64,000 nt of DNA from Candidatus Binatia bacterium (lineage in GTDB: Bacteria; Desulfobacterota; Binatia; HRBIN30; BPIQ01). How positions within the stretch are numbered: the stretch's first letter is position 1; each line of letters opens with the position of its first letter. Where the stretch lies: contig BPIQ01000003.1 in the NCBI GenBank assembly GCA_026004195.1, forward strand, positions 434,001 to 498,000. Reading direction: 5' to 3'. Position numbers and translations under genes: made by a program. This document shows, in pieces, positions 1 to 64,000 of the stretch. The notes under the pieces are model-generated. The model saw nothing but the letters and a program-made list of their open reading frames with translations, was not told the origin of the DNA and made no database searches.

Positions 1-296
1 CGCGGATCACCAGGGGCAGACTCGGCGTCGCGGCGCGTTTCGAGAAGCACCACTGCCGTGGGAACAAACTTGCGCAAGACCGCGTCGAGCTTCGGCGTGC
101 ACAGTTTCAGTTCACCTTCGGGGAGCCTGTCTACGGGTGCTCCCTTCGAAACAGGGGCGTCGCACAGAACATACCCGCGCCGCTCGATACCGTCGTGAAG
201 AGCGGCGCAACGGTTCTTGCGCAACTCGTACCGGACACCGTCGAGCACAATCTGTACATCGGCTTGGCCGACCGTTAGAACAAGAAGCGTGCTCAT
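1..296 (-). CDS. Partial CRISPR-linked accessory protein (N-terminus only)
   Basis: An open frame begins with ATG at 296 and runs off the left edge, so only about 98 residues are visible. It starts MSTLLVLTVGQADVQIVLDG and continues with charged, mixed alpha/beta sequence; there is no signal peptide or membrane segment. Its ATG overlaps the TGA of the upstream RAMP gene (ATGA), so it is the next cistron of the type III CRISPR operon. A hydrophobic first strand followed by TVGQ-D resembles the start of CARF/Rossmann-type sensor proteins of type III systems (Csx1/Csm6-like). That would make it a cyclic-oligoadenylate-responsive effector or ring nuclease, but this is inference from a short strand and from context. 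The effector domain, if any, lies outside the window. Confidence 0.5.
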   Translation of the reverse strand, partial: MSTLLVLTVGQADVQIVLDGVRYELRKNRCAALHDGIERRGYVLCDAPVSKGAPVDRLPEGELKLCTPKLDAVLRKFVPTAVVLLETRRDAESAPGDP

Positions 297-2203
297 GGGT
301 TGCCCTCCTGGCGATAGCGTCGAGCCCGGGTGTGCTCGGCGCGAAGCGTTGTATGGAACGTATAAATGTTCTCATTGCCGTGCCGGTCCGTCGCCCGCGG
401 GTAGTCAGCCGCCTCAGGGTGCTTGCGCCGGTGTACGTCCAGCCATTCCGCCTGTGTCGCTGTTCTCTGGTGATGCGCCCTCACCCACGCGACGAGGTCC
501 TGTTCCGGTCTGAACAGCGGCTTGCCGTCCTCTTCCGTGAGCCACAGGAGTGCTTTGGCCTCGATCCTCACGCTCCCCCAGCCGAGCGGCCTGGCATAGC
601 CAAGCTTGGAGCAGTAGCCGTCGGGATCTGTGCCACCCAGCACTCCCCTAAACTGATCAGGGCACAGGGCAATCAGGATCGCGGCGAGCTCCGCGGCGTC
701 CAGGTCGCGAAAACGAAGCGTGAATCGGAAGCGGCGTCCGGGCCGTGAGGCCTCAAGCACCAGTGTGCTCCGTTCGTTGGCACGGTTCGCCGCCGAGTCG
801 TCTTTCCACGGCTCGCCCGAGTATGCGTCTTTGCGATCCAGGTAAAACTTGCGGCCTGCCAGCTCGCCGGGCTGGTCATAGCCGGCTGCATCGCCGTAGG
901 TGACCAGTGTCGCCTTGTCCCAAGGCCGCGGGCCGGGATGATAGGGCTGTTTCAGATAGAACTCGACCGCACTCGGGCGCGGCATCCCCAGCTCCTTGAG
1001 AAAGGTGGGAGGCAAGAAGCGCTCCTCATCGGACTCGCCATCTTCGACCACCTCCAGAGCAGCATTAACCGAGATGCGGCCCATGAGCTGCGCATAGTCT
1101 TCCTTGCCAATTCCCGCGCTTCCCTCGTTGTCTCCGGTGTATCCGAAGAGGCGACGGACCGGCGACAAGCCCTGGGGAGCACCGTCGGCGTCGAGTTGGC
1201 GTTCCTCGGGAAGTGGAAACAGCCCGTGGCGTTCTTGGAGGTTCCCGTCCTTTCCGCTCTTTTTGCGGACCGTATCCGTGTATGCCCAGCGGTAGTAGTA
1301 GTGCCAGCCGAGCGAGACGATGGATTCCTTCTCGACGTCCCATTCCACCCAGATCAGATCGCCCGGCTGGAAAACCACGTCCTTCGCCGCCTTCAGGATT
1401 CGACTCCGTGCATCCTCGCCTCTGACGACGTTGGGCACGTCAGGGTGCCGCTCGGAAAAGTGACCGTGGTCGAGATCGATGAGATGGCGAAGTGTTGCGA
1501 GATAGCCCTCCTGCACGACGGTCGGGACCTCGACGGTCTCGGTCGCCGTGTCGGGATTCGCGGCCAGTTTCTCGTGCAGGTTTCGCTTCGAGTTGAGCCT
1601 CTCGCCTGCTCCCAGCCCCCCACGGTAGGGCGCGCCGTTTGGGTCGTCGAATCGGTAGTAGTTCGAAGTCTGATTCCCCCTTCTGTCGTACTTCAAGTTG
1701 TCCGACAGAAGTTCCAACCGCTTTGGGACCCGGACCTGATGCTGATCGTCGAGCGGCTCCAGCTCGACAGCGTCCTTATCGTCCGGCACACGCGCGAGTC
1801 GGGGAACGAGACGCGGATTGGGGGCGTTCGGATAGAGTGCATTCGGCCGGTACGAGTACGACCGCTCGGCGACGCGCTCCATCGGCGCGCCGAGAAGGGC
1901 GCCCAGCTCGTGCCGGAGGAGGCCCTTGAGCGAGTCGCCGGGGATGACGACGGGCCGCTTTCCCCATGGCGCGCGTAGTGGACAAAGCACGGCCTTGTTG
2001 GCCGCGAGCTGACCAACCCCATCCAGGCTGTTTGGAACCGGCCAGTCGGCCTCGCTATCGCCGACGATTCCACGTTCCCAGCCGACCAGGAGCGGCGTGA
2101 GCGTCCTCATCTCGAAGCGAACCTCGCCCGAAAGCCGCCCCTGGCTGCTCGTCCCGTCGTGCCAGACGGGAGCGGCGCTCTCGAACTTCTCGGGTAGGGG
2201 CAC
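293..2203 (-). CDS. Large type III CRISPR RAMP protein, TIGR03986-like
   Basis: About 636 residues from a GTG at 2203. The N-terminus (MPLPEKFESAAP, preceded in frame by KKKPYGFV) leads into a RAMP-like beta strand (RFEMRTLTPLLVGWE) and a glycine-rich loop (VVIPGDSLKGLLRHELGALL, about residues 85-105). A second RAMP-like part covers the C-terminal third. Length and layout fit the TIGR03986 family of RAMP proteins found in III-D-like loci, where they are structural or accessory backbone proteins of the Cas10 complex. The frame stays open upstream of 2203 without another usual start codon, so the true start may be shifted by an indel. It ends in a 4-bp overlap with the next gene. The family name is recalled from motif similarity; no profile was run. 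Confidence 0.7.
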   Translation of the reverse strand: MPLPEKFESAAPVWHDGTSSQGRLSGEVRFEMRTLTPLLVGWERGIVGDSEADWPVPNSLDGVGQLAANKAVLCPLRAPWGKRPVVIPGDSLKGLLRHELGALLGAPMERVAERSYSYRPNALYPNAPNPRLVPRLARVPDDKDAVELEPLDDQHQVRVPKRLELLSDNLKYDRRGNQTSNYYRFDDPNGAPYRGGLGAGERLNSKRNLHEKLAANPDTATETVEVPTVVQEGYLATLRHLIDLDHGHFSERHPDVPNVVRGEDARSRILKAAKDVVFQPGDLIWVEWDVEKESIVSLGWHYYYRWAYTDTVRKKSGKDGNLQERHGLFPLPEERQLDADGAPQGLSPVRRLFGYTGDNEGSAGIGKEDYAQLMGRISVNAALEVVEDGESDEERFLPPTFLKELGMPRPSAVEFYLKQPYHPGPRPWDKATLVTYGDAAGYDQPGELAGRKFYLDRKDAYSGEPWKDDSAANRANERSTLVLEASRPGRRFRFTLRFRDLDAAELAAILIALCPDQFRGVLGGTDPDGYCSKLGYARPLGWGSVRIEAKALLWLTEEDGKPLFRPEQDLVAWVRAHHQRTATQAEWLDVHRRKHPEAADYPRATDRHGNENIYTFHTTLRAEHTRARRYRQEGNP

Positions 2204-2342
2204 GAATCCATACGGCTTCTTTTTGAGATCGGCCTTTTCGGTCTCCGGGGTGAGCGAACCAGCCGCACCGCCGCCGTCTCTGCGACGGTCGCCGCTCCGT
2301 CGAACGCCTGCCCCCGGCTGGGCGGATCGGCTCTTCCTCGAC

Positions 2343-2609
2343 TCAGGCCGAGCAGTCGCGGCGATCGTGGTATCTACCGCCTGCGATCTCTTCGAGCCCT
2401 GCGGCGTCGAGCTTGGCTCGAACCTGTTCGATGTGTTCTTGCCTCGGGGCGCAGATGATGAATTCGGTAGGAACCTCGGTGCCGACGATGTCGAGGTGCG
2501 GCATCCCCAACTGATTGCTTTTCAGCTTGTTGAGTTCTTTCTGACCACGGGGCTTGCCGTCTTTGACGCGAACGCGGATGCGATGCGGCTTGTCGGGCTT
2601 GCCGGGCAT
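2343..2609 (-). CDS. Small charged protein of the CRISPR operon, unknown
   Basis: An 88-residue frame whose ATG at 2609 overlaps the TGA of the preceding cistron (TGATG), as is usual for translationally coupled operon genes. The product is highly charged (KPDKPHRIRVRVKDGKPRGQ near the start), then has a predicted strand-helix unit (TEFIICAPRQEHIEQVRAKL). There are no cysteines arranged as a zinc site, no signal peptide and no membrane segment. I do not recognise the family. It lies between the small broken gene and the TIGR03986-like RAMP, and with nearby indels it might have been the N-terminal part of either. Function unassigned; a complex subunit or RNA-binding accessory role is only a guess from position. 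Confidence 0.45.
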   Translation of the reverse strand: MPGKPDKPHRIRVRVKDGKPRGQKELNKLKSNQLGMPHLDIVGTEVPTEFIICAPRQEHIEQVRAKLDAAGLEEIAGGRYHDRRDCSA

Positions 2610-3068
2610 CAGTCCTCCTCCTTCTCTTCGATGGTCGCAATGGTGAAGCCGAGGGGCTGGTCTGCTACGCGCCACTCGCGCAGAAGCACGCTCCCGGGCC
2701 CAGTGCGCGCCGACGAAAAGCGCCGGAAGTTGTGCAGTCGCGCCGGGGTGTGGACAGCCGTTGCCTTCACGGCACCCGGGGCTGCTCGAGTCAACCTCTT
2801 CGATGAACACATAACGCGACCCTCCGGCGGTGCGGGCGGCACGCCAGACGGCATCTTTTGCGTAGAACGCCACCTCGTCGACCTGAAGCTTGTTCTCCAT
2901 CGGCAGGCCACGTGCGCCCGAACGTCGCAGGTGGGTTCGTCAGAGTGAGATCGATGGCAGGATCGCACCACCACGCGACCAGCCTTTGCCGAGCGTGCCC
3001 TTCGCGATCCTTGCGGCCTCTCCGAGGGAGAGCTCCACACCATCCAGGCTGCCACTGCTCACCTTCAC
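2609..3068 (-). pseudogene. Small CRISPR-operon gene with several frameshifts
   Basis: GTG at 3068 has an AAGGAGG ribosome site six to seven bases upstream and overlaps the stop of the two-RAMP gene (GTGA). The first 42 codons (SLDGVELSLGEAARIAKGTL) read well and then hit TGA at 2940-2942. Plausible protein continues in a second frame (TNPPATFGRTWPAD), returns to the first frame (ENKLQVDEVAFYAKDAVWRA), and finishes in a third (LLREWRVADQPLGFTIATIE) ending at 2609. Joined, this gives about 150 residues. The locus is 460 nt long, a net +1. It occupies the position where III-D loci carry small proteins such as Csx19, but I see no diagnostic Csx19 motif. Sequencing indels or true decay both fit. 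Confidence 0.45.
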
Positions 3069-4528
3069 CCAAACCTCCTTATCCTCAGGCGCCTCATGAA
3101 GTCCCGCTGCGATTCGGATGGGTGTGCTGTCGCGGACTCAGGTTCCCGTGGCTCCTCCGGCGGCGCCCAGTCCCTCGCCTTCTTCACATCCTCATTGATC
3201 CATCCCTTCGCCCGCCACCGGCCCCAGCCGGCACCGCGCGTCTTGTGCCGCCGACCGGGAGGTGTCCGAGGGCGCCGAGCGCCACCAGCCGATCAATGAT
3301 CGCGACGAGCGGCTCCACCTCTTCCGGCGTCGGGCCCTTCGACCACGATGCGCACGGGGAACACGCCCCGAAGCACACGCACCGCATCGCGCTTGGCCGT
3401 GCCGTAGGACCCCGCAGAGAACTCGTCCTCTGCGTGCATGTGCAGCTTCGCCGCTGCCCAGCCTTCCTCCGCGCGTCCGTCGCGGATTAGGATGCGGCTG
3501 CTCTTGCTGACGGTGCCGAACACCTTCCCGGCGGGGTCGTCTTCGCCGACATCACCCTGAAAGAGGTGCGGGTCTTTCACCTCGCGGCCCGCCGCACGCT
3601 CGAGACGCGAGAAAGCGTGCCGCAGCGGCCCGCGCACGCTCGCCCCGGGCAAGAGGGGGCGATGCCCCTCCATCAAGATCGCGCGGTCGGTGGTCAGGCA
3701 ATCCGGCACGTCCGCGTTCGTTGCCCAAGAGGGCCGAGCCCAGAGGCCGTCGCCCGTCGGTTGCAGCGTGCCCTCCGTCTCGTGGGCTCCGACGGCCAGC
3801 ATATCGAGGCCCCACGCGGCGTCGTTCGGGTCCGGTCGGTATTCGCCGAAGGCGATCTCGACGTCGAGCGTGCGAAAACACCAAGAGCGCGTTGGATGCA
3901 CAATGGGCACATCGACCGGCGGCACGGAGGGCTCGCGGGGCCGCCCTGCCTGGACCCAATCTTCGTAACTTTTGTCGTCCAACCGATACACCTTCAAGTT
4001 CTCGATGTGACACCAGCCCAGACCGCGCGCCGCACCGCCGCCGAGCCAGCAGCGGCCCTTCGCCCAATGCTCCGAAAGCACATATCCGAGGATTCCTTCG
4101 GCCTCCATGAACTCGGCATCGTCCAGGGTGTAGGTGCGGTCGACACGGATTTCGAGGAGCCATCTCGTGCCTGCCGGAACGACCTCGCGGTCGTAGAGCA
4201 CGCGCCAGGCACGAGCGCCGGTCTTGTGGCGAATGCCGACCCCCGCACGAAGAGACAAGGGGGCCGTCGTCGTGGCGTCAGCGAACTCCCAAGCTGAGCG
4301 GCGCAGCGCCCCATGCTTGATGTCGTCGGAAACGGCGCGCGGCAGCGGGTCGAAGAAGCGCTTCGCCATCGCCACGGCTGCCCCCTTGAGGCCCCGTCCC
4401 ACCAGCGTCGGCACGCCATCCACGAGGGCGAAGGGCTGATCGGCAGTGCTCTCCCGCTCGAGTCCCGAGACCGAAAGCGCCGAATCCTGGACGAGAGTCG
4501 CCGTGAACAACGTCAGTCGAGTCCTCAT
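3065..4528 (-). CDS. Two-RAMP-domain type III CRISPR protein (Csm3/Cmr4-like), two compensating frameshifts
   Basis: ATG at 4528 follows GGAGG and overlaps the csx10-like stop (ATGA). RAMP domain 1 (about residues 1-200) has a glycine-rich loop VGRGLKGAAVAMAKRFF. RAMP domain 2 (about 260-480) has LLPGASVRGPLRHAFSRLER and the strand VFGTVSKSSRILIRDG. Near 3330 the frame shifts by one base (reading on as GPTPEEVEPLVAIIDRLVAL). Near 3250 it shifts back, to the glycine-rich end TRGAGWGRWRAKGWI, with TGA at 3065-3067. Total length is 1464 nt, a multiple of three, so the two shifts cancel. Tandem Csm3-like folds in one chain are a feature of III-D/III-E-type backbones, where Csm3-type subunits cut target RNA. 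No catalytic aspartate can be assigned safely from sequence alone. Confidence 0.65.
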
Positions 4529-6472
4529 GTGGCCTCCTTCGGTCGATGGGCGCGCATTGCGGCACGCAGCCAGCGCACGAACAGGCGCGCATGAGCCGCT
4601 CGCTGCTCTGGGGCGAGCGCTTCGAGCTTCTTCAGAATCGCTGCAGCGTCCGGGTGTTTCCAGCTCTTGGCGCCGGCCGTCGTCGGGTTGAGGCGACTGC
4701 CGATCGCGTTCGCGTCGTTGCGGTCGAGATCGGCGACCAGGTCGAACCACTGCGACAGGCTGGGTTTGCGTTCGCCACCGGCCTCCGCAAGGACCTTGTG
4801 CTCCTCGAACCACTCTTTCGTGCGGCTGGCGATCGCTTCCTCCTCCGCGTCCTCAGCGCCGTTCGGCTCCTCGGTGACCCTCGCCTCGCCTGTGACGCCG
4901 GGAAGCACAGCGTCAAGTCGGAATCGGCCGAAGCCCTCGTGCGTGCGCTCGCCGAGCCACTGCCCCCGTGCGGCCCGCTCCGCGAGCTTGCCCACGGCCG
5001 GGCCCGAAACTTCGAAGACCGAACCGCGCCGGATCGCCGCCGCTGGCATCCGCCACAGGCGTGAGGTGCCGTTGAAGCCACGGACCATGACACTGTCCTG
5101 CATCGATCTGCCGAGCTGAACGTCAACGCCCAGCAAACCGCGCAGAGCGGCCTCGTCCAGCGTAGCACGCCACCGGAGGTACTCATCGCGGACGAGCAAG
5201 TCGGATGTCAGGATCAGCAGCGCCCTCTCCGGCGTGTCTGCGACCGAGGGAGGGCTCGACCACGCGAGATCGACCACCTCGACCGGTGCGCCGCCGCGCC
5301 CCACGCGCAGCCAGCGAGACCCTTCAAGGATGGGGGCGAGCTTGTTCGCAAGCTGCCACATGTTCTCGCCCAAACCTTGAAGCTCGACAAGGAAGTGCGT
5401 GTCCTCGACGATCTGCTCGATGGCGAAGAGCGATGCGTCCGCCTGCTTCGGATCGGGCCGTCCGTTGCGCAGGCGCACGCGGCGCGCGGGCTGGAAGGCC
5501 GCCCACTCATCGCTCGGCGCTCCCCGATAGAGGAACAGGTCGTCCTCGGGGCGTTTGAGCTTTTCCTGAGTGCTCCAGGCGTCGAGCCGTCGGACCGCGG
5601 TCTTCGCTTGCGCCCACCAGGGCACTTCCCCAGCGCACCCCTCTGGCTTCTCGCTATGGAGTGAGAGCGGCGCAGGAAGGACTTCGACGGTATCGAGGTT
5701 CGCCGGCCGTTGCGGCAGGGGCAGGGCGTCGCTCACCGAGACGCGGCCGGAGGTGAGGAGCGTGGCCGTATCGCGATGGCCCTCCGCAATGAGCCACGCC
5801 GCAATGGCGCCGAGCAGCGCGCGGCCCGGAACAAAGGCGAAGCTCGGGATCAGGTTGTCTGGCGTCGCCGTTGCCGTGATGCAGAGAGGATCGCGGTTTT
5901 TCAGCAGGAGCCTGAGCCTCTCCGCCGGTTGGCCGATCGGGCGCTTCGTGGGCTGGACTTCCTCCGAGTTCAAGCTTGACCCGTCCCGCACCGGCGGAAC
6001 GACCACTGCCGAGGGCGTCAACCTCTTCCACCAATCTCTTGAGCGTGTCGAGCTGGCTGGCAGGAAGCTCAACCTCACCGGAGAATCGCGTACCCCTTGG
6101 TACGTACTCGACGACGCGCAACGTGTCGTCCTTCGGCGCCCGGTTGTCGAATGCCTTGCGCGCCGCCGAACGCCAGATGTGGCTATCCGGGTCATCCTTC
6201 GTGTAGAGCGACGTGAACACGGCCCGCTGCCGATCTGGCCGGGCGTAGTCACCCCCAGCGCGTCCGAAGAACGCTTCCGCTTCTTGATCGCCGCGGAGCC
6301 TGCGCGCCGCGTCGCGCAACACACCCTCCACATGTGAAGCCCAGATGACGGGGCGGCCGTGCCGGTCGCGCGCGACCAGAGCGTCGATGCCGGCGCCTCC
6401 CGAGCCGGAGCCGAGGTGCGCGTCGGACAGCAGCTCCGCCGTCAGCCTGTAACGAACCCAACGCTCAGCCAT
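4525..6472 (-). CDS. csx10: Csx10-like RAMP protein of type III-D CRISPR, one frameshift
   Basis: The start ATG at 6472 follows GGAGG and lies inside the 3' end of cas10. The N-terminal RAMP part (RYRLTAELLSDAHLGSGSGG, then DALVARDRHGRPVIWASHVE and a GVLRDAARRL helix) matches the opening of Csx10-type proteins, which cap the crRNA side of the III-D complex. Around 5975 reading shifts by one base. The second frame carries on as SFAFVPGRALLGAIAAWLIA, then a C-terminal glycine-rich stretch (QWLGERTHEGFGRFRLDAVL) and a helical tail, to TGA at 4525. The locus is 1948 nt, net +1, and would encode about 648 residues. Conservation on both sides favours a sequencing insertion over a dead gene. It overlaps both neighbours by a few bases. 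Confidence 0.65.
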
Positions 6473-7967
6473 GGGCGACCTCCTTTGCCGGGTGCGAGTT
6501 TCGGGCGCTACGACCAAGCCGTGGGATCTCGCATATCTCGACGAGATCGAGGAGCGCGGTTAACCACGGCCCGTTGCCCGATGCGCGACGCCAGGGAGCC
6601 TTCACACCCGCGTCTTCGAGCGCGGCCCGCGCCTCCGCCGACAGTTCCTCGAACGCGAGCTCGGTGAGCGCACGCCCCCGGCCCAGTTGTTCCACTAGGT
6701 AGCGAAGCTGGGAGCGTGGCGCGACTTGGAGCTTTTTCGCAGCTTCGACGAGCCCCTGAAGACTGTGAAGCCCTTCGCCGAGCACGTCGACCGGCCGCTG
6801 CGAGAGGACACGCAGATCCGAGCCCTTGCCGCAAATCCAATTGCGTCGCCGAAACTCCTCGGGGTCATCCACCCGGGCGGTCGTATAAACCGCCCAGTCG
6901 ACGATGGAGCCCGTGTGCGCACCGGCCCCGCGCTGTCCTCGGAAGCGGCGTTTGGCGGACTCGGCGAGACGCTCGGCGATCTCGTGCAGGCGATGGATCG
7001 GGATCGTGTGCTTCGCGATGACGACACCCACCCCAAGCGTCAGCTCGAAGCCGTTCGCTTTCTTGCTCTGGAAATCGGAAAGTCGATTGCAAAGGGTCAC
7101 CACGAAGGGCAGCGCGAGCTCAGCCCGGCAGAGCAGCAACAGGTCGTCCCCCCCGAGCATCAGCGGGACGAGCGGCGCTTGCCCCTTTTCACCGCAGTGC
7201 TCGTGGATCGCTTCCTTCAGGGCGCGACGCAAGAGCACGCGGTTGCGGTGGAAAAACGCTGCACGCTCGACGTCGTTCCGGGGCGCGGTGCCGCCGATAC
7301 CGTTGCCGTCGGCTTGGATGATCGCGAGGTAGCCTTCGCCGACGAGGTCTTCGAGCTCCTGCGCGCGCTGCAGATTCGAAAGCTTCGTCGTCTTGCCGAG
7401 CAGGCTCGCGAGGTCCCGCGCTGACCCGTCCTCGGCACGCCTTGCTGCCTCGTGCCGGCGGGCAACGTCGAGCGAAACCGCCGGGCGGTCAGAGCCTTGC
7501 TGGATGACCGACGAGGCCAGGCCGCGTCCCGTCCACTCGCATGGCGCCAGCACGGGCAGCTCGGTCGACAGAGACGTCCGGCCCTCTTCTCGCTCCGTGC
7601 CGTCGATCCAGACACGGAAGCGCAGTCCCGGCAGCTCACGGCGGATGAGGTCCGCCGCCGCCTCTGCAAACTCCTCAGCGCCGCTCGCGAACTGCGCCTC
7701 GAAGTGGCCTCCGTCCCTCGACAGGATCCCGTCGCGAGCATCGGCAGACGGATCGTCGTGTCGTGCCAGGGGATCGTTCGGGTCGGCCGCCGGATAGGCT
7801 CCTGACAACGGTGCCAGTTTCCAGTTGGAGCCGCTACGTGCGAGGTCGGGTAGCTTTAGCCGGAGTACCTCACCGAGAAGGGTGTTCGCGCCGACCATCG
7901 CGCGGAGGCGCGGGACGCCGAACAACCATGTCTGAACCCGTTGGAACTCGATGTGGACTCGGTTCAT
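6465..7967 (-). CDS. cas10: Cas10, large subunit of a type III CRISPR complex, no HD domain
   Basis: 500 residues from ATG 7967, after GGAGG and overlapping the upstream stop (ATGA). It has two palm/cyclase-like halves. The first has the strand IIQADGNGIG (about 217-226). The second has the GGDD motif in LMLGGDDLLLL (about 272-275), the metal site used to make cyclic oligoadenylates from ATP once the complex binds target RNA. The chain begins directly with FQRVQTWLFG, the start of the first palm, so the N-terminal HD nuclease domain of many Cas10 proteins is absent and target ssDNA cutting is not expected. A signalling role is supported by the intact GGDD. The paired cysteines of the zinc knuckle are not visible. 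Confidence 0.88.
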   Translation of the reverse strand: MNRVHIEFQRVQTWLFGVPRLRAMVGANTLLGEVLRLKLPDLARSGSNWKLAPLSGAYPAADPNDPLARHDDPSADARDGILSRDGGHFEAQFASGAEEFAEAAADLIRRELPGLRFRVWIDGTEREEGRTSLSTELPVLAPCEWTGRGLASSVIQQGSDRPAVSLDVARRHEAARRAEDGSARDLASLLGKTTKLSNLQRAQELEDLVGEGYLAIIQADGNGIGGTAPRNDVERAAFFHRNRVLLRRALKEAIHEHCGEKGQAPLVPLMLGGDDLLLLCRAELALPFVVTLCNRLSDFQSKKANGFELTLGVGVVIAKHTIPIHRLHEIAERLAESAKRRFRGQRGAGAHTGSIVDWAVYTTARVDDPEEFRRRNWICGKGSDLRVLSQRPVDVLGEGLHSLQGLVEAAKKLQVAPRSQLRYLVEQLGRGRALTELAFEELSAEARAALEDAGVKAPWRRASGNGPWLTALLDLVEICEIPRLGRSARNSHPAKEVAHG

Positions 7968-8398
7968 CTCGCACCTCCATCAAACAACGTCGACTCGCGG
8001 TCTTTTGCAGCCCTGGCCTTTCCCTCTGCGCGCAGCGTCGGGCGCTCGCCGAGCAGGGCGTTGACCAGCTTCCAGTCCTCCAGGTCGCGAGGGAGCACCT
8101 CGAAAAGCGCCTGAGCCAGTTTCCAAAACGGGCCGTCGTCCAGGAGGTCGCGCTGGCCGAGATACCGGACCAGTTCGCCGCGCTTCTCCTTCTTCCAGAG
8201 TAGCATGGCCTGGTGGAGTGCATCGATCAGCGGCGGTCTCGGGTCCATTCCCAGGCCCCGTCGGTCGGCCCGGTCTTTGAGGAGGGCCAGCCGACACCTG
8301 GAGCCGTCCACCACGAAGATGCCGTGCCCGCGGGCGACCTCCATGGCATCCTCCTCGGCGCCGCCGATCTGCACCACGAGCCGGGCATCGGCCGCCAT
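7964..8398 (-). pseudogene. C-terminal fragment resembling DUF1156 DNA methylases
   Basis: An open frame from a possible ATG at 8398 to TGA at 7964, about 144 residues. It lacks a methylase core. It reads as a C-terminal tail: FVVDGSRCRLALLKDR, then a helical segment LIDALHQAMLLWKKEKRGEL and FWKLAQALFEVLPRDLEDW. The pattern of a short hydrophobic strand followed by 'HxAmxLWxxgkRxEL...FWklAQAL' resembles the C-terminal end of DUF1156-family methylase-like proteins that sit beside helicases in defence islands. The assignment rests on recalled pattern. No ribosome site is seen, and the 5' end overlaps the helicase out of frame, so this is probably what remains after a deletion. Its stop overlaps the cas10 ATG, so it may still be translated and couple cas10. 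Confidence 0.45.
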
Positions 8399-11028
8399 TG
8401 CCGCCGTCCATCCTCGATGGTCGAGCGGACGAGCCACACCCGTTGGGGCTTGGCGATGTTCGGGTCCACGAGGGTCGCTCCCTTGGCGAAAGCCTCCCGC
8501 GCCTCCCGGCTCGCCCACTCGATCAAGGTGTCGAAAAGCGGATGTCCGGGTCCCATGAGCTTGGTTCGCTCCGGGACACGCACCTTGCTCGCGACGCTGA
8601 CGAGCTGCTTATCGAACACGAAGGGGGTGTCGTAGGTCTCGGACAAAGGCTGTCGACGCTCGCGGGCGAGTTCGAGAAGGGCGCTCGGCGTCGGGCCGAT
8701 GTGCCAGACCGGGAAGTGCTCGTCCTTGCGGACCGTCCCGCCGCAAGCCGTCCACGCCCGCTCGAAGAACCGCTGGATGAAAAGGGGCTGCAGCCGGCGC
8801 TCGTCCGATGCGTCTCGTAGCTCGCGCGCCGCCCTCAGATCCAGCCGCGAGGCGAGAGAGGTCTTCTTCTGGAGGGCCACGAGCCGCTCCGCCCGCTCGC
8901 TCGAGGCCGCCGCGAGGGCGGCGTCCGTTTCCCGGGCCCCTGCGGACTCGTCGTCGCTGTCGATGGCGCTCTCGATCAGCCGCACCAGCGGCACGTCCTC
9001 CAGCCACTCGTCGATCACGTCGTAGACCCGGTCGGACCCCATCTGCTCCCGCATGACGTCCAGCTTCGAGAGAACCTTCTGCAGAACCGCGCCTTCGCGG
9101 GTGTTCCGGGCGACCAGGTTGTAGACCCAGACGTCGCCGGTTTGACCGTACCGGTGGATCCTCCCCATCCGCTGTTCGAGCCGGTTCGGGTTCCACGGGA
9201 TGTCCCAGTTGATGAGGTAGCGGCAGAACTGGAGGTTGATGCCTTCGCCAGCCGCGTCGGTAGCGACCATGATCTTGGCACGTGTCCTGAACTGCCGCTG
9301 GGCCTGCTTGCGGGAGTCGACGTCCATGCCGCCATGGATCGTGGCGACCGTATAACCCTTCTCCTCGAGCCGCTTCGCGAGGCTCTCGAGCGTGTCGCGA
9401 TGCTCCGTGAAGATCAGGAGCTTTTCGTCCTCGGCCCGGATGACGTCGGAGGAATCGAGCACGGCGAGCAGTTCGGCGAACTTCGCTTCCGTGTGGTGCT
9501 TCAGGCTGTCGGCCAGGCGGAAGAGGCGCTCGACTTCGTCCCGTTCCTCCTCGACCTTGTCCGGGTCATCGGTGAGGACCTGGCGGAAGATCCGCTGATC
9601 GATCCGCTCGCGTTCCTCTTCGGTCAGGTCCTCGTATTCCGTGATGTCCCGCGGATCGCTGGGATCGGGGGTTCCCCGCAGAAGCCTCTTCTTCTCCGCC
9701 TCCGATCGGCTCGGATCCCGCAGTATGGAGAGGACCTCGTCGAGGGCGCGCAGCCGGTTTTCCAGAGTCCGCGTGATCGCATAGAGGCTCGAGGCCAGCC
9801 GGCGCTGCATGACCATGAGGGTCAGCTCGACGTTCCGGTTCTTCTTCGCCTTGGCCTCCTTGCGCTTCGAGCGGACGTAGCTCGTCACCTCGTCGTAGAG
9901 GATCTTCTCCTCCGGGGTGAGGTCGTAGCCGATGGTCTTGGTGTGGCGTGGCTTGAAGAGGGGTTGCCCGTCCCAGTCGACCATCTCCTCCTTCAGGCGA
10001 CGGAGGAAGAATCGGTTCCGCGCCTTGCTGATCGGGCGCTCGTTCTCGAAATCCTCCTCTCCCGAAGCTCCGCCTGCCTGCGCCGCGGGCGACGCGGCAG
10101 GCAGGTAGGGCGCGGCCTGCTCGCGAACGCGGTCGGCGACGTGCTCGTCTTTCTGGAACAGGTCTTCATCGAGGAGCAAAAGGAGCCGGCGAAACGTGTC
10201 CTTTCTTCCTCGGTGCGGGGTCGCCGTGAGGAAGAGCAGATGATCGGTCTTGCGGGCGAGCGCCTTCACGGCCTTGTAGCGCTCGCTCTCCTCGAGCTTG
10301 GTGCCGTACTCGTAGGCCGAGAGCTTGTGGGCCTCGTCGACCACGACGAGGTCCCACTGGGTCTCGGAAGCGGCCTTGAGACAGCCCTCGTTGCGCGCCA
10401 GGAAATCGATGGAAGTGACGAAGATGCCCTCTTCGTAGCGGGAGAACTGGCCGGGCTCCGCTTCGAAAGACGCGCGATTCACGAGCCGCGCGTAGAGGCC
10501 GAACTTCTCCTGGAGCTCCTCTTCTTTCCACTGCTTCGTCAGGCCGCCCGGTGTGATGATGAGGATCTTCTGGATCACTCCCCGGAAGAGCAGCTCTTTG
10601 ATCAGAAGGCCGGTCATGATGGTCTTGCCTGCCCCCGTGTCGTCGGCGAGCAGGAACCGGATTCTCGGAAGGGGAAGGAGATAGCGATAGACCGCCTCGA
10701 CCTGGTGAGGTAGCGGATCGACGATGCTGGAGTTGACCGCGAAAAGCGGGTCGAACTGGTGGGCGATGCGGATGCGCTCCGCCTCGGCGCCCAGGAGGAA
10801 AAGCTGGGCATCGCCATCGAACGTATGCTCCTGGCCCCGTACCTTGACGAGGGCGGCCAGCTCCTCAGCGGTGAGGGGCCGTTTCACCACCCGGCCGGAC
10901 TGGAGCCCCACGCCTTCGACCAGCGTCTTGTTGCCGAAGGGGGCGACACGCCGAACCTCGACCAGCTCGGAGGTCTCCAAGCCCGCGACCACGTCGCCCG
11001 GAGCGAGATCTTGACCGTTCTGCATCAT
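8227..11028 (-). CDS. SNF2/DEAH-type defence-island helicase, 3' end truncated
   Basis: About 933 residues from ATG 11028 (MMQNGQDLAPG). Superfamily 2 motifs are in order: a modified Walker A LADDTGAGKT (about 127-136), VVVDEAHKLS (DEAH about 231-234), LFLTATPHRG, a central charged insertion, then the second RecA lobe with FTEHRDTLESL, ATDAAGEGINLQF and RMGRIHRYGQ (motif VI). The family couples ATP hydrolysis to DNA movement; close relatives lie beside DUF499 and DUF1156 genes in anti-phage islands. After VWLVRSTIEDG the frame runs into low-quality sequence and stops at 8227. At the same point a different frame begins to look like another protein. The last 60 or so codons are therefore probably not original. 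It heads the minus-strand defence run. Confidence 0.8.
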   Translation of the reverse strand: MMQNGQDLAPGDVVAGLETSELVEVRRVAPFGNKTLVEGVGLQSGRVVKRPLTAEELAALVKVRGQEHTFDGDAQLFLLGAEAERIRIAHQFDPLFAVNSSIVDPLPHQVEAVYRYLLPLPRIRFLLADDTGAGKTIMTGLLIKELLFRGVIQKILIITPGGLTKQWKEEELQEKFGLYARLVNRASFEAEPGQFSRYEEGIFVTSIDFLARNEGCLKAASETQWDLVVVDEAHKLSAYEYGTKLEESERYKAVKALARKTDHLLFLTATPHRGRKDTFRRLLLLLDEDLFQKDEHVADRVREQAAPYLPAASPAAQAGGASGEEDFENERPISKARNRFFLRRLKEEMVDWDGQPLFKPRHTKTIGYDLTPEEKILYDEVTSYVRSKRKEAKAKKNRNVELTLMVMQRRLASSLYAITRTLENRLRALDEVLSILRDPSRSEAEKKRLLRGTPDPSDPRDITEYEDLTEEERERIDQRIFRQVLTDDPDKVEEERDEVERLFRLADSLKHHTEAKFAELLAVLDSSDVIRAEDEKLLIFTEHRDTLESLAKRLEEKGYTVATIHGGMDVDSRKQAQRQFRTRAKIMVATDAAGEGINLQFCRYLINWDIPWNPNRLEQRMGRIHRYGQTGDVWVYNLVARNTREGAVLQKVLSKLDVMREQMGSDRVYDVIDEWLEDVPLVRLIESAIDSDDESAGARETDAALAAASSERAERLVALQKKTSLASRLDLRAARELRDASDERRLQPLFIQRFFERAWTACGGTVRKDEHFPVWHIGPTPSALLELARERRQPLSETYDTPFVFDKQLVSVASKVRVPERTKLMGPGHPLFDTLIEWASREAREAFAKGATLVDPNIAKPQRVWLVRSTIEDGRRQWRPMPGSWCRSAAPRRMPWRSPAGTASSWWTAPGVGWPSSKTGPTDGAWEWTRDRR

Positions 11029-11312
11029 CGCCGGAGAGGCCCTCCCACTGCGGACGGAGCTCTTCCTCTTATCATGGCGAGAGCAAGAGGTGGAACGTCC
11101 AGCCTCCGTCCTCCCGCGCCACGCTGGACGGTCGGCCTTCTGTGAAGGCTCGGGTTGCGAAACGGCAACGGCCCACGCGGAGCTGCCGCGCTTCCCCCGG
11201 GCGATTTGCTCAGCCCGCGTTTTCGTCCGTTCGGGCCGCGCCTCGACACGCTTGCCGCCGATCGGGCTCACAGCGCCGGGGTTCGCGTGGTAATCGTGAC
11301 AGAGATTTCGCC

Positions 11313-12755
11313 ATGGCCCGTGCCGACGCGAGACCGCCGCTTTCGACGAGGCTTTTCTACGGCGTCGGGTCCGTCGCCGACGGCACGAAGAACGCCTCGT
11401 TCAACGTCTTCCTCCTCTTTTACTACAACCAGGTGCTCGGGCTTTCCGGCACGCTCAGCGGCCTCGCGATCTTCGCGGCGCTCTGCGTCGACGCCATCAC
11501 GGACCCGCTCGTGGGCTCGCTCTCCGACAGTTTCCGCTCGCGGTGGGGCCGCCGCCACCCCTTCATGTACGCCTCGGCCCTGCCGACCGCCGTTTCGTTC
11601 GCGCTTCTTTTCAGCCCGCCCTCGGGGCTCGGCCAGACGGGTCTTTTTTTCTGGCTTCTCGCCTTTGCCGTGGGGGTGCGGGTCTTCCTCACGTTCTACC
11701 TGATCCCGAGCGGCTCGATGCTTCCCGAGCTCACGCCGGACTACGACGAGCGCACCTCGCTGGTGAGCTACCGCTTTTTTTTCGGCTGGGCCGGAGGGCT
11801 CCTGACGGCGCAGATGGGCTACCTCTACTTTTTCGCCCCTTCCGAACGCTTTGCGGACGGCCGCTTCGACCCGGACGCCTACGGGAGCTTCGGTCTTGCG
11901 GCCGCGGCCCTCATTTTTTTCGCGATCCTCGCCTGCGCCGCGGGCACGCACCGGTGGATTCCCAGGCTCCGCGCCCCCACGGGCGATTCGCCGTTCTCCC
12001 TCGGCCGGCTCCGCGACGAGGTGCGCGCGGCGCTCCGGAACCGCTCGTTCCGGATGCTCGTCCTCGGGGCCTTTTTCGCCTCGGTGGCGGCGGGCTTCAA
12101 CGACGTCTTCGGCCTCTACATGACGACCTACTTCTGGCGGCTCGAGACGCGGGAGATCGGGATTCTCGTCTGGGCGCTCGCCCTCGGAGTGGTGCTCGCG
12201 GTCCTGGCGACGAGGTCCGTCACGCAGAGGTTCGACAAGAAGAGAACGGCGGTCGCCCTCTCCGCGGCGGGCCTCACGCTGGGGCCCCTGCCCGTCTTCC
12301 TGCGTCTGGGTGGCGCCTTTCCGGGTAACGACGACCCTCTCCTTCTTCCGCTTCTCTTCGTGCACTCGCTGGCGATGGGTGTCCTCGTCGTGTCGAGCGG
12401 CATCACGATCGCGTCCATGGTGGCCGACATCGTCGACGAGCACGAGCTCGAGACGGGCCGGAGGCAGGAAGGTGTGTTCGTCGCCGCGCTCGCCTTCGTC
12501 GGCAAGACGACCTCGGGTCTCGGGGGACTTCTCGCGGGGGCCGCGCTCGACGCCATCGGCTTTCCGCGCGGCGCGGAGCCGGGCTCGGTGGGCCCGGAGC
12601 TTCTCCTCGAACTCGGTCTCGTCGCCGGGCCCCTGCTTCTCGGCCTCTACCTCCTCGCCCTTCTCTGCCTCGCGCGCTACGAGATCACGCGCGAGCGGCA
12701 TGGCCGCACCCTCGCGGCGCTGGCGGCCAGGTCCTCGGCGGCCGCGGGGAGTTGA
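11313..12755 (+). CDS. GPH-family (MelB-like) MFS symporter
   Basis: 480 residues from ATG 11313. It has about twelve hydrophobic segments. The loop after TM2 has DPLVGSLSDSFRSRWGRRHP, which matches the glycoside-pentoside-hexuronide:cation symporter signature (D-P-x-x-G-x-x-S-D, R-x-G-R-R-x-P). A second-half motif FNDVFGLYMTTYFW and the loop MVADIVDEHELETGRRQEG are also family-typical. GPH proteins import sugars or sugar-like solutes with Na+ or H+; substrate cannot be read here. It stands alone, divergent from the defence block across a 284-bp gap, and is followed by repeat DNA. An in-frame upstream extension exists, but the residues before 11313 are arginine-rich and show no domain, so the later ATG is preferred. 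Confidence 0.8.
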   Translation: MARADARPPLSTRLFYGVGSVADGTKNASFNVFLLFYYNQVLGLSGTLSGLAIFAALCVDAITDPLVGSLSDSFRSRWGRRHPFMYASALPTAVSFALLFSPPSGLGQTGLFFWLLAFAVGVRVFLTFYLIPSGSMLPELTPDYDERTSLVSYRFFFGWAGGLLTAQMGYLYFFAPSERFADGRFDPDAYGSFGLAAAALIFFAILACAAGTHRWIPRLRAPTGDSPFSLGRLRDEVRAALRNRSFRMLVLGAFFASVAAGFNDVFGLYMTTYFWRLETREIGILVWALALGVVLAVLATRSVTQRFDKKRTAVALSAAGLTLGPLPVFLRLGGAFPGNDDPLLLPLLFVHSLAMGVLVVSSGITIASMVADIVDEHELETGRRQEGVFVAALAFVGKTTSGLGGLLAGAALDAIGFPRGAEPGSVGPELLLELGLVAGPLLLGLYLLALLCLARYEITRERHGRTLAALAARSSAAAGS

Positions 12756-13345
12756 AACGCGGCAAGCGACCCGGAGGGACGCGCGCCGTCGCGTCCGTAT
12801 CCGCAAGGACGGGTCGTGCCACGAAGGGACACGGCCCCACGGAGGGACGCGCTCCGTCGCGTCCGGGGGGCGGGGACGAGCCCGGCAATCGCGCGTCCGA
12901 TCGTGGCCGATGCCACGGAGGAACAAGGGACCCGACAGAGCGGGTCCCTCCGAAACGCACGGACGAAACGCCGCAGCCCGGCTCGGAGGGACGCGCTCCG
13001 TCGCGTCCGGGGGAATGGGGGACGAGCCCGGCAATCGCGCGTCCGATCGTGGCCGATGCCACGAAGGAACAAGGGACCCGACAGAGCGGATCCCTCCGAA
13101 ACGCACGGACGAAACGCCGCAGCCCGATGCGGAGGGACGGGCGCCGTCGCGTCCGTATCCGCAAGGACGGGTCGTGCCACGAAGGGACACGCCACGGAGG
13201 GACGCGCTCCGTCGCGTCCGGGGGGCGGGGGTGCACGCGCCGCCCATGAACATGGACCCGACAGAGCGGGTCCCTCCGAAACGCACGGACGAAACGCCGC
13301 AGCCCGATGCGGAGGGACGCGCTCCGTCGCGTCCGGTGGGATGGG
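12756..13345. repeat. Hairpin repeat cluster A
   Basis: Intergenic. Perfect 20-nt hairpins (7-bp arms, 6-nt loop) lie at 12845-12864 (GGACGCG arms), 12928-12947 (GGACCCG arms), 12989-13008, 13200-13219, 13254-13273 and 13315-13334. A copy with one arm mismatch is at 13074-13093, and a degenerate one starts near 13135. GGACGCG and GGACCCG versions alternate, separated by related spacers such as ACGCACGGACGAAACGCC. A longer unit of about 130 bp is thereby repeated three or four times. Chance open frames crossing the cluster are rejected as genes. Confidence 0.85.
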
Positions 13346-13825
13346 GGACGAACGCGGCCGTCGCGAAGGCAAGGACGGCCCTTGTGATCCACGAAGGCGG
13401 CGACGGCAGAGGGGACCCGATGGAGCGACGAGCCTTGATGGAAGGTTGGCCCCCCGCCCTTTTCGCCAGGCCGTAGAGTATCCAGCCCCTTGCGGAGCCC
13501 AAGGTCGGCAGGCGAAAGCACTGGGTCGGAGGGCCGAGAACCCGAATACCACGGGCGGGAGTCGATGGACAAGAGCTCTCGGTCGCGAATCGCCGTGAGC
13601 GCAAATGGCCGATGTGTGCCGGAGGGACCGAGGGCGGCAAGCTGCAAGCGCTCTGCGAACCCGATCCAGGGCCGGCTCCTGCCCCGGACGGGCGAAGGGG
13701 CCCGTAGCGTAGGGTCGGCATGGGCCGGAGGCGCCGAGGAGCCGGCGTGGTCCGCCAGGCGTCGCAGCCCGAGGAGACCCCGCGGGGTGTGGAATTCCTC
13801 CGGCGGATCGGGATAACTCTCGGGC
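13346..13825. other. Unassigned intergenic stretch
   Basis: About 480 bases between hairpin cluster A and the HEWGH membrane gene. I see no conserved protein frame, tRNA fold or strong terminator. The last 60 bases form the upstream region of the next gene. Confidence 0.5.
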
Positions 13826-14327
13826 GTGCGCAAGATACCGGCGAAGCTCGTCCTGCGCGACGCAACCCTGGTTGCGGCGACGCTGCTTTTGTGGGCGCTC
13901 GACGCGAGGTACCGCCACGCGCCTGGAGCCGTTCTCGGTTGCCGTGGGACTTGCCGCGGCGCTCGGCGCCGTCCTCTGCGCCTATCTCGCCCACGAGTGG
14001 GGACACCTCCTGGGAGCGCTCTCGCGGGGAGCCGCCGTCCATTTCGCCCGAAGGCCCACCGAGGTCTTCCTCTTCCGGTTCGATTCGGAGCGGAACGGCA
14101 CGCGCGAGTTTCTGGGCATGTCCTACGGCGGCTTTCTCGCAAGCTCGCTCGTCCTGGTGCTCTACCTTTTTCTCCTGCCGCTCGATGCGCTTTCGGGTCG
14201 GGTGACCTTGGGTCTCGTTCTCGTGGGCGTCGCGCTCACGGCCGTGGTCGAGGTACCGATCGCCTGGCGCGTGGCCCACGGCGCGCCGATCCCGCGTGGC
14301 GCGGCGTACAAGAGCGGCGGAGCGTGA
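13826..14327 (+). CDS. Small membrane protein with HEWGH motif, one frameshift
   Basis: GTG 13826 begins a membrane-type N-terminus (LVLRDATLVAATLLLWALDA). Near 13920 reading moves by one base to PFSVAVGLAAALGAVLCAYL followed by AHEWGHLLGALSRG, then two or three further hydrophobic helices to TGA at 14327. The locus is 502 nt (net +1), about 166 residues. H-E-W-G-H fits the HExxH zinc-protease consensus inside a membrane helix, as in site-2-protease-like proteins, but the second metal-ligand motif of M50 enzymes is not obvious. Protease activity is therefore only possible. It lies 4 bp upstream of pyrF and may be co-transcribed with it. The shift is likelier an assembly indel than decay, since both parts read as coherent membrane protein. 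Confidence 0.55.
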
Positions 14328-14331
14328 AGAC

Positions 14332-15066
14332 ATGGAGGCTCGGGAAAGGCTCATCGTCGCGCTCGACTTCCCGGCGGACCCCGAGAATCCCACGCGCCCC
14401 ATCCTCCCCGAAGACGCCTACCGGATCGTGGAGACGCTCGGTGACCTCGTAAGCTTCTACAAGGTCGGCTGGCCCCTCTACATGACCGGTGGCACGGACG
14501 TCGTCCGCGGGCTCAAGAAGAGGGGCAAGCGCGTTTTCCTCGACCTCAAGTTCGGCGACATCCCCGAGACCGTCCGCCGCCTTGTCGAAGTGGCCGTGGC
14601 CGAAGGCGTGGACCTTCTCACGGTGCAGGGGCCGCGGCAGACCGTGGAGGCCGCCGTGCGGGCGCGCGGCACGGCTCCGCTCGGGATTCTTTCCGTGACC
14701 CTGCTCACGAGCCTCGGCCAGGCGGACCTGCGCGAGATGGGTTTTGCGGGCACGGTCGAAGACTTCGTCGTCCGGAAGGCCGAAGAAGCGCGGATGGCCG
14801 GGGCGGACGGCGTCGTTGCTTCGGCGCGCGAGGTCCTGGCCGTGCGCGGCCGCATCGGCACGCCCGGGTTTCTCGTCGTGACGCCCGGGATCCGCCCGAA
14901 GGGCGCGGCCGCCGAGGACCACGCCCGGTCGGCCACGCCTGCCGAAGCGCTGAGGGCGGGCGCGGACTACCTCGTCGTCGGCCGCCCGATCACGAGAGCT
15001 CCGGACCTCCGGGCCGCGGCTCGGGAGGTGATTGCCGAGATCACCCGGGGCGTGGGCGACCGCTGA
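14332..15066 (+). CDS. pyrF: Orotidine 5'-phosphate decarboxylase
   Basis: 244 residues from ATG 14332. The enzyme decarboxylates OMP to UMP, the last step of de novo pyrimidine synthesis. It starts LIVALDFPAD (first beta strand with the substrate-binding Asp). The catalytic D-x-K-x-x-D array appears as FLDLKFGDIPETV (about residues 73-85). VVTPGIRPKG and GADYLVVGRPIT near the C-terminus are the phosphate-binding loops. Length is normal for the bacterial class I enzyme. The earlier in-frame start is rejected because it would add an arginine-rich leader outside the fold. Only 4 bp separate it from the HEWGH membrane gene upstream. Confidence 0.93.
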   Translation: MEARERLIVALDFPADPENPTRPILPEDAYRIVETLGDLVSFYKVGWPLYMTGGTDVVRGLKKRGKRVFLDLKFGDIPETVRRLVEVAVAEGVDLLTVQGPRQTVEAAVRARGTAPLGILSVTLLTSLGQADLREMGFAGTVEDFVVRKAEEARMAGADGVVASAREVLAVRGRIGTPGFLVVTPGIRPKGAAAEDHARSATPAEALRAGADYLVVGRPITRAPDLRAAAREVIAEITRGVGDR

Positions 15067-15741
15067 GGTTAGTCAGCGTCGGACGCGCAGGCCCACCGCC
15101 GGGGCCGGGCCGGAGCGTCACGTTCCGTCTTGGGCGCCGGAAGGCGGCGCGTGGCTGCACCCGCGGGGTCGCATCCTCGACGGCACGCCGACTCCCGCGT
15201 AACATCGCGCCGCGCGATTGCGTCGGATTTGTTCGTGCGAGGCTCGGCGGCCCTCCGATTGCGTGCCGGGGGCGGACGGACGTGCCCCGCATGAACACGG
15301 CCACGACAGAGCGTGGCCCTCCGATTCCCCCACGCGAAACGGAGGCCGCGTACGGGCGTTTTCCGTCGCGTCCGCGACGAACGACCTTGCCAGGCGCAAA
15401 CGCGTCCCACCCGGAGGGACGCGCTCCGTCGCGTCCGGGGCGGGCGGGGGAATCGACGCGACGGTTCGCATCCAGGGATCGGCGGTTGCGGCAAAACGCG
15501 GTGGGCCATCCCGCCGTGACGCGCTCCGTCGCGTCCGGGGGCCGCGCGTTTGAATGTCCCCGTGACCTTTGCAATGCCGCGCGGCGACCGCCGGGTCGAC
15601 GCGGCCCCGCCCGGAGGGACGCGCTCCGTCGCGTCCGAGGTGGCGCGGGGGGGCGCGGCACGCACGAACAAGGACCCGACAGAGCGGGCCCTCCGATGAT
15701 CGCGGCCAGGTCGTACCGCGTTTGCAAATGGGCGCTTCCGT
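15067..15741. repeat. Hairpin repeat cluster B
   Basis: Perfect hairpins lie at 15299-15318 (GGCCACG/CGTGGCC), 15417-15436 and 15617-15636 (GGACGCG/CGCGTCC). Degenerate copies are near 15517-15536 and at 15672 (GGACCCG left arm, one base missing in the right arm). The stretch 15290-15480 is an inverted copy of the large repeat unit of cluster C (18603-18770), including the segment that contains TACGGGCGTTTTCCGTCGCG. No gene is seen between pyrF and the oxidoreductase. Confidence 0.8.
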
Positions 15742-16761
15742 CTATCCCAAAACCAGCTCGGCGATCGTCTCGAGCTGCGAGGCGTCGTGCGAGGGCACGA
15801 GAAGCATCGTGACGGGCGTCTCCCGCCAGGCTTCGAGCCTTTCGCGGATCCTTTCCCTGGGCCCGACGAGCGAGATTTCGTCGGCGAAGCGGTCCGGCAC
15901 GGCGGCGATGGCCTCCTGCCTTTTGCCCTCGAGGAAAAGCTCCTGCACTTTTTCCGCCTCGGCCTCGAAGCCCATCCGCGCCATGAGGTTTTTGTGGAAG
16001 TTCCGGTCCCTCGCCCCCATCCCGCCGATGTAGAAGGCGAGCATCGCCTTCACGGGATCGAGCGCCTTCTCGACGTCGTCCGTGACGTGCACGTACACCA
16101 TGGCCGCGATCTCGAAGCCGGGCTTCGCCGCGCGCAGCGACTCGGCGTAGACCTCCTGGCGGAACGGCGAGTAGTAGAGAGGGAACCATCCGTCGCAGAG
16201 CTCGGCTGCGAGCGCCACGTTCTTCGGGCCCTCGGCGGCGAGATAGATGGGAAGGTCGGCCCGCAGCGGATGGGTGATCGACTTGAGCGGCTTTCCGAGG
16301 CCCCACGCGCCGGGCCCCTGGTAGGGCAGCGGGTAGTGGGGGCCGGGGTTCGTGACGGGCGCCTCGCGGCGCAGGACCTGACGGACGATGCCGATGTACT
16401 CGCGCGTGCGCGCAAGCGGCCTGGCGAAGGGCTGGCCGTACCAGCCCTCGACGACCTGGGGGCCCGAGACGCCGAGTCCCAGGATCATCCGCCCGCCCGA
16501 GAGGTGGTCGAGCGTGAGGGCGGCCATGGCCGTCGCCGTGGGCGTGCGCGCCGAGATCTGCGCGATCGCGGTCCCGAGAAGAACCCGCTTCGTGTGGGCG
16601 GCGATCCATGCGAGCGGCGTGAAGGCATCGGACCCCCACGCTTCGGCCGTGAAGACCGCGTGGAAGCCCAGCTCCTCCGCCTTGCGCACCGTTCCGGCCA
16701 GGTCCGGCGGAGGCAGCGCGCCCCAGTACCCGAGCTGGAGTCCGAGCTTGAGATTGCGCAC
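15742..16761 (-). CDS. LLM-class F420-dependent oxidoreductase
   Basis: 339 residues from GTG 16761. The TIM-barrel luciferase-like fold is shown by the opening LGLQLGYWGALPP, the strand AVFTAEAWGSDAFTPLAWI, the T-A-I-A-Q-I strand, and the motif MAALTLDHLSGGRMILGLGVSG typical of F420-using family members. A late PIYLAAEGPKNVALAAELCDGWFP segment is also family-like. Such enzymes move hydride between F420H2 and an organic substrate, often a lipid, alcohol or aromatic; the substrate is unknown. It is monocistronic and convergent with pyrF across repeat cluster B. F420 rather than FMN use is inferred from family resemblance. Confidence 0.8.
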   Translation of the reverse strand: MRNLKLGLQLGYWGALPPPDLAGTVRKAEELGFHAVFTAEAWGSDAFTPLAWIAAHTKRVLLGTAIAQISARTPTATAMAALTLDHLSGGRMILGLGVSGPQVVEGWYGQPFARPLARTREYIGIVRQVLRREAPVTNPGPHYPLPYQGPGAWGLGKPLKSITHPLRADLPIYLAAEGPKNVALAAELCDGWFPLYYSPFRQEVYAESLRAAKPGFEIAAMVYVHVTDDVEKALDPVKAMLAFYIGGMGARDRNFHKNLMARMGFEAEAEKVQELFLEGKRQEAIAAVPDRFADEISLVGPRERIRERLEAWRETPVTMLLVPSHDASQLETIAELVLG

Positions 16762-16869
16762 GCGGGTCCCTTAGCAGGAGGCTTGCGGAGGCGCCAGGTG
16801 TTCCAGGGGGCCCTCCTCCGCGGCGCGGCGTGCACCGCAGGTTGACGGCAATCCGGCGATCGAGGCAGA

Positions 16870-17121
16870 TTGAGGAAGAAGGTACGACCGGCCATGCGGG
16901 GTAGCGTGCAGCTCACGGCGATCATCGAACGCGAAGGTGATGGGTACGTAGCGCTCTGCCCGGAGCTGGACATTGCGAGCCAGGGAGCGAGCGTAGAGGA
17001 GGCACGCTCGAACTTGCGGGAAGCAGTAGAACTTTTCTTCGAGACGGCCGACCCCTCGGAAGTGGACCGACGCCTTCATACCGAGGTGTACGTAACACGG
17101 TTGGACGTATCGCGTGGCTAA
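16870..17121 (+). CDS. hicB: HicB-family antitoxin
   Basis: About 83 residues, with alternative starts at 16870 and 16894. The sequence VQLTAIIEREGDGYVALCPE and DIASQGASVEEARSNLREAV is the classic HicB partial RNase-H-like fold (beta strands, then the E-G-x-S-x-E-E-A-x-x-N-x-x-E-A helix). The short form lacks a clear C-terminal DNA-binding domain. It precedes and overlaps hicA by 8 bp, so antitoxin is made first, the reverse of the classical hicA-hicB order but common. It probably neutralises HicA by covering its active site. Confidence 0.85.
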   Translation: MRKKVRPAMRGSVQLTAIIEREGDGYVALCPELDIASQGASVEEARSNLREAVELFFETADPSEVDRRLHTEVYVTRLDVSRG

Positions 17122-17338
17122 GCTTCGCGTCCTCTCCGGCCGCGAAGTCTGTGCCATCCTGGCGCGCCATGGTTTCGTGGAAGTGCGCCGCCGAGGCAGC
17201 CACGTGGTGATGCAAAAACGCGTGGACGACTCCACCATAACGGTCCCCGTACCCGACCACGACGAGTTGCGGCCTGGGACGCTGCTCTCCATCATTCGAC
17301 AGTCGGGCCTGGCTCGCTCGCTGTTCGAGGTACCGTAG
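17114..17338 (+). CDS. hicA: HicA-family mRNA interferase toxin
   Basis: 74 residues from GTG 17114, translated through the stop of hicB. The double-stranded-RNA-binding-like fold is shown by LSGREVCAILARHGFVEVRR, then GSHVVMQK, in which the histidine is the conserved catalytic residue, and VPVPDHDELRPGTLLSIIRQ. HicA cleaves mRNA when free of HicB. Length is typical and the frame is intact, so the pair looks functional. Confidence 0.88.
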   Translation: MAKLRVLSGREVCAILARHGFVEVRRRGSHVVMQKRVDDSTITVPVPDHDELRPGTLLSIIRQSGLARSLFEVP

Positions 17339-17482
17339 TGCCACTTCCGGATGTCGAACCTCCCCGCGGCGGAACCGGGGCGGCAGGAGGTCAGCCGTCG
17401 GCCGTCGGGAGGTGCGGGTAAGCCGGGGCCGCGTCCCCGTCCTTGACCCTCTTCGGCGCTCCGTGGTACCGCCCGTGCCGCC

Positions 17483-18499
17483 ATGGCGGATCCCGCGCGG
17501 GAACTCGCCCCCGAGGCGCTGGTCGACACGCTCTTTTCCTTCCTGCGCACGGGCGTCGTGAAGGCGGCCGTCGAGCTCGATCTCTTCACGCACGTCGCCC
17601 GCGGTGCTTCGACGCTCGGAGAGATCGCGCGCGCCGCGGGTGCCCCCGAGCGCGGCGTCCGCATTCTGCTCGACGTCCTGGCCTCGCAGGGCTTCGTCAC
17701 GAAGGAAGGCGACCGCTACAGCCTGCCGCCGCTCGTCGAGATGCTTCTTTCCCGGGACTCGGCGCACTACGCGGGCGATTTCTCCCGCATCACGGCAAAC
17801 CCGCTCATCTGGCAGGGCGTCGGGAACCTGGCGGAGATCGTGCGGCAGGGAAGGCCGCCGGATTCCACGGTGGACGTCGAAGAGCACCCCTTCTGGCGGG
17901 AGTTCGCGGAAGCCTCCGAGCGCGCCTCGGAGCTTCCGGCCTCGGGCGTGGCGGGACTCGTCGCGGCCGAGGGGCTCGCGCCCCGGTCGATCCTGGACGT
18001 GGCCTGCGGATCGGGCGTCTACGGTTTCTCGCTCCTCGAGAAATTTCCCGAGGCGCGCCTCACCTCGCTCGACTGGCCGGGCGTGCTCGAGCGCGCAAAG
18101 GCCGTGGCCGAAAGGCGCGGGCTTTCGGAGCGCGTCGAGTGGCTGCCGGGGAGCGCCTTCGAGGTCGAGATTCCCGGAGGGCGCTACGACCTCGTCGTGG
18201 CAAGCCACTTCTACCATCACTTCTCCTTCGAGCGGAACGTGGAGCTCTCGCGCCGGCTCCGCGACGCTCTCGCGCCCGGGGGCACCCTTCTCGTCCACGA
18301 CTGGGTCGCCGACGACGCGAGAGTGGACCGTGCCCCCGCGATCCTTTTCTCCGTCGTGATGCTCGCTTCCACCTCCGAGGGCGACGTCTTCACCGAGGGC
18401 GAGTACCGCCGCATGCTCGAGGCGGCGGGCTTTTCGAGCGTCGTCTTCCGCGAGGTGCCGATCACCCGCACGCACGTGATCTTCGCCCGCAAGGACTGA
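17483..18499 (+). CDS. SAM-dependent methyltransferase with O-methyltransferase-like dimerisation domain
   Basis: 338 residues from ATG 17483. An N-terminal winged-helix dimerisation domain (about 10-90: GVVKAAVELDLFTHVARGA, then GEIARAAGAPERGVRILLDV) precedes a Rossmann methyltransferase. Motif I is ILDVACGSGVYGFSLLEKFP (about 175-194), the acidic motif II lies at LTSLDWPGVL, and the post-motif is YDLVVASHFYHHF. The layout matches hydroxyneurosporene/caffeate-type O- or C-methyltransferases acting on small molecules. Substrate unknown. It is monocistronic; hairpin cluster C begins immediately after its stop, and the first hairpin (18501-18520) could also act in 3'-end formation. Confidence 0.8.
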   Translation: MADPARELAPEALVDTLFSFLRTGVVKAAVELDLFTHVARGASTLGEIARAAGAPERGVRILLDVLASQGFVTKEGDRYSLPPLVEMLLSRDSAHYAGDFSRITANPLIWQGVGNLAEIVRQGRPPDSTVDVEEHPFWREFAEASERASELPASGVAGLVAAEGLAPRSILDVACGSGVYGFSLLEKFPEARLTSLDWPGVLERAKAVAERRGLSERVEWLPGSAFEVEIPGGRYDLVVASHFYHHFSFERNVELSRRLRDALAPGGTLLVHDWVADDARVDRAPAILFSVVMLASTSEGDVFTEGEYRRMLEAAGFSSVVFREVPITRTHVIFARKD

Positions 18500-18500
18500 C

Positions 18501-19472
18501 GGACGCGACGGAGCGCGTCCCTCCGGCACGGGTCCGTGTTCGCATTTTCCCCGTTCCCCTCACCCCTCCGGGACGCGACGGAGCGCGTCCCTCCGCGTGG
18601 TCGCGTTCGCGCCTGGCAACGTTCGTCGCCGACGCGACGGAAAACGCCCGTACGCGGCCTCCGTTTCGCGTGGGGGAATCGGAGGGCCACGCTCTGTCGT
18701 GGCCGTGGTCATCGACGCCGCAACCGCCGATCCCTGGATGCGAACCGTCGCGTCGATTCCCCCGCCCTCCGGGACGCGACGGAGCGCGTCCCTCCGGGTG
18801 GCCGCGTTCGCGCCTGGCAACGTTCGTCGCCGACGCGACGGAAAACGCCCGTACGCGGCCTCCGTTTCGCGTGGGGGAATCGGAGGGCCACGCTCTGTCG
18901 TGGCCGTGGTCATCGACGCCGCAACCGCCGATCCCTGGATGCGAACCGTCGCGTCGATTCCCCCGCCCCCCGGGACGCGACGGAGCGCGTCCCTCCGGCC
19001 GGGTTCGCCGATGCCGCGGACGTCGATCTTCGGGCGCAACCGGCGAACCCAATACGGCCGCCTCGTTTGCCCCTCCGCCCTCGGGACGCGACGGAGCGCG
19101 TCCCTCCGCGTGGCCGCGCGTCATTGCAAACGCGACGGTACCGCCGCCTCCCGGGCGCGATCGGAGGGCCACGCTCTGTCGTGGCCGTGGTCATCGACGC
19201 CGCAACCGCCGATCCCTGGATGCGAACCGTCGCGTCGATTCCCCCGCCCCCCGGGACGCGACGGAGCGCGTCCCTCCGCGTGGGACGCGTTCGCGCCTGG
19301 CAACGTTCGTCGCCGACGCGACGGAAAACGCCCGTACGCGGCCTCCGTTTCGCGTGGGGGAATCGGAGGGCCACGCTCTGTCGTGGCCGTGGTCATCGAC
19401 GCCGCAACCGCCGATCCCTGGATGCCGTCGCGTCGATTCCCCCGCCCGCCCCGGACGCGACGGAGCGCGTCC
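18501..19472. repeat. Hairpin repeat cluster C with large tandem units
   Basis: GGACGCG-arm hairpins at 18501-18520, 18571-18590, 18772-18791, 18973-18992, 19084-19103, 19254-19273 and 19453-19472 alternate with GGCCACG-arm hairpins at 18685-18704, 18886-18905, 19167-19186 and 19369-19388. A unit of roughly 200 bp starting at TTCGCGCCTGGCAACGTTCG occurs near 18608, 18809 and 19290 almost unchanged, with a partial copy around 19160-19250. No protein-coding gene is accepted here although long chance frames cross it on both strands. Confidence 0.9.
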
Positions 19473-19503
19473 CTCCGGTCGCGCGCGGGCGGGTCCGGCC
19501 CCG

Positions 19504-20532
19504 TCACCCCGAAAGCCGCTCGATCACGGCGTCGGCGAACTCCTCGGTGCCGAGCGTCCCGCCGAGGTCGGGGGTTTTCTTCCCCTCGCGGAGCGCCCGG
19601 TCGTAGGCGGCCTTGATGCGGCGGGCCGTCTCGGCGCACTCCGCATCGCTTCGCGATTCGGCCAGGTGGTTCAGCATCATGACGGCCGACATCAGCAGCG
19701 CGAGCGGGTTGGCGATCCCCTTCCCGGCGATGTTGGGCGCCGAGCCGTGGACGGCCTCGAAGACGGCGTGGCTCTCGCCCAGGTTCGCGCCCGGAACGAC
19801 GCCGAGCCCGCCCACGAGCCCGGCGCAGAGGTCGCTCACGACGTCGCCGTAGAGGTTCTCGAGGAGCAGCACGTCGAACTGCCCCGGGTCCTGCACGAGC
19901 CTCATGCAGCCCGCGTCGATGATGACTTCCTCGTACGCGACCTGCGGGTACTCGCGCTCGTGGATCTCGCGGGCGCAGCGCAGAAAGAGGCCGTCGGTGA
20001 GCTTCATGATGTTGGCCTTGTGGAAGACCGTGACCTTGCGGCGCCCGCGCTGCACGGCGTAGCGGAACGCCCAGCGCGCGATGCGGAGACACGCGGGCCG
20101 CGTCGCCACTTTGAGCGAGATGACGACGTCCTCGGTCACCTGGTTTTCCGCGCCGCTGTAGAGGCCCTCCGTGTTCTCGCGGACGATGACCAGGTCGACG
20201 TTGCCGAAGCGTGTGGGGACCCCTTCGAGCGTGCGCACGGGGCGAACGGCGGCGTAGAGGTTGAGGCGCTTCCGGAGCTGCACGTTGACCGAGGTGAAGC
20301 CCTCGCCCACGGGAGTGGTGCAGGGTCCCTTGAGCGCCACGCCGTGCCGCTCGATGGCCTCGAGAGTCTCCGCCGGAAGGACGTCGAGCCCCGCCTCGAG
20401 CGCCGAAAGCCCGGCCTTCCTTTCCACCCAGTCGATGGGCGCCCGGGCGGCCGCGAGCACGCGCACGACGGCGGCCGTCACCTCGGGGCCGATGCCGTCG
20501 CCGGGGATCAGGACGGCCGTGTGGCGGGCCAT
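19504..20532 (-). CDS. NAD-dependent isocitrate/isopropylmalate-type dehydrogenase
   Basis: 342 residues from ATG 20532. It starts TAVLIPGDGIGPEVTAA. Substrate-binding features follow: GEGFTSVNVQLRKRLNLYAA, VRENTEGLYSG, the conserved Tyr/Lys region, and NLYGDVVSDLCAGLVGG (metal-binding aspartates). The cofactor loop is HGSAPNIAGKGIANP. The S-x-N-x-x-x-R-K pattern and ENTEGLYSG favour NAD-isocitrate dehydrogenase (mitochondrial IDH3-like) over LeuB. It would oxidise isocitrate to 2-oxoglutarate in the TCA cycle. It is followed after 50 bases of non-coding DNA by hairpin cluster C, and lies 28 bp downstream of the YbhB-type gene in the same direction. Confidence 0.88.
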   Translation of the reverse strand: MARHTAVLIPGDGIGPEVTAAVVRVLAAARAPIDWVERKAGLSALEAGLDVLPAETLEAIERHGVALKGPCTTPVGEGFTSVNVQLRKRLNLYAAVRPVRTLEGVPTRFGNVDLVIVRENTEGLYSGAENQVTEDVVISLKVATRPACLRIARWAFRYAVQRGRRKVTVFHKANIMKLTDGLFLRCAREIHEREYPQVAYEEVIIDAGCMRLVQDPGQFDVLLLENLYGDVVSDLCAGLVGGLGVVPGANLGESHAVFEAVHGSAPNIAGKGIANPLALLMSAVMMLNHLAESRSDAECAETARRIKAAYDRALREGKKTPDLGGTLGTEEFADAVIERLSG

Positions 20533-20560
20533 GGCCCCGAGTCCGCCCCGCTCCGCGCCT

Positions 20561-21187
20561 TCACCGGACGGCGGGGTTGAGCGAGTAGGTCCCCACGATC
20601 TCGGCCTTCTCGAGCACGTGGCCTTCGATGGCGCGGAGCACGTCGGGCGCCCGGAACTTCCCTTCCACGGGGCAGCGCTCGAGGTCGGTCGCGTAGAGCG
20701 TGAAGTGGTAGTGGTGGAGGAGCTCGTCGTTCCACGGCGGGCAGGGGCCGTCGTAGCCGAAGTACTCGCCCTCCATGTCCTTGTCGCCCGAAAACCACTG
20801 CGTGTAGTCGTTGAGGCCCTGCCGCGTCCCGCGCGGCGCCTCGGGCCCCTTCTTTCCGCGGGGGGTGACGCCGCTCGAGAACTCTCCCTCGGCGATCGAA
20901 GCCGGCGTGGGCGGAATGTCGACCAGCACCCAGTGGTAGAAATCCACCCGCGGGAGGCTCGCGGGAATCGTCCGTCCCTCCTTGTTCACGTCGTCGGGCC
21001 GGCTCGGCACGTCGGAGTCGTGGCAGATGAGCACGAGGGACTTCGTCCCGGCCGGCAGGTCCGACCAGGCGATGTGGGGGTTTCGGTTCTCGCTGAGCGC
21101 GATGTGCGTTTTCGGGTCGGGCTTTCCGAAGGCGCAGCGCTCGGGGATACGCTCCCCGTTCCGGAAGGAATTGCTCCAGATCTGCAT
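20561..21187 (-). CDS. YbhB/YbcL (PEBP/Raf-kinase-inhibitor-like) protein
   Basis: 208 residues from ATG 21187. PEBP-fold markers include NPHIAWSDLPAGTKSLVLIC, the ligand-pocket segment HDSDVP, DFYHWVLVDIPP and YFGYDGPCPPWNDELLHHYH followed by FTLYATDLERCP. The bacterial members bind phosphate or anionic ligands; their cellular role is poorly known. No signal peptide is seen, so it is cytoplasmic. The internal loop between the two pocket halves is longer than in E. coli YbhB, which explains the extra 40 or so residues. It is probably co-transcribed with the dehydrogenase gene 28 bp downstream. Confidence 0.85.
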   Translation of the reverse strand: MQIWSNSFRNGERIPERCAFGKPDPKTHIALSENRNPHIAWSDLPAGTKSLVLICHDSDVPSRPDDVNKEGRTIPASLPRVDFYHWVLVDIPPTPASIAEGEFSSGVTPRGKKGPEAPRGTRQGLNDYTQWFSGDKDMEGEYFGYDGPCPPWNDELLHHYHFTLYATDLERCPVEGKFRAPDVLRAIEGHVLEKAEIVGTYSLNPAVR

Positions 21188-21544
21188 CGGCCTACCTCCT
21201 CCGTCGTTCTCCCAGTCCGGGCGCGTTCTGGCCGTGCCGCGCCCGGCGGCACCCCTGCAACATGGGGAGGGTTCGGGGGTGTGTCAACGGGCGGGGGCGG
21301 GGGCCGAGCGGGGAAGAAGATGGTGCCTCCGGGTCATTACAACCGGGCCCTTTTCGATTTTTTTTGGCTTTACATGTTACCGGAACACAGTCGCCGCGTT
21401 CCGAAGAAGTGTCGCAAAAACAGGCGTTTACGCACCGACTTGTCGGCGTTCGGTGCTTGGCATCGATTCTCTAGGACTAGTCTCGGAGTCGTTGACTCCT
21501 CGGTTCCGACCTTGCTAGGCGAGCCTCCCAGGGAGGGAGCTGAA
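21188..21544. other. Divergent intergenic region upstream of padR
   Basis: 357 bases between the divergently transcribed YbhB gene and the PadR gene. AT-richer than its surroundings around 21340-21400, including a T8 tract and TTTACATGTTACC, which could hold the padR promoter or an operator (PadR sites often contain ATGT/ACAT), but no clear inverted repeat can be defended. A GGGAGGGAGC ribosome site lies just upstream of the padR ATG. Confidence 0.4.
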
Positions 21545-22186
21545 ATGTTCCGCTACACGCTTTTGGGTCTTTTGCGTGCTTTGGGGCCGCAACACGGCTA
21601 CGCTCTGATTCGCGAGTACGCGAAGCGATCGGGCCTGGAACCGAGCTCGGGGAACTTCTACCGGGAGCTCCAGCGGCTTTCCGCCGAAAAGCTCGTTCGC
21701 CCTCTCGGTCGCCGCTCGGACGGCGATCCCAGACGTCTTCCCTACGAGATCACGCCCGAGGGGGAGGCAGAGCTGGAGCACTGGCTCGCGCACTACCCGA
21801 ACTTTTCGAGTGTCTACGACGACGACATGACGATCCGGGTCCTCCTGATGCCCGAGTTATCCCGTGAGGTCGTCGACCGCATCATCGAACGCTGGCACGA
21901 CGAGCTCTGGGTGAACGGGAAACTGATCGAGCGCGACTACGAAAATTCGCTCCTCGCGAGAAAGAACACGGCCACCGAAGGTTTCGACCCCTTGCCTCTT
22001 CTCTCCTCGCGCCGCCGGAAACACATCGCGGCGGACATGGAGTTCGTCGAGGAGCTGAAGGCCGCCTACCGAGAATGGGTCGAAAAACGCGGTGCTCGTC
22101 CTTCGCCGGAGGCGAAGGTGCGAGAGCAAGAAGCACCGTTGAGAAAACCATCGCTCTCGCCGAAGACCCGGCGTTCCAAGAAATAA
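21545..22186 (+). CDS. PadR-family transcriptional regulator
   Basis: 213 residues from ATG 21545, preceded by GGGAGGGAGC. The N-terminal winged helix reads YTLLGLLRALGPQHGYALIR, then SSGNFYRELQRLSAEKLVRP and the beta wing PYEITPEGEAELEHWL, the standard PadR layout. The C-terminal half (about 100-190) is a helical dimerisation arm. PadR proteins are repressors that often bind a drug or phenolic ligand and control an adjacent exporter. Here the ABC exporter genes start 43 bp downstream on the same strand, so it is likely the local regulator of that operon. Confidence 0.88.
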   Translation: MFRYTLLGLLRALGPQHGYALIREYAKRSGLEPSSGNFYRELQRLSAEKLVRPLGRRSDGDPRRLPYEITPEGEAELEHWLAHYPNFSSVYDDDMTIRVLLMPELSREVVDRIIERWHDELWVNGKLIERDYENSLLARKNTATEGFDPLPLLSSRRRKHIAADMEFVEELKAAYREWVEKRGARPSPEAKVREQEAPLRKPSLSPKTRRSKK

Positions 22187-22228
22187 TTCGTCGGGAGTCC
22201 TGCCGCGCTGCCCGATTCGAGTCGAGCC

Positions 22229-24809
22229 ATGAGCCGACTCCTCGCCGCGCTGTCGTTCCGGATGGCGTACCGCCACTTCCGCGCGGATTTCGGGCGTTTG
22301 GCATTGAGCGTGGTGGCGGTGGGTCTGGGGGTTGGGTTGGTGGTGGGGTTTTTGGTGATGAACGGGGCGGTGATGGGGTCGTTTTTGGGGGTGGTGGACG
22401 GGATGGTGGGGAGAGCGGAGCTTACGGTGAGGGGGAGCGAAGGGGTGACGTTCGGGGAGGAGGTGGTGGAGGCGGTCAGGGGGGTGGAAGGGGTGGAGGT
22501 GGCGGTGCCGCTGGTGCGGGCGGTGACGTTTTTGGATGACGGGAGCGGGGAGGTGCTGACGGTCCACGGTGTGGACCTGGGTTCGGAGAGCGAGGTGCGG
22601 GTGTACTACCGGGGGGACGGGAAGGGGGTGGTGGAGGACTGGGTGGAGTTTTTGAGTCAGGAGGACTCGGTGGTGCTGGGGGAGGAGTACGCGCGGGAGA
22701 AGGGGATTGCGGTAGGGGATCGGGTGGAGCTGGTGACGCCGCGGGGTGTGGAGGGGTTCGTGGTGCGGGGGCTGGTGGGAGGGGGAGAGGGGCTGGTGCG
22801 AGCGCTACGGGGGCGGCTTGTGGTGATGGATCTCTGGGCGGCGGAGAGGGCGTTTACGAGCGAGGGACAGATCAACCAGATCGACGTGGTGGTGAGGGAC
22901 GGGGAGAGCGTGGAGGCGGTCAAGGGGAGGATCGAGGGTGTGGTGCCGGAGGGGCTTCGGGTGGAGGAGCCCGTGGTACGCAAGGAGGTGATCCGGCGGA
23001 CGGTGGGCGGGTTTCAGGCGATGCTGGTGGGGTTCAGTTTTCTGGCGGTGGTGGCGGGTTTTGTGGTGTCGCTGAGTCGGCTCGGGGCGGTGTTCGAGGG
23101 GAGGATGTGGGAGGTGGGACTTCTGAGGGCCGTGGGGGTGAGGAGGCGGATGGTGGTGGTGGAGCTGATGAAGGAAGGGGTTTTGGTGGGAGTTCTGGGG
23201 ACGGTGCTCGGGTGGGTGGTGGGAGCGGGAGTGGCGAGTGTGGGGCTTCCGTATCTGGCGCGGACGACGGCGATAGCGTTTCGGCTTCCGGTGCCGGAGG
23301 CGGAGGTGAGCTTCGGTGTGTGGTCGTTCGTGGTGGGAGGGCTGGTGGGTGTGGTGGCGGCGGTGGCGGCTGCGTGGGCGGCTGCGCGGAGGGTAGCGGG
23401 GGCGAACGTGGTGGGAGTGCTCAGGACGAGGGGGCGGGAGTGGGTGGAGTGGGAAGGCGAAGGGAGGAGACTGGCACTCGGGTGGAGCGGAGCGATTGCG
23501 CTCGGGGTGGTGGGGCTTCTGGTACTGGAGAGGGTGACGGGGCAGGCTTGGATAGGGCACGGGACGACGGCGCTGGTGGCGGTGTGGGCGGGGGTGAGTG
23601 CGGGGCCGCTGGTGAGGGTGCTGGGCGGGTGGGTGGTGAAGGTGTGGGAGCGGGCTTTCGGTGTGGTGGGATGGGTAGCTGCGGGGGGATTGGTGTGGAG
23701 GCCGCGCCGCTCGGCGCTCACGGTGGGGACGCTGGGGATCGGGCTCGGGTTCGTGCTGCTTTTGGGGATGCTCGGCTGGAGCTTCGAGCGAACGCTGGTC
23801 GAGCAGCTCGCGGGACGCTACCGGGCCGACTCTGATCGTGTCCTCGGCGGTCAACGTCGGGGGATACCGCGAAGCCCCGCTCGACGAGAAGATCCTCGAG
23901 GACCTCCGCGCCGTACCGGGGGTCGCCGTAGTGGCGGGTAACCAGGCGAGAGACGTTGCGTCGGAGAAATCGGCGGTAACTCTCAGTGCGTACGACACGG
24001 CTTACCTGGAGGACCCCCGCATTGCATTCGTGCAGGTGAGTCACAATGGCTCTCCTGCTTCCACTCTAGGCGGGACTCGTGTTTTGGCTTCACGAGCCCT
24101 GACTTACGACTGGAACATTGCCCCCGGCGATACCGTGGTTCTCGAGACGGCGCGCGCAAACCTCCCCTTCTCGGTCGTCGGTATTGCGGAAAACGAGCCC
24201 GAACCGGCACTCGTCATCCACCGCGACACGTACCGGGAGCTCTGGAACGATCCGACGATCTGGTTTGCGCACGTGGCGCTCGAGCCCGGCACCGATCTCG
24301 AAGAAGCCCGCCGGGAGATCCTGCGGCGGCTGGGAAGAAAGTACCGCCTGCGGGTGCGCACGCGCGGGGAGCTCGTCGAGTACTTCGCCGGACAGGCACG
24401 GCAGGCCTTCAGTCTCCAGTACGTGCTCGAGGTGATGGTTCTGGTGCTGGTGCTGGTGGGGATCGGGGACACGCTGGCGAGCGGTGTGGTGGAGAGGACA
24501 CGCGAGCTCGGGATGCTGCGGGCGGTGGGGATGAGCCGGAGGCAGCTTTTCGGGATGGTGACGCTCGAGGGGCTGGCGATCGGCTCTCTGGGGGTGGTGC
24601 TGGCGGTGGTGGCCGGCGTGGGTCTCGGGGTTTTCTGGGTGGAGGAGCAGTTTCCGCGGGTGATGGGCTGGAAGCTCGATCTGCACGTGCCGTGGCGGGT
24701 GGTGGGAGGGATTGCGGTGGTGACGATGGCGCTCTGCCTTCTGGGCTCGCTTCTTCCGGCGCTGCGCGCCGCCCGGCTTTCCGTCCCCGAGGCGCTCAGA
24801 AACGAATGA
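22229..24809 (+). CDS. MacB/LolC-like ABC exporter permease, copy 1, one frameshift
   Basis: Two FtsX-like halves. The first (22229 to about 23820) has an N-terminal transmembrane helix, a periplasmic part, three TM helices (MLVGFSFLAVVAGFVVSLSR; EVGLLRAVGVRRRMVVVELM), then a second set ending LLLGMLGWSFERTLVEQLAG. At about 23830 one extra T in CCGACTCTGATC shifts the frame. The correct product continues with SSAVNVGGYREAPLDEKILE through a second periplasmic domain and a final FtsX block with ELGMLRAVGMSRRQLFGMVT, TGA at 24809. The locus is 2581 nt (net +1), about 860 residues. The 10-TM double-permease layout is typical of lipid or peptide exporters acting with a MacB/LolD-like ATPase, which follows at once. 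TM-coding parts use G-ending codons far more than the neighbours. Confidence 0.75.
22277..23817 (+). repeat. Long direct repeat, copy 1 (permease first half)
   Basis: This 1541-bp stretch recurs at 25671-27211 with the same length and, by eye, only two base differences (GAAGGCGAAGGG versus GAAGGCGAAAGG, and CTGGTACTG versus CTGGTGCTG). The identity begins inside codon 17 of the permease and ends abruptly at CGGGACG. Confidence 0.9.
24281..24804 (+). repeat. Direct repeat of permease C-terminal part, copy 1
   Basis: About 524 bp recurring at 27703-28226 with very few changes (for example GTCGAG versus GTGGAG, CAGGCC versus CAAGCC). Between this and the first long repeat the two permease genes are unlike at the base level. 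Confidence 0.85.
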
Positions 24810-24832
24810 CGATGTTTCCGGAGTGAGAAGCC

Positions 24833-25591
24833 ATGAGCGCACGAACCCAACATCGAAGGAACGGAAACGGTCTCGCCGTCCGGGTCGAGGAGGTGATGAA
24901 GCGCTACCGGGCCGGCCGACATGTCGTCTATGCGCTCTACGACCTGAGCCTCGAGGTCGGCGTCGGGGAGTTTCTCTCGATCATGGGGCCGAGCGGATGC
25001 GGGAAGACGACGCTGCTTCACCTGATGGGTGGTCTCGATACACCCGACCGGGGTCGGGTGTTTCTCGGGGGAAGAGACCTGGCCACGATGACGGACGACG
25101 AGCGAAGCGAGTTGAGGCTCCGGCAAATCGGCTTCGTCTTCCAGAGCTACAACCTGGTTCCGAGCTTCACCGTGGAAGAGAACGTGCTTCTTCCCCTCCG
25201 GTTCGCCGGCACTAAGTGGTCCGAGGCTCGGGACCGCGCGCACGCGATGCTCTGGCAGGTGGGAATTTCCCCGGACGCCTATCGCCGAAGGCCCGGAGAG
25301 CTCTCTGGAGGCGAGCAGCAACGGGTTGCAATTGCCCGCGCGCTCGTGACCGAACCACGTCTGCTTCTTGCCGACGAGCCGACGGGAAACCTGGACTCCC
25401 GTACCGGGCAGACGATTCTCGAGCTTTTGCGGACGCTGAACGCCAAGCGCGGCGTTACCGTCGTCATGGTCACGCACAACGCCTACGCCGCGACCTACGG
25501 GCACCGGACGATCGAGCTCAAAGACGGCCAGATCGTCCACGAGGCGGAAACTCCACCCCAAAAGGACCCCCCCGCGGCGGGAGAATCCTGA
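24833..25591 (+). CDS. ABC exporter ATP-binding protein (MacB/LolD type)
   Basis: 252 residues from ATG 24833. Complete nucleotide-binding domain: A-loop [15 protein letters not shown], Walker [12 protein letters not shown] (about 53-63), Q-loop [12 protein letters not shown], signature [15 protein letters not shown], Walker [17 protein letters not shown] and the H-loop VTHN. The Q-loop SYNL and PTGNLD are typical of the MacB/LolD/FtsE-like group that pairs with FtsX-type permeases. It lies 23 bp after permease copy 1 and 31 bp before copy 2, so it would energise one or both. A non-conserved 15-residue tail extends past the domain. Confidence 0.93.
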
Positions 25592-25670
25592 CCGCAGCGC
25601 GGGAAGGCCGCGGCCGGAATCCGTGACGAGCCTCGGACTTTTTCTCTCGCTTCGCTTGCCGACGGCTCGT

Positions 25671-27211
25671 TTCCGCGCGGATTTCGGGCGTTTGGCATTG
25701 AGCGTGGTGGCGGTGGGTCTGGGGGTTGGGTTGGTGGTGGGGTTTTTGGTGATGAACGGGGCGGTGATGGGGTCGTTTTTGGGGGTGGTGGACGGGATGG
25801 TGGGGAGAGCGGAGCTTACGGTGAGGGGGAGCGAAGGGGTGACGTTCGGGGAGGAGGTGGTGGAGGCGGTCAGGGGGGTGGAAGGGGTGGAGGTGGCGGT
25901 GCCGCTGGTGCGGGCGGTGACGTTTTTGGATGACGGGAGCGGGGAGGTGCTGACGGTCCACGGTGTGGACCTGGGTTCGGAGAGCGAGGTGCGGGTGTAC
26001 TACCGGGGGGACGGGAAGGGGGTGGTGGAGGACTGGGTGGAGTTTTTGAGTCAGGAGGACTCGGTGGTGCTGGGGGAGGAGTACGCGCGGGAGAAGGGGA
26101 TTGCGGTAGGGGATCGGGTGGAGCTGGTGACGCCGCGGGGTGTGGAGGGGTTCGTGGTGCGGGGGCTGGTGGGAGGGGGAGAGGGGCTGGTGCGAGCGCT
26201 ACGGGGGCGGCTTGTGGTGATGGATCTCTGGGCGGCGGAGAGGGCGTTTACGAGCGAGGGACAGATCAACCAGATCGACGTGGTGGTGAGGGACGGGGAG
26301 AGCGTGGAGGCGGTCAAGGGGAGGATCGAGGGTGTGGTGCCGGAGGGGCTTCGGGTGGAGGAGCCCGTGGTACGCAAGGAGGTGATCCGGCGGACGGTGG
26401 GCGGGTTTCAGGCGATGCTGGTGGGGTTCAGTTTTCTGGCGGTGGTGGCGGGTTTTGTGGTGTCGCTGAGTCGGCTCGGGGCGGTGTTCGAGGGGAGGAT
26501 GTGGGAGGTGGGACTTCTGAGGGCCGTGGGGGTGAGGAGGCGGATGGTGGTGGTGGAGCTGATGAAGGAAGGGGTTTTGGTGGGAGTTCTGGGGACGGTG
26601 CTCGGGTGGGTGGTGGGAGCGGGAGTGGCGAGTGTGGGGCTTCCGTATCTGGCGCGGACGACGGCGATAGCGTTTCGGCTTCCGGTGCCGGAGGCGGAGG
26701 TGAGCTTCGGTGTGTGGTCGTTCGTGGTGGGAGGGCTGGTGGGTGTGGTGGCGGCGGTGGCGGCTGCGTGGGCGGCTGCGCGGAGGGTAGCGGGGGCGAA
26801 CGTGGTGGGAGTGCTCAGGACGAGGGGGCGGGAGTGGGTGGAGTGGGAAGGCGAAAGGAGGAGACTGGCACTCGGGTGGAGCGGAGCGATTGCGCTCGGG
26901 GTGGTGGGGCTTCTGGTGCTGGAGAGGGTGACGGGGCAGGCTTGGATAGGGCACGGGACGACGGCGCTGGTGGCGGTGTGGGCGGGGGTGAGTGCGGGGC
27001 CGCTGGTGAGGGTGCTGGGCGGGTGGGTGGTGAAGGTGTGGGAGCGGGCTTTCGGTGTGGTGGGATGGGTAGCTGCGGGGGGATTGGTGTGGAGGCCGCG
27101 CCGCTCGGCGCTCACGGTGGGGACGCTGGGGATCGGGCTCGGGTTCGTGCTGCTTTTGGGGATGCTCGGCTGGAGCTTCGAGCGAACGCTGGTCGAGCAG
27201 CTCGCGGGACG
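25671..27211 (+). repeat. Long direct repeat, copy 2 (permease first half)
   Basis: Partner of 22277-23817: 1541 bp with two differences seen by eye. Such identity over a gene half, with unrelated DNA at both edges, points to recent gene conversion, recent duplication or collapse during assembly. Confidence 0.9.
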
Positions 27212-27702
27212 TCTCACCGCGGCCTTGCTGATCGTGTCCTCGGCGTTCACGACGTCGCGGGTTACCGCGAAGCCCCGCTCGACTGACGAGCTCCTCGAGG
27301 CACCTGCGCGGCCGTTCCGTGGGTGACTCACGTGATCGGTGAGCAGCAAACGGGACGTCGGAGACCGTCGGATGGTAGAGTGCTGACTGGCTTAACTGCG
27401 TTTGACGCCCACTGCTTCTCGGATCACGAGGGCTTTGCGATTGGGACCTGGGCAATGGGCACGCGTGAGTTGGCTTGAGCGGGTAGCCTCTGGTGAGGCG
27501 GCGATAGTCTCCCAGTCGTTTGCAAGCGTTTTTGGTCGTGAGACGCCGGTGCGCCTGAGGGCTGGGGCAGTTTCTTTGGCATTGCCAGTCGTAGGTATTA
27601 CGCGGGGACAACCCGTGAGTGCTCGTCATCCTACCGTCGACACGATATACCGGGAGCTCTGGCACGATCCGCCGTTCTGCTACTTGGCGCACGTAGGCGC
27701 TG

Positions 27703-28226
27703 CGAGCCCGGCACCGATCTCGAAGAAGCCCGCCGGGAGATCCTGCGGCGGCTGGGAAGAAAGTACCGCCTGCGGGTGCGCACGCGCGGGGAGCTCGTGG
27801 AGTACTTCGCCGGACAGGCACGGCAAGCCTTCAGTCTCCAGTACGTGCTCGAGGTGATGGTTCTGGTGCTGGTGCTGGTGGGGATCGGGGACACGCTGGC
27901 GAGCGGTGTGGTGGAGAGGACACGCGAGCTCGGGATGCTGCGGGCGGTGGGGATGAGCCGGAGGCAGCTTTTCGGGATGGTGACGCTCGAGGGGCTGGCG
28001 ATCGGCTCTCTGGGGGTGGTGCTGGCGGTGGTGGCCGGCGTGGGTCTCGGGGTTTTCTGGGTGGAGGAGCAGTTTCCGCGGGTGATGGGCTGGAAGCTCG
28101 ATCTGCACGTGCCGTGGCGGGTGGTGGGAGGGATTGCGGTGGTGACGATGGCGCTCTGCCTTCTGGGCTCGCTTCTTCCGGCGCTGCGCGCCGCCCGGCT
28201 TTCCGTCCCCGAGGCGCTCAGAAACG
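27703..28226 (+). repeat. Direct repeat of permease C-terminal part, copy 2
   Basis: Partner of 24281-24804; encodes the last FtsX domain of permease copy 2. It begins inside the codon for the residue before E-P-G-T-D-L-E-E. Confidence 0.85.
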
Positions 28227-28554
28227 AGTGAGCTCCTCCGGCGGCCGTGTTTCGCCAGACGCTCTCTGTCCTCCCGAAAGCTCGCACCCAGCCTGCTCCG
28301 GCAAGCCGTGAATCGGGGAATCGGCGGAGCACGTTTTGTGCCAAGGCGCACCCTGGCGGTGCCGCACGAAGAGCGCATGTGGTTGACCTTGGCGTCGTGC
28401 TCACGTCGACGAAGCGCTCGTTGTGTCGACCTCCGGACACTCGAGCGCCGCTGCCCGGCAACGGCGCTGTGAGTTGACCACGAGGGCCCTCCGATTTGCG
28501 GATTCGAAGCGCCGTGTGGGGAATGCATCGGTTGCCGTCGCGTGCCATCCGGAG

Positions 28555-28747
28555 GGACGCGCTCCGTCGCGTCCGGGGAGGCGGGGACGCAGGCCAACAA
28601 CGTGGCCCTGCGAGCGCAGGGGGCGTCGGACGTCGCCTCATGATCGCCGGTCCCGTTCGCGGACACGGCCATCCGGAGGGACGCGCTCCGTCGCGTCCGG
28701 GAGGCGGGGACGGACGCGCCGGGCATGAACACGGACCCGACAGAGCT
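28555..28747. repeat. Hairpin repeat cluster D
   Basis: The 28232-28931 gap has no gene. It holds hairpins at 28555-28574 and 28679-28698 (GGACGCG arms) and a half hairpin at 28734-28747: GGACCCG plus loop ACAGAG, with the right arm replaced by other DNA where the MITE-like element starts. 28232-28550 shows nothing recognisable. Confidence 0.75.
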
Positions 28748-28753
28748 GGGGTT

Positions 28754-28851
28754 GTGAGGAAATCCCCGGTTAGCCCAGTTTCGCACGAAAAAAACCCGGC
28801 AAAATCGGTGGGGGTCCGATCGCGCAGGAGGAATTTTTTCACGTCCTCCAC
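28754..28851. mobile_element. MITE-like element, copy A
   Basis: 98 bp from GTGAGGAAATCCCCGG to CTCCAC. The left end and the reverse complement of the right end (GTGAAAAAATTCC, up to 28842) form an imperfect terminal inverted repeat. The centre (CCCAGTTTCGC-CGAAA, then AAATCGGTGGG-TCCGAT) matches copy B at 42366-42460. Too short to encode a transposase; it would move in trans. It sits directly against a half hairpin of cluster D. Confidence 0.6.
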
Positions 28852-28931
28852 TGCGCCCAGGTCAAGGAGAGGGGCTTTCTGGCCAGCCGGGGCGCAATCG
28901 GCTAAGAAGGCTCCGGCCGGGAGATTCCACG

Positions 28932-29952
28932 ATGGCAAAGTCGCTCAACGTCGCGATGTGGGGCAGGGCCGTGCGGGTGATTCCGCGCGTGAGCCGCGAG
29001 GAGTGGAGTGCGCTCGACGTGATCTCGCGCTGGCTCATCGCCACGCGTTCGGCGGCGCTCGTCATGACGCTCAACTCGGCCGTCGCGGCGGGCCTTCTTG
29101 CCTTCCGCGACGCCCGTTTCGACTTCGTCCTATGGTTTCTCGTCACGGCGGGCCTTCTTCTCGCGCACGCGACGAACAATCTCGTGAACGACCTGACCGA
29201 CCACCTGAAAGGAGTCGACCGCGACAACTACTTCCGCGCGCAGTACGGCCCGCAGCCCCTCGAACACGGGCTCATGACGCGAGGCGAGATGCTCGTCTAC
29301 ATCGCCGTGACGGGCCTCCTCGCGCTCGGGGCGGGTCTCGCCCTCGTGGCCGTGCGTGGCGCCCCGATTCTTTTTCTTCTGGCCGCAGGAGCCTTTTTCG
29401 TCCTTTTTTACACGTGGCCCCTCAAGTACATCGGGCTCGGCGAGCTTGCGGTCCTCGTCGTGTGGGGCCCGCTCATGGTGGGCGGCGGTTACTACGCGAT
29501 CACGGGCACGGTGACGCCCGAGGTGCTCCTGGCGAGCCTTCCGCTCGCGCTCGCCGCGACGACGGTGCTTCTCGGAAAGCATACGGACAAACTCGAGGCC
29601 GACCGCCAGAAGGGCATCCGCACGCTCCCCGTCCTGCTCGGCGAGAAGGGGGCTCGCGCGCTCATGCTCGTGTGCCTTACCCTGCCCTACGCGATCGTCC
29701 TGGGGCTCGTCGTCGCACGCGCTTTCTCGCCGCTCGTTCTCGTCACCGTGTTCGCCGTGCCCTGGTATCTCCGCGCCGTCCGCGTTCTCCGCGCTCCGCG
29801 GCCCTGCAGAACGCCCGCCGCAATACCCGGCCGAAGCCTGGCCCCTCTGGTTCGTCGCCTTCGCCTTCCAGCACACGCGCCGCTTCGGGTTTCTCTTTCT
29901 CCTGGGGCTCGTGGCCGACGTCGTCGTGCACCGGGCGTTCGGCGTTTTCTGA
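28932..29952 (+). CDS. UbiA/MenA-family prenyltransferase, one frameshift
   Basis: Start ATG 28932 (MAKSLNVAMWGRAVRV). Polytopic, with the two Asp-rich motifs of UbiA enzymes: NNLVNDLTDHLKGVDRDN (N-D-x-x-D, about 79-96) and KHTDKLEADRQKGIRTLP (D-x-x-x-D, about 218-231). It joins a polyprenyl diphosphate to an aromatic or other acceptor in the membrane, as in menaquinone synthesis. Near 29805 the frame shifts by one base; the true end reads PPQYPAEAWPLWFVAFAFQH and finishes HRAFGVF with TGA at 29950-29952. The locus is 1021 nt (net +1), about 340 residues. The acceptor is not readable; the MenA-like spacing is suggestive only. Confidence 0.75.
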
Positions 29953-30374
29953 AGTCTCATCTTCCGGCGACGGGAAGGGTTTCCACGGGACGTGGGGCTC
30001 GAGGCCTGCGTGTCGTGCATCGGCTTCTCGGCGTTTTCGGAGTCGGGCCTTCGGGCGAGGCGATAGGTTTCGCACACGACGAGGCGCGAGGACGCTGGGC
30101 CATCTCGAAAACGGGTGCCCCGCGAGCCCGGCGGGGCGGTTTCCTGCCGGTCCCTTCGTTTCGCGCCCGCCGAGGCGATCGGGGGTCGCCGGCTTCTGCG
30201 CTCTTTGCGGGAATTTCGCGGGGTGACGGATTTTCCGGTGCTCCACGCCCCTGTCGGGGGCTCGATCGGTCCGTGGAATGCCCTTGGAACCAAGAACAGG
30301 GGCGCCGTGTTTCCTCTTTGGGCTGCTCGTGGCCGACGACTCCGCGCGCAAGCGCACTCGAAAGGAGGTCCACC
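29953..30374. other. Unassigned intergenic stretch
   Basis: 422 bases between the prenyltransferase and the AhpD-like gene. I see no conserved frame, RNA fold or repeat-family hairpin. The last 15 bases carry the AAAGGAGG ribosome site of the next gene. Confidence 0.5.
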
Positions 30375-30929
30375 ATGGTCCGATTCCGAATTCACGACGA
30401 GAAGACGGCACCCGAAGGGGCAAAGCCGGTTCTCGAGGCGGCGAAAAAGAACTTCGGTTTCGTCCCGAATCTCTACGGCGTCATGGCCGAGTCCCCGGAA
30501 TTGCTCGAGGCGTACGTGACGCTCTCGGGGCTCTTCCAGAAGTGCTCGCTCCCCGCCCACGCGAAGCACGTCGTCTGGCTCGCGGCCAGCGTGGAGAACG
30601 GATGCCACTACTGTGTGGCGGCCCACTCGGCCCTCGGGCTCCAGGCCGGGCTCTCTCCGGAAGCGGTCGAGTCGATCCGCTCGGGGAAGCCCGTTTCCGA
30701 CCCTGCGCTCGAGGCGGTTCGCCGCCTCACCCGCGCCATCGTCGCCCGCCGTGGCTGGCCCGAAGAGTCCGACATCGAAGCGTTTCTGGCGGCGGGCTTC
30801 ACCCTCCGAAACCTCCTCGACGTCGTCCTCGGGGTCGGCATGAAGACGCTCTCGAACTATACGAACCACCTGGCTGATACGCCCCTGGACGAGGTCTTCC
30901 GCGGCCAGGAGTGGAAGAAAAGCGCCTGA
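30375..30929 (+). CDS. AhpD/carboxymuconolactone-decarboxylase-like peroxidase-related protein
   Basis: 184 residues from ATG 30375, nine bases after AAAGGAGG. The fold signature is AVAAHSALGL-like: the segment VENGCHYCVAAHSALGL (about 77-93) has the redox C-x-x-C plus the following histidine of AhpD proteins. Upstream NFGFVPNLYGVMAESPELL and downstream TLRNLLDVVLGVGMKTLSNY are typical of the peroxidase-related branch. It probably acts in alkyl-hydroperoxide reduction or thiol exchange in the cytoplasm. The earlier in-frame extension through the preceding gap is rejected because the ribosome site and domain start agree at 30375. Confidence 0.87.
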   Translation: MVRFRIHDEKTAPEGAKPVLEAAKKNFGFVPNLYGVMAESPELLEAYVTLSGLFQKCSLPAHAKHVVWLAASVENGCHYCVAAHSALGLQAGLSPEAVESIRSGKPVSDPALEAVRRLTRAIVARRGWPEESDIEAFLAAGFTLRNLLDVVLGVGMKTLSNYTNHLADTPLDEVFRGQEWKKSA

Positions 30930-31038
30930 GCCGGAGCACCTCGCAAGCTGTCGAGGTTGCGTTGCTCCTGCGATCGCCGGCTGAGGAGGACGCCAGTGGG
31001 TGGGTTTCCGGGCGAGTTCTTCAGCCGCTACCGGTTGG

Positions 31039-32883
31039 CTACGGGTTGCTCGTGCACTGCACCCTCGATGCGCGGAACCGACAGTCGTCGGCCACCCCGG
31101 CGGCGCACTGCCCGGAGGAGCTCGCTCCTGCGGTGTCGCCGAGCACCAGCGAGAAGCGCAAGGGGCCGACCGGAGCGGTCAGGGTCGTTTTCGCCACGAA
31201 CCGGAACTTGAAGTCCTTGTCCGTGCGCTCGCGGTAGCGCAGCGAGCGCAGGCCCTGGGAGGAGCCGGGGGTGCAGGCCGGCGGGTCGAGCGCGGTGGAG
31301 CGGTTGCGGTAGGTGGTTCGGGCCCCCCGTACCTTCCACCCGTCGCGATCGGGATCGCAGCCCGCCTGAGCGGAGGAAGGGATAGGGGTGGTGTTCGTGG
31401 TGAGGTCGTAGAGGACCGCGTTCCCGGCGCCGAGATCCTCGACCAGCAGCTGGGCGCCCCCGTCGAAAGCCGTGACCGGCGTCCCCTGCGGGAAGAAGGC
31501 CTTCCCGCGCACCACCAGACGCTGCTTGCCCGGTTCCCGGTTGATCCCGCCGATGGTGATCCGGAGGTCGGTCATGTAGCCGGGGTTCGTGCAGACCGGT
31601 GTGGTTTCCGGAGAGCAGGAGGGCGTGGCGACAAGCTCCGGCGCCCACCAGTTGCCGGACATCACGATCATGGCGAGGAGCTTCAAGGTGTTTTCGAAGT
31701 ACCCTTCGGCCTCCACGGGCGTGGCGGTGACGAGGTCCCAGATGTCATTCAGCCACGCCTGGTTCGACGCATCGACCATGGCGCCCACCCCGAGCGGCGC
31801 GACAAACGCCATCGACAGGAAATCGTAATCGGGGGCAGTGGAACCGTCGAGCTGGTAGCTGCTCTTGATGTTCGAGGGGTCGTCCCCGGTGGTACTGCGG
31901 ATCCACGAGTTGATGGCCTGCAGGGCGCTTTTTGCGCGAGTCTCTCCGGAGAGCACGTAATCGGTGCCGAGGCGCCAGGGGTCGCGCGCCGCATTGTACG
32001 AGTACGCTCCGTCGAGCGGCCCCTCGAGGAAGTTCGGCGGCGCGGGGGCGGGAGAGGTGAGCGGGTCGACGATGAAGTCGGGCAGCAGGCCGGTGCTCGG
32101 GCTGTGGTTGGTCTGGATGGCGCTGACGATCGTGTAGGTGCGGTCGAGCAGGCCGGTCCACGCGGTGTTCCCGGTGGCGTCCTGGTAGCTGCGGTAGTGG
32201 TCCGGCATGAAATCGGAGGAACGAGTGGAGCTGTAGTAGGAGTTGGCCGGGTCCACCCAATCGCCGAGCTTGACGTACTGCGCGGTCGTGTCGAGCTCGT
32301 CTTGCTGGATGGCGGCGATGACCGAGAGGGCCTCGGCCGTGTAGTCGATCAGGCCGCAGTTCCCCCACTGCTTGCCCGCCAGGAGCAGAGCGTAGGCGAT
32401 GTCGAGGTCCCCGTCCGAGGCGCTGTCGGCCCCCTCGACGTCATGGCAGCGCTTGTCCTGGTTCCAGGCCATCAAGCCGGGGTTGATCGTGCTCGGATGC
32501 TCCCGGAAGTAGGCGTACATTCCGTCGAAGATCGCCTTGGCTTGGGGGTCGTGGCCCGCCATCAGGGCCATGATCATCATGCCGTAGCCGTGGGCTTCGG
32601 ACACCGTGAGGTTGCGGGAGGAGACGCCGGCGCGAACGACGTAACGGCCCGTCCCGCACTCCTCGCGTACGTACTCCGCCTTCCACGCATCGTAAAAGTC
32701 TCGGACCGCCTGATCGAGCGTGGCCTGGGAGAGGTGGCTCGGGACGATCGAACCGCTTGCGTAGGCGACCGGATGCGAGCCGAAGGGATAGCTGGATGCG
32801 ACCGATCGCGCCGGGCGGCCTGGCACGAGCAGGCCCGTCGCTGCGAGAACCAACTGCCCGAACACCCGAAACGACTCTCTCAT
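31039..32883 (-). CDS. Secreted glycoside hydrolase family 8 (endoglucanase-like)
   Basis: 614 residues from ATG 32883, after GGAGG. The N-terminus MRESFRVFGQLVLAATGLLV looks like a signal peptide. GH8 catalytic features are TVSEAHGYGMMIMALMAG (general acid Glu, about 100) and the region ASDGDLDIAYALLLAGKQWG (conserved Asp, about 155). NSYYSSTRSSDFMPDHYRSY and the later YDFLSMAFVAPLG are also family-like. The catalytic module ends near residue 430. A C-terminal beta-rich region of about 180 residues with cysteine pairs (CSPETTPVCTN; CDPDRDGW) may bind carbohydrate or anchor the enzyme. It would hydrolyse beta-1,4-glucans or related polymers outside the cell. Monocistronic. Confidence 0.85.
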   Translation of the reverse strand: MRESFRVFGQLVLAATGLLVPGRPARSVASSYPFGSHPVAYASGSIVPSHLSQATLDQAVRDFYDAWKAEYVREECGTGRYVVRAGVSSRNLTVSEAHGYGMMIMALMAGHDPQAKAIFDGMYAYFREHPSTINPGLMAWNQDKRCHDVEGADSASDGDLDIAYALLLAGKQWGNCGLIDYTAEALSVIAAIQQDELDTTAQYVKLGDWVDPANSYYSSTRSSDFMPDHYRSYQDATGNTAWTGLLDRTYTIVSAIQTNHSPSTGLLPDFIVDPLTSPAPAPPNFLEGPLDGAYSYNAARDPWRLGTDYVLSGETRAKSALQAINSWIRSTTGDDPSNIKSSYQLDGSTAPDYDFLSMAFVAPLGVGAMVDASNQAWLNDIWDLVTATPVEAEGYFENTLKLLAMIVMSGNWWAPELVATPSCSPETTPVCTNPGYMTDLRITIGGINREPGKQRLVVRGKAFFPQGTPVTAFDGGAQLLVEDLGAGNAVLYDLTTNTTPIPSSAQAGCDPDRDGWKVRGARTTYRNRSTALDPPACTPGSSQGLRSLRYRERTDKDFKFRFVAKTTLTAPVGPLRFSLVLGDTAGASSSGQCAAGVADDCRFRASRVQCTSNP

Positions 32884-33424
32884 GAGAAGTCCCTCCTTTC
32901 GGCCCCCTGCGGGCGGCGTGTCCGGCAGTTGGCATGCCGAGCGCACGTCTGCAGACAGGCAAAAACTAGCGGCCTTTCTCGGGCCAGCGTGAGATAGTCC
33001 CCCGGTAGGACGGGGGCGTCAAGGGCCGCGGCCGCGCGGTGTCATGGGCAACCGCGGGTCGTTGCGACGTTCATCGAAAAACGCCCGCGCCGGCGGCGCC
33101 CTGGGCTCGAAGGCGTCCTGCCCGCCGACCGCCGCGAGGTGGCGCAGGATCCGCCCGCCGTCGCTTGACGGTGCCCGACCGACCGGCGGCACTTCGCGGC
33201 GCTGCGCATCGGGACGCGCTACGAGCGTCCTTGTTGCTTCTCCCCTGAGCCCGAAAACCTCGACATTGCCCCTGCAAGAAGAGAGGTGAGGCGCGCACGC
33301 GCTTCGGGCCAGGGCCCCCTTTTCTCCCGGGGAAACGGCTCCCTCTTGGGCCGACAATCCAGGGCGCGTTCCGTTGCTTGTCGATTCCAGACACGAGATC
33401 GCTCGTGCCCTCTTCTGTCCGTCG
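32884..33424. other. Gap between GH8 and exbD
   Basis: 541 bases. The first 150 hold the upstream region of the GH8 gene. Minus-strand reading from about 33400 to 33019 stays open (including GGRILRHLAAVGGQDAFEP) but has no ribosome site or recognisable domain, so it is left unannotated. No hairpin of the repeat family is present. Confidence 0.4.
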
Positions 33425-33838
33425 CTAGCCTCCGGCACGCAGTGTCCCTTCCAGAGCGACGTTTCGGACCCCCGCTTTCGCGAGCGCGTCGAGAACGGCC
33501 ACGACACGCTCGTATGCCACGGTTCGATCGGCGGCGAGGAGAACCTCGGGCCGTTGGTGGGCGTGGGTTTTCACGACGGACGGGAGGTCTCGGAGCGCGA
33601 CCGGCTTTCCGTTGACGGCGAGGCTCTCGGCGGACACCTCGACGCGCAGCAGGGCCCGGGGGACCTGACGGGCCGATGCCGACACGGAGGGCAGCTCGAG
33701 ATCGAGAATCGCTCGGTTTTCGACGAACGTCGTGGCGACGAGAAAGAAGACGAGAAGCAAAAAGACGATGTCGATCAGCGGCGTGAGGTCGAACGGGGGC
33801 TCGGTCGACGAACGGAAGACGGAGCTAGGTTTTTTCAT
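33425..33838 (-). CDS. exbD: ExbD/TolR biopolymer transport protein
   Basis: 137 residues from ATG 33838. One N-terminal membrane helix (LTPLIDIVFLLLVFFLVATT, about 18-37) contains the conserved aspartate that takes part in proton flow. It is followed by a periplasmic domain with the ExbD/TolR strand order (RAILDLELPSV; LLAADRTVAYERVVAVLDAL). Works with ExbB and TonB to use proton motive force for outer-membrane uptake. It lies 5 bp after exbB and closes the operon. Confidence 0.9.
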   Translation of the reverse strand: MKKPSSVFRSSTEPPFDLTPLIDIVFLLLVFFLVATTFVENRAILDLELPSVSASARQVPRALLRVEVSAESLAVNGKPVALRDLPSVVKTHAHQRPEVLLAADRTVAYERVVAVLDALAKAGVRNVALEGTLRAGG

Positions 33839-33843
33839 TCCGT

Positions 33844-34317
33844 TTACTTTCCTTCGAGGCCGGGCTGCGCTGTCCCGAGCCCCTCGAACTCGGCCAGAAG
33901 GCGCTCGGATGCCGCTGTCAGGTACTGGTAGGCGGCGATCGTCGGCGCGGCGACGAGAAGCCCCGCGATCGTCGTCGTGAGAGCGAGCGAGACCCCTTCG
34001 GCGAAGACCGCGGGATCCCCGAGACCGCTGGCGGCGACGGCCTGGAAGGCGCGAAAGAGTCCGATCACGGTGCCGAGAAGGCCGAGGAGCGGTGCCAGAC
34101 CTCCCACCACGCGCAGCGTCGTGAGGCCGCGTGCGAGGGCGAAGGGGTCCGGGCACCGGAGAGGCCCCTCGTACGTTCCGCACCGGAAACGGCGGAGGCG
34201 GTACCGGTACCCGAGGAGCAGGATGGTCTTGGCGGAAACGATGCCCAGCGAGACGACGGAAAGGAAAAAAAGCACCCAGACGATGGCACCCCCTCGGCCG
34301 AAAAGTTGGGAAATCAT
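33844..34317 (-). CDS. exbB: ExbB/TolQ proton channel, short form
   Basis: 157 residues from ATG 34317, overlapping the tonB stop (ATGA). It has a first helix (GAIVWVLFFLSVVSLGIVSA), a short cytoplasmic loop, and the MotA/TolQ/ExbB signature with two helices: GLAPLLGLLGTVIGLFRAFQ and SLALTTTIAGLLVAAPTIAA, which include the conserved Thr and Pro residues. At 157 residues it is clearly shorter than E. coli ExbB (244), with most of the cytoplasmic domain missing, as in some single-receptor-dedicated systems. Partner of ExbD and TonB. Confidence 0.88.
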   Translation of the reverse strand: MISQLFGRGGAIVWVLFFLSVVSLGIVSAKTILLLGYRYRLRRFRCGTYEGPLRCPDPFALARGLTTLRVVGGLAPLLGLLGTVIGLFRAFQAVAASGLGDPAVFAEGVSLALTTTIAGLLVAAPTIAAYQYLTAASERLLAEFEGLGTAQPGLEGK

Positions 34318-35084
34318 CGTTCCTCCACGACGCGGAAGTGGAGCGGGACGAGGACGAGGACAGGCTCGGTGCGACCCGGCACCGCGGAGTCGAGCTTCCG
34401 GATGCCCCGTGCCGCCTCGAGAGCGGCGTCGTCGAGAAGCGGGTGGGGGCTCCGTCGAACGATGCCCCAGCCCTCGACGAATCCCGAAGGGCGGATCCTC
34501 GCCTCGAGCAGGACGGTTCCTTCGAGTCCGTACCGCAGGGCCAGCCGCGGGTAGCGCTTTCGCTCTTCGAGCTTTCGGCGGAGCTCCTCGAGGAGTACCG
34601 CGACGGGGTCCCGCTGTGCCGCCTGGCTGGGCCCGTCCGCCCGAGGACGCCCTGGCGCGCCGGTACGCCCTACCGCTCGCCCGTTCTCTCCCTCTCTTTT
34701 TGGCATGTCGGTCTCTCTCGGGACGGAAGCGACCCGGTCGTTCTCCGGTGCCGCTTTTTCCCTGCGGACCGACCTTTTTTCCTGCGGCCTTTGTGCCTTC
34801 CGGACCTCTGCCGCGGCACGGAGTTCGCGTTCGGGTTTTTCGTTCGCCTCTCCCGCACGGCGTGAAGAACTTCCGGCGTGATCGTTCCTCGAGGGAACAC
34901 GCGGCGCCGCGGGGGCGAGACGCACCCGGAGGGCGCGGGCCTCGGAGTCGGACATTTCTCGAGCCCCGGGCAGGGACGGCGCAAGACGCAGGAGCCCCAG
35001 GTGGAAAAGCGCGGAGAGAGCCATTCCCGCCGCGTAGCACGCTCGCTGGAAACCGGAGTCTTTCCGGGCGCCCGGCGTGCTCAT
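34314..35084 (-). CDS. tonB: TonB energy transducer
   Basis: 256 residues from ATG 35084, overlapping the receptor stop (ATGA). An N-terminal membrane anchor (ACYAAGMALSALFHLGLLRL, about 15-34) precedes a long charged Arg/Lys/Glu-rich linker (about 50-165), in place of the usual Pro-Lys-Pro repeats. The C-terminal TonB domain reads YPRLALRYGLEGTVLLEARI, then PSGFVEGWGIVRRSPHPLLD and AALEAARGIRKLD, the conserved YP...G-x-V...S-G...A. It transmits energy from ExbBD to the outer-membrane receptor encoded immediately upstream. Confidence 0.9.
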   Translation of the reverse strand: MSTPGARKDSGFQRACYAAGMALSALFHLGLLRLAPSLPGAREMSDSEARALRVRLAPAAPRVPSRNDHAGSSSRRAGEANEKPERELRAAAEVRKAQRPQEKRSVRREKAAPENDRVASVPRETDMPKREGENGRAVGRTGAPGRPRADGPSQAAQRDPVAVLLEELRRKLEERKRYPRLALRYGLEGTVLLEARIRPSGFVEGWGIVRRSPHPLLDDAALEAARGIRKLDSAVPGRTEPVLVLVPLHFRVVEER

Positions 35085-37166
35085 TCTCGCTCCCAGCGCA
35101 AGCCCGCGAGGAAGAGCGGCCGCCCGGCCAGGTTTCCCATGGGGCCCGGGAAGCCGAAGTTCGCGTCGAACACGTTGTGTCCTTCGACGAAGAGCTCCAG
35201 CTCGCCCCAGTTCGGGCGGGCGAGAAGCCCTCGCCACCCGGCCGCACCGAGCAGAGGAGCGAGTCGCTGCCGGAGGCGGAAGTTCCAGAGCCAGTGGCTT
35301 TCCACGGCGAACTCGGGATTGTTCGTCGGCTCGGAAAAGGCGCGGTCTTCGTACTCCCCCCAGAGCTGGAGTTCGGTTCCCGACTTCGAGTGGCGGTACC
35401 GAATCGACGGCAAAAACCGGTGAGGCGGCCGGAACGGGAGCTCGTTGCCGTTCTGGCCGGGGAGCCCGCTCAGGTCCTTCGATCGCAGGTACGCGTATCC
35501 GAGCTCCAGCACGATGCTGTGGGAATGCACCGTCAGGCCCAGCGCTTCGAACGGTTCGAGGCGCAGTGAGACTTCCACTCCTTCGGTGCGCGCGCGGCCG
35601 ATGTTCTGGAAGCGGAAGATCTGCCCCGAAAGGGTCGGGAAGGGATTCTCGAAGCCGGGCACGCAGTCGGTGGGACCGCGACAGGCGAGTGTCGGCGCGA
35701 CCAGGTTGCGGAAGTCGTGGCGGAAGCCGTGCACGAATCCGCGGAGCCCCCTCCAGGGCCGGAAGTCGAACTGCAGGTTCACGCCGAGGCTCGTCTCGGC
35801 TTCGAGGTCGGGGTTGCCGAGAATGACGTACCCCCGAATGCGGTCTCCGGCCGCCACGACGTTGTTGGCGTCCACGTCGAAAAGCTGGAGCAGGTCGGGT
35901 GCCCGGAAGCCCGTCCCCACCGTGGCCGTGAGTCGGTACGACGATGCGGGTCGCCAGCTCAGGCTCGCGCGGGGACTCGTCTCGAAACCGAAGCGTTCGT
36001 GGAGGTCGAAGCTCGAACCGACGACGAGGCTCCACTTCTCGCCGAAAAAGATCTCGTCCTGCACATAGGGGCTGTTCTGGACGACCTCTTCCTCTACATC
36101 GGGAACTTCGAAAGCAGTGCCGGACGGGCCTTCCACCCGCCGGCCTTCGGAGCCGAAGCGCTCGACGCGGACCCGGTGCCCGAGCGTCCAGAGGTGGCTC
36201 TCCCCCGCGATCCCGCGGGGAATGGCACGCGAGATTCTCCCCTCGCCCGACCAGTCGACGTAGGACACGTCTTCCTCGAAGCCGGTAAGCTCGTTCTTCC
36301 GGTCGAAGGCGTAACGGCCTCCCGAGAAAAACACGTCGGTGAGTCGGGTGGGTTTCCAGTGCCAGTCGGCCGCCGTGAGAAGGGCCTGCCGGTCGCTCTC
36401 GGGTCCCTCGCGCACGGGATTGAAATTGGCGGTGAGCGAGAGCTCGTGCTCGCTTCCGGCCCGGTACCGCAAGCGCGCGAAAAGATCGTCTCGGGTTTGC
36501 TTCGCGTCGCTCTGGTCGCCCTCGAACTGGCGACTCAGGGCTCCGAAGATCCGGGCGAGTTCGACCTCGTCGTGCTGGTAGGAGAGGAAGTAAGAGAAAG
36601 GTCCCCGCCGGTAGCCGTGCGTGCCGCCGGCCACGAACTTCCCGCGGTTCCCGGCCGCCGTGCCGAGGGTCCAGGTGGGACGGTCTCGAGGCTCGCGCGT
36701 GATCACGTTGATGACGCCGGCCATCGCGTCGCTCCCGTAGAGGCTCGAGGCCGGACCGCGGATGACCTCGATGCGCTCGATCGAGCCGACGGGGATGTCC
36801 CGCAGGTCGACGACCCCGTCGATGCCGCCGCGGAAGCGTCTGCCGTCGAGGAGGACCGCCACTTTGTTCGGGTCGGCTCCCTGCATCCGGACCGTGCTCG
36901 CGCCGAGACGGAACTGGTCGTTGCGGCGGACGAAAATCCCGGGAATCCGGTCGAGCACCTCTTCCACGTTGTCGGTCGCCGTCGCAAGGATCTCTTCGCG
37001 ATCGACGACCTGGGTCGGCACCGGAGCTTCCTCGGCGGCGTGCGTGGTTTTCGTGGCCGTCACGACGACCTCGGGGATTCGGTAGGTGGTCGCCGATCCG
37101 TTTTCCTGCGCTCGCGAGATCGGAGTGGTGAAGGCGAGAAAAAGGGCGAGGGCGAAGGACCGGCAT
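35081..37166 (-). CDS. TonB-dependent outer-membrane receptor
   Basis: About 690 residues. The TonB box region is YRIPEVVVTATKTTHAAEEA, followed by a plug domain (PTQVVDREEILATATDNVEE, IPGIFVRRNDQFRLG, VAVLLDGRRFRGG, IERIEVIRGPASSLYGSDAM) and a beta barrel ending GRPLFLAGLRWERE with a terminal aromatic-hydrophobic pattern. SSLYGSDAMAGVINVIT is typical of the siderophore/vitamin B12/colicin-receptor group. The signal peptide (SFALALFLAFTTPISRA) has no start codon in its own frame. ATG at 37166 lies just before it in another frame, and removing one base would give M-P-S-F-A-L; the span 2086 nt is a net +1. Ligand unknown; a metallophore, haem or corrinoid is likely from context. Confidence 0.82.
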
Positions 37167-37250
37167 CCCGCCGGGCGGTGGGCTCTGCCGTGGGGTGGCC
37201 CCGAGGCGCGCCTTCCGGGGCCGCGTGGGACGCGGGCGCCGGTCGTCTCT

Positions 37251-38348
37251 TCAGCGCCCGAAGAGGTGCGCGAGCACGATTTCCACATCGCGGGTGTCGA
37301 TCCGGCCGTCACCGGTGAGGTCGGTCCGACAGCCTGGGGGTGGGTTCGGGGGTTCCGGTGCTGCGAGTACGAGTGCCACGAGGTCCGCGGCATTCGTCCG
37401 GCCGTCGCAGTTCGGGTCGGGTGGCGAAGGTGGCGGTGCCGTCCGGCCCGGCGTGGGGCTCGGGGGACGCGGGCTCGTCGGGCTCGGGCGCGGCGTTCGC
37501 GTGGCCGTAGGAGGGGGAGTCGGCCGGCGCGTGTAGGTCCGCGTCGGAGTGCGCGTGAACGAGGCAGTGGGATTCGGTGGGGTCGTCGGCGTCGCGGTGG
37601 GCGTGGCCGTGGCCGTCCGTCGCCGTGGGCGTCGGTCTTCGGCGATTTCGATCGAGAGGAAGGGGAGAAAGGATCCACCGACACCCGGGGGACCCGCGCT
37701 TCCGTCCCCGAGGTTGTCGAGCGACGTCCCCGTGGGGCTGTCCTCGGTGCGCCAGAGAACGCCGAAGAACCCGTGGCCGTCCCGCAGGACTCCCCGCAGC
37801 GCCTCGGTCACGTCGACCTCGAAACGAAGCGGGCCGGAGGCGCGGAGGGTGCGGTCGGTGATCTCGCCGAACACCGTCGTGTCGACCGCTACGGGCTCGT
37901 TTTCGACCCTGGCGTAGTCCGCGAGCTCGACGGCGCCGTCTCCCGCGTACGTGTGGACGAGGATCTCGCGGGCGGCCCGGCCCGCGAACTCCGTCCCCGG
38001 GCCGAAGGTGGAAAGCACGTCGTCGATGTTGAAGACGAGGGTGGCCTCGCGGATGCGCTCGGGGCTCGTGGAAAGCAGCTTCGCGAGCGGGAACTCCGCG
38101 ATGCCGCGTTCCTCGGTGACGCCCGACTTGAGCGCGACGGCCAGGGGATTTTCGCCGAAGTCGGGCGTGCCGTCGAAAGGGGCGAGTCCCGGAAAACCGT
38201 CGATGACGGCGTCGAAAAGCGCTCCGTCTTCCTCTTTCACCAGGACGGTTTCCGCCCGCGAGGACTCCGGCGCGAGAAGGGTCTGCGTTCCGAAAAGGAC
38301 GAGGGCGGCGAGCCCGGACCGAAGGATGTTTTTCTCTGGCCGTTTCAC
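37251..38348 (-). CDS. Secreted protein with Thr/Pro linker and dockerin-like C-terminus
   Basis: 365 residues from GTG 38348. Signal peptide (SGLAALVLFGTQTLL) with cleavage near SRAE. Domain about 35-240 is shared with the next upstream gene (EERGIAEFPLAKLL, ATLVFNIDDVLSTFGPGTEF, SPTGTSLDNLGDGSAGPPGV). A Thr/Pro-rich linker (about 245-305) leads to two EF-hand-like calcium loops, DPNCDGRTNAADLVAL and DLTGDGRIDTRDVEIVL, arranged as a type I dockerin. Dockerins anchor secreted proteins to cohesins, but no cohesin is visible here. It lies between the paralogue and the TonB receptor on the same strand, so it is probably part of the Fur-type operon. Exact role unknown. Confidence 0.7.
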   Translation of the reverse strand: MKRPEKNILRSGLAALVLFGTQTLLAPESSRAETVLVKEEDGALFDAVIDGFPGLAPFDGTPDFGENPLAVALKSGVTEERGIAEFPLAKLLSTSPERIREATLVFNIDDVLSTFGPGTEFAGRAAREILVHTYAGDGAVELADYARVENEPVAVDTTVFGEITDRTLRASGPLRFEVDVTEALRGVLRDGHGFFGVLWRTEDSPTGTSLDNLGDGSAGPPGVGGSFLPFLSIEIAEDRRPRRRTATATPTATPTTPPNPTASFTRTPTRTYTRRPTPPPTATRTPRPSPTSPRPPSPTPGRTAPPPSPPDPNCDGRTNAADLVALVLAAPEPPNPPPGCRTDLTGDGRIDTRDVEIVLAHLFGR

Positions 38349-38449
38349 GACTTTTCTCCGGGGGGCTGCCGGGCCCGGCCGGGAGGAGGTTCGCCTTTCG
38401 GGGGTAGGCGTAGCGAAGGAGCGAGTCCGGGCCCGGCAGCGTGCTTTCT

Positions 38450-39619
38450 TCAGTTGCCGGCGCAGAGGACGGGGAAGTTCGTCTGCAGCCCTACCGCCCC
38501 GATCAGGTTACAGGCGTGGGCGTACTCCGCTGCGACCATCCGTTCGACGTTGTCCTCCACCGCGTCCGCCACGCACTGCGCCACGGCCGCAAAGTCGGGA
38601 GCGCCGCTCGAGCACGGAAAACCCAGATCCGCGGGCGTCGTATCCGCGCATTTCGCCGTGATCTTCGACTCGAGCTTCGCGACGGCCCGGGCGAGCTTGG
38701 AGGACGGATCGGTTTCGTCCAGAAGTTTCCCGCATTTCTCCTGCGCTTTGTCGAGGGGTTTCCCCTTTGCCGTGTCGGCAAGGATGCGCTGGAGGCACGT
38801 GCGCAGCCACGCGTGCTTTTTCTGGGCCAGGATGGCGGCCTGCTTGGCGATCTGCTTCTGGCAAGCGCGCTGCTTTTTGTCGAAGACAGGAGGAGCACCC
38901 GTTTGCGTGACGACGGTGAGGAACGGGAGCTTCGCGCCGCCGACGCCCGGCGGTCCCGCGCCTCCGTCTCCCAGGTCGTCGAGAGAGGTGGCCGTCTGGT
39001 CGTCGGTCGTGGCCAGGACGATTCCGAGGGCCGGGTCGCCGTTGTCGAGCAGGTCCTTGAGCTCGTTCGTGACGTCGACGTCGAAAAACAGGGGGCCGGA
39101 CACGGCGAGCGTCGCATCCGTGATCACGCCGAACGGGGTCGTGTCCACGACGGCCAGCGGGGCACCGGCGACGTTCCCGAAATCCGAGAGGTCGATCGCG
39201 CCGTTCCCGGCATAGGAAAAGAGCACGATGGTCTCGGCGGCCGTGCCGTCGAAGTCGGCGCCGGGACCGAACGTGCCGATGACGTCGTCGATGTTGAAGG
39301 TCAGAGTGGCGCTCACGATGTCGGCGGAGCCGAGCCCGGCAAGTGGCGCGAGCGGAAATTCGGCGATTCCGCGCATCTCGAGGACGCCGGCCTTGAGCGC
39401 CACCGAGAGCGGGTTCCCGCCGAAATCCGCGACGCCGTCGGGCGGCGGAAAGGGCCAGCCGTCGAGCTGTCCGTCGTAAAGAGCGCCTGCCGTTCCGTCG
39501 ATGGTGAAGACGTCGGCCAGAGAGGCCGGAGGCTGGGCCCAGGCACAGAACCCGAGCGCCAGGACCACGATGACCCAGGGTCTCGTGCCCTGCTTTTTCG
39601 CTTGTTTTGTCGCGTTCAT
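38450..39619 (-). CDS. Secreted protein, paralogue of the dockerin protein, with Cys/Lys-rich tail
   Basis: 389 residues from ATG 39619 (GAGGTAG upstream). Signal peptide PWVIVVLALGFCAWAQPPAS. The N-terminal domain (about 35-240) closely parallels that of the downstream gene: EMRGIAEFPLAPLA, ATLTFNIDDVIGTFGPGADF, TATSLDDLGDGGAGPPGVGG. Instead of a linker and dockerin it ends in a helical Lys- and Cys-rich region (RACQKQIAKQAAILAQKKHA, LRTCLQRIL, QEKCGKLL, with further cysteines to the C-terminus). This tail type recurs in secreted proteins of uncultured deltaproteobacteria (general recollection). The domain looks like a beta-sandwich; function not known. Possible roles are ligand capture or surface attachment. 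Confidence 0.6.
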   Translation of the reverse strand: MNATKQAKKQGTRPWVIVVLALGFCAWAQPPASLADVFTIDGTAGALYDGQLDGWPFPPPDGVADFGGNPLSVALKAGVLEMRGIAEFPLAPLAGLGSADIVSATLTFNIDDVIGTFGPGADFDGTAAETIVLFSYAGNGAIDLSDFGNVAGAPLAVVDTTPFGVITDATLAVSGPLFFDVDVTNELKDLLDNGDPALGIVLATTDDQTATSLDDLGDGGAGPPGVGGAKLPFLTVVTQTGAPPVFDKKQRACQKQIAKQAAILAQKKHAWLRTCLQRILADTAKGKPLDKAQEKCGKLLDETDPSSKLARAVAKLESKITAKCADTTPADLGFPCSSGAPDFAAVAQCVADAVEDNVERMVAAEYAHACNLIGAVGLQTNFPVLCAGN

Positions 39620-39727
39620 GCTTCTACCTCCTTCGAGCGGCTCGATCGCGAGCCGGAATTTTCGGGTGGATTCGTGGAAGGATCCGGGCTCGGGGTTCTT
39701 CGACCTCTGGCCGCTCGACGGGCTCGA

Positions 39728-39913
39728 TCACGCGGGCGGATCGCGGCAGGACCGGTCTTCGCTTTCCCCGCGAACGTACGACCGCCGCTTGCAGCGACGG
39801 CACTTGAGCTCGATGCCCCGCACGGTCCGGCGGGCGAGAAGATTTCCGCACTCGCAGCGGATCTCGTCGGGTGCGGGTCGAGACTTCCGCGGGGACGTCG
39901 ATCCTCGGTTCAA
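39728..39913 (-). CDS. Com-like zinc-ribbon small protein
   Basis: 61 residues from TTG 39913, which overlaps the stop of the preceding small gene (TTGA). The core IRCECGNLLARRTVRGIELK followed by CRRCKRR gives C-x-C and C-x-x-C pairs 19 residues apart. This matches the phage Mu Com family of zinc-binding RNA/DNA-binding regulators (C-x-C-G...L...K-C-x-x-C). A basic leader (TSPRKSRPAPDE) adds nucleic-acid-binding character. In Mu, Com activates translation of mom. Here no phage genes are nearby, and the protein sits inside a Fur-type uptake operon. It could regulate the operon or bind metal; the role is unknown. Confidence 0.5.
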   Translation of the reverse strand: MNRGSTSPRKSRPAPDEIRCECGNLLARRTVRGIELKCRRCKRRSYVRGESEDRSCRDPPA

Positions 39914-40354
39914 GGGAGGACCTCCCGAGACCGCCTGGTCACTTCGGCTCGGCGGCTTTCGCGCTCGGGTCGCTCCACGAACCACCTCTCCAGGGCGCGG
40001 ACCCGGGCGAGGCCGGGCAGCGGAAGGTCCAGCAGGTAGCGGAGGACCCGGTCCACGTCGACGAGACTCGCTTCGCGGTGCTTCCATCCGCGAATGGGGA
40101 AAATCTCGTAGCGGCCCAGGGTGAGACGCGAGGGCGTGAGGATGGAGACCCGCGGCGGCGGGGTGCCAGAGCTGGAGATGGAGAAACCCCCGTGGGGCGA
40201 AGTAAGCGTGTTTGGGGTCCGCCGGCGGGTGGTGGCGGATCTCCCAGGATCCGACCGTCGCGAGAACGGCCCTCTCGCGGGGATCGTGTGGTGGGGGTGG
40301 CCAGCCGGCTGCGGCGGCGCGGATCGAATCCCCGGAAGGATGGCTCCGGCTCAT
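39910..40354 (-). CDS. Small unknown protein with one frameshift
   Basis: The first part, from ATG 40354, reads TVGSWEIRHHPPADPKHAYF then APRGFLHLQLWHP. Near 40150 reading shifts by one base to the coherent sequence RLTLGRYEIFPIRGWKHREA, SLVDVDRVLRYLLDLPLP and RVRALERWFVERPER, ending with TGA at 39910. The locus is 445 nt, net +1, about 147 residues. No signal peptide or known motif. It is rich in Arg, Trp and His. Its stop overlaps the start of the Com-like gene, and it follows the 67-residue gene by 18 bp, so all three are likely co-transcribed. Family not recognised. Confidence 0.4.
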
Positions 40355-40372
40355 GGCGGCGGGCTCCGAAGC

Positions 40373-40576
40373 TCAGTGGATCTCTTCGTTTCGCTTTCCC
40401 TCGAGCGCCTGGAGGGCGGCGCCGAGAGCTCGAACCAGGTTGCGGCAGCCCTCCGGGGGCAGGCGCAGCGTGACGAAACCCAAGTGGACGTGCAGCATCC
40501 CGCAGTTGCACGCCTGGACGAGGACATCCGTGCAGGGCGCGGTCGCGCCTTGTTGGACAGGGTAGTGAGCGTTCAT
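40373..40576 (-). CDS. Small Cys/His-containing protein of the Fur-type operon
   Basis: 67 residues from ATG 40576, with GGGAGG upstream and a 4-bp overlap with the CbiX-like stop (ATGA). It has four cysteines: one in TAPCTDVLVQ, then ACNCGMLHVHLG and PPEGCRNLV. It continues LVRALGAALQALEGKRNEE as a C-terminal helix. C-N-C-G-x-L-H-V-H looks like half of a metal-binding knuckle. No signal peptide. I do not recognise the family by name. Context suggests a metal-handling or regulatory role. Confidence 0.55.
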   Translation of the reverse strand: MNAHYPVQQGATAPCTDVLVQACNCGMLHVHLGFVTLRLPPEGCRNLVRALGAALQALEGKRNEEIH

Positions 40577-42309
40577 GGGTTTTCCTCCCGGGTCCTGGAG
40601 GCGGACTTCTCTCCGGGCACGAGCGCGCAGCTCGAATCGGAGGCCGCCTCGTTGCGGAGCTTCTCGATCCCTCGGCGGATCTGCTTTTCGACCCACCGCA
40701 CGAAAAGCGGATGCGGGGCGAAGCCGCTGCCGAGTTCGTAGGAAAGGCCTTCGAGGTATCGGCGTTCCGGGCCCTCTCCGGCGACGCGTGCGGGCAGGAC
40801 GATCGCGCGGCCCCCCTGGCCCGCCGCTTCCTCCACGAGCCGGCGGATTCGGCGGACCCATTCTGTTCTTTTCTCCGGCCAGTCCTCGCGCCATGTCGCC
40901 ACGTGGATGTGCCGAAAGGGACGATGGGTTTTCTCGGCTTTCTCGGCGATCTGGCGGGCGAGGCTTCGGAGGACCTCGAGCCAGTGCTCGTTTCTCCGGT
41001 CCTCGCCGGCACCGTGGGCGGTCAGGATGAGCGTTTCCCGTGGGGGATCGGTGGAGATCTCACGGACGCGTTCCCAGAGCGCCTCTGCGAAGAGCGGGTC
41101 GTCTTCGAGCCCGCCTACCGTGACCATGGGTAGAGGCGAGAGAATTCGTCTGGTCCCGTGCCCGTGCCGGTGGGCGCCGTGGTGTCGGGGTGCCGCCTCT
41201 CCTTCTCGGAGAGAACCGATCATGGATTCGACGGCCTCGCGGAAGCTCGAGCGCAGGGCGTAAGCGCGCACGACCACCACGGCCTCGGCGCCTCTGTTTT
41301 CCAGTCGGCGCACGGCACGTTCGACCACGTCCGGGTCGGCCATCGAGAAAGCGAACTCGACGAGGTATCGGTCTTGGAGGGGTGCTACGGCCCTGCGCAC
41401 GGCCTCGTTCCAGTGGTAGTCCCCGCCGTGTGCGAGAAGGACGACGCCGATCGCCGTTGCCCGCAGCGGAGTGCGGCGCCGGATTTCTCGTTCTGCCCAG
41501 AGGGCCACGGCGGGAGCGAGGTGGGGCGTCTCGACGAGCTCCACACCTCGGGGCAGGTTCCGCCGAAGCACGCGGTCGAAGGCCATCATTCCGTCGAGCT
41601 TGGGGCCCAGGTGAAACGCGAGGACGGCCGGGCGCGGGGCCTCCTTCAGGAGTTCCGAAAGCCGCTGCGACGCGGAGCGAGAAGCTTCTCCCGCCCTCCT
41701 GTCGAAAATGTCCGGCCAGACGACGGCGCCTTTCAGTTCGTGCGAAGTACCGTCGGCAGCTCGCCTCGCTGTCGCGAGCAATTCGCCTTCCATCTCCTCG
41801 CGCGGAAAGCTCCCGCTCGCCCCGTAGCCGACGAGGACGATGTCTCTCGAGCCCGGTAGGCCGCGAAGTTCGGCGGCCAGGACTTCGAGGGCGAAAGAGC
41901 TCCGGCCGAAGACGGCTGCGGTCTCGATGGGCGTCGGGGTCCTGGTCCGGGCTTCCGCGAGAAGGCGGCAAGCGAGCCGGAATCGAGGGTCCGCCGAAAA
42001 AAGGAACGCGGGCAGCGCCACGATTCGCCCGACGCCGCGCGTCCGCAGTCTTTGCAGGGCCTCGCCCAGTGTTTCCCGGGCTCGTGCGTCGGTGACGAAG
42101 ACCATCTCGAGGGGCACTTTGCGGGAAAGTGGGGCGAGAGCGTCTCGGAGTTCTTCGTTCCCGAGAAAACCACGGTCCGGAGCGAGGACGAGAGCCCCCA
42201 CGGGCCGGGGCGGAGAGCCGAGGTGCACGCGGGAGCGGGCGTTCGCGCAGGCCGTGGCGAGGCAGAGGAGCGGGAGGGAGAAGAAGAGAGCGGGCTTCCG
42301 GAGCGACAT
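40573..42309 (-). CDS. Lipoprotein with two CbiX/SirB chelatase-like domains
   Basis: 578 residues from ATG 42309. The N-terminus is a lipoprotein signal with lipobox LATAC (LPLLCLATACANARS), so the protein should be exported and lipidated. Two chelatase-like halves follow. The second is clearest, with VVLLAHGGDYHWNEAVRRAV (about 285-305) and, in its second lobe, LILTAHGAGEDRRNEHWLEV (about 445-465); these match the catalytic-His strand of CbiX/SirB type II chelatases. A His-rich insertion APRHHGAHRHGHG lies between. Cytoplasmic CbiX inserts Co or Fe into tetrapyrroles; a periplasmic lipidated form is unusual and may bind metal or tetrapyrrole for the uptake system. First gene after the Fur-type promoter. 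Confidence 0.75.
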   Translation of the reverse strand: MSLRKPALFFSLPLLCLATACANARSRVHLGSPPRPVGALVLAPDRGFLGNEELRDALAPLSRKVPLEMVFVTDARARETLGEALQRLRTRGVGRIVALPAFLFSADPRFRLACRLLAEARTRTPTPIETAAVFGRSSFALEVLAAELRGLPGSRDIVLVGYGASGSFPREEMEGELLATARRAADGTSHELKGAVVWPDIFDRRAGEASRSASQRLSELLKEAPRPAVLAFHLGPKLDGMMAFDRVLRRNLPRGVELVETPHLAPAVALWAEREIRRRTPLRATAIGVVLLAHGGDYHWNEAVRRAVAPLQDRYLVEFAFSMADPDVVERAVRRLENRGAEAVVVVRAYALRSSFREAVESMIGSLREGEAAPRHHGAHRHGHGTRRILSPLPMVTVGGLEDDPLFAEALWERVREISTDPPRETLILTAHGAGEDRRNEHWLEVLRSLARQIAEKAEKTHRPFRHIHVATWREDWPEKRTEWVRRIRRLVEEAAGQGGRAIVLPARVAGEGPERRYLEGLSYELGSGFAPHPLFVRWVEKQIRRGIEKLRNEAASDSSCALVPGEKSASRTREENP

Positions 42310-42319
42310 GAGCTAGTTG

Positions 42320-42346
42320 ATTATGAAAATCATTTTCATTTGTCAA
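42320..42346 (-). promoter_or_regulatory. Sigma70-like promoter of the uptake operon
   Basis: Reading on the minus strand, TTGACA (42346-42341) and CATAAT (42325-42320) are separated by 15 bases. Transcription would start about 4-7 bases before the ATG at 42309, giving an almost leaderless mRNA; no Shine-Dalgarno is visible in AACTAGCTC before the ATG. Confidence 0.6.
42323..42339. promoter_or_regulatory. Fur-type operator palindrome
   Basis: ATGAAAATCATTTTCAT is a perfect 17-bp palindrome about one central base. It agrees closely with the core of the Fur box (GATAATGATAATCATTATC, typically with ATCATT at the centre). It covers the -10 to -35 spacer of the promoter above, so binding would block RNA polymerase. 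Zur or another Fur-family protein is possible; no regulator gene is in the window. Confidence 0.75.
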
Positions 42347-42365
42347 CCCGCACGGCCACAGGCTC

Positions 42366-42460
42366 GTGAAAAGATTCGCGGTCACCCCAGTTTCGCCCGA
42401 AAGAGTCCGGTCAAATCGGTGGGTCCGATGGCGGCGGCGGAAATTTTTCACATCCTCCAC
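42366..42460. mobile_element. MITE-like element, copy B
   Basis: 95 bp related to 28754-28851. Left end GTGAAAAGATTCGCGG; the reverse complement of the right end is GTGAAAAATTTCCGCCG (to 42451), followed by the shared tail ATCCTCCAC. It lies 20 bp upstream of the Fur-type promoter and directly abuts a cluster E hairpin (loop CTCTGT, right arm CGTGGCC), whose left arm is shortened to CCACG. Confidence 0.6.
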
Positions 42461-43070
42461 GCTCTGTCGTGGCCGTGTTCATCGACGGCGCGACGCTGGA
42501 TGCGAACGGTCGCTGTTCTTCTGCCCCGCCTCCCCGGACGCGACGGAGCGCGTCCCTCCGAGGGATCCGTGTCCCCTGATCCGGCGCCGCGCGTCGTTGC
42601 CGAGGCGCCGAACACGTTCATACCCCCGCCCCCGGGACGCGACGCCCTCGGGATGGCACGCGACGGCAACGGATGCATCCCCACACGGCGCTTCGAATCC
42701 GCGGATCGGAGGGCCACGCGCTGTCGTGGCCGTTTTCGTGGATGGCACGATGCCCCGCCCCCGGACGCGACGGAGCGCGTCCCTCGGGATGGCACGCGAC
42801 GACAACGGATGCATCCCCACAGGGCGCTTCGAATCCGCGAACCGGAGGGCCACGCTCTGTCGTGGCCGTGGTCATCGACGGCGCGACGTCGATCCCTGGA
42901 TGCGAACGGTCGCTGTTCTTCTGCCCCCGCCTCCCCGGACGCGACGGAGCGCGTCCCTCGGGCTCGAGCCGTGGCGCTCGGCAGACGCGATCGGGGGCCG
43001 GCGGCGTCCGTCCCGACCGAGAGCGTGCCGCGGTTGAATTCGCCGCCCGGTTTCGGGTTACTGTGGCCCT
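42461..43070. repeat. Hairpin repeat cluster E
   Basis: Hairpins at 42536-42555, 42763-42782 and 42937-42956 (GGACGCG arms, ACGGAG loop), 42712-42731 (GGCCACG arms with a changed loop CGCTGT) and 42848-42867 (GGCCACG arms). A truncated one is near 42635. Stretches such as GGATGCATCCCCAC-GGCGCTTCGAATCCGCG recur in tandem and also at 28500. No gene is seen until 43071. Confidence 0.85.
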
Positions 43071-43823
43071 ATGGCCCCGAAGCCGGGCGTCGCGTTTTTC
43101 GACCTGGACAAGACGCTCATCACCCGGAACTCGGCTTCGCTCTGGATTCGCTTCGAGCTTTCGTCCGGGCGGATCACGCGCTCCCAGGCCGTGCGTGCCT
43201 TCGGCTACGTGCTCCGGTACAGCCTGGGCATGACGGACCTCGAGGACCCGATCCGCCGGACCGTAGCGACGCTGCGGGGTCAGAGTGAAGAACGCATGAG
43301 GGAACGGGCTCGCGTTTTCTACGAGAAGTGGCTCCGTTCCCTCTATCGCCCCGGGGCCTTCGAGGCGATTTCCTGGCATCGTCGGAGAGGAGACAGGCTC
43401 GTTCTTCTCACGTCTTCGTCGAACTACGTGGCCGAGCTCGTCTCGCGAGATCTCGGCTTGGACGACTTTCTCTCGAACCGCTTCGAGGTGGACGGCGAAG
43501 GCCGCTACACGGGGCGCGCCTTCGAGCCGCTCTGCTACGGCCCGGGCAAGCTCTTTCTCGCCCGAGAATACGCGGGGCGGCACGGTTTTTCTCTCGCGGA
43601 CGCCTGGTTCTACACGGACTCCCATTCCGACCTCCCCTTGCTCGAAGAAGTCGGGCATCCCGTGGCCGTGCACCCCGACCCTCGGCTTCGCCGCACGGCG
43701 CATCGCCGGGGGTGGCCCGCGGTTGCCTGGGGCAAACGCGGAGTTTCCCCGGACGGATTCGGGCGAGCGAGCTCCGCGATCCGGAGTGGCGAAGACGGAG
43801 ACGCCGTAAAAGGCGGCGGCTAG
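43071..43823 (+). CDS. HAD-IB family hydrolase (SerB-like)
   Basis: 250 residues from ATG 43071. HAD motif I is AFFDLDKTLITRNS (nucleophile Asp about 10). Motif II is LVLLTSSSNYVAELVSRDLG (Thr/Ser about 114), and motif IV is AWFYTDSHSDLPLLEEVGHP (DSxxD). A helical cap (about 20-90: ITRSQAVRAFGYVLRY) and the pattern YTGRAFEPLCYGPGK match the HAD-IB group, which includes phosphoserine and lipid-phosphate phosphatases. Substrate not assigned. It converges on the next gene, with stop codons overlapping in a CTAG. Confidence 0.85.
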   Translation: MAPKPGVAFFDLDKTLITRNSASLWIRFELSSGRITRSQAVRAFGYVLRYSLGMTDLEDPIRRTVATLRGQSEERMRERARVFYEKWLRSLYRPGAFEAISWHRRRGDRLVLLTSSSNYVAELVSRDLGLDDFLSNRFEVDGEGRYTGRAFEPLCYGPGKLFLAREYAGRHGFSLADAWFYTDSHSDLPLLEEVGHPVAVHPDPRLRRTAHRRGWPAVAWGKRGVSPDGFGRASSAIRSGEDGDAVKGGG

Positions 43824-44530
43824 TTACGCCCGCCTTTCGCGAGAAGTTCCCGAAGCAGGGATGCCGAGAGCGCACCCGCCTCGGGAACGACCAGGTCGGC
43901 TCCCGCAGCCCGAAGTCGGTGCTCGTCCGTCGACGTGAGGACGGCTACCGACCGCATTCCTGCCCGCCGAGCGGCTTCGATTCCGTGAACGGAATCCTCG
44001 ACGACGATGCAGCGCTCGGGTGCGAGGCCCAGTCGCTCGGCTGCGCGCAGGAAAGGCTCCGGATCGGGCTTGCCTCGGGTCACGTCTTCGGCCGAGACGG
44101 CCGCACCGACGAGCCCTTGCACACCGAGGATCTCGAGGACGAGCTCCACGTTCGGTCGAGGACCGCTCGACGCCACGGCCAGGGCGAAGCCTTGCTCGGG
44201 CAGCGCGCGGAGAAGCTCCGGAACGCCGGGATAAACTCGAATCGCGCCTCGGCGTACGAGCTCTCGGTAGAGTTCTTCTTTTCGGGCGGAGAGCCTCTCT
44301 GCCTCGTCCGGCGGAAGGCCGGGACCGAGCCAGGCCGCGAGGATGCTGTCGTTTCGCTGGCCGAAGGTCCTGCGGAAAAGCTCCTCGCCGAAAGGCCTTC
44401 CGATTTCCTCTCCGAGCCTTTCCCAGGCGCGCCGGTGCGCTTCGGCGCTGTCGACGAGAACGCCGTCGATGTCGAAAAGGGCGGCTGCGTCGGCGAGGTG
44501 AGTTTCCGGGTTCTTCGCTTCCGTCGGCAT
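43820..44530 (-). CDS. HAD-IA hydrolase (beta-phosphoglucomutase-like)
   Basis: 236 residues from ATG 44530. Motif I ALFDIDGVLVDSAEAHRRAW carries the D-x-D-G-V-x-x-D-S of phosphoglucomutase/phosphatases. Motif II is ALAVASSGPRPNVELVLEIL, then VTRGKPDPEPFLRAAERLGL (Lys) and CIVVEDSVHGIEAARRAGMR (E-D-S). The helical cap lies between about 30 and 95. It is likely a sugar-phosphate phosphatase or mutase. It is transcribed toward the SerB-like gene; their stop codons share the bases at 43820-43823. Hairpin cluster F lies just upstream. Confidence 0.87.
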   Translation of the reverse strand: MPTEAKNPETHLADAAALFDIDGVLVDSAEAHRRAWERLGEEIGRPFGEELFRRTFGQRNDSILAAWLGPGLPPDEAERLSARKEELYRELVRRGAIRVYPGVPELLRALPEQGFALAVASSGPRPNVELVLEILGVQGLVGAAVSAEDVTRGKPDPEPFLRAAERLGLAPERCIVVEDSVHGIEAARRAGMRSVAVLTSTDEHRLRAAGADLVVPEAGALSASLLRELLAKGGRN

Positions 44531-44869
44531 GGTGAAGAGGCGGACTTTAGCAAGGCTCCATCCGGGACCCAATGCCGGGCGCGTGGGAAACGCCTGGCCG
44601 GAGGCGCGCGCCGCGTCGCCTCTGGGTGCTCGTGCGCACGTCCCGAGCATCCACCCGGAGGGACGCGCTCCGTCGCGTCCGGGGGCGGGGGCAGAAGAAC
44701 GGCGACCGTTCGCATCCAAGGATCGACGTCGCGCCGTCGATGAACACGGCCACGACAGAGCCTGGCCCTCCGATTCGCACCCCCGAAACGCCACGTGAAG
44801 GCATGCGCATCGTGCCCATCCGCCGGAGGGACGCGCTCCGTCGCGTCCGGGGGTGGGGAACGCCTCGGT
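44531..44869. repeat. Hairpin repeat cluster F
   Basis: Hairpins at 44661-44680 and 44829-44848 (GGACGCG arms, CTCCGT loop) and 44748-44767 (GGCCACG left arm, ACAGAG loop, right arm CCTGGCC with one mismatch). The rest is short spacer shared in part with clusters D and E. Confidence 0.8.
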
Positions 44870-46421
44870 TCACATGTAACCGAGCTGCCGGAGCTGTTCT
44901 TCCTCTTCGGGACTCAGCTCTCGCTCCTTCTCGTCCGTTTCCCAGCGCTGGATTTTCGCGAGCTCCCCCTTGAGCTTCTCGACGATGTCGGGGTGCTGCG
45001 CTGCGACGTCCACCTTTTCCCCCGGATCCTCGAGGAGGTCGTACAGGCGGTCGATGCCGGCCTTTCCGTCCGGGATATGGACGAGCTTCCACCGGTCGGT
45101 CCGGATCATTCGCCATTTGCCCTTGACACCCGGCACGTAGAGTTCCGGGTCCACTCCCACGAAGCCCTTGCCACTTTCGGCGTAAGCCACGAGCCCGAGG
45201 TTTCGCCCCTCCCGCACGGCGGGAAGGAGACTCGTGCCGTCGAGGTCCTGTGGCGCGGGAATGCCGAGGGCGTCGAGGACGGTGGGCATGATGTCCACGG
45301 TCCGCACGAGCTGGGAAACCCGCGTGCCAGCGAACTCGTTGCCCGGAAGCTTGACGACGAGAGGAACCCTCGTCACCACGTCGTCGAGGTGGATGCCGTG
45401 CTGCAGGTAGCCGTGCTCCCAGAAGCCCTCTCCGTGATCGGAAGTCACCACGATCAGCGCGTCGTCGTAGATGCCTCGCTCGCGGAGCGCGGCGAAAATC
45501 TCGCCGAGGGCCGTGTCGCTCTGTCGCACGCACTCGTCGTAGTGGAGAACCATGTGTTCGAGGACGGGCGGCGGGTACCGGGTGTAGTGCAGGCGGCGAT
45601 AGGCTTCCGTGTCGGTGAGCTGGAAGCCTCTTTCTCCCGGCCGAAGGCCGTAGCTGCCGGAGTTGAAGCTGTGGTCGATCGCGTCGTGGTTTTTCACTTC
45701 GCCGTGGAAGTACGGTTCGCACTCGTAGGCCCAGTGCGGGTCGGTGAGGCGGAGAAAGGCGAAAAAGCCGGATTTTTTGCCGTCGAGCCACGAGCGGAAG
45801 GCTCGCGCCACGTCGGCGTCGTGCCAGGTGCTGCGGGAGCGAGCTCGGGTGCCAGGGAAGAACCTGTCGAGGGAAAGTTTTCTCGAGCGCGCGATCCACG
45901 AGCTTCCGGATTCTCCCGGGCCGCGGCGGCTCGAAGTACTGGTGGAAGGCGTTCCCGCCCGTCATGGCTTCGACGAAGCGCATCGTGTCGAAAGCGGCGG
46001 TTTCGTAGCCCTGCTTCCCGAGCACGGACGCGAGCGTGGGCACGTTGCTGGCGAGCGGGTGATCGTAAATGAAGCGGACGCCATGTCGCGGAGGGTAGAG
46101 TCCCGTCAGAATCGTCGTGAAAGATTGCCACGTTCTGGGTGCGGTGGTGAACGCGCGCTCGAAGAGCACGCCGTCCGCTGCCAGCCGGTCGAGGGTGGGT
46201 GTGGTCGGTCGCGCGTGGCCGTAGGCCCCGACGTGGTCGGCCCGGAGGGTGTCGATGACGGCGACGACGACAGGCGGGCCTTCGGCCTCTCGACGGCAGC
46301 CGGCGAAAGACGCGAAGAGAGCCGCGAGGGCAAGCAGAGCAGCGAAAGGAACCCGGCGTCTCGTCGAGGGCCGAATGCGCGCGGAGCGGAAGAGCAAAAA
46401 ATGGCCGGCCAGCGTTTTCAC
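44870..46421 (-). CDS. Sulfatase-family lipoprotein, one frameshift, no canonical active-site Cys
   Basis: Start ATG 46421. Signal LLALAALFASFAGC with lipobox, so exported and lipidated. Alkaline-phosphatase-fold features are VVVAVIDTLRADHVGAYGHA (metal-binding Asp), TTPTLDRLAADGVLFERAFT, and TAPRTWQSFTTILTGLYPPR. At this site arylsulfatases have C/S-x-P-x-R; here it is T-A-P-R-T, so formylglycine cannot form. Near 45880 the frame shifts by one base to FRSWLDGKKSGFFAFLRLTD and VVTSDHGEGFWEHGYLQHGI (metal-binding DH), then YDLLEDPGEKVDVAAQHPD. The locus is 1552 nt (net +1), about 516 residues. A phosphoesterase or phospho-transferase role fits better than sulfate removal. Confidence 0.75.
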
Positions 46422-46658
46422 TCGGAAGCCCTGCAGCGTAGGCGATCGTACAGCGGCGCCCTTTCGATCACAAGCGCGATCGCCCGCACGGTGGCACCGG
46501 CAAACCCCGGCGTCGGCGAACTCGCGAGTCGTCCTTTCCGGCTCTCACAGTCGAGCCTCCTCCGGCCCCTGCCGGCGGAAGACCCGGAGTGGAACGCGAA
46601 AAAGGACTTTCTGGGTCCGAGCAGCTCCTGTCGCTTCGGCCTCCGGCGTGCCCGGAGT

Positions 46659-48164
46659 CTACGGGCTCGTGCGATTGGCCCTGCCTGGCCCGATCCGTAG
46701 GCGCCCGCCCCCCAAAGACTGGCAAGGCCCGGTGGGAAGGACGACGAGGGCCGGACGCCGTTTCTGGACGTCCTCCGTCAACTCGGTCAGAAAGAGTCGC
46801 TCGTCTTTTGTGAGCGACGCCCCGTCTTGGCGGGAGCGCGCGAGCCCAGGTAGAGGAAAAAGCCAGAGGTACCGGCTACCTGGTCGTCTGTTCCGCAGGA
46901 AAAGAGCCGGGTAGGCCGGGCGTACGCTCGTCGAGAGAACGAGCACGGGCTCTCCTGTCCTCGAATGGAGCTCGATCAAACGCTCGAAGCCGGTCGGTGA
47001 AGGCGTCGCGTCCCGATCCGCCGAAAACAGCGCGAGAACCCGGTCGGAAACATTCGGGTCCACGAGCCGCACAAAAAGACACGTCGCGATTGCCGCGACC
47101 ACGAGCGGAGCCGCGGCCAGCGGGGGCGATGTGGAGAGGGGCCGGTTTTGCACCCACCGATCCCGCATCCAGAGAAGCAACGCCGGCAGACAAAGCACCG
47201 CCCCCGCCAGGGCCGGGACTTCCTGGTAGTGCCAGCCTTTCCTCTGTACGGCGTACGCTGCAAGGCCTCCCAGGGTAAAAAGAGCGAGTGCGGCCGCCAG
47301 CCGAGCCGACGGTCGGGCCGAGATTTTCAGGTAAAGGACGAGGCCCAGCCAGGCGACAAAAACCGCCATGGCCCCCGCGGTGGCTCTGTGGAGAAGTGCC
47401 ATCCACGGGGCGTCGTAGCTTGAGTACTTGTCGAGCAGGAAGGGCAGCCATCTTTCGAAGAAGGCCGTCCGCACGGGGTCCGGGAGAACGAGGAAGTGGG
47501 CCCCGTAGAGCCCCAGGGCGAAGGCGAACGAAAGGACTTCCGGAGCGGCGAGAGCTAGCGGGCGCCGAGCGCGCGGGGCCGCCAGCAGCGCGGCTTCGGC
47601 CCCGAGGACGGGGAGGAGAAAATGAGGCTTCAGGGATGTTCCGACTCCGGCGAGGAAGCCGGTTGCGATGGCCGAAGATCGCTTCGGGAGAAGGCCCGAC
47701 GAGCGGTTCCAGCGCAGGAACAAAAAGGGGATCGCGAACGTGGCGAAAAGATGTTCGCGTTGGCCGAAATCCCCTCGATCCCAGACCACGAAGTGAAAGG
47801 CGGCCCAGGCGAACGCGAGAACCCCGGTGTTCCGGCTCGGGCGCCCCAGCCGGTACAGCGCGAGCACGGACCAGCAGACAGCTCCGAAAACACACCAGAG
47901 AAAGACGGAAGCGGGAGGAGCTCCGATCTTCTGTGCCACCCATACGGGGGGGACGCTCAGGTACATGACCAGAGGAGGATTGGGGTCGATGAAGTCGACA
48001 TAGGGAAGCGCCCCTTCGAGAAGAAGGCGGGCGCAGTCCAGGTACATGGCGTTGTCGTGGTGGATTCTTTGCGGGAAGAGGTAAATGCCCCACGCCAGCA
48101 GCGCGAGCAGAGTCGACGCCGCAAAAACCCACATCCCCGCCGCCTTCGAATAGGCGCGCAGCAT
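46659..48164 (-). CDS. Multi-pass membrane protein, GT-C/ArnT-like glycosyltransferase candidate
   Basis: About 501 residues from ATG 48164, with a possible upstream start at 48215. It has around ten hydrophobic segments (ALLAWGIYLFPQR; ASVFLWCVFGAVCWSVLALY; AMAVFVAWLGLVLYL). The first periplasmic loop has HHDNAMYLDCARLLLEGALP and DFIDPNPPLVMYLSVPPVW, an acidic pattern with D-x-N-P-P typical of GT-C enzymes that use polyprenyl-phosphate sugars (PMT/ArnT-like). The C-terminal part is soluble. It has no partner gene on the same strand closer than 200 bp. Substrate and acceptor unknown. Start uncertain. Confidence 0.65.
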   Translation of the reverse strand: MLRAYSKAAGMWVFAASTLLALLAWGIYLFPQRIHHDNAMYLDCARLLLEGALPYVDFIDPNPPLVMYLSVPPVWVAQKIGAPPASVFLWCVFGAVCWSVLALYRLGRPSRNTGVLAFAWAAFHFVVWDRGDFGQREHLFATFAIPFLFLRWNRSSGLLPKRSSAIATGFLAGVGTSLKPHFLLPVLGAEAALLAAPRARRPLALAAPEVLSFAFALGLYGAHFLVLPDPVRTAFFERWLPFLLDKYSSYDAPWMALLHRATAGAMAVFVAWLGLVLYLKISARPSARLAAALALFTLGGLAAYAVQRKGWHYQEVPALAGAVLCLPALLLWMRDRWVQNRPLSTSPPLAAAPLVVAAIATCLFVRLVDPNVSDRVLALFSADRDATPSPTGFERLIELHSRTGEPVLVLSTSVRPAYPALFLRNRRPGSRYLWLFPLPGLARSRQDGASLTKDERLFLTELTEDVQKRRPALVVLPTGPCQSLGGGRLRIGPGRANRTSP

Positions 48165-48419
48165 ATCACAGGCCGGGGGAAGAACCGAGGCGGCCGGTAA
48201 AAGCCGAGCCCACACCGCGGGAGCGTTCCGCTACGGCGTCCGGTACTCCCTCGGGATGACCGGCCTCCACCTGACGTACCAAGCTCGAGCGACGCCCGGT
48301 GACCTCCGGGAAGAGTGCCCGCGCTTCCCGAGAAGCCGGGCTCCGCTCCCTCGCTTCTACCGGTTCTTTCGGTCGGTCTGCGGGCACCGCCGGAGCGAAG
48401 CCCGATCGAAAGGGCGTGT

Positions 48420-51400
48420 TCAGCCCGCCGTCCCGTTGCTCGGAGTTCTTTCACGCGAAGTCCAGGCGTAGAGCGTAGGCAAGACCAGAAGGGTGAGGAG
48501 GGTGGATGTGACCAGACCTCCGATGACTACCGTGGCGAGCGGCCGCTGCACCTCGGCCCCGGCCGAGGTGGAAGTGGCCATCGGAACGAAGCCCAGACTC
48601 GCGACGAGGGCCGTCATCAGGACGGGTCGCAGCCGCATCATCGCACCCTCGAGAGCCGCTTCACGCGGCGGTTTTCCCCGGCGGCGGAGCTGCAGGACGT
48701 ACGACACCAGAACCACGCCGTTGAGGACTGCGATTCCGAAGAGAGCCACGAAACCCACCGCCGCCGAGATCGAAAAAGGCATCCCGCGCAGCCAAAGGGC
48801 GAACACGCCCCCCGTCGCGGCGAGCGGGACGTTCAGGTAGATGAGCAGCGCCGGTTTGGCCGATCCGAATGCCGTGTGGAGGAGCACGAAAATGAGCAGG
48901 AGAGCCAGGGGCACGACGACGGCCAGCCGTCGTGACGCGCGCTCGAGGTTTTCGAACTGCCCGCCCCATTCCACCCAGTACCCTGGCGGGAAATCGACCT
49001 TCTCTTCCACCGCGCGCCGCGCCTCCGCCACGAAGCTCGCCAGGTCCCGGCCCCTCACGTTGGTTTCCACGGCGAGCCGGCGATGGAGGTTCTCTCGGCT
49101 GATCTGCGCGGGGCCCGTCTCCAGTCGAAGGTCCGCGAGCTGAGCGAGCGGGATGAGTCGGCCCCGGCTGTCCGCGACGCTCACCGCCTCGATGCGATCG
49201 AAAGCCGTGCGGTCCTCGGGGCGGAACCGCGCCTGGATGAAGAACCGTTTTTCGCCCTCGACGACCTGGCCCAGGGGCTTTCCCCCTATGGCTTCCACGG
49301 TATCGAGGACGTCCCGAGCGTTGATGCCGTAGCGGGCAATGGCGTCCCGGTCGACGACGATCCGGTAATACGGCATCCCCGCCACCTGCTCCGCCTTGGT
49401 GTCGGCGGCACCCTCGACTTCGGAGACGACGCGGGCGACCTCCTGGCCGAGCCGAACGAGCGTTTCCAGATCTTCCCCGAAGATTTTCACGGCCACGTCC
49501 GAGCGAACGCCCGCGATCAGTTCCTGGACGCGGAGTTCGATGGGCTGGGACCAGCTGAAGCGCTGGCCGGGCACGGCCCTCCCCAGCGCCTCGTCGAAGG
49601 CTTCGATGAGCTCTTCTCTCGTCCGGGCGGTCGTCCACTTCTTCTTGGGTTTCAGGATGACGTAGATGTCGCTCGTCTCGACACCCATGGGGTCGGTCGC
49701 GATTTCCGGCCGCCCCGTTCGTGAGACCACCGTCTCGACTTCGGGAAAGCGCCTCAGAACTTTTTCGATCATCGTCGTCGAACGGATCGATTCCTCGAGG
49801 GACACCGACGGAAGTCTCCACGCCTGGAGCGCGAACGCGCCCTCGTCCAGGCGCGGGATGAACTCGGCGCCCATCGTCGCCGCGATGCCGACGCTGATCG
49901 CGAACACGCCAGCTGCGGCGGATCCGACGAGGATCGGGTGGTTCATGGTCCTGGGAAGCACTTTTCCGTAGCCGGTCTTGGCCAGCCGGACGATCCAGGT
50001 TTCCTTTTCCGCGACCCCTCGGCGGAGGAAGAACGTGGCCAGCACGGGAACCAGGGTGAACGAAAGGACCAGGGACCCGAGGAGAGCGAAGACCACGGTC
50101 AGCGCCATAGGCCGGAACATCTTTCCTTCGACGCCCTGCAGCGTGAGGATCGGAAGGTACACCACGATGATGATCGACACGGCGAAGAAAATCGGCCGCA
50201 GCACCTCGTGTCCCGACTCCCGGACCGTGCGGCGGATTTCCTCGTCCGTGAGTGCGGCCCTGTCGCCGCCGAGGCGGGCCTTGAGCTCGGAAAGGTGGCG
50301 CACGATGTTTTCGATCATCACGACGGAGCCGTCGACGATGAGCCCGAAATCGATGGCCCCGAGGCTCATGAGGTTTCCCGAGAGGCCGGAGTAAAGCATG
50401 CCCGTGAAGGCTACGAGCATCGAAAGCGGAATGGCCGAGGCGACGAGCAGTCCGCCGCGCAGGTTCCCGAGCATCAAGAAGAGCACGGCGATCACCAGGA
50501 GGGCTCCTTCCGCGAGGTTCTTGGTTACCGTGCGGATCGTTCGGTTCACGAGGTCGGTTCGGTCGTAGTACGTGTCGATTTCCACGCCGGGCGGCAGAGT
50601 CTCCGCGATTTCCCGTACTTTGCGATGCACCCGGCGTGCTACGACGCGGGAGTTCTCCCCGATCAGCATCATCACGACCCCGGTTACCGCTTCGCCCCGA
50701 CCGTCGCGCGTCACCGCGCCCTGACGAACCATGGGGGCGAAACGCACTCGTCCGAGGTCGCGGATGTAAATCGGTGTACCCTGGTTCCGCGACGCCACGA
50801 CGATGTTCTCGATGTCGGAGAGGCGGCCGACGAGCCCCTCGCCTCGAATCAGGTACTGTTCGCCCGCGTGCTCGATGTAGGCACCTCCCGCGTTGGCGTT
50901 GTTTCGCTCGATCGCCTCGAACACGGCTCCGATCGGCAGGCCGTAGGAGACCAGTTTGGAGGCGTCGAGCTGCACCTCGTAGGTCTTGAGCTCTCCGCCG
51001 TAGCTGTTGACCTCGACCACGCCGGGCACCGACTTGAGCTTCGTGGCGATATCCCAGTCCAGGATGGAGCGGAGCTCCATGAGCGAGTACCCTTCTCCGC
51101 GGACCTCGAACTGGTAGATTTCTCCGAGTCCCGTCGAGATGGGTCCCATTTCGGGCGTGCCGAACCCTTCCGGAATCTGTTCCCTGGCCTGGGAAAGCCG
51201 CTCGAGGACGAGGCGCCGGCAGAAGTAGATGTCCATTCCTTCCTGGAAGTAGACCGTGACGGCCGAGAGCCCGAACCGGGACACCGACCGGATTTGCGTG
51301 ATCCCCGGGAGCCCCGACATCGCCATTTCCACGGGAAAGGTAATGAACTTCTCGACCTCGACGGGTCCGAGTCCCGGCGCGTTCGTGAGGATTTGCACCT

Positions 51401-51536
51401 GGTTCGGCGTCACGTCCGGAACGGCGTCGATGGGAAGCCGCCCCAGTGCAGAGAGGCCGACGGCGACGACCAGGCTCCAGACGACGATCACGAGGAAACG
51501 ATTTCGCAGCGAAGCTTCGAAAATCCGGGCCAGCAT
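48420..51536 (-). CDS. czcA: Heavy-metal RND efflux pump, CzcA/CusA family
   Basis: 1038 residues from ATG 51536. RND layout with N-terminal TM1 (NRFLVIVVWSLVVAVGLSAL), porter-domain signature DAVPDVTPNQVQILTNAPGL, a central TM cluster (GALLVIAVLFLMLGNLRGGL, then LSMLVAFTGMLYSGLSGNLM and GAIDFGLIVDGSVVMIENIV with the D-F-G-x-x-x-D-G motif of heavy-metal pumps), and a C-terminal cluster (VALFGIAVLNGVVLVSYVLQ). It exports divalent or monovalent metal ions across the envelope using protons. Together with the adaptor and channel upstream it makes a CzcCBA tripartite pump. The metal cannot be told from sequence; the conserved D-F-G...D points to divalent cations. Confidence 0.93.
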   Translation of the reverse strand: MLARIFEASLRNRFLVIVVWSLVVAVGLSALGRLPIDAVPDVTPNQVQILTNAPGLGPVEVEKFITFPVEMAMSGLPGITQIRSVSRFGLSAVTVYFQEGMDIYFCRRLVLERLSQAREQIPEGFGTPEMGPISTGLGEIYQFEVRGEGYSLMELRSILDWDIATKLKSVPGVVEVNSYGGELKTYEVQLDASKLVSYGLPIGAVFEAIERNNANAGGAYIEHAGEQYLIRGEGLVGRLSDIENIVVASRNQGTPIYIRDLGRVRFAPMVRQGAVTRDGRGEAVTGVVMMLIGENSRVVARRVHRKVREIAETLPPGVEIDTYYDRTDLVNRTIRTVTKNLAEGALLVIAVLFLMLGNLRGGLLVASAIPLSMLVAFTGMLYSGLSGNLMSLGAIDFGLIVDGSVVMIENIVRHLSELKARLGGDRAALTDEEIRRTVRESGHEVLRPIFFAVSIIIVVYLPILTLQGVEGKMFRPMALTVVFALLGSLVLSFTLVPVLATFFLRRGVAEKETWIVRLAKTGYGKVLPRTMNHPILVGSAAAGVFAISVGIAATMGAEFIPRLDEGAFALQAWRLPSVSLEESIRSTTMIEKVLRRFPEVETVVSRTGRPEIATDPMGVETSDIYVILKPKKKWTTARTREELIEAFDEALGRAVPGQRFSWSQPIELRVQELIAGVRSDVAVKIFGEDLETLVRLGQEVARVVSEVEGAADTKAEQVAGMPYYRIVVDRDAIARYGINARDVLDTVEAIGGKPLGQVVEGEKRFFIQARFRPEDRTAFDRIEAVSVADSRGRLIPLAQLADLRLETGPAQISRENLHRRLAVETNVRGRDLASFVAEARRAVEEKVDFPPGYWVEWGGQFENLERASRRLAVVVPLALLLIFVLLHTAFGSAKPALLIYLNVPLAATGGVFALWLRGMPFSISAAVGFVALFGIAVLNGVVLVSYVLQLRRRGKPPREAALEGAMMRLRPVLMTALVASLGFVPMATSTSAGAEVQRPLATVVIGGLVTSTLLTLLVLPTLYAWTSRERTPSNGTAG

Positions 51537-51548
51537 CGTTCTTCCCCG

Positions 51549-52807
51549 TCAGTGGCCGTGTTCGCCCATTTGCTCTTCGAGGAGCTCGGATTTGAGGTAG
51601 AAGGCACCCCGCGTCACCACCCGTTCGCCTTCCTCGAGCCCCCGGAGAATCTCGACGAGCCCGGCGCTCTTCCTACCGGCCTGGACCCGGCGCGCCCGGT
51701 AGAGCCCCGACCCCTCCACCACGAAAACAACGGGTTTTCCGTCGACTCTCTGGATGGCTTCCTCGGGGACGGCGAGAGCCACGGGGCGCGAAGGATCCGG
51801 TACCTGGACCATGGCGCGCGCGAACATGCCGGGGCGCAGCCGCCTGTCGGCATTCGGGATTTCCACTCTCGCCTTCGCCGTTCGGGTTTCCGGGTCCAGG
51901 ACGTTCGAGACGTAGGTGACGCTTCCCTGGAACGTTTCGCCCGGCAGGGCGTCGACCTCGATGCGAACGGTCTGGCCGACCGCCACGTGGCGGAGATCCT
52001 TTTCGTAGACGTCGAGCAGAATCCAGACGACGGAAAGGTCGGCCACCGTGAAGGGACGGTCGGCGGGCGTGACGAGCTCGCCGACCGTGATGTGACGTGC
52101 GATGACGGTGCCCGCGAGGGGACTAGTCAGAGAAAAGTAGGAAAGGGGGCGGCCACGCGGACCCCACTCGAGCTTTTCGATTTCTTCGTCGGAAAGCCCC
52201 AGGAGCCGCAGCGCTTCGTAGGCGGCCTGATACGCCGCCTCGGCGCGTTCGAAGGCTCCCTTGGCTTCGAGGAATTCCCGCTCGGAGGAGATCTTTTTTT
52301 CGTAGAGCCGCTTTTCCCTGCGGAAATTCCTGCGAGCGACCTCCAGGTTCGCCCTGGCTTCGAGGTATCGCGCTTTTTTCTCTCCGAGTTCGAGAGAGTC
52401 GAGGTCGGCCAAGATTTCCCCCTCTTTCACGTCGTCCCCGAGTGCGGCGTAGACACGTACGGCACGGCCGGCGATCCGAGGGCTCACGTGGGCGAGTGCG
52501 TACTCGTTGGGTCCGATGACCGCGGTCGCCCGGATTTCGCGCCACACGGGGCGGCGACGGACCTCGGCGAGACGAAGGCCGAGATTGCGCTCGGCCTCGG
52601 AGTCGAGGCGGACCAGGTCGCGCGAGTCTTCTTTTTCGTCGTGCCCGGTCCCTGCCCCTCGTGGTGCGGGCTTTCCGTTTCGGTTCGCGCACAAGCCGCC
52701 GGGCCCGCACAGGCGAGCAGGACGAGCAAGCCGAGCAGCCGGAAGGATTCGATTACCCGAGCCGCACGACCCCCCGTGTGGGTTCCGCCCACCCTTCGCG
52801 ACGTCAT
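51549..52807 (-). CDS. czcB: CzcB/CusB membrane-fusion adaptor, one frameshift
   Basis: Start ATG 52807, overlapping the czcC stop (ATGA) and preceded by GGAGGTCGCG. The lipoprotein-like signal SFRLLGLLVLLACAGPAACA is in the first frame. Near 52640, in an A-rich run (GAAAAAGAAGAC), one base appears lost and reading continues as DLVRLDSEAERNLGLRLAEV. The adaptor then reads GDDVKEGEILADLDSLELGE (lipoyl half), a coiled-coil hairpin (about 120-180), the second half LTSPLAGTVIARHITVGELV, and the beta-barrel and proximal domains (RRLRPGMFARAMVQVPD). The locus is 1259 nt (net -1). It links CzcA to the CzcC channel. Confidence 0.85.
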
Positions 52808-54114
52808 CGCGACCTCCGCTCGGGAAGTCTCCGCCCGACGGCGCGTTCGAGCTCCGCCCGCGCCCGCCAGTAGTCCCAGAGGGCCTCGAGGTAGGCCAGC
52901 CTCGCGGCGACGAGTTCGTTCTGGCCGGCCAGCAGTTCGAGAAGACCGATCTTCCCTTCCTTGTACGAAGTTTCCAGGAGCCGGAGACTCTCTTCGATTC
53001 GCTCGACGGCCCCGGACTCGAATGCGCGGACCGCTTTTCGGGCCGCCCGGAACGTTTCCAGCGCATCCCGCACTTCGAGTTCGATCGAGAGCTCGACGGC
53101 TCGCAGGTTGTGACGTTCCGCCAGGCGAAGGCCGGAAAGAGTCGTGAGCTCCGCCTTCTTCGCGTCGAAAATCGGGATCGGGAAGCGCAGGGTAACGCCG
53201 AAAATCCGGTCTCGTTGCCCCCGGCTCTCGGCTTCCTCGTCGTATTCGAACCCGAGACGCGGGTTGGGCAGGATCAGCCGGCGTGTCAGGCGCGTCTCGG
53301 CTTCGAGGCGCGAGAGCTCGTGCTTGCGGGCGAGCAGGTCGGGACGAGAGGCCAACGCCGTTTCCAGGAGCTCTTTTTCGTCCAGAGGGACGTCCTCCGC
53401 GCGGAAACTCCCTTTCAGAATCAGAACGCCCGTGGGTTCCATGCCGGAAAGACGCTCGAGGGTGCGGAGGGCGTTCCGGTAGCTCGCTTCCGCTGCCAGG
53501 CGGTCCCTCGCGGCCCGGTCGTGGCGGATGGCTGCCAGGTTGGCCTCGAGTTTGGGGGCTTCTCCCGCGGAGAAACGTTCTTCGGAGGCTTGGTACAATC
53601 GTCGGTTCAGGAGTTCGATGCGCTCGAAAAGTCGCAGCTGCTCCCCGAGATAGAGAGCGCGGTAGAAGGCACGGGTCACGTCGGCCACGAGATGCCGTTC
53701 CACGTCCGCGACTTCGGCTTCCACGCGCTCGAAGTTGCGTTTCGCTTCTCGGATTCGAAGCGTTCTCTGGCCCGCGACTTCGAGCTCGATCGAGAGTCCG
53801 GCCGCCGCTTGAGATTCGGAGCCGCCCCCCTCGAAACGCCGCGCGGCTGCACCCCCTTCGATTTCGGGGTTGAAAGGGTTCCAGTAGCGCGCCCTCACCA
53901 GGCGTCCGCGCGCGACCTCGAGCTGCGCCCGGGCCGCCAGGAGGTCGGGGTTCTGCCGTCGCGCCGCTTCGAGAAGGCGGTCGAGAGTCCAGGCTTTCTC
54001 GGACGCCGGGGAAGGGTTGACCGTCGCCAGGGCGAGGCAGACACCCGACGCGAAGATGCGCGCACCTCGCCCTGGAATTACGTTGCGGGAAGTTCGCTTG
54101 CACCATCCTGCCAT
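52804..54114 (-). CDS. czcC: CzcC/TolC-family outer-membrane channel
   Basis: 436 residues from ATG 54114. Signal region GARIFASGVCLALATVNPSPA. Two outer-membrane-efflux repeats follow: LDRLLEAARRQNPDLLAARA (about 46-65) with the coiled coil, and LLETALASRPDLLARKHELS (about 250) with LPNPRLGFEYDEEAE, FPIPIFDAKKAEL and LLETSYKEGKIGLLELLAGQ. The paired P-x-x-x-G and YxxG patterns are standard for CzcC. It forms the exit duct of the tripartite metal pump. It follows a small secreted protein gene by 111 bp. Confidence 0.9.
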   Translation of the reverse strand: MAGWCKRTSRNVIPGRGARIFASGVCLALATVNPSPASEKAWTLDRLLEAARRQNPDLLAARAQLEVARGRLVRARYWNPFNPEIEGGAAARRFEGGGSESQAAAGLSIELEVAGQRTLRIREAKRNFERVEAEVADVERHLVADVTRAFYRALYLGEQLRLFERIELLNRRLYQASEERFSAGEAPKLEANLAAIRHDRAARDRLAAEASYRNALRTLERLSGMEPTGVLILKGSFRAEDVPLDEKELLETALASRPDLLARKHELSRLEAETRLTRRLILPNPRLGFEYDEEAESRGQRDRIFGVTLRFPIPIFDAKKAELTTLSGLRLAERHNLRAVELSIELEVRDALETFRAARKAVRAFESGAVERIEESLRLLETSYKEGKIGLLELLAGQNELVAARLAYLEALWDYWRARAELERAVGRRLPERRSR

Positions 54115-54225
54115 GAGAGATTCTCCGTTCCTGGACTGTCCGGTGGTCGCACCGGGACCAGGAGACGAGGCCCAAGTGAAGGGGCGGACGCCCCTCGGGT
54201 TACGTGACGACCGGCTTCGGCCGGC

Positions 54226-54609
54226 TCAGCAGAGCAGGACGGTGGTCCCGTGAACTGGGACGGAAACCGAGCGGTTGGACCGGGTCGGAAACCCTTCGGG
54301 GATCTCGAGTCCGACGGGGCGGGAAAAGGAAAGCGCCCGTTCGGGTGATGCTTGCGTTGCGCGTTCGTCGGCGGAGCGTTGCAGGCTCTTGCCGTTCCCT
54401 ACCCGAATGTCCCGGCAATCCCGGGCGCAGTCGTCTCCTCTGACTGCCGATGGTTTGCCCGCGGCGGGGTGACAACGCGGCGATTCGACGAGTTCGATGG
54501 CGACGTGGCTCCCTTCGATGCAAAGGACGGCATGGGGCAGGATGCCGGCGCCGAGGAAGAAGAGAAACAGGACGGCTGCACCCGCGACGGTTCGAGTCGA
54601 GCGGCGCAT
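54226..54609 (-). CDS. Small exported Cys/His protein preceding czcCBA
   Basis: 127 residues from ATG 54609. It has a signal peptide or anchor (TVAGAAVLFLFFLGAGILPH), then AVLCIEGSHVAIELVESPRC and further cysteines (DDCARDCRDIRV) in the mature part. The C-x-E-G-x-H-V-x-I-E-x pattern recurs in small exported proteins encoded with Czc-type pumps (general recollection). Several Cys/His residues suggest binding of a transition metal in the periplasm. It is the first gene of the operon. The family has no name I can give with confidence. An upstream extension to 54762 is possible but lacks features. Confidence 0.6.
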   Translation of the reverse strand: MRRSTRTVAGAAVLFLFFLGAGILPHAVLCIEGSHVAIELVESPRCHPAAGKPSAVRGDDCARDCRDIRVGNGKSLQRSADERATQASPERALSFSRPVGLEIPEGFPTRSNRSVSVPVHGTTVLLC

Positions 54610-54967
54610 CGGCGCACGATTCTCTCCGCGCCGTGCGTTCTTGTCAATTCGGGCCGTGGCGTCCACCAGGGGCAGAATTCCACTCGCTCCAGGGGCTCGT
54701 TTCTCTCTGCCGGTCTCCCCTTTGACGCGGAGAAAAAAGTCACTTGCCAAATCGGGCGGCATTTTGACGTGTCAGCGACATTCGGGCTACGGCGGAGCCG
54801 CACGGATATCGCACAAAGGGGGCCTCGGCGACTTGCGTGCCCGGGCGCGTCCGAGGTGAGAGGCTGGGTCTCGGGGGCGACCCCGGACAGGTTTCGCGGC
54901 CCCCTACCACGTGCACCCGGGCCCGCCGTTGCACGTCCGCCGCGCCTTTGTTTTAAGCTCCGAGTCG
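54610..54967. other. Divergent promoter region between czc operon and kinase gene
   Basis: 358 bases without a gene. It must hold the promoter of the czc operon and that of the 54968 gene. A TTGACG at about 54764 could be a -35 box. I cannot point to a clear MerR- or CzcR-type operator. A chance frame extending the 54968 gene upstream to 54911 is not used. Confidence 0.4.
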
Positions 54968-56035
54968 ATGAGTGAAATCGCAACCAACGAGGAAAGCCGC
55001 GTCCGGGGACTCGTCGACGTCGAGAAACTCGCGCGCTGGATGGACGAGCGGAAGCTCCCGGGCGCCGGAGAACCTCTGGAGGTCCGCTTCATCAGCGGAG
55101 GGGCCTCGAACGAGATCTTCGAGCTCAAGAGGGGTCCGCACCGGATGGTGCTCCGGCGTCCGCCGCGGAAGGTTCCGGAGGGACGCAACGAGTCGATGCT
55201 CAGGGAGTACCGCGTCCTCTACGCGCTCAACGACACGGACGTTCCCCACGCGCGGGCCCTGGCCGCTTGCGAGGACACGGACGTGCTCGGCGCCTGCTTC
55301 TACATCATGGAGTACGTCGACGGCTGGACGCCGATGGGCCCGCTTCCGCCTCCCTTCGACCGCGACCTCGAGGCGAAGCGGGGCCTGGGTTGGGAGCTCG
55401 TCGACGCGCTCGCCAAGCTCGCCCGTGTCGACTGGAAGAAGGTCGGGCTCGAGGGCTTCGGCAAGCCCGAAGGATTTCTCGAGCGGCAGGTGGACCGGTG
55501 GCTTTCCCACCTCTCGCGCGTCAAGTTCCGCGAAATCCCGGGGCTCGACGAGGCGGCCGAGTGGCTTCGCCGGCACACGCCCAGGCATTACCCCGTGGGA
55601 ATCATCCACGGCGACTACCAGTTCGCCAACGTGATGTTCCACCACGGGGCGCCCGCGCGGATGGCCGCCATCGTCGACTGGGAAATGTCCACGATCGGCG
55701 CCCCGCTCCTCGATCTGGGTTGGGTTCTCATGGGATGGGTCAACCCGGGGGAAGAAAACGCGATGAAGGGCTACTTCGACTACACGGGCATGCCGACGCG
55801 CGAGGAGCTCATGCAGCGCTACGCCGAGAAGAGCGGCCTTTCCGTGGACAACATCGACTACTACGTCGTGCTCGCCCGCTTCAAGATCGCCTGCGTCCTC
55901 GAAGCCGGCTACGCGCGCTACGTGCAGGGCGGGGCCGACAACCCGAAGATGGCGGCCTTCGGAGACGTGGTCCTCCAGATGGCGCGGCGGGCAGCCGAGC
56001 TCGCCCGCTCCTCGAAGCTTCCGCCGACGAGCTGA
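54968..56035 (+). CDS. APH/ChoK-fold phosphotransferase, ACAD10-like family
   Basis: 355 residues from ATG 54968. Kinase-like fold: FISGGASNEIFELKRGPHRM (nucleotide loop), MVLRRPPR (Lys/Arg strand), YIMEYVDGWTPMG (hinge), IIHGDYQFANVMFH (catalytic loop, Asp about 220), AAIVDWEMSTIGAPLLDLGW (metal-binding Asp). This branch, fused to acyl-CoA dehydrogenase in ACAD10, phosphorylates hydroxylated acyl-CoA chains before dehydration. Here it is near thiolase and DUF35 genes, consistent with lipid or steroid catabolism. Next gene is 14 bp downstream, so an operon is likely. Confidence 0.85.
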   Translation: MSEIATNEESRVRGLVDVEKLARWMDERKLPGAGEPLEVRFISGGASNEIFELKRGPHRMVLRRPPRKVPEGRNESMLREYRVLYALNDTDVPHARALAACEDTDVLGACFYIMEYVDGWTPMGPLPPPFDRDLEAKRGLGWELVDALAKLARVDWKKVGLEGFGKPEGFLERQVDRWLSHLSRVKFREIPGLDEAAEWLRRHTPRHYPVGIIHGDYQFANVMFHHGAPARMAAIVDWEMSTIGAPLLDLGWVLMGWVNPGEENAMKGYFDYTGMPTREELMQRYAEKSGLSVDNIDYYVVLARFKIACVLEAGYARYVQGGADNPKMAAFGDVVLQMARRAAELARSSKLPPTS

Positions 56036-56049
56036 GGGGCGACCCTGCC

Positions 56050-56808
56050 ATGGGCGAGCGCCGGCCGTCGCCCCCCGCGGAGGCGCGCGTGGCCGGCCTT
56101 CGCGCCCTCGTGCGAGTGTATCGGAGGCTGCGGGCGCGCTGGCGGGCGCGCGGGCGGTGCGACTACCTGCGGGGCGTGTTCGTGGAACGTATCCCGCCCC
56201 GCTCGGTCCGCACGGTCTTCGAGCTCGGATGCAAGGACGGGGCCGACACGGTTCGGCTTCGCGACGTGTTCGACGCGGAAGTGCACGCTTTCGAGTGCGA
56301 CCCGCGGATGCTTCCGAAGGCGAGACGGCGGCTCGGGGGCGAGCCGAAAATCCGGCTGGTCGAGAAGGCCGTCTGGGACCGGGACGGGGTCGTCCCCTTC
56401 TACGTCGTCGAACGCGCCTTCGAAGAGGGTCGGGAGGTGGAAAATCCCGGAGCTTCCTCCTGCTTTCGGGCGCGGCACGATTACCGCGTCCGATACGAAC
56501 AGACGGAAATCGCGGTCGAGGCCATCCGGCTGGAGCGCTACTGCGCCGAGGCGGGCGTGGACTCGGTCGACCTCCTGTGCATGGACATCCAGGGGGCCGA
56601 GCTTCACGCGCTCCGGGGTCTCGGGGACCGCATCGAGGCCGTGCGCTTCGTCGTCACCGAGATCGAGCGCCGGCCGATCTACGAGGGGCAGAGCCTTTTC
56701 CCCGAGGTCGACGCCTACCTGCGCTCCCGCGGCTTCCGCCGCCTGGTCGAGGTGCCTCGCGACCCCTGGTTCAGCGACTTCCTCTACGCGGCGGGGGACG
56801 TGGCGTGA
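56050..56808 (+). CDS. FkbM-family SAM-dependent methyltransferase
   Basis: 252 residues from ATG 56050. Methyltransferase motif I is TVFELGCKDGADTVRLRDVF (about 55-74), then EVHAFECDPRMLPKARRRLG (motif II), RLVEKAVWDRDGVVPFYVV, IRLERYCAEAGVDSVDLLCM, and DIQGAELHALRGLGDRIEAV. The DIQGAE and later VVTEIERRPIYEGQSLFPEV match the FkbM domain, which acts on sugar or polyketide hydroxyls. The N-terminus is Arg-rich. Downstream of the kinase gene and upstream of the thiolase on the same strand. Substrate unknown. Confidence 0.85.
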   Translation: MGERRPSPPAEARVAGLRALVRVYRRLRARWRARGRCDYLRGVFVERIPPRSVRTVFELGCKDGADTVRLRDVFDAEVHAFECDPRMLPKARRRLGGEPKIRLVEKAVWDRDGVVPFYVVERAFEEGREVENPGASSCFRARHDYRVRYEQTEIAVEAIRLERYCAEAGVDSVDLLCMDIQGAELHALRGLGDRIEAVRFVVTEIERRPIYEGQSLFPEVDAYLRSRGFRRLVEVPRDPWFSDFLYAAGDVA

Positions 56809-56839
56809 CGGGCGTTTTTCGTGTTAGGGAATTCCGTCC

Positions 56840-57991
56840 ATGACGATCAAGGATCGCACCGCCATCGCCGGCATCGGGCAGACTCGTTTCGGCAAGGGCC
56901 TCGAGGACACGGAGCTTTCGCTCGCCTGCCAGGCGATTTCGGCCGCGATCGACGACGCGGGCCTCAGGCCTTCGGACGTCGACGGTCTCGTCATGTTCTC
57001 GATGGAGAACGGCCGCGAGGTGGAAATCGCGCGGAACGTGGGTCTCGGCGACGTCACGTATTTCGGCGAGATCGGCTACGGGGGCGGCGCGGGCTGCGCC
57101 ACCGTGGGTCATGCGGCCATGGCGGTCGCGACCGGCCAGTGCCAGGTGGCGGTGGCCTGGCGTGCCCGCAAAAGAGCGGCGAAGACGAGCCGCCCGTGGG
57201 CGCAGGTCGGCCAGCGGCTTTCGGGGTTCACGCAGTGGAGCCGCCCCTTCGGCCTTTTGCGTCCCGTCGACGAGATCGCGATGCTGGCGCGGCGCTACAT
57301 GCACGAGTTCGGCGCGACGCGCGAGCATCTCTGCAACGTGGCGCTGGCGTTCCGCAAGCACGCGAACCGGAACCCCAACGCGATCATGTACGGCCGCGAG
57401 CTCACCCGCGAGCAGTACATGACCTCGCGGTGGATCTCCGAGCCGCTCTGCCTCTACGACAACTGTCTCGAGACGGACGGCGCGCTGGCCGTCGTCGTCG
57501 TCTCGGCCGAGCGGGCGCGGGACCTCCGGCATCCGCCCGTCTACGTCCACTCCTTCGCGCAGAGCATCCCTCGGCAGCACCAGGTCATGACGAACTACTT
57601 CTGCGACGACCCGTTGCTCGGCCCTTCGTACGTGTGCTCTCGACTCCTCTGGAAGAACAGCGACTTCGGGCCCCGGGACGTGCGCGTGGCCCAGCTCTAC
57701 GACGCCTTCAGCCCTCTCATTCTCCTTTCGCTCGAGGGCTACGGCTTCTGCGGGCGCGGGGAAGGCGCGGCCTTCACGGAAAACGGGAACCTGGAGTGGC
57801 CGGACGGCCGCCTTCCCACGAACACCTCGGGCGGCGGGATGTCGGAGGCGTACGTGCACGGTTTCAACCTGATCCTCGAGGGCGTACGCCAGATGCGCGG
57901 CACGTCGACGTGTCAGGTGGAGGGAGCCGAGTGCTGCCTGGTGACGAGCGGCGAGGGCGTCCCGACGAGCGCCCTGCTCCTTCGGAGGTGA
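56840..57991 (+). CDS. Thiolase-like acyl-CoA enzyme (lipid-transfer-protein group)
   Basis: 383 residues from ATG 56840. Starts TAIAGIGQTRFGKGLEDTEL, with AISAAIDDAGLRPSDVDGLV and YGGGAGCATVGHAAMAVATG, where the usual active-site Cys position lies. The C-terminal half has VAQLYDAFSPLILLSLEGYG and the paired GGGMSEAYVHG loop. It belongs to the SCP2/lipid-transfer thiolase group, which works with a DUF35 zinc-ribbon partner, encoded 5 bp downstream. Such pairs act as retro-aldolases or thiolases on steroid or other acyl-CoA side chains. Catalytic details cannot be confirmed from sequence. Confidence 0.85.
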   Translation: MTIKDRTAIAGIGQTRFGKGLEDTELSLACQAISAAIDDAGLRPSDVDGLVMFSMENGREVEIARNVGLGDVTYFGEIGYGGGAGCATVGHAAMAVATGQCQVAVAWRARKRAAKTSRPWAQVGQRLSGFTQWSRPFGLLRPVDEIAMLARRYMHEFGATREHLCNVALAFRKHANRNPNAIMYGRELTREQYMTSRWISEPLCLYDNCLETDGALAVVVVSAERARDLRHPPVYVHSFAQSIPRQHQVMTNYFCDDPLLGPSYVCSRLLWKNSDFGPRDVRVAQLYDAFSPLILLSLEGYGFCGRGEGAAFTENGNLEWPDGRLPTNTSGGGMSEAYVHGFNLILEGVRQMRGTSTCQVEGAECCLVTSGEGVPTSALLLRR

Positions 57992-57996
57992 AGTCG

Positions 57997-58440
57997 ATGG
58001 AAACGGGCTTTCTCCTTCCGGACCTCGAAGACCCGGACTCCCGGCCTTTCTGGGAAGGCTGCGCCCGGGGCGAGCTGCTGGTGCAGGTGTGCGCGGACTG
58101 CGGCCAGCGCCGGATGCCGCCCCGCCCGATGTGCTACGTGTGCCGCTCCCTGCGTCAGCGGTGGGAGCGCGTTTCGGGCAGGGGTACCATCTGGTCCTTC
58201 GTCGTCGCGCATCCGCCTTTGCTTCCGGCCTACGAAAAGCTCGCCCCTTACAACGTGATCGTCGTCTCGCTCGTCGAAGACCCGAAGATTCGGCTCGTGG
58301 GCAACCTCGTCGCCTCGCCGGAAGGGCCGATCAACGAAGTCGATCCGTCGACCATCCGGATCGGCGAGCCCGTGCGCGTCGTCTTCCAGAAGGTCGACGA
58401 CGTGACGTTCCCGCGCTGGATGCGGGACGAGGCCCGCTAG
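57997..58440 (+). CDS. DUF35 OB-fold, zinc-ribbon protein
   Basis: 147 residues from ATG 57997. N-terminal helix DPDSRPFWEGCARGELLVQV, then a rubredoxin-like zinc ribbon (C-A-D-C ... MCYVC, about 31-48), then an OB fold (VSGRGTIWSFVVAHPPLLPA; YNVIVVSLVEDPKIRLVGNL; EPVRVVFQKVDDVTFPRW). DUF35 proteins bind the acyl-CoA and complete the active site of the thiolase partner encoded immediately upstream. The stop overlaps the convergent neighbour by 4 bp at a CTAG. Confidence 0.9.
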   Translation: METGFLLPDLEDPDSRPFWEGCARGELLVQVCADCGQRRMPPRPMCYVCRSLRQRWERVSGRGTIWSFVVAHPPLLPAYEKLAPYNVIVVSLVEDPKIRLVGNLVASPEGPINEVDPSTIRIGEPVRVVFQKVDDVTFPRWMRDEAR

Positions 58441-58856
58441 CTGGTCGTTTTCGAGAGACCCTTCTCTCGGGCGGCGGCGAGGATCTGCTCTTCGGGTTCC
58501 TTGCGGTCGAGGTAATCCCGCCACGAGGTCACGAGCCCCCGTTCGTCGACCTCGACGATCGTCGCTCCGTGGATCGTGACGCGGGCTCCGTCACCCGGAG
58601 CGCCCGGCATCGTGAACGTGCCCTCGCCCACCCACTCGAACACGGCCCAGTTCTCGCCGCCCCGGATGCGGAGGATCTTCTGCCGCCAGTCGGGAAAGAT
58701 TTTGCGCGTGTGCCTGGCAACGCCCCGGAGGTCCCGCGTCGAGGGCGTTTGCGGATCACCGAACGTCGCGCCGGGCGCGAAAAGCTCGAGCCACCCGCCC
58801 TTCTGGCCCATGTCGAGCGCCTTCTCCACCCGCCGGGCCCAGGATTCCCAGTCCAT
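58437..58856 (-). CDS. SnoaL/NTF2-like fold protein
   Basis: 139 residues from ATG 58856. Cone-like alpha+beta barrel pattern: an N-terminal helix (VEKALDMGQKGGWLELFAPG), ATFGDPQTPSTRDLRGVARH, strands NWAVFEWVGEGTFTMPG and ARVTIHGATIVEVDERGLVT, and SWRDYLDRKEPEEQIL. This matches SnoaL-like/limonene-epoxide-hydrolase-like proteins, which act as cyclases, isomerases or hydratases on small hydrophobic substrates. It converges with the DUF35 gene and lies 6 bp downstream of the arginyltransferase-like gene, so it is probably co-transcribed with the latter. Confidence 0.75.
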   Translation of the reverse strand: MDWESWARRVEKALDMGQKGGWLELFAPGATFGDPQTPSTRDLRGVARHTRKIFPDWRQKILRIRGGENWAVFEWVGEGTFTMPGAPGDGARVTIHGATIVEVDERGLVTSWRDYLDRKEPEEQILAAAREKGLSKTTS

Positions 58857-58862
58857 TTCGGT

Positions 58863-59642
58863 TCAGCTCCCGGGACGGCGCGGCGCTGCAGCCGGCCCCT
58901 CGTTCCCCCACTCTCTCCACTCCCCTTCCACCAGGCGTTCGTGCGGGAGGAAATTCGCCTTGTACCGCATGGGCGCGCAATCCCGGATGTAGTAGCCCAG
59001 GTAGAGGTAGCGGAGACCCCACTCGCGGCAGGTCTCGATCTGTTTCAAGATCGAGAAGGTCCCGGGGCTCAGGTGCGAGAAGTCCGGGTCGAAGTAGGTG
59101 TAGACGGCCGAAAGGGCGTCCGCGGAGCGGTCGACGATGCTGACGGCGACGAGCTTTTCCTGGTAACGGTAGTCGAACTCGAGCGTGTCCACGCAGGTGT
59201 CGACCAGAAACTCCTCGTAGGCGAGCGCGTCGACGCGCTCCCCGCTCACCAGAAGCCCGCGCTCGGATTTGTGCCGCGTGTAGAGACGGACCTTTTCTTC
59301 CGTCACGGTGGGGCGGGAAATTTCGGTCCGAAGGAGCCGATTTCCCCGACGCCAGATTCGCTTCTGCGTCCGGCTCGGGCGAAAGCGAGAAACGTCGATT
59401 CGAAGCGGGACGCAGGCCTGGCACGAAGGACAACTGGGCCGGTAGAGCATGAGACCTTGCCGGCGGTCCCCCTCCGCGAGCCGGCGCGCGAACTCGCTCC
59501 GGGTGAGCGGGCGGACCGGAAAGCGCATGGGGAGTCGCGCCACCCGTCCCGGAAGGTAGGGGCAACGGCTCGGGGCGTCGTAGACGACCCACTCCGGTGG
59601 TTCGACGCGTCGTCGGTTCCTGGGTTCGATCGAGCTGCGCAT
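58863..59642 (-). CDS. bpt: Bacterial arginyl/leucyl-tRNA-protein transferase
   Basis: 259 residues from ATG 59642. N-terminal ATE domain has CPYLPGRVARLPMRFPV (first Cys), then YRPSCPSCQACVPLRIDVSR, a cysteine cluster that in the eukaryotic/bacterial Bpt family binds an Fe-S or metal centre. The C-terminal GNAT-like half has YRYQEKLVAVSIVDRSADAL, SAVYTYFDPDFSHLSPGTFS and LKQIETCREWGLRYLYLGYY. It transfers Arg or Leu to N-terminal acidic residues for N-end-rule degradation. The upstream in-frame region to 59756 is ignored because the domain begins after 59642. Confidence 0.87.
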   Translation of the reverse strand: MRSSIEPRNRRRVEPPEWVVYDAPSRCPYLPGRVARLPMRFPVRPLTRSEFARRLAEGDRRQGLMLYRPSCPSCQACVPLRIDVSRFRPSRTQKRIWRRGNRLLRTEISRPTVTEEKVRLYTRHKSERGLLVSGERVDALAYEEFLVDTCVDTLEFDYRYQEKLVAVSIVDRSADALSAVYTYFDPDFSHLSPGTFSILKQIETCREWGLRYLYLGYYIRDCAPMRYKANFLPHERLVEGEWREWGNEGPAAAPRRPGS

Positions 59643-60033
59643 GGGCGGAAGGCCATTGAAGCAGAGCTCGGGCAGAAACGCCACGCAGGACGCGACGGCG
59701 GACCGAAAGCTCGCACGGTGCGTCGGAGGGCGGGTTCTACGACCGCTACCTGGCATCCGATGAAAGTCCGCGTATGTCCGGGGAGAGTCCGGCGCGTCGT
59801 GTCGCGTGACCGCTCCGTCGCGGCAGGCGAAGCGGCCGAGCCGAGGATCCGACTCGCTCGCCCCCCGACAGGCTCGTGCGCGTAGCCTCCCACGTCACGC
59901 AAGGGCCCCCTCGGCTCGCGACGACCGTCCCGGGGTCGGACGCGAGGAACATCGGCGTTCGTGGCGCTCGGGTCCACCGCGGCTGTGTGCGGCCTTCGCG
60001 AGTGTTTTCTCCGTTGCATCGAACGGCAGCTCG

Positions 60034-60246
60034 ATGCTAGGCATGGCCGCTCCGTATGCGGGAAAGCGCGCGATGTGGTGGGTAATCGGAGCCCTCTTCC
60101 TGCTTGCCGCCGTCTTCGGGCTTCTCTGTCTGGTTCACCGGGCGCTCGGTCGCTCGTATTCCGCGGACACGAGCCTCGCGCTCTCCGTGCTGTTCGCCTT
60201 CTGGGGAGCCGTGCTTTCGCTCTTGACCTGGCTCTTCGGAGGTTAG
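60034..60246 (+). CDS. Small two-helix membrane protein
   Basis: About 70 residues from ATG 60034, or 67 from 60043. Two membrane helices (MWWVIGALFLLAAVFGLLCL and LALSVLFAFWGAVLSLLTWL) are joined by a short polar loop (HRALGRSYSADTS). No recognised family. It stands alone between the arginyltransferase-like gene and the rhamnosidase. Coding is supported by the clean hydrophobic pattern only. Confidence 0.5.
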   Translation: MLGMAAPYAGKRAMWWVIGALFLLAAVFGLLCLVHRALGRSYSADTSLALSVLFAFWGAVLSLLTWLFGG

Positions 60247-60635
60247 CTTTGGGGGCCTTGCCCCCCCGGCCCTGGCCTCGTCAAAACGTCGAAACGCGGT
60301 TCGGCGAAGGTCCGCCTCTCGCGTCGTTCGTCGCGGGAAGTTCCTTCGGTCTTTGCAACGGGGGCCCAAAGGGAAAACTCTCGGCAGCGTGGAGACGGAC
60401 CGACGAAACGTGCGCCTGTTTTCCGGGTGTGTCTCGGCCGCGCTCGGCCCATGCAGGAAACCGACGACGCCTGCGCTCTCCCTGGCTCGTGTCGCGCCTC
60501 CGGCGTGCGAGTGGAAAGACCCAGTAGCAGGGCCTAGCGAGCGAAACCGCACCTGGCCTGTCCCCTCGCGAGTTTTCGGAGGTTCGGGTTCGCGGTCCGC
60601 CCGTGGCCGGGGTGCGCTCCGCGATCACGGGGATC
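60247..60635. other. Unassigned intergenic stretch
   Basis: 389 bases between the small membrane protein and the 3' end of the rhamnosidase gene. No repeat-family hairpin, RNA fold or conserved frame seen. Confidence 0.5.
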
Positions 60636-63224
60636 CTAGGTTCGACGCCTCCGTGAATGCGTGCCGCGTCTTCGGTCCCGGCTCGGCAACTTCTCTACGC
60701 CGGGGCCTCGGCCGAGAGAGACCTCGTGCGTCCCCACGCCGAAACGGTGGCGCGTTCCGTCCTCGAGGACCAGGTCGAAGGGAACGGGGCTCTCCACGCG
60801 GACTTTCTCCCGGCTCGCTTCGACGAAGAGGAGGCCGAGAGGCGTCGGGACGGCGCCGCGCGCCCACTCGAGAAATCCGAGCCTCGGGGCGACGCGGGCG
60901 AGCGCGAAGCCCGGTTCGGCGGGTGTGACGCCGAGAGTGTAGCAGAGGAGGTCACGGGTGGGCGTCGAGGACCAGCCGTGGCAGGTGGTTCCGGCGTACC
61001 AGGTCTCGGAGAACGTGGGTGCCCGCTCGAGGAGCCTTTCCCAGTCGAGGCAGAGACGCGCGATGGCCTCGGGGGCTCCGAGCCTGGCCACGGCGTCGTG
61101 GACCACGTACCGGAAGAACGGCTGGGCAGCGACGATTTTCGTCTCGACGTCCCACCACGGCTCCTCGGGGCCGAAAAAGAGGTACGCGCCGCCGATGCCC
61201 CCTTCCGGGGCTCGGGCTTCCGTGGGCCGGCCTCGAGGGGCGGACCACGCCGCTTCGACGTGAAGGGAGGAGTCCACGAGCAGCTCGAGCAGCCGCTCGG
61301 AGCGCTCGGGAGGAGCGAGCCCTGCCACGACGGCTGCGGCTTGCGCGTGCTGGCTCGAGGCAAGGGAGCGCCGGCCCTTGCGAATCGTGTCCGCGTAGCG
61401 CCCTCGCTCCGGGTCCCAGAAGGCTTCGAACGCCTCGCGCAGCTCTTCGCGGAGTCGCTGCGCCCAGAAGGCTCGCCCCCCGTCGCCGAGCCACGCCGCC
61501 ATTTCCTCGAACTCCCCGAGCGCCCGCGCCCAGAGCGCGTTGAGGACGGAGGAACGGCCGCCCACGCCGACGGCTGCCCAGTCGACCAGGACCCATCCGG
61601 GCACGTCCGCGAGAAGGCCGTCTTCCGCGCGGTAGTCGAGAAACCACCGGAGGACGTTCTCGGCGACCGGGAGCATGCGGGCGACGAATTCCCGGTCGCC
61701 CGTGTAACGGTAGAGGTTGTGGAGCGCGTGGATCCAGTGGAGGGCCCAGTCGGGCACGTAGCTCGCGTCCTCGCGCGCGAGGTCGCAGGCCGCCGCCATG
61801 GGCAGCATGCCGTCGGGCCTCGGCCGGGCGGCGAGCTCGACACACCACCGCGCAAGCCGCCAGTCGGCGTTCGAGACGAGGTCGACCATCTGATGGACGA
61901 CGGCATCCCCCGTCCACGCCCTCTGCTCCCGCGTCGGGCAGTCGACGTAAGCGTCGAGAGAGCAGAGGTCGACGGTGCGCCGCCCCGCCTTCCAGATGCG
62001 CTCGAGTCTCTCGTCCGAGCACTCGAAAAAGGGGCCCCTCGCGCGCGGATGGAGCCGCTCTTCGACGCTCACCCCGATGCGGACGGTCCCGCTCGAGCGC
62101 ACCGAGAGGACGACGTGACGGAGCCCCACGGGATCGAACGTTTCCACCCGGCTCCGTCCGGGTGGAGCTACGTAGCGGACTCCCGCGCGATGTTCCTCCC
62201 CGAGCCGGCGCGGCGGGGCTGCTTTTCCGAAGGCCGGGTCGAACTCGCTCCCCAGCACGTCGACGACGGCACCCCCGGCGGCGTCGACTTCGAGCGCCAG
62301 GGTGCCGCAGACGACCTCCCCGAAGTCGAAATGGAGGAGCTCCGACCTGCCCTCGCGGCAGCGTAGCTCGAGTGGCCCTTCCGGGCTCTCGCGCCTTCGC
62401 CGCACCACTCGGGCGCGCCCGAGCTCGTGCTCGACCTCCACGACGGGGTCCTGCGCTTCGGTCGCGCTCTCCCGCTCGCACGTCGCCTCCGCGCGGAGAC
62501 GAGCCTTTTTTTCCACGCAGCCGAGCAGGGCCACGGGTCTCGGCAAAAGAGAGCCGTAGGGCGTGGACGGCGGCTCCGGCTCGCCCTGGTAGCCGAGAGA
62601 GTACGTCTCGAGTTCCACGGCGTCGGACCATTCCGCGTCGTCGAAGCCGGGCGCCTGCCAGCCTTCGGGGACCGTACGGCCGTCCACGCACTCGGACCCC
62701 CTGGCTCCGATTCCCGAGGGCTCGAGACACACCCAACCGTCGAAGGCCCGTGCCTTCCACGAGTGGTCCGAAAGGATCCACCGGCCCGGCCCGATTTTCG
62801 CCTCGAACACGAATGCGCCTGCGCCGAGTTGCCCCGACGGCACCGCCGGCATCCACCAGGCGTTCGCCTCCCCGTAGAACCGGACGAGGACGGCAAGGAC
62901 GTTCTCTCCTTCGACGAGGTAGGGAGCGAGATCCACGACGTCGTAGTGAAGCCGGGTCGGGTGGTCGCGGACGGGACCACGGGCCGCCTCCCGGCCGTTC
63001 ACCCAGAGGATGTAGCGCGAGTCGGCGGTGAGACGCGCCCACGCGTGGACGGGGCGCGCGTCGACCCGGAAGCGCTTTCGCAGCGCGCCCGTGCGGGGGG
63101 TTCGGACCTCCGCTTCGAGCACGGGAATGGGAAAAGCCCGCACGAGACGAAGCCGCGGCCCCTCGAACCAGATCCACCGGGCTTGCCATCGGCCTCGCGG
63201 AAACGTCTCCGTCGACCGTGCCAT
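60636..63224 (-). CDS. Alpha-L-rhamnosidase-like glycoside hydrolase, family 78
   Basis: 862 residues from ATG 63224. Accessory beta-sandwich N-terminus (ARLTADSRYILWVNGREAAR; VVDLAPYLVEGENVLAVLVR), a second beta domain (HFDFGEVVCGTLALEVD), then the (alpha/alpha)6 catalytic barrel. The GH78 signature is DAYVDCPTREQRAWTGDAVV (about 430-450), followed by VSNADWRLARWCVELAARPR, DWALHWIHALHNLYRYTGDR, and late FSETWYAGTTCHGWSSTPTR. It would remove terminal rhamnose or related sugars from glycosides. No signal peptide is seen at this start, so cytoplasmic. A longer upstream frame is not used. Confidence 0.85.
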   Translation of the reverse strand: MARSTETFPRGRWQARWIWFEGPRLRLVRAFPIPVLEAEVRTPRTGALRKRFRVDARPVHAWARLTADSRYILWVNGREAARGPVRDHPTRLHYDVVDLAPYLVEGENVLAVLVRFYGEANAWWMPAVPSGQLGAGAFVFEAKIGPGRWILSDHSWKARAFDGWVCLEPSGIGARGSECVDGRTVPEGWQAPGFDDAEWSDAVELETYSLGYQGEPEPPSTPYGSLLPRPVALLGCVEKKARLRAEATCERESATEAQDPVVEVEHELGRARVVRRRRESPEGPLELRCREGRSELLHFDFGEVVCGTLALEVDAAGGAVVDVLGSEFDPAFGKAAPPRRLGEEHRAGVRYVAPPGRSRVETFDPVGLRHVVLSVRSSGTVRIGVSVEERLHPRARGPFFECSDERLERIWKAGRRTVDLCSLDAYVDCPTREQRAWTGDAVVHQMVDLVSNADWRLARWCVELAARPRPDGMLPMAAACDLAREDASYVPDWALHWIHALHNLYRYTGDREFVARMLPVAENVLRWFLDYRAEDGLLADVPGWVLVDWAAVGVGGRSSVLNALWARALGEFEEMAAWLGDGGRAFWAQRLREELREAFEAFWDPERGRYADTIRKGRRSLASSQHAQAAAVVAGLAPPERSERLLELLVDSSLHVEAAWSAPRGRPTEARAPEGGIGGAYLFFGPEEPWWDVETKIVAAQPFFRYVVHDAVARLGAPEAIARLCLDWERLLERAPTFSETWYAGTTCHGWSSTPTRDLLCYTLGVTPAEPGFALARVAPRLGFLEWARGAVPTPLGLLFVEASREKVRVESPVPFDLVLEDGTRHRFGVGTHEVSLGRGPGVEKLPSRDRRRGTHSRRRRT

Positions 63225-63435
63225 CTCGTGCCTCCCGCTTCCGGCTCTGCTTTCCGGGCCCGCCGATCTCTGCCTCGACGAGCGGGTCACCGGGCCCGCC
63301 GAATTGCCCGCTTTCGCAAGCGGGCCGCCGCCTTCGAAAACCCGAGGGGCGGCCCGGTCGCTCAGCCTTCGTTCTCTAGTTTTGTCGTCGGTCTTCTCGG
63401 TACGTCGGCTCTCCCCTGATGCGTCCAGGCCTTTT

Positions 63436-63861
63436 TTATCGCGCCATGAACGAGTTCGGAACCCCCAGGACGGCCGCCTCTGCCAGGACCTCGAAGCCGA
63501 ATCTCGCGCAGAAGCGGACGTTCTCGGGTTTCTCGGTTCGAGATAGCCACGCGCTCCGCTTTCGTCGAGTCGCCGGCACCAGGGCTCCATCATCCGCCCC
63601 CCGAGACCTCGGCCCTGGAGCCCCGCGTCGACCGCGGCGGGTCCCAGGTGCCAGTGAGAACAGACCGGGTCGCGAGAGCGGCCTCGCCGGCATGCCCGGG
63701 AGCAGAAGGGAGAAAAATCGGCTCAGCTTTCTTTCTCGCGCGGCAGGGTTCCGGCCGAGAACGGCGACGTGAAGCGGATTGTTTCGCATCCCGCGCGCGA
63801 GCACGGCCGAAGCCTCCGCGAGCTCCCGAGGCTCGGCCTCGGGAATCTCGATGGCCGCCAA
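63436..63861 (-). pseudogene. GNAT N-acetyltransferase, two compensating frameshifts
   Basis: TTG 63861 follows GAGGGAGGG. First frame: AEASAVLARGMRNNPLHVAV and SRFFSLLLPGMPARPL. Around 63665 the sense moves to another frame with VCSHWHLGPAAVDAGLQGRG and LGGRMMEPWCRRLDESGARG, which contains the acetyl-CoA pyrophosphate loop Q-G-x-G-x-G-x-x. Near 63550 it returns to the first frame for EKPENVRFCARFGFEVLAEA and VPNSFMAR. The total of 426 nt is a multiple of three, so the shifts cancel. About 100 bases between the first part and the AcCoA loop are shorter than usual, so some sequence may be missing. Confidence 0.65.
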
Positions 63862-63874
63862 CCGATGCCCTCCC

Positions 63875-64000
63875 TCAGCGAGCGGCGTCGAGCCAGCCTC
63901 CGATCTGCTCTACGCGGAAGCTGGCCCCGATCTTCTCGAAGCCCCGCGCGGCCTCGGTGAGAAGGGTTCTTTGGGTCGCCGCGTCGCCCTCGAGTTCGGC
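63875..64000 (-). CDS. C-terminal end of a truncated gene
   Basis: About 41 residues enter from the right edge and end at TGA 63875-63877. The end has a tetratricopeptide-like helix: LLTEAARGFEKIGASFRVEQ, then IGGWLDAAR. This sequence type closes large ATPase/cyclase proteins with TPR repeats, but too little is present to name it. The GNAT gene starts 14 bp downstream. Confidence 0.45.
   Translation of the reverse strand, partial: AELEGDAATQRTLLTEAARGFEKIGASFRVEQIGGWLDAAR

Follow-up and report, generated by a model that had tools for sequence, protein, structure and literature searches.

Strong G bias at synonymous sites of near-identical duplicated coding tracts in a Binatia genome, illustrated by a twin-permease exporter locus

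The window, a 64,000-nt stretch of contig BPIQ01000003.1 of Candidatus Binatia bacterium, contains a single ATPase gene flanked by two MacB/FtsX-type permease genes, copies A and B. This arrangement, with one ATPase in between, had already been described in a first-pass annotation of the sequence and is confirmed by the feature boundaries. All features lie on the forward strand:

21491..22186 (start approximate), +: PadR-family regulator gene upstream of the exporter genes (PF03551, E 1.1e-12)
22229..24809, +: permease copy A, MacB_PCD-FtsX-MacB_PCD-FtsX, with PF12704 and PF02687 in each half
22277..23817, +: shared tract 1 of copy A, the first half with its membrane and periplasmic parts; G-biased (0.92)
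23818..24284 (about), +: second periplasmic domain of copy A, unshared; normal codon use (0.47)
24285..24809, +: shared tract 2 of copy A, the last membrane part; G-biased (0.70)
24833..25591, +: ABC ATPase of the LolD/MacB type (PF00005, E 3.9e-35); normal codon use (0.45)
25623..28231, +: permease copy B, second domain interrupted by several frame changes
25671..27211, +: shared tract 1 of copy B, near-identical to 22277-23817
27212..27706 (about), +: second periplasmic domain of copy B, a diverged homologue of the one in A; pieces out of frame
27707..28231, +: shared tract 2 of copy B, near-identical to 24285-24809

The MacB_PCD and FtsX domains and the adjacent ATPase identify a MacB/FtsX-type ABC exporter. 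PF12704 (60.9 and 55.7 bits) and FtsX (56.7-67.5 bits) score above their cut-offs, the second MacB_PCD of permease A falls just below its own (25.7 bits; cut-off, 27), and the ATPase reaches 121.9 bits with ABC_tran. A Lol lipoprotein-releasing system (LolCDE) was rejected: the first permease halves score 61-67 bits with LolC/E (cut-off, 362), and the intact ATPase scores 232 bits with LolD (TIGR02211; cut-off, 308). Like the ADOP-type duplicated permeases (TIGR03434), the permease here has two MacB_PCD-FtsX units; scores with that model (57.5 and 45.9 bits; whole-protein cut-off, 622.3) come from broken permease pieces only. Permease relatives were compared in 15 stretches from 11 genomes. 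Of these stretches, 13 also have an ATPase match and 8 a PadR match; two permeases around one ATPase occur in none of them. A scan of the genome_contigs set with the permease returned no relative.

The two permease genes share two blocks, much as the first-pass annotation had reported (1541 and about 524 bp). Tract 1 aligns without gaps over 1541 nt with 2 mismatches; tract 2, which runs to the stop codon in both copies, has 3 mismatches over 525 nt. Over the first 16 codons, the DNA is different but the translations read as homologous. Between the blocks, the second periplasmic domains differ as strongly as had been noted: the middle regions can be aligned only with many gaps, and tblastn recovers the similarity of the middle of B to that of A in separate pieces, in frames 1 and 3, with stops inside (E 4.5e-7 and 1.6e-6; 43% and 31% identity). 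The copies are thus more than 99% alike in two blocks around diverged DNA, whereas the best relative of the permeases has 52-53% protein identity. Such blockwise similarity, higher between paralogues than to orthologues, is the pattern of concerted evolution, which is found for the permease tracts as well as for tuf and supports well the gene conversion first suggested for this locus.

The further suggestion that selection maintains module diversity is not supported. A search for more permease copies with other modules yielded no near-identical copy in the genome beyond A and B, and module B is frame-broken. A module-swapping exporter was dropped on these grounds, as was cassette or shufflon antigen variation, which requires several copies with alternative intact modules. 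Ordinary divergence is enough to explain the middle domain, since in each of the 15 stretches from relatives identity is lowest there (25.8-38.2%, compared with 31.7-53.7% in the first half and 33.1-63.5% at the end). Two weak permease paralogues were also seen on contig 1 of this genome.

Both copies had been described as carrying a frameshift right at the module junction. For permease A this is accurate, with a single frame change at ~23.83 kb, just past the end of tract 1. Permease B is more damaged: its first half is read in frame 1, similarity to the middle of A then continues in frames 3 and 1 with stops inside, and its end part lies in frame 3. Base errors may well be behind the frame changes in the permeases, as a nearby single-copy UbiA-like gene at 28932 also seems, from its sequence, to shift frame near 29.8 kb. 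A working exporter would probably require the ATPase and one undamaged permease, and whether copy A is undamaged in the cell depends on its frame change being real or not.

Codon usage was quantified as the fraction G/(G+C) at four-fold third codon positions. This G measure equals 0.92 in tract 1 and 0.70 in tract 2, compared with 0.47 in the middle of A between them, in agreement with the G-ending codons noted for the shared parts; it is 0.45 in the ATPase gene and 0.47 in the PadR gene. The GC skew is 0.56 in tract 1 and about 0 in middle A, the ATPase gene, and the PadR gene. A codon choice specific to permeases was dismissed because the first halves of the relatives' permeases (15 permeases, 11 genomes) have values of 0.36-0.57.

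In the part of the genome surveyed (1.64 Mb, or 45%; 1080 ORFs), near-identical duplicated coding tracts are the only places with strong G bias. The bias of the tracts is not a chance event, since the 95th percentile over the 1080 ORFs is only 0.56. Twelve ORFs exceed 0.70, and all 12 lie within near-identical repeats: an EF-Tu pair, two IS families, two other pairs, and the permeases. ORFs without a repeat (n = 1061) have a median of 0.46 and a maximum of 0.64. Six of the eight near-identical coding repeat families found are marked in this way, with values of 0.61-0.90 in their 13 sense copies. Together with two acyl-CoA-synthetase ORFs and two excluded ORFs, one antisense to an IS and the other to permease B, these copies make up the 17 ORFs covered at least 25% by repeats. 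The G-ending codons are therefore no peculiarity of the permeases. The initial reading of the locus is supported in part, for gene conversion but not for module diversity.

The bias follows the repeat rather than the gene. A DUF4215 gene, which stood out as biased before its 98% duplicate came to light, has a G measure of 0.88 inside the repeat and 0.45 outside it in the same ORF. Across eight stretches, the outermost 50 nt measure 0.49, positions 50-100 nt from the edge 0.83, and deeper positions 0.85-0.91. A foreign origin was discarded on the same grounds, as the bias stops at repeat edges inside ORFs. Four-fold sites inside repeats consist of A 0.053, C 0.227, G 0.634, and T 0.086 (a composition diluted by unmarked and antisense ORFs), versus A 0.079, C 0.437, G 0.373, and T 0.111 outside. 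Across six tracts, the share of G-ending codons rises in 10 of the 11 amino acids that offer such a choice, with Ser TCG unchanged. Leu shifts to TTG, Arg to AGG, and Ser from TCC to AGC/AGT, and Phe and Ile move partly from C to T; against the trend, His moves toward C and Thr gains ACA.

Two families are unmarked and weigh against a general rule. One is a gene read from its sequence as an acyl-CoA synthetase, present at C3:271516 and on the 6.3-kb contig C6 (0.43 and 0.42). The copies are 98% identical over 2.6 kb (C3:271160-273738), and their products are one amino acid apart. An rRNA repeat was ruled out, given that Rfam finds no RNA on C6 and an intact 612-aa ORF is present on both copies; the C6 copy may be young or a stray strain variant. 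The other is a 520-nt near-tandem repeat (C1:81255/82057; 97.9%), with 0.41 in the ORF as called. Just outside repeats, the pooled G measure is 0.59-0.62, and the pair at C1:730k/732k is raised beyond the counted repeat too (0.62-0.64).

Similar patterns are present elsewhere in the class. In all four genomes with two assembled tuf copies, tuf has a G measure of 0.75-0.90, compared with values above 0.6 in 4 of 43 genomes with one copy (43 of 94 such genomes covered). The rpoB and rpoC genes next to duplicated tuf equal 0.39-0.51 in three of these genomes, and between two congeners C/G changes account for 17 of 48 changes in tuf versus 63 of 400 in rpoB and rpoC (Fisher p 0.002). In the genome studied here, the tuf copies are 100% alike, versus 87% protein identity to a relative. 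Near-identical IS copies, with transposase values computed in frame, carry the mark in one of five relatives: in G127 they are 96-98% alike and reach 0.72-0.85, with a single tuf at 0.49, and in G031, G061, G126, and G007 they are 99.8-100% alike and range from ~0.42 to 0.58, with one short frame at 0.65. A young age of the copies would explain these unmarked IS.

In our reading, A and B would be old neighboring paralogues of a MacB/FtsX-type exporter whose two membrane parts are held near-identical by recurrent gene conversion, while the second periplasmic domain, judged by its sequence, is probably too diverged to recombine and so escapes homogenization. We lean toward the view that gene conversion in this genome not only homogenizes duplicates but also drives one of their strands, the coding and probably the leading one, toward G, with synonymous sites drifting to G as C is purged. 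Conversion itself could cause the shift, for example through unequal mismatch repair in a heteroduplex whose strands are not equivalent. G and C alleles give G:G or C:C mismatches in heteroduplex, which repair enzymes treat differently. Transcription and replication are inseparable here, as the vertically inherited cases sit on the inferred leading strand.

Other explanations fit parts of these data. Recombination- or transcription-linked damage combined with error-prone synthesis could turn C on the exposed coding strand into G by mutation, hitting duplicated DNA more often than other DNA. The partial change of C to T in Phe and Ile and the lost first-position C in Leu and Arg resemble a loss of C as such, and an interior excess with loss at the edges is predicted by mutation and conversion models alike; however, A and T also fall at four-fold sites, unlike plain C deamination, and we consider such a process unlikely. 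Cause and effect might also be reversed. G/T-rich strands are linked to recombination through R-loops, G-quadruplexes, and the pairing preference of RecA, so that only duplicates with such coding strands would stay identical as others diverge. In G007, diverged duplicates (87%, 83%, and 76% identical) do lie in a 400-kb stretch without an ORF above 0.65. Nevertheless, the bias starts and stops with the repeat inside the DUF4215 ORF, one-copy tuf orthologues are mostly unbiased (39 of 43), and an unbiased 98% pair exists, which makes this order of events quite improbable.

Selection of codons for expression is very improbable, as is the retention of foreign codon usage by acquired genes. The tuf gene is highly expressed, and some ORFs here that read as ribosomal protein genes have values of ~0.58-0.63, but rpoB and rpoC beside tuf are unbiased, neither transposases nor a permease would be expected among highly expressed genes, and the bias ends within ORFs. 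An assembly artefact, with repeats collapsed or wrongly resolved, would fit the frame changes in both permeases and apparently in the nearby single-copy gene, and a bad consensus could raise the likeness of the copies and break module B. Yet errors do not yield synonymous G-ending codons with the protein preserved, the bias recurs in duplicates of unrelated genes and in other genomes, where the tuf copies were assembled separately, and A and B have different 5' ends and flanks; an artefact is thus extremely unlikely as the source of the composition.

Gene conversion is considered to homogenize bacterial duplicates and, where biased, to favor G and C alike. As in GC-biased gene conversion, a change in composition would be tied to recombination here, and four-fold G+C rises slightly, from 0.81 to 0.86. 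In contrast to that process, which raises both bases, G rises from 0.37 to 0.63 as C falls from 0.44 to 0.23 inside repeats, which rules out a strand-symmetric rise. In Salmonella, tufA and tufB evolve in concert by gene conversion and their identity stops where the coding sequences end, comparable to the edge-limited tracts here; the accessible text of that report describes no effect on base composition, and the word "biased" is absent from it (PMC5485169). Long-lasting concerted evolution in prokaryotes likewise keeps paralogues alike over long times, but the words "skew," "strand," "GC content," and "biased" are absent from the main text of that study (PMC6053082). A literature search in which subscription papers were poorly covered found no report of such a G bias on duplicates. 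If true, a G-over-C preference by strand would need a recombination or repair step able to tell strands apart, and conversion history would be legible from a single genome. G skew would be a built-in mark of long-lived duplicates, legible even where assemblies merged the copies, and draft genomes could be screened with it for merged duplicates. EF-Tu is in wide use as a marker, and its codon-usage and phylogenetic signals would be distorted.

More tentatively, strand-aware biased conversion might rewrite to G the synonymous sites of coding sequences that remain near-identical over long times, across the class and perhaps in scattered other lineages. Outside the class, two-copy tuf is often unbiased, which weighs against the link: tuf exceeds 0.6 in 10 of 27 two-copy cases but in 16 of 23 cases where a single good copy is present, among 50 of 80 loci that were chosen by high and low bias, many of them from draft MAGs in which copies are possibly merged. 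MutS was found in all eight genomes examined, biased or unbiased alike.

The window carries two MacB/FtsX-type permease genes flanking a single LolD/MacB-type ATPase gene, with a PadR gene upstream of the exporter genes:

22229-24809: permease copy A
25623-28231: permease copy B

Copy A contains two MacB_PCD and two FtsX domains, the second MacB_PCD slightly below the cut-off. As the first-pass annotation had proposed, near-identical parts enclose a diverged middle: the copies have 1541 nt in common with 2 mismatches (tract 1) and 525 nt in common with 3 mismatches (tract 2), and the DNA between these tracts can be aligned only with many gaps. The G-ending codons reported for the shared parts were also confirmed. 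At four-fold third positions, G/(G+C), the measure meant by all bare values below, equals 0.92 in tract 1 and 0.70 in tract 2; both exceed the middle of A (0.47), the ATPase gene (0.45) and the PadR gene (0.47). The further permease copies expected elsewhere did not appear, as a search of the same genome returned no third near-identical copy and two weak paralogues, both on contig 1. A weak exporter paralogue at approximately 30.6-32.2 kb of this contig (L051 6630-8243) comprises a short permease piece adjoining an ATPase; a G-biased transposase copy lies about 3 kb away.

The permease was compared with 15 stretches from 11 relatives. The permease gene forms a single open frame in 14 of them (854-1130 aa, upstream codons counted in) and is split in one (G034:C189). 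ATPase and PadR matches were found in 13 and 8 stretches, respectively, and the permease-ATPase-permease order in none of the 15. In all 15, conservation is lowest in the middle domain (25.8-38.2% identity, versus 31.7-53.7% for the first half and 33.1-63.5% for the end), so its divergence requires no special selection, and selection for exchangeable modules was abandoned as an explanation. First halves of the relatives' permeases range from 0.36 to 0.57.

In a first sample of 320 ORFs from the same genome, three more outliers emerged, two transposases and a DUF4215 protein, suggesting that repeats, and not permeases, bear the bias. The survey was extended to 1.64 Mb (45% of the genome) and 1080 called ORFs, 12 of which exceed 0.70.

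Marked ORFs in the genome survey, with G/(G+C) at four-fold third positions
tuf, both copies: 0.90
Permease first halves, both copies: 0.88-0.89
DUF4215 gene, whole ORF: 0.80
Two adjacent secreted-looking proteins: 0.77
One IS in three copies and another IS in two copies: 0.74-0.79

Eleven of the 12 sit in repeats of 96.6-100% identity. For the twelfth, the DUF4215 gene, the surveyed 1.64 Mb contain no duplicate, but searching the whole genome revealed one (98% over 2212 nt). ORFs without a repeat (n = 1061) have a median of 0.46 and a maximum of 0.64, and the 13 sense copies in repeats span 0.61-0.90. The observation on the twin exporter is real, but its main content is not a pair with exchangeable modules. 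Six of the eight coding repeat families found in this genome bear the mark; here, persistence as a duplicate accompanies G-rich codons. The adjacent secreted-looking proteins (C1:729750-733593, L126), without any Pfam match, share a near-identical 748-nt part and differ at their ends, a second case of a common part joined to a differing part.

Two repeat families are unmarked. An acyl-CoA-synthetase-like gene on C3:271160-273738 and on the 6.3-kb contig C6 (L093) has values of 0.43 and 0.42, the copies being 98% alike over 2.6 kb with one residue different. Because these copies are unbiased, the C6 gene may be either a young duplicate or part of a strain-variant contig; the remainder of C6 (1-3508) has no match elsewhere in the genome, which would suit either a genuine second copy or a stray variant contig. 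The other family, a near-tandem repeat of 520 nt (C1:81255/82057), has 0.41 in the ORF as called.

The mark is strongest inside the repeats. Pooled over eight stretches, it rises inward from 0.49 in the outermost 50 nt through 0.83 in the next 50 nt to 0.85-0.91 farther in. Beyond the repeat, the same ORFs show 0.45-0.64 depending on the gene, and the 150 nt that adjoin the repeat have 0.59-0.62. The DUF4215 ORF, for example, has 0.88 within its repeat and 0.45 beyond. Of the 11 amino acids for which a G-ending codon exists, 10 use it more often across six pooled marked tracts, the exception being Ser, where TCG is constant at 0.35. Phe TTT (0.21 to 0.42) and Ile ATT (0.13 to 0.30) become more frequent, while Leu shifts to TTG, Arg to AGG, and Ser from TCC to AGC and AGT. 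Against this trend, His CAC increases from 0.81 to 0.91 and Thr ACA also rises. On the whole, C is lost from one strand and replaced by G.

Within the class Binatia, 98 of 145 genomes have a tuf match at threshold, in two copies in 4 and in one copy in 94. All four two-copy genomes have values of 0.75-0.90; of the 43 one-copy genomes read, 39 fall at 0.31-0.56 and 4 at 0.68-0.88 (Fisher P = 0.0004). The latter four are draft assemblies of approximately 160 to 470 contigs that may have collapsed two identical copies into one. The rpoB and rpoC genes adjoining duplicated tuf (G007, G061 and G031), together with fusA (G007), all named from sequence, have values of 0.39-0.51. A 400-kb part of G007 devoid of near-identical repeats contains 267 ORFs, all at or below 0.65. 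In G127, the single tuf is at 0.49 and IS copies 96-98% alike reach 0.72-0.85 in open frames. Near-identical IS copies (99.8-100%) in G031, G061, G126 and G007 are at about 0.42-0.58, with one short frame at 0.65, and could be young if the mark takes time to build. Four-fold sites that differ between two congeners show C/G changes in 17 of 48 cases for tuf and in 63 of 400 for rpoB and rpoC (P = 0.002), and C/T changes in 4 of 48 and 144 of 400, contrasts partly explained by the differing composition of tuf.

In a set of 80 named tuf loci drawn from many phyla, the range extends from 0.26 to 0.94, with neighbors mostly at 0.4-0.5. Copy number was checked for 50 loci, picked as 25 high and 25 lower: tuf exceeds 0.6 in 10 of 27 two-copy genomes and in 16 of the 23 that have a single good copy; the latter are mostly draft MAGs, and in three of them tuf lies at the end of a contig. 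This sample gives no support to a rule for all bacteria. Four distant tuf genes (L249 10001-11197 from an Aquificota MAG, L220, L233 and L268), each assembled in one copy, reach 0.86-0.94 beside neighbors at 0.40-0.49. The single tuf of the Nitrosomonas sp. MAG_42 chromosome (L252 10001-11188; 0.85) is a possible counter-example; neighboring ORFs are also high (0.65). The mark is thus clear in this genome, though not exceptionless, and supported in the class.

Gene conversion with a strand-asymmetric bias is, in our modestly confident judgment, the most likely origin of the mark, its main rival being a mutation process directed at repeats. A study on Salmonella tuf (PMC5485169) describes conversion that can in effect start at any point of the gene but stays within its limits, with a repair efficiency that varies with mismatch type; the interior maximum seen here agrees with that picture. 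Four families are vertically inherited (tuf, the secreted-looking pair, DUF4215 and the permeases); in each, the coding strand is probably the leading strand, as judged by a weak regional skew that is weakest at the permeases, and either strand property may matter. MutS is present in all eight genomes checked. A literature search that covered few subscription papers found no published report of such a bias.

The frameshift claimed at the module junction of both permeases holds for A, which has one frame change directly past tract 1. It understates the damage in B, whose first half is in frame 1 and end in frame 3, with a middle that matches that of A piecewise in frames 3 and 1 and contains internal stops. 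A single-copy UbiA-family prenyltransferase gene at 28932 also seems, from our reading of the sequence, to leave its frame near its end (approximately 29805), likely through base error or decay. The permease frames can therefore fairly be put down to base errors in the assembly, or alternatively to decay of copy B.

The window also contains dispersed intergenic repeats, in both orientations and built around a GC-rich palindrome-like core:

15401-15648: dispersed repeat
18500-19504: dispersed repeat
18564-19448: 201-nt tandem unit within the dispersed repeats
28539-28710: dispersed repeat

The genome may contain more stretches of this kind, as the end of contig C6 has many short matches, some of them in the window.
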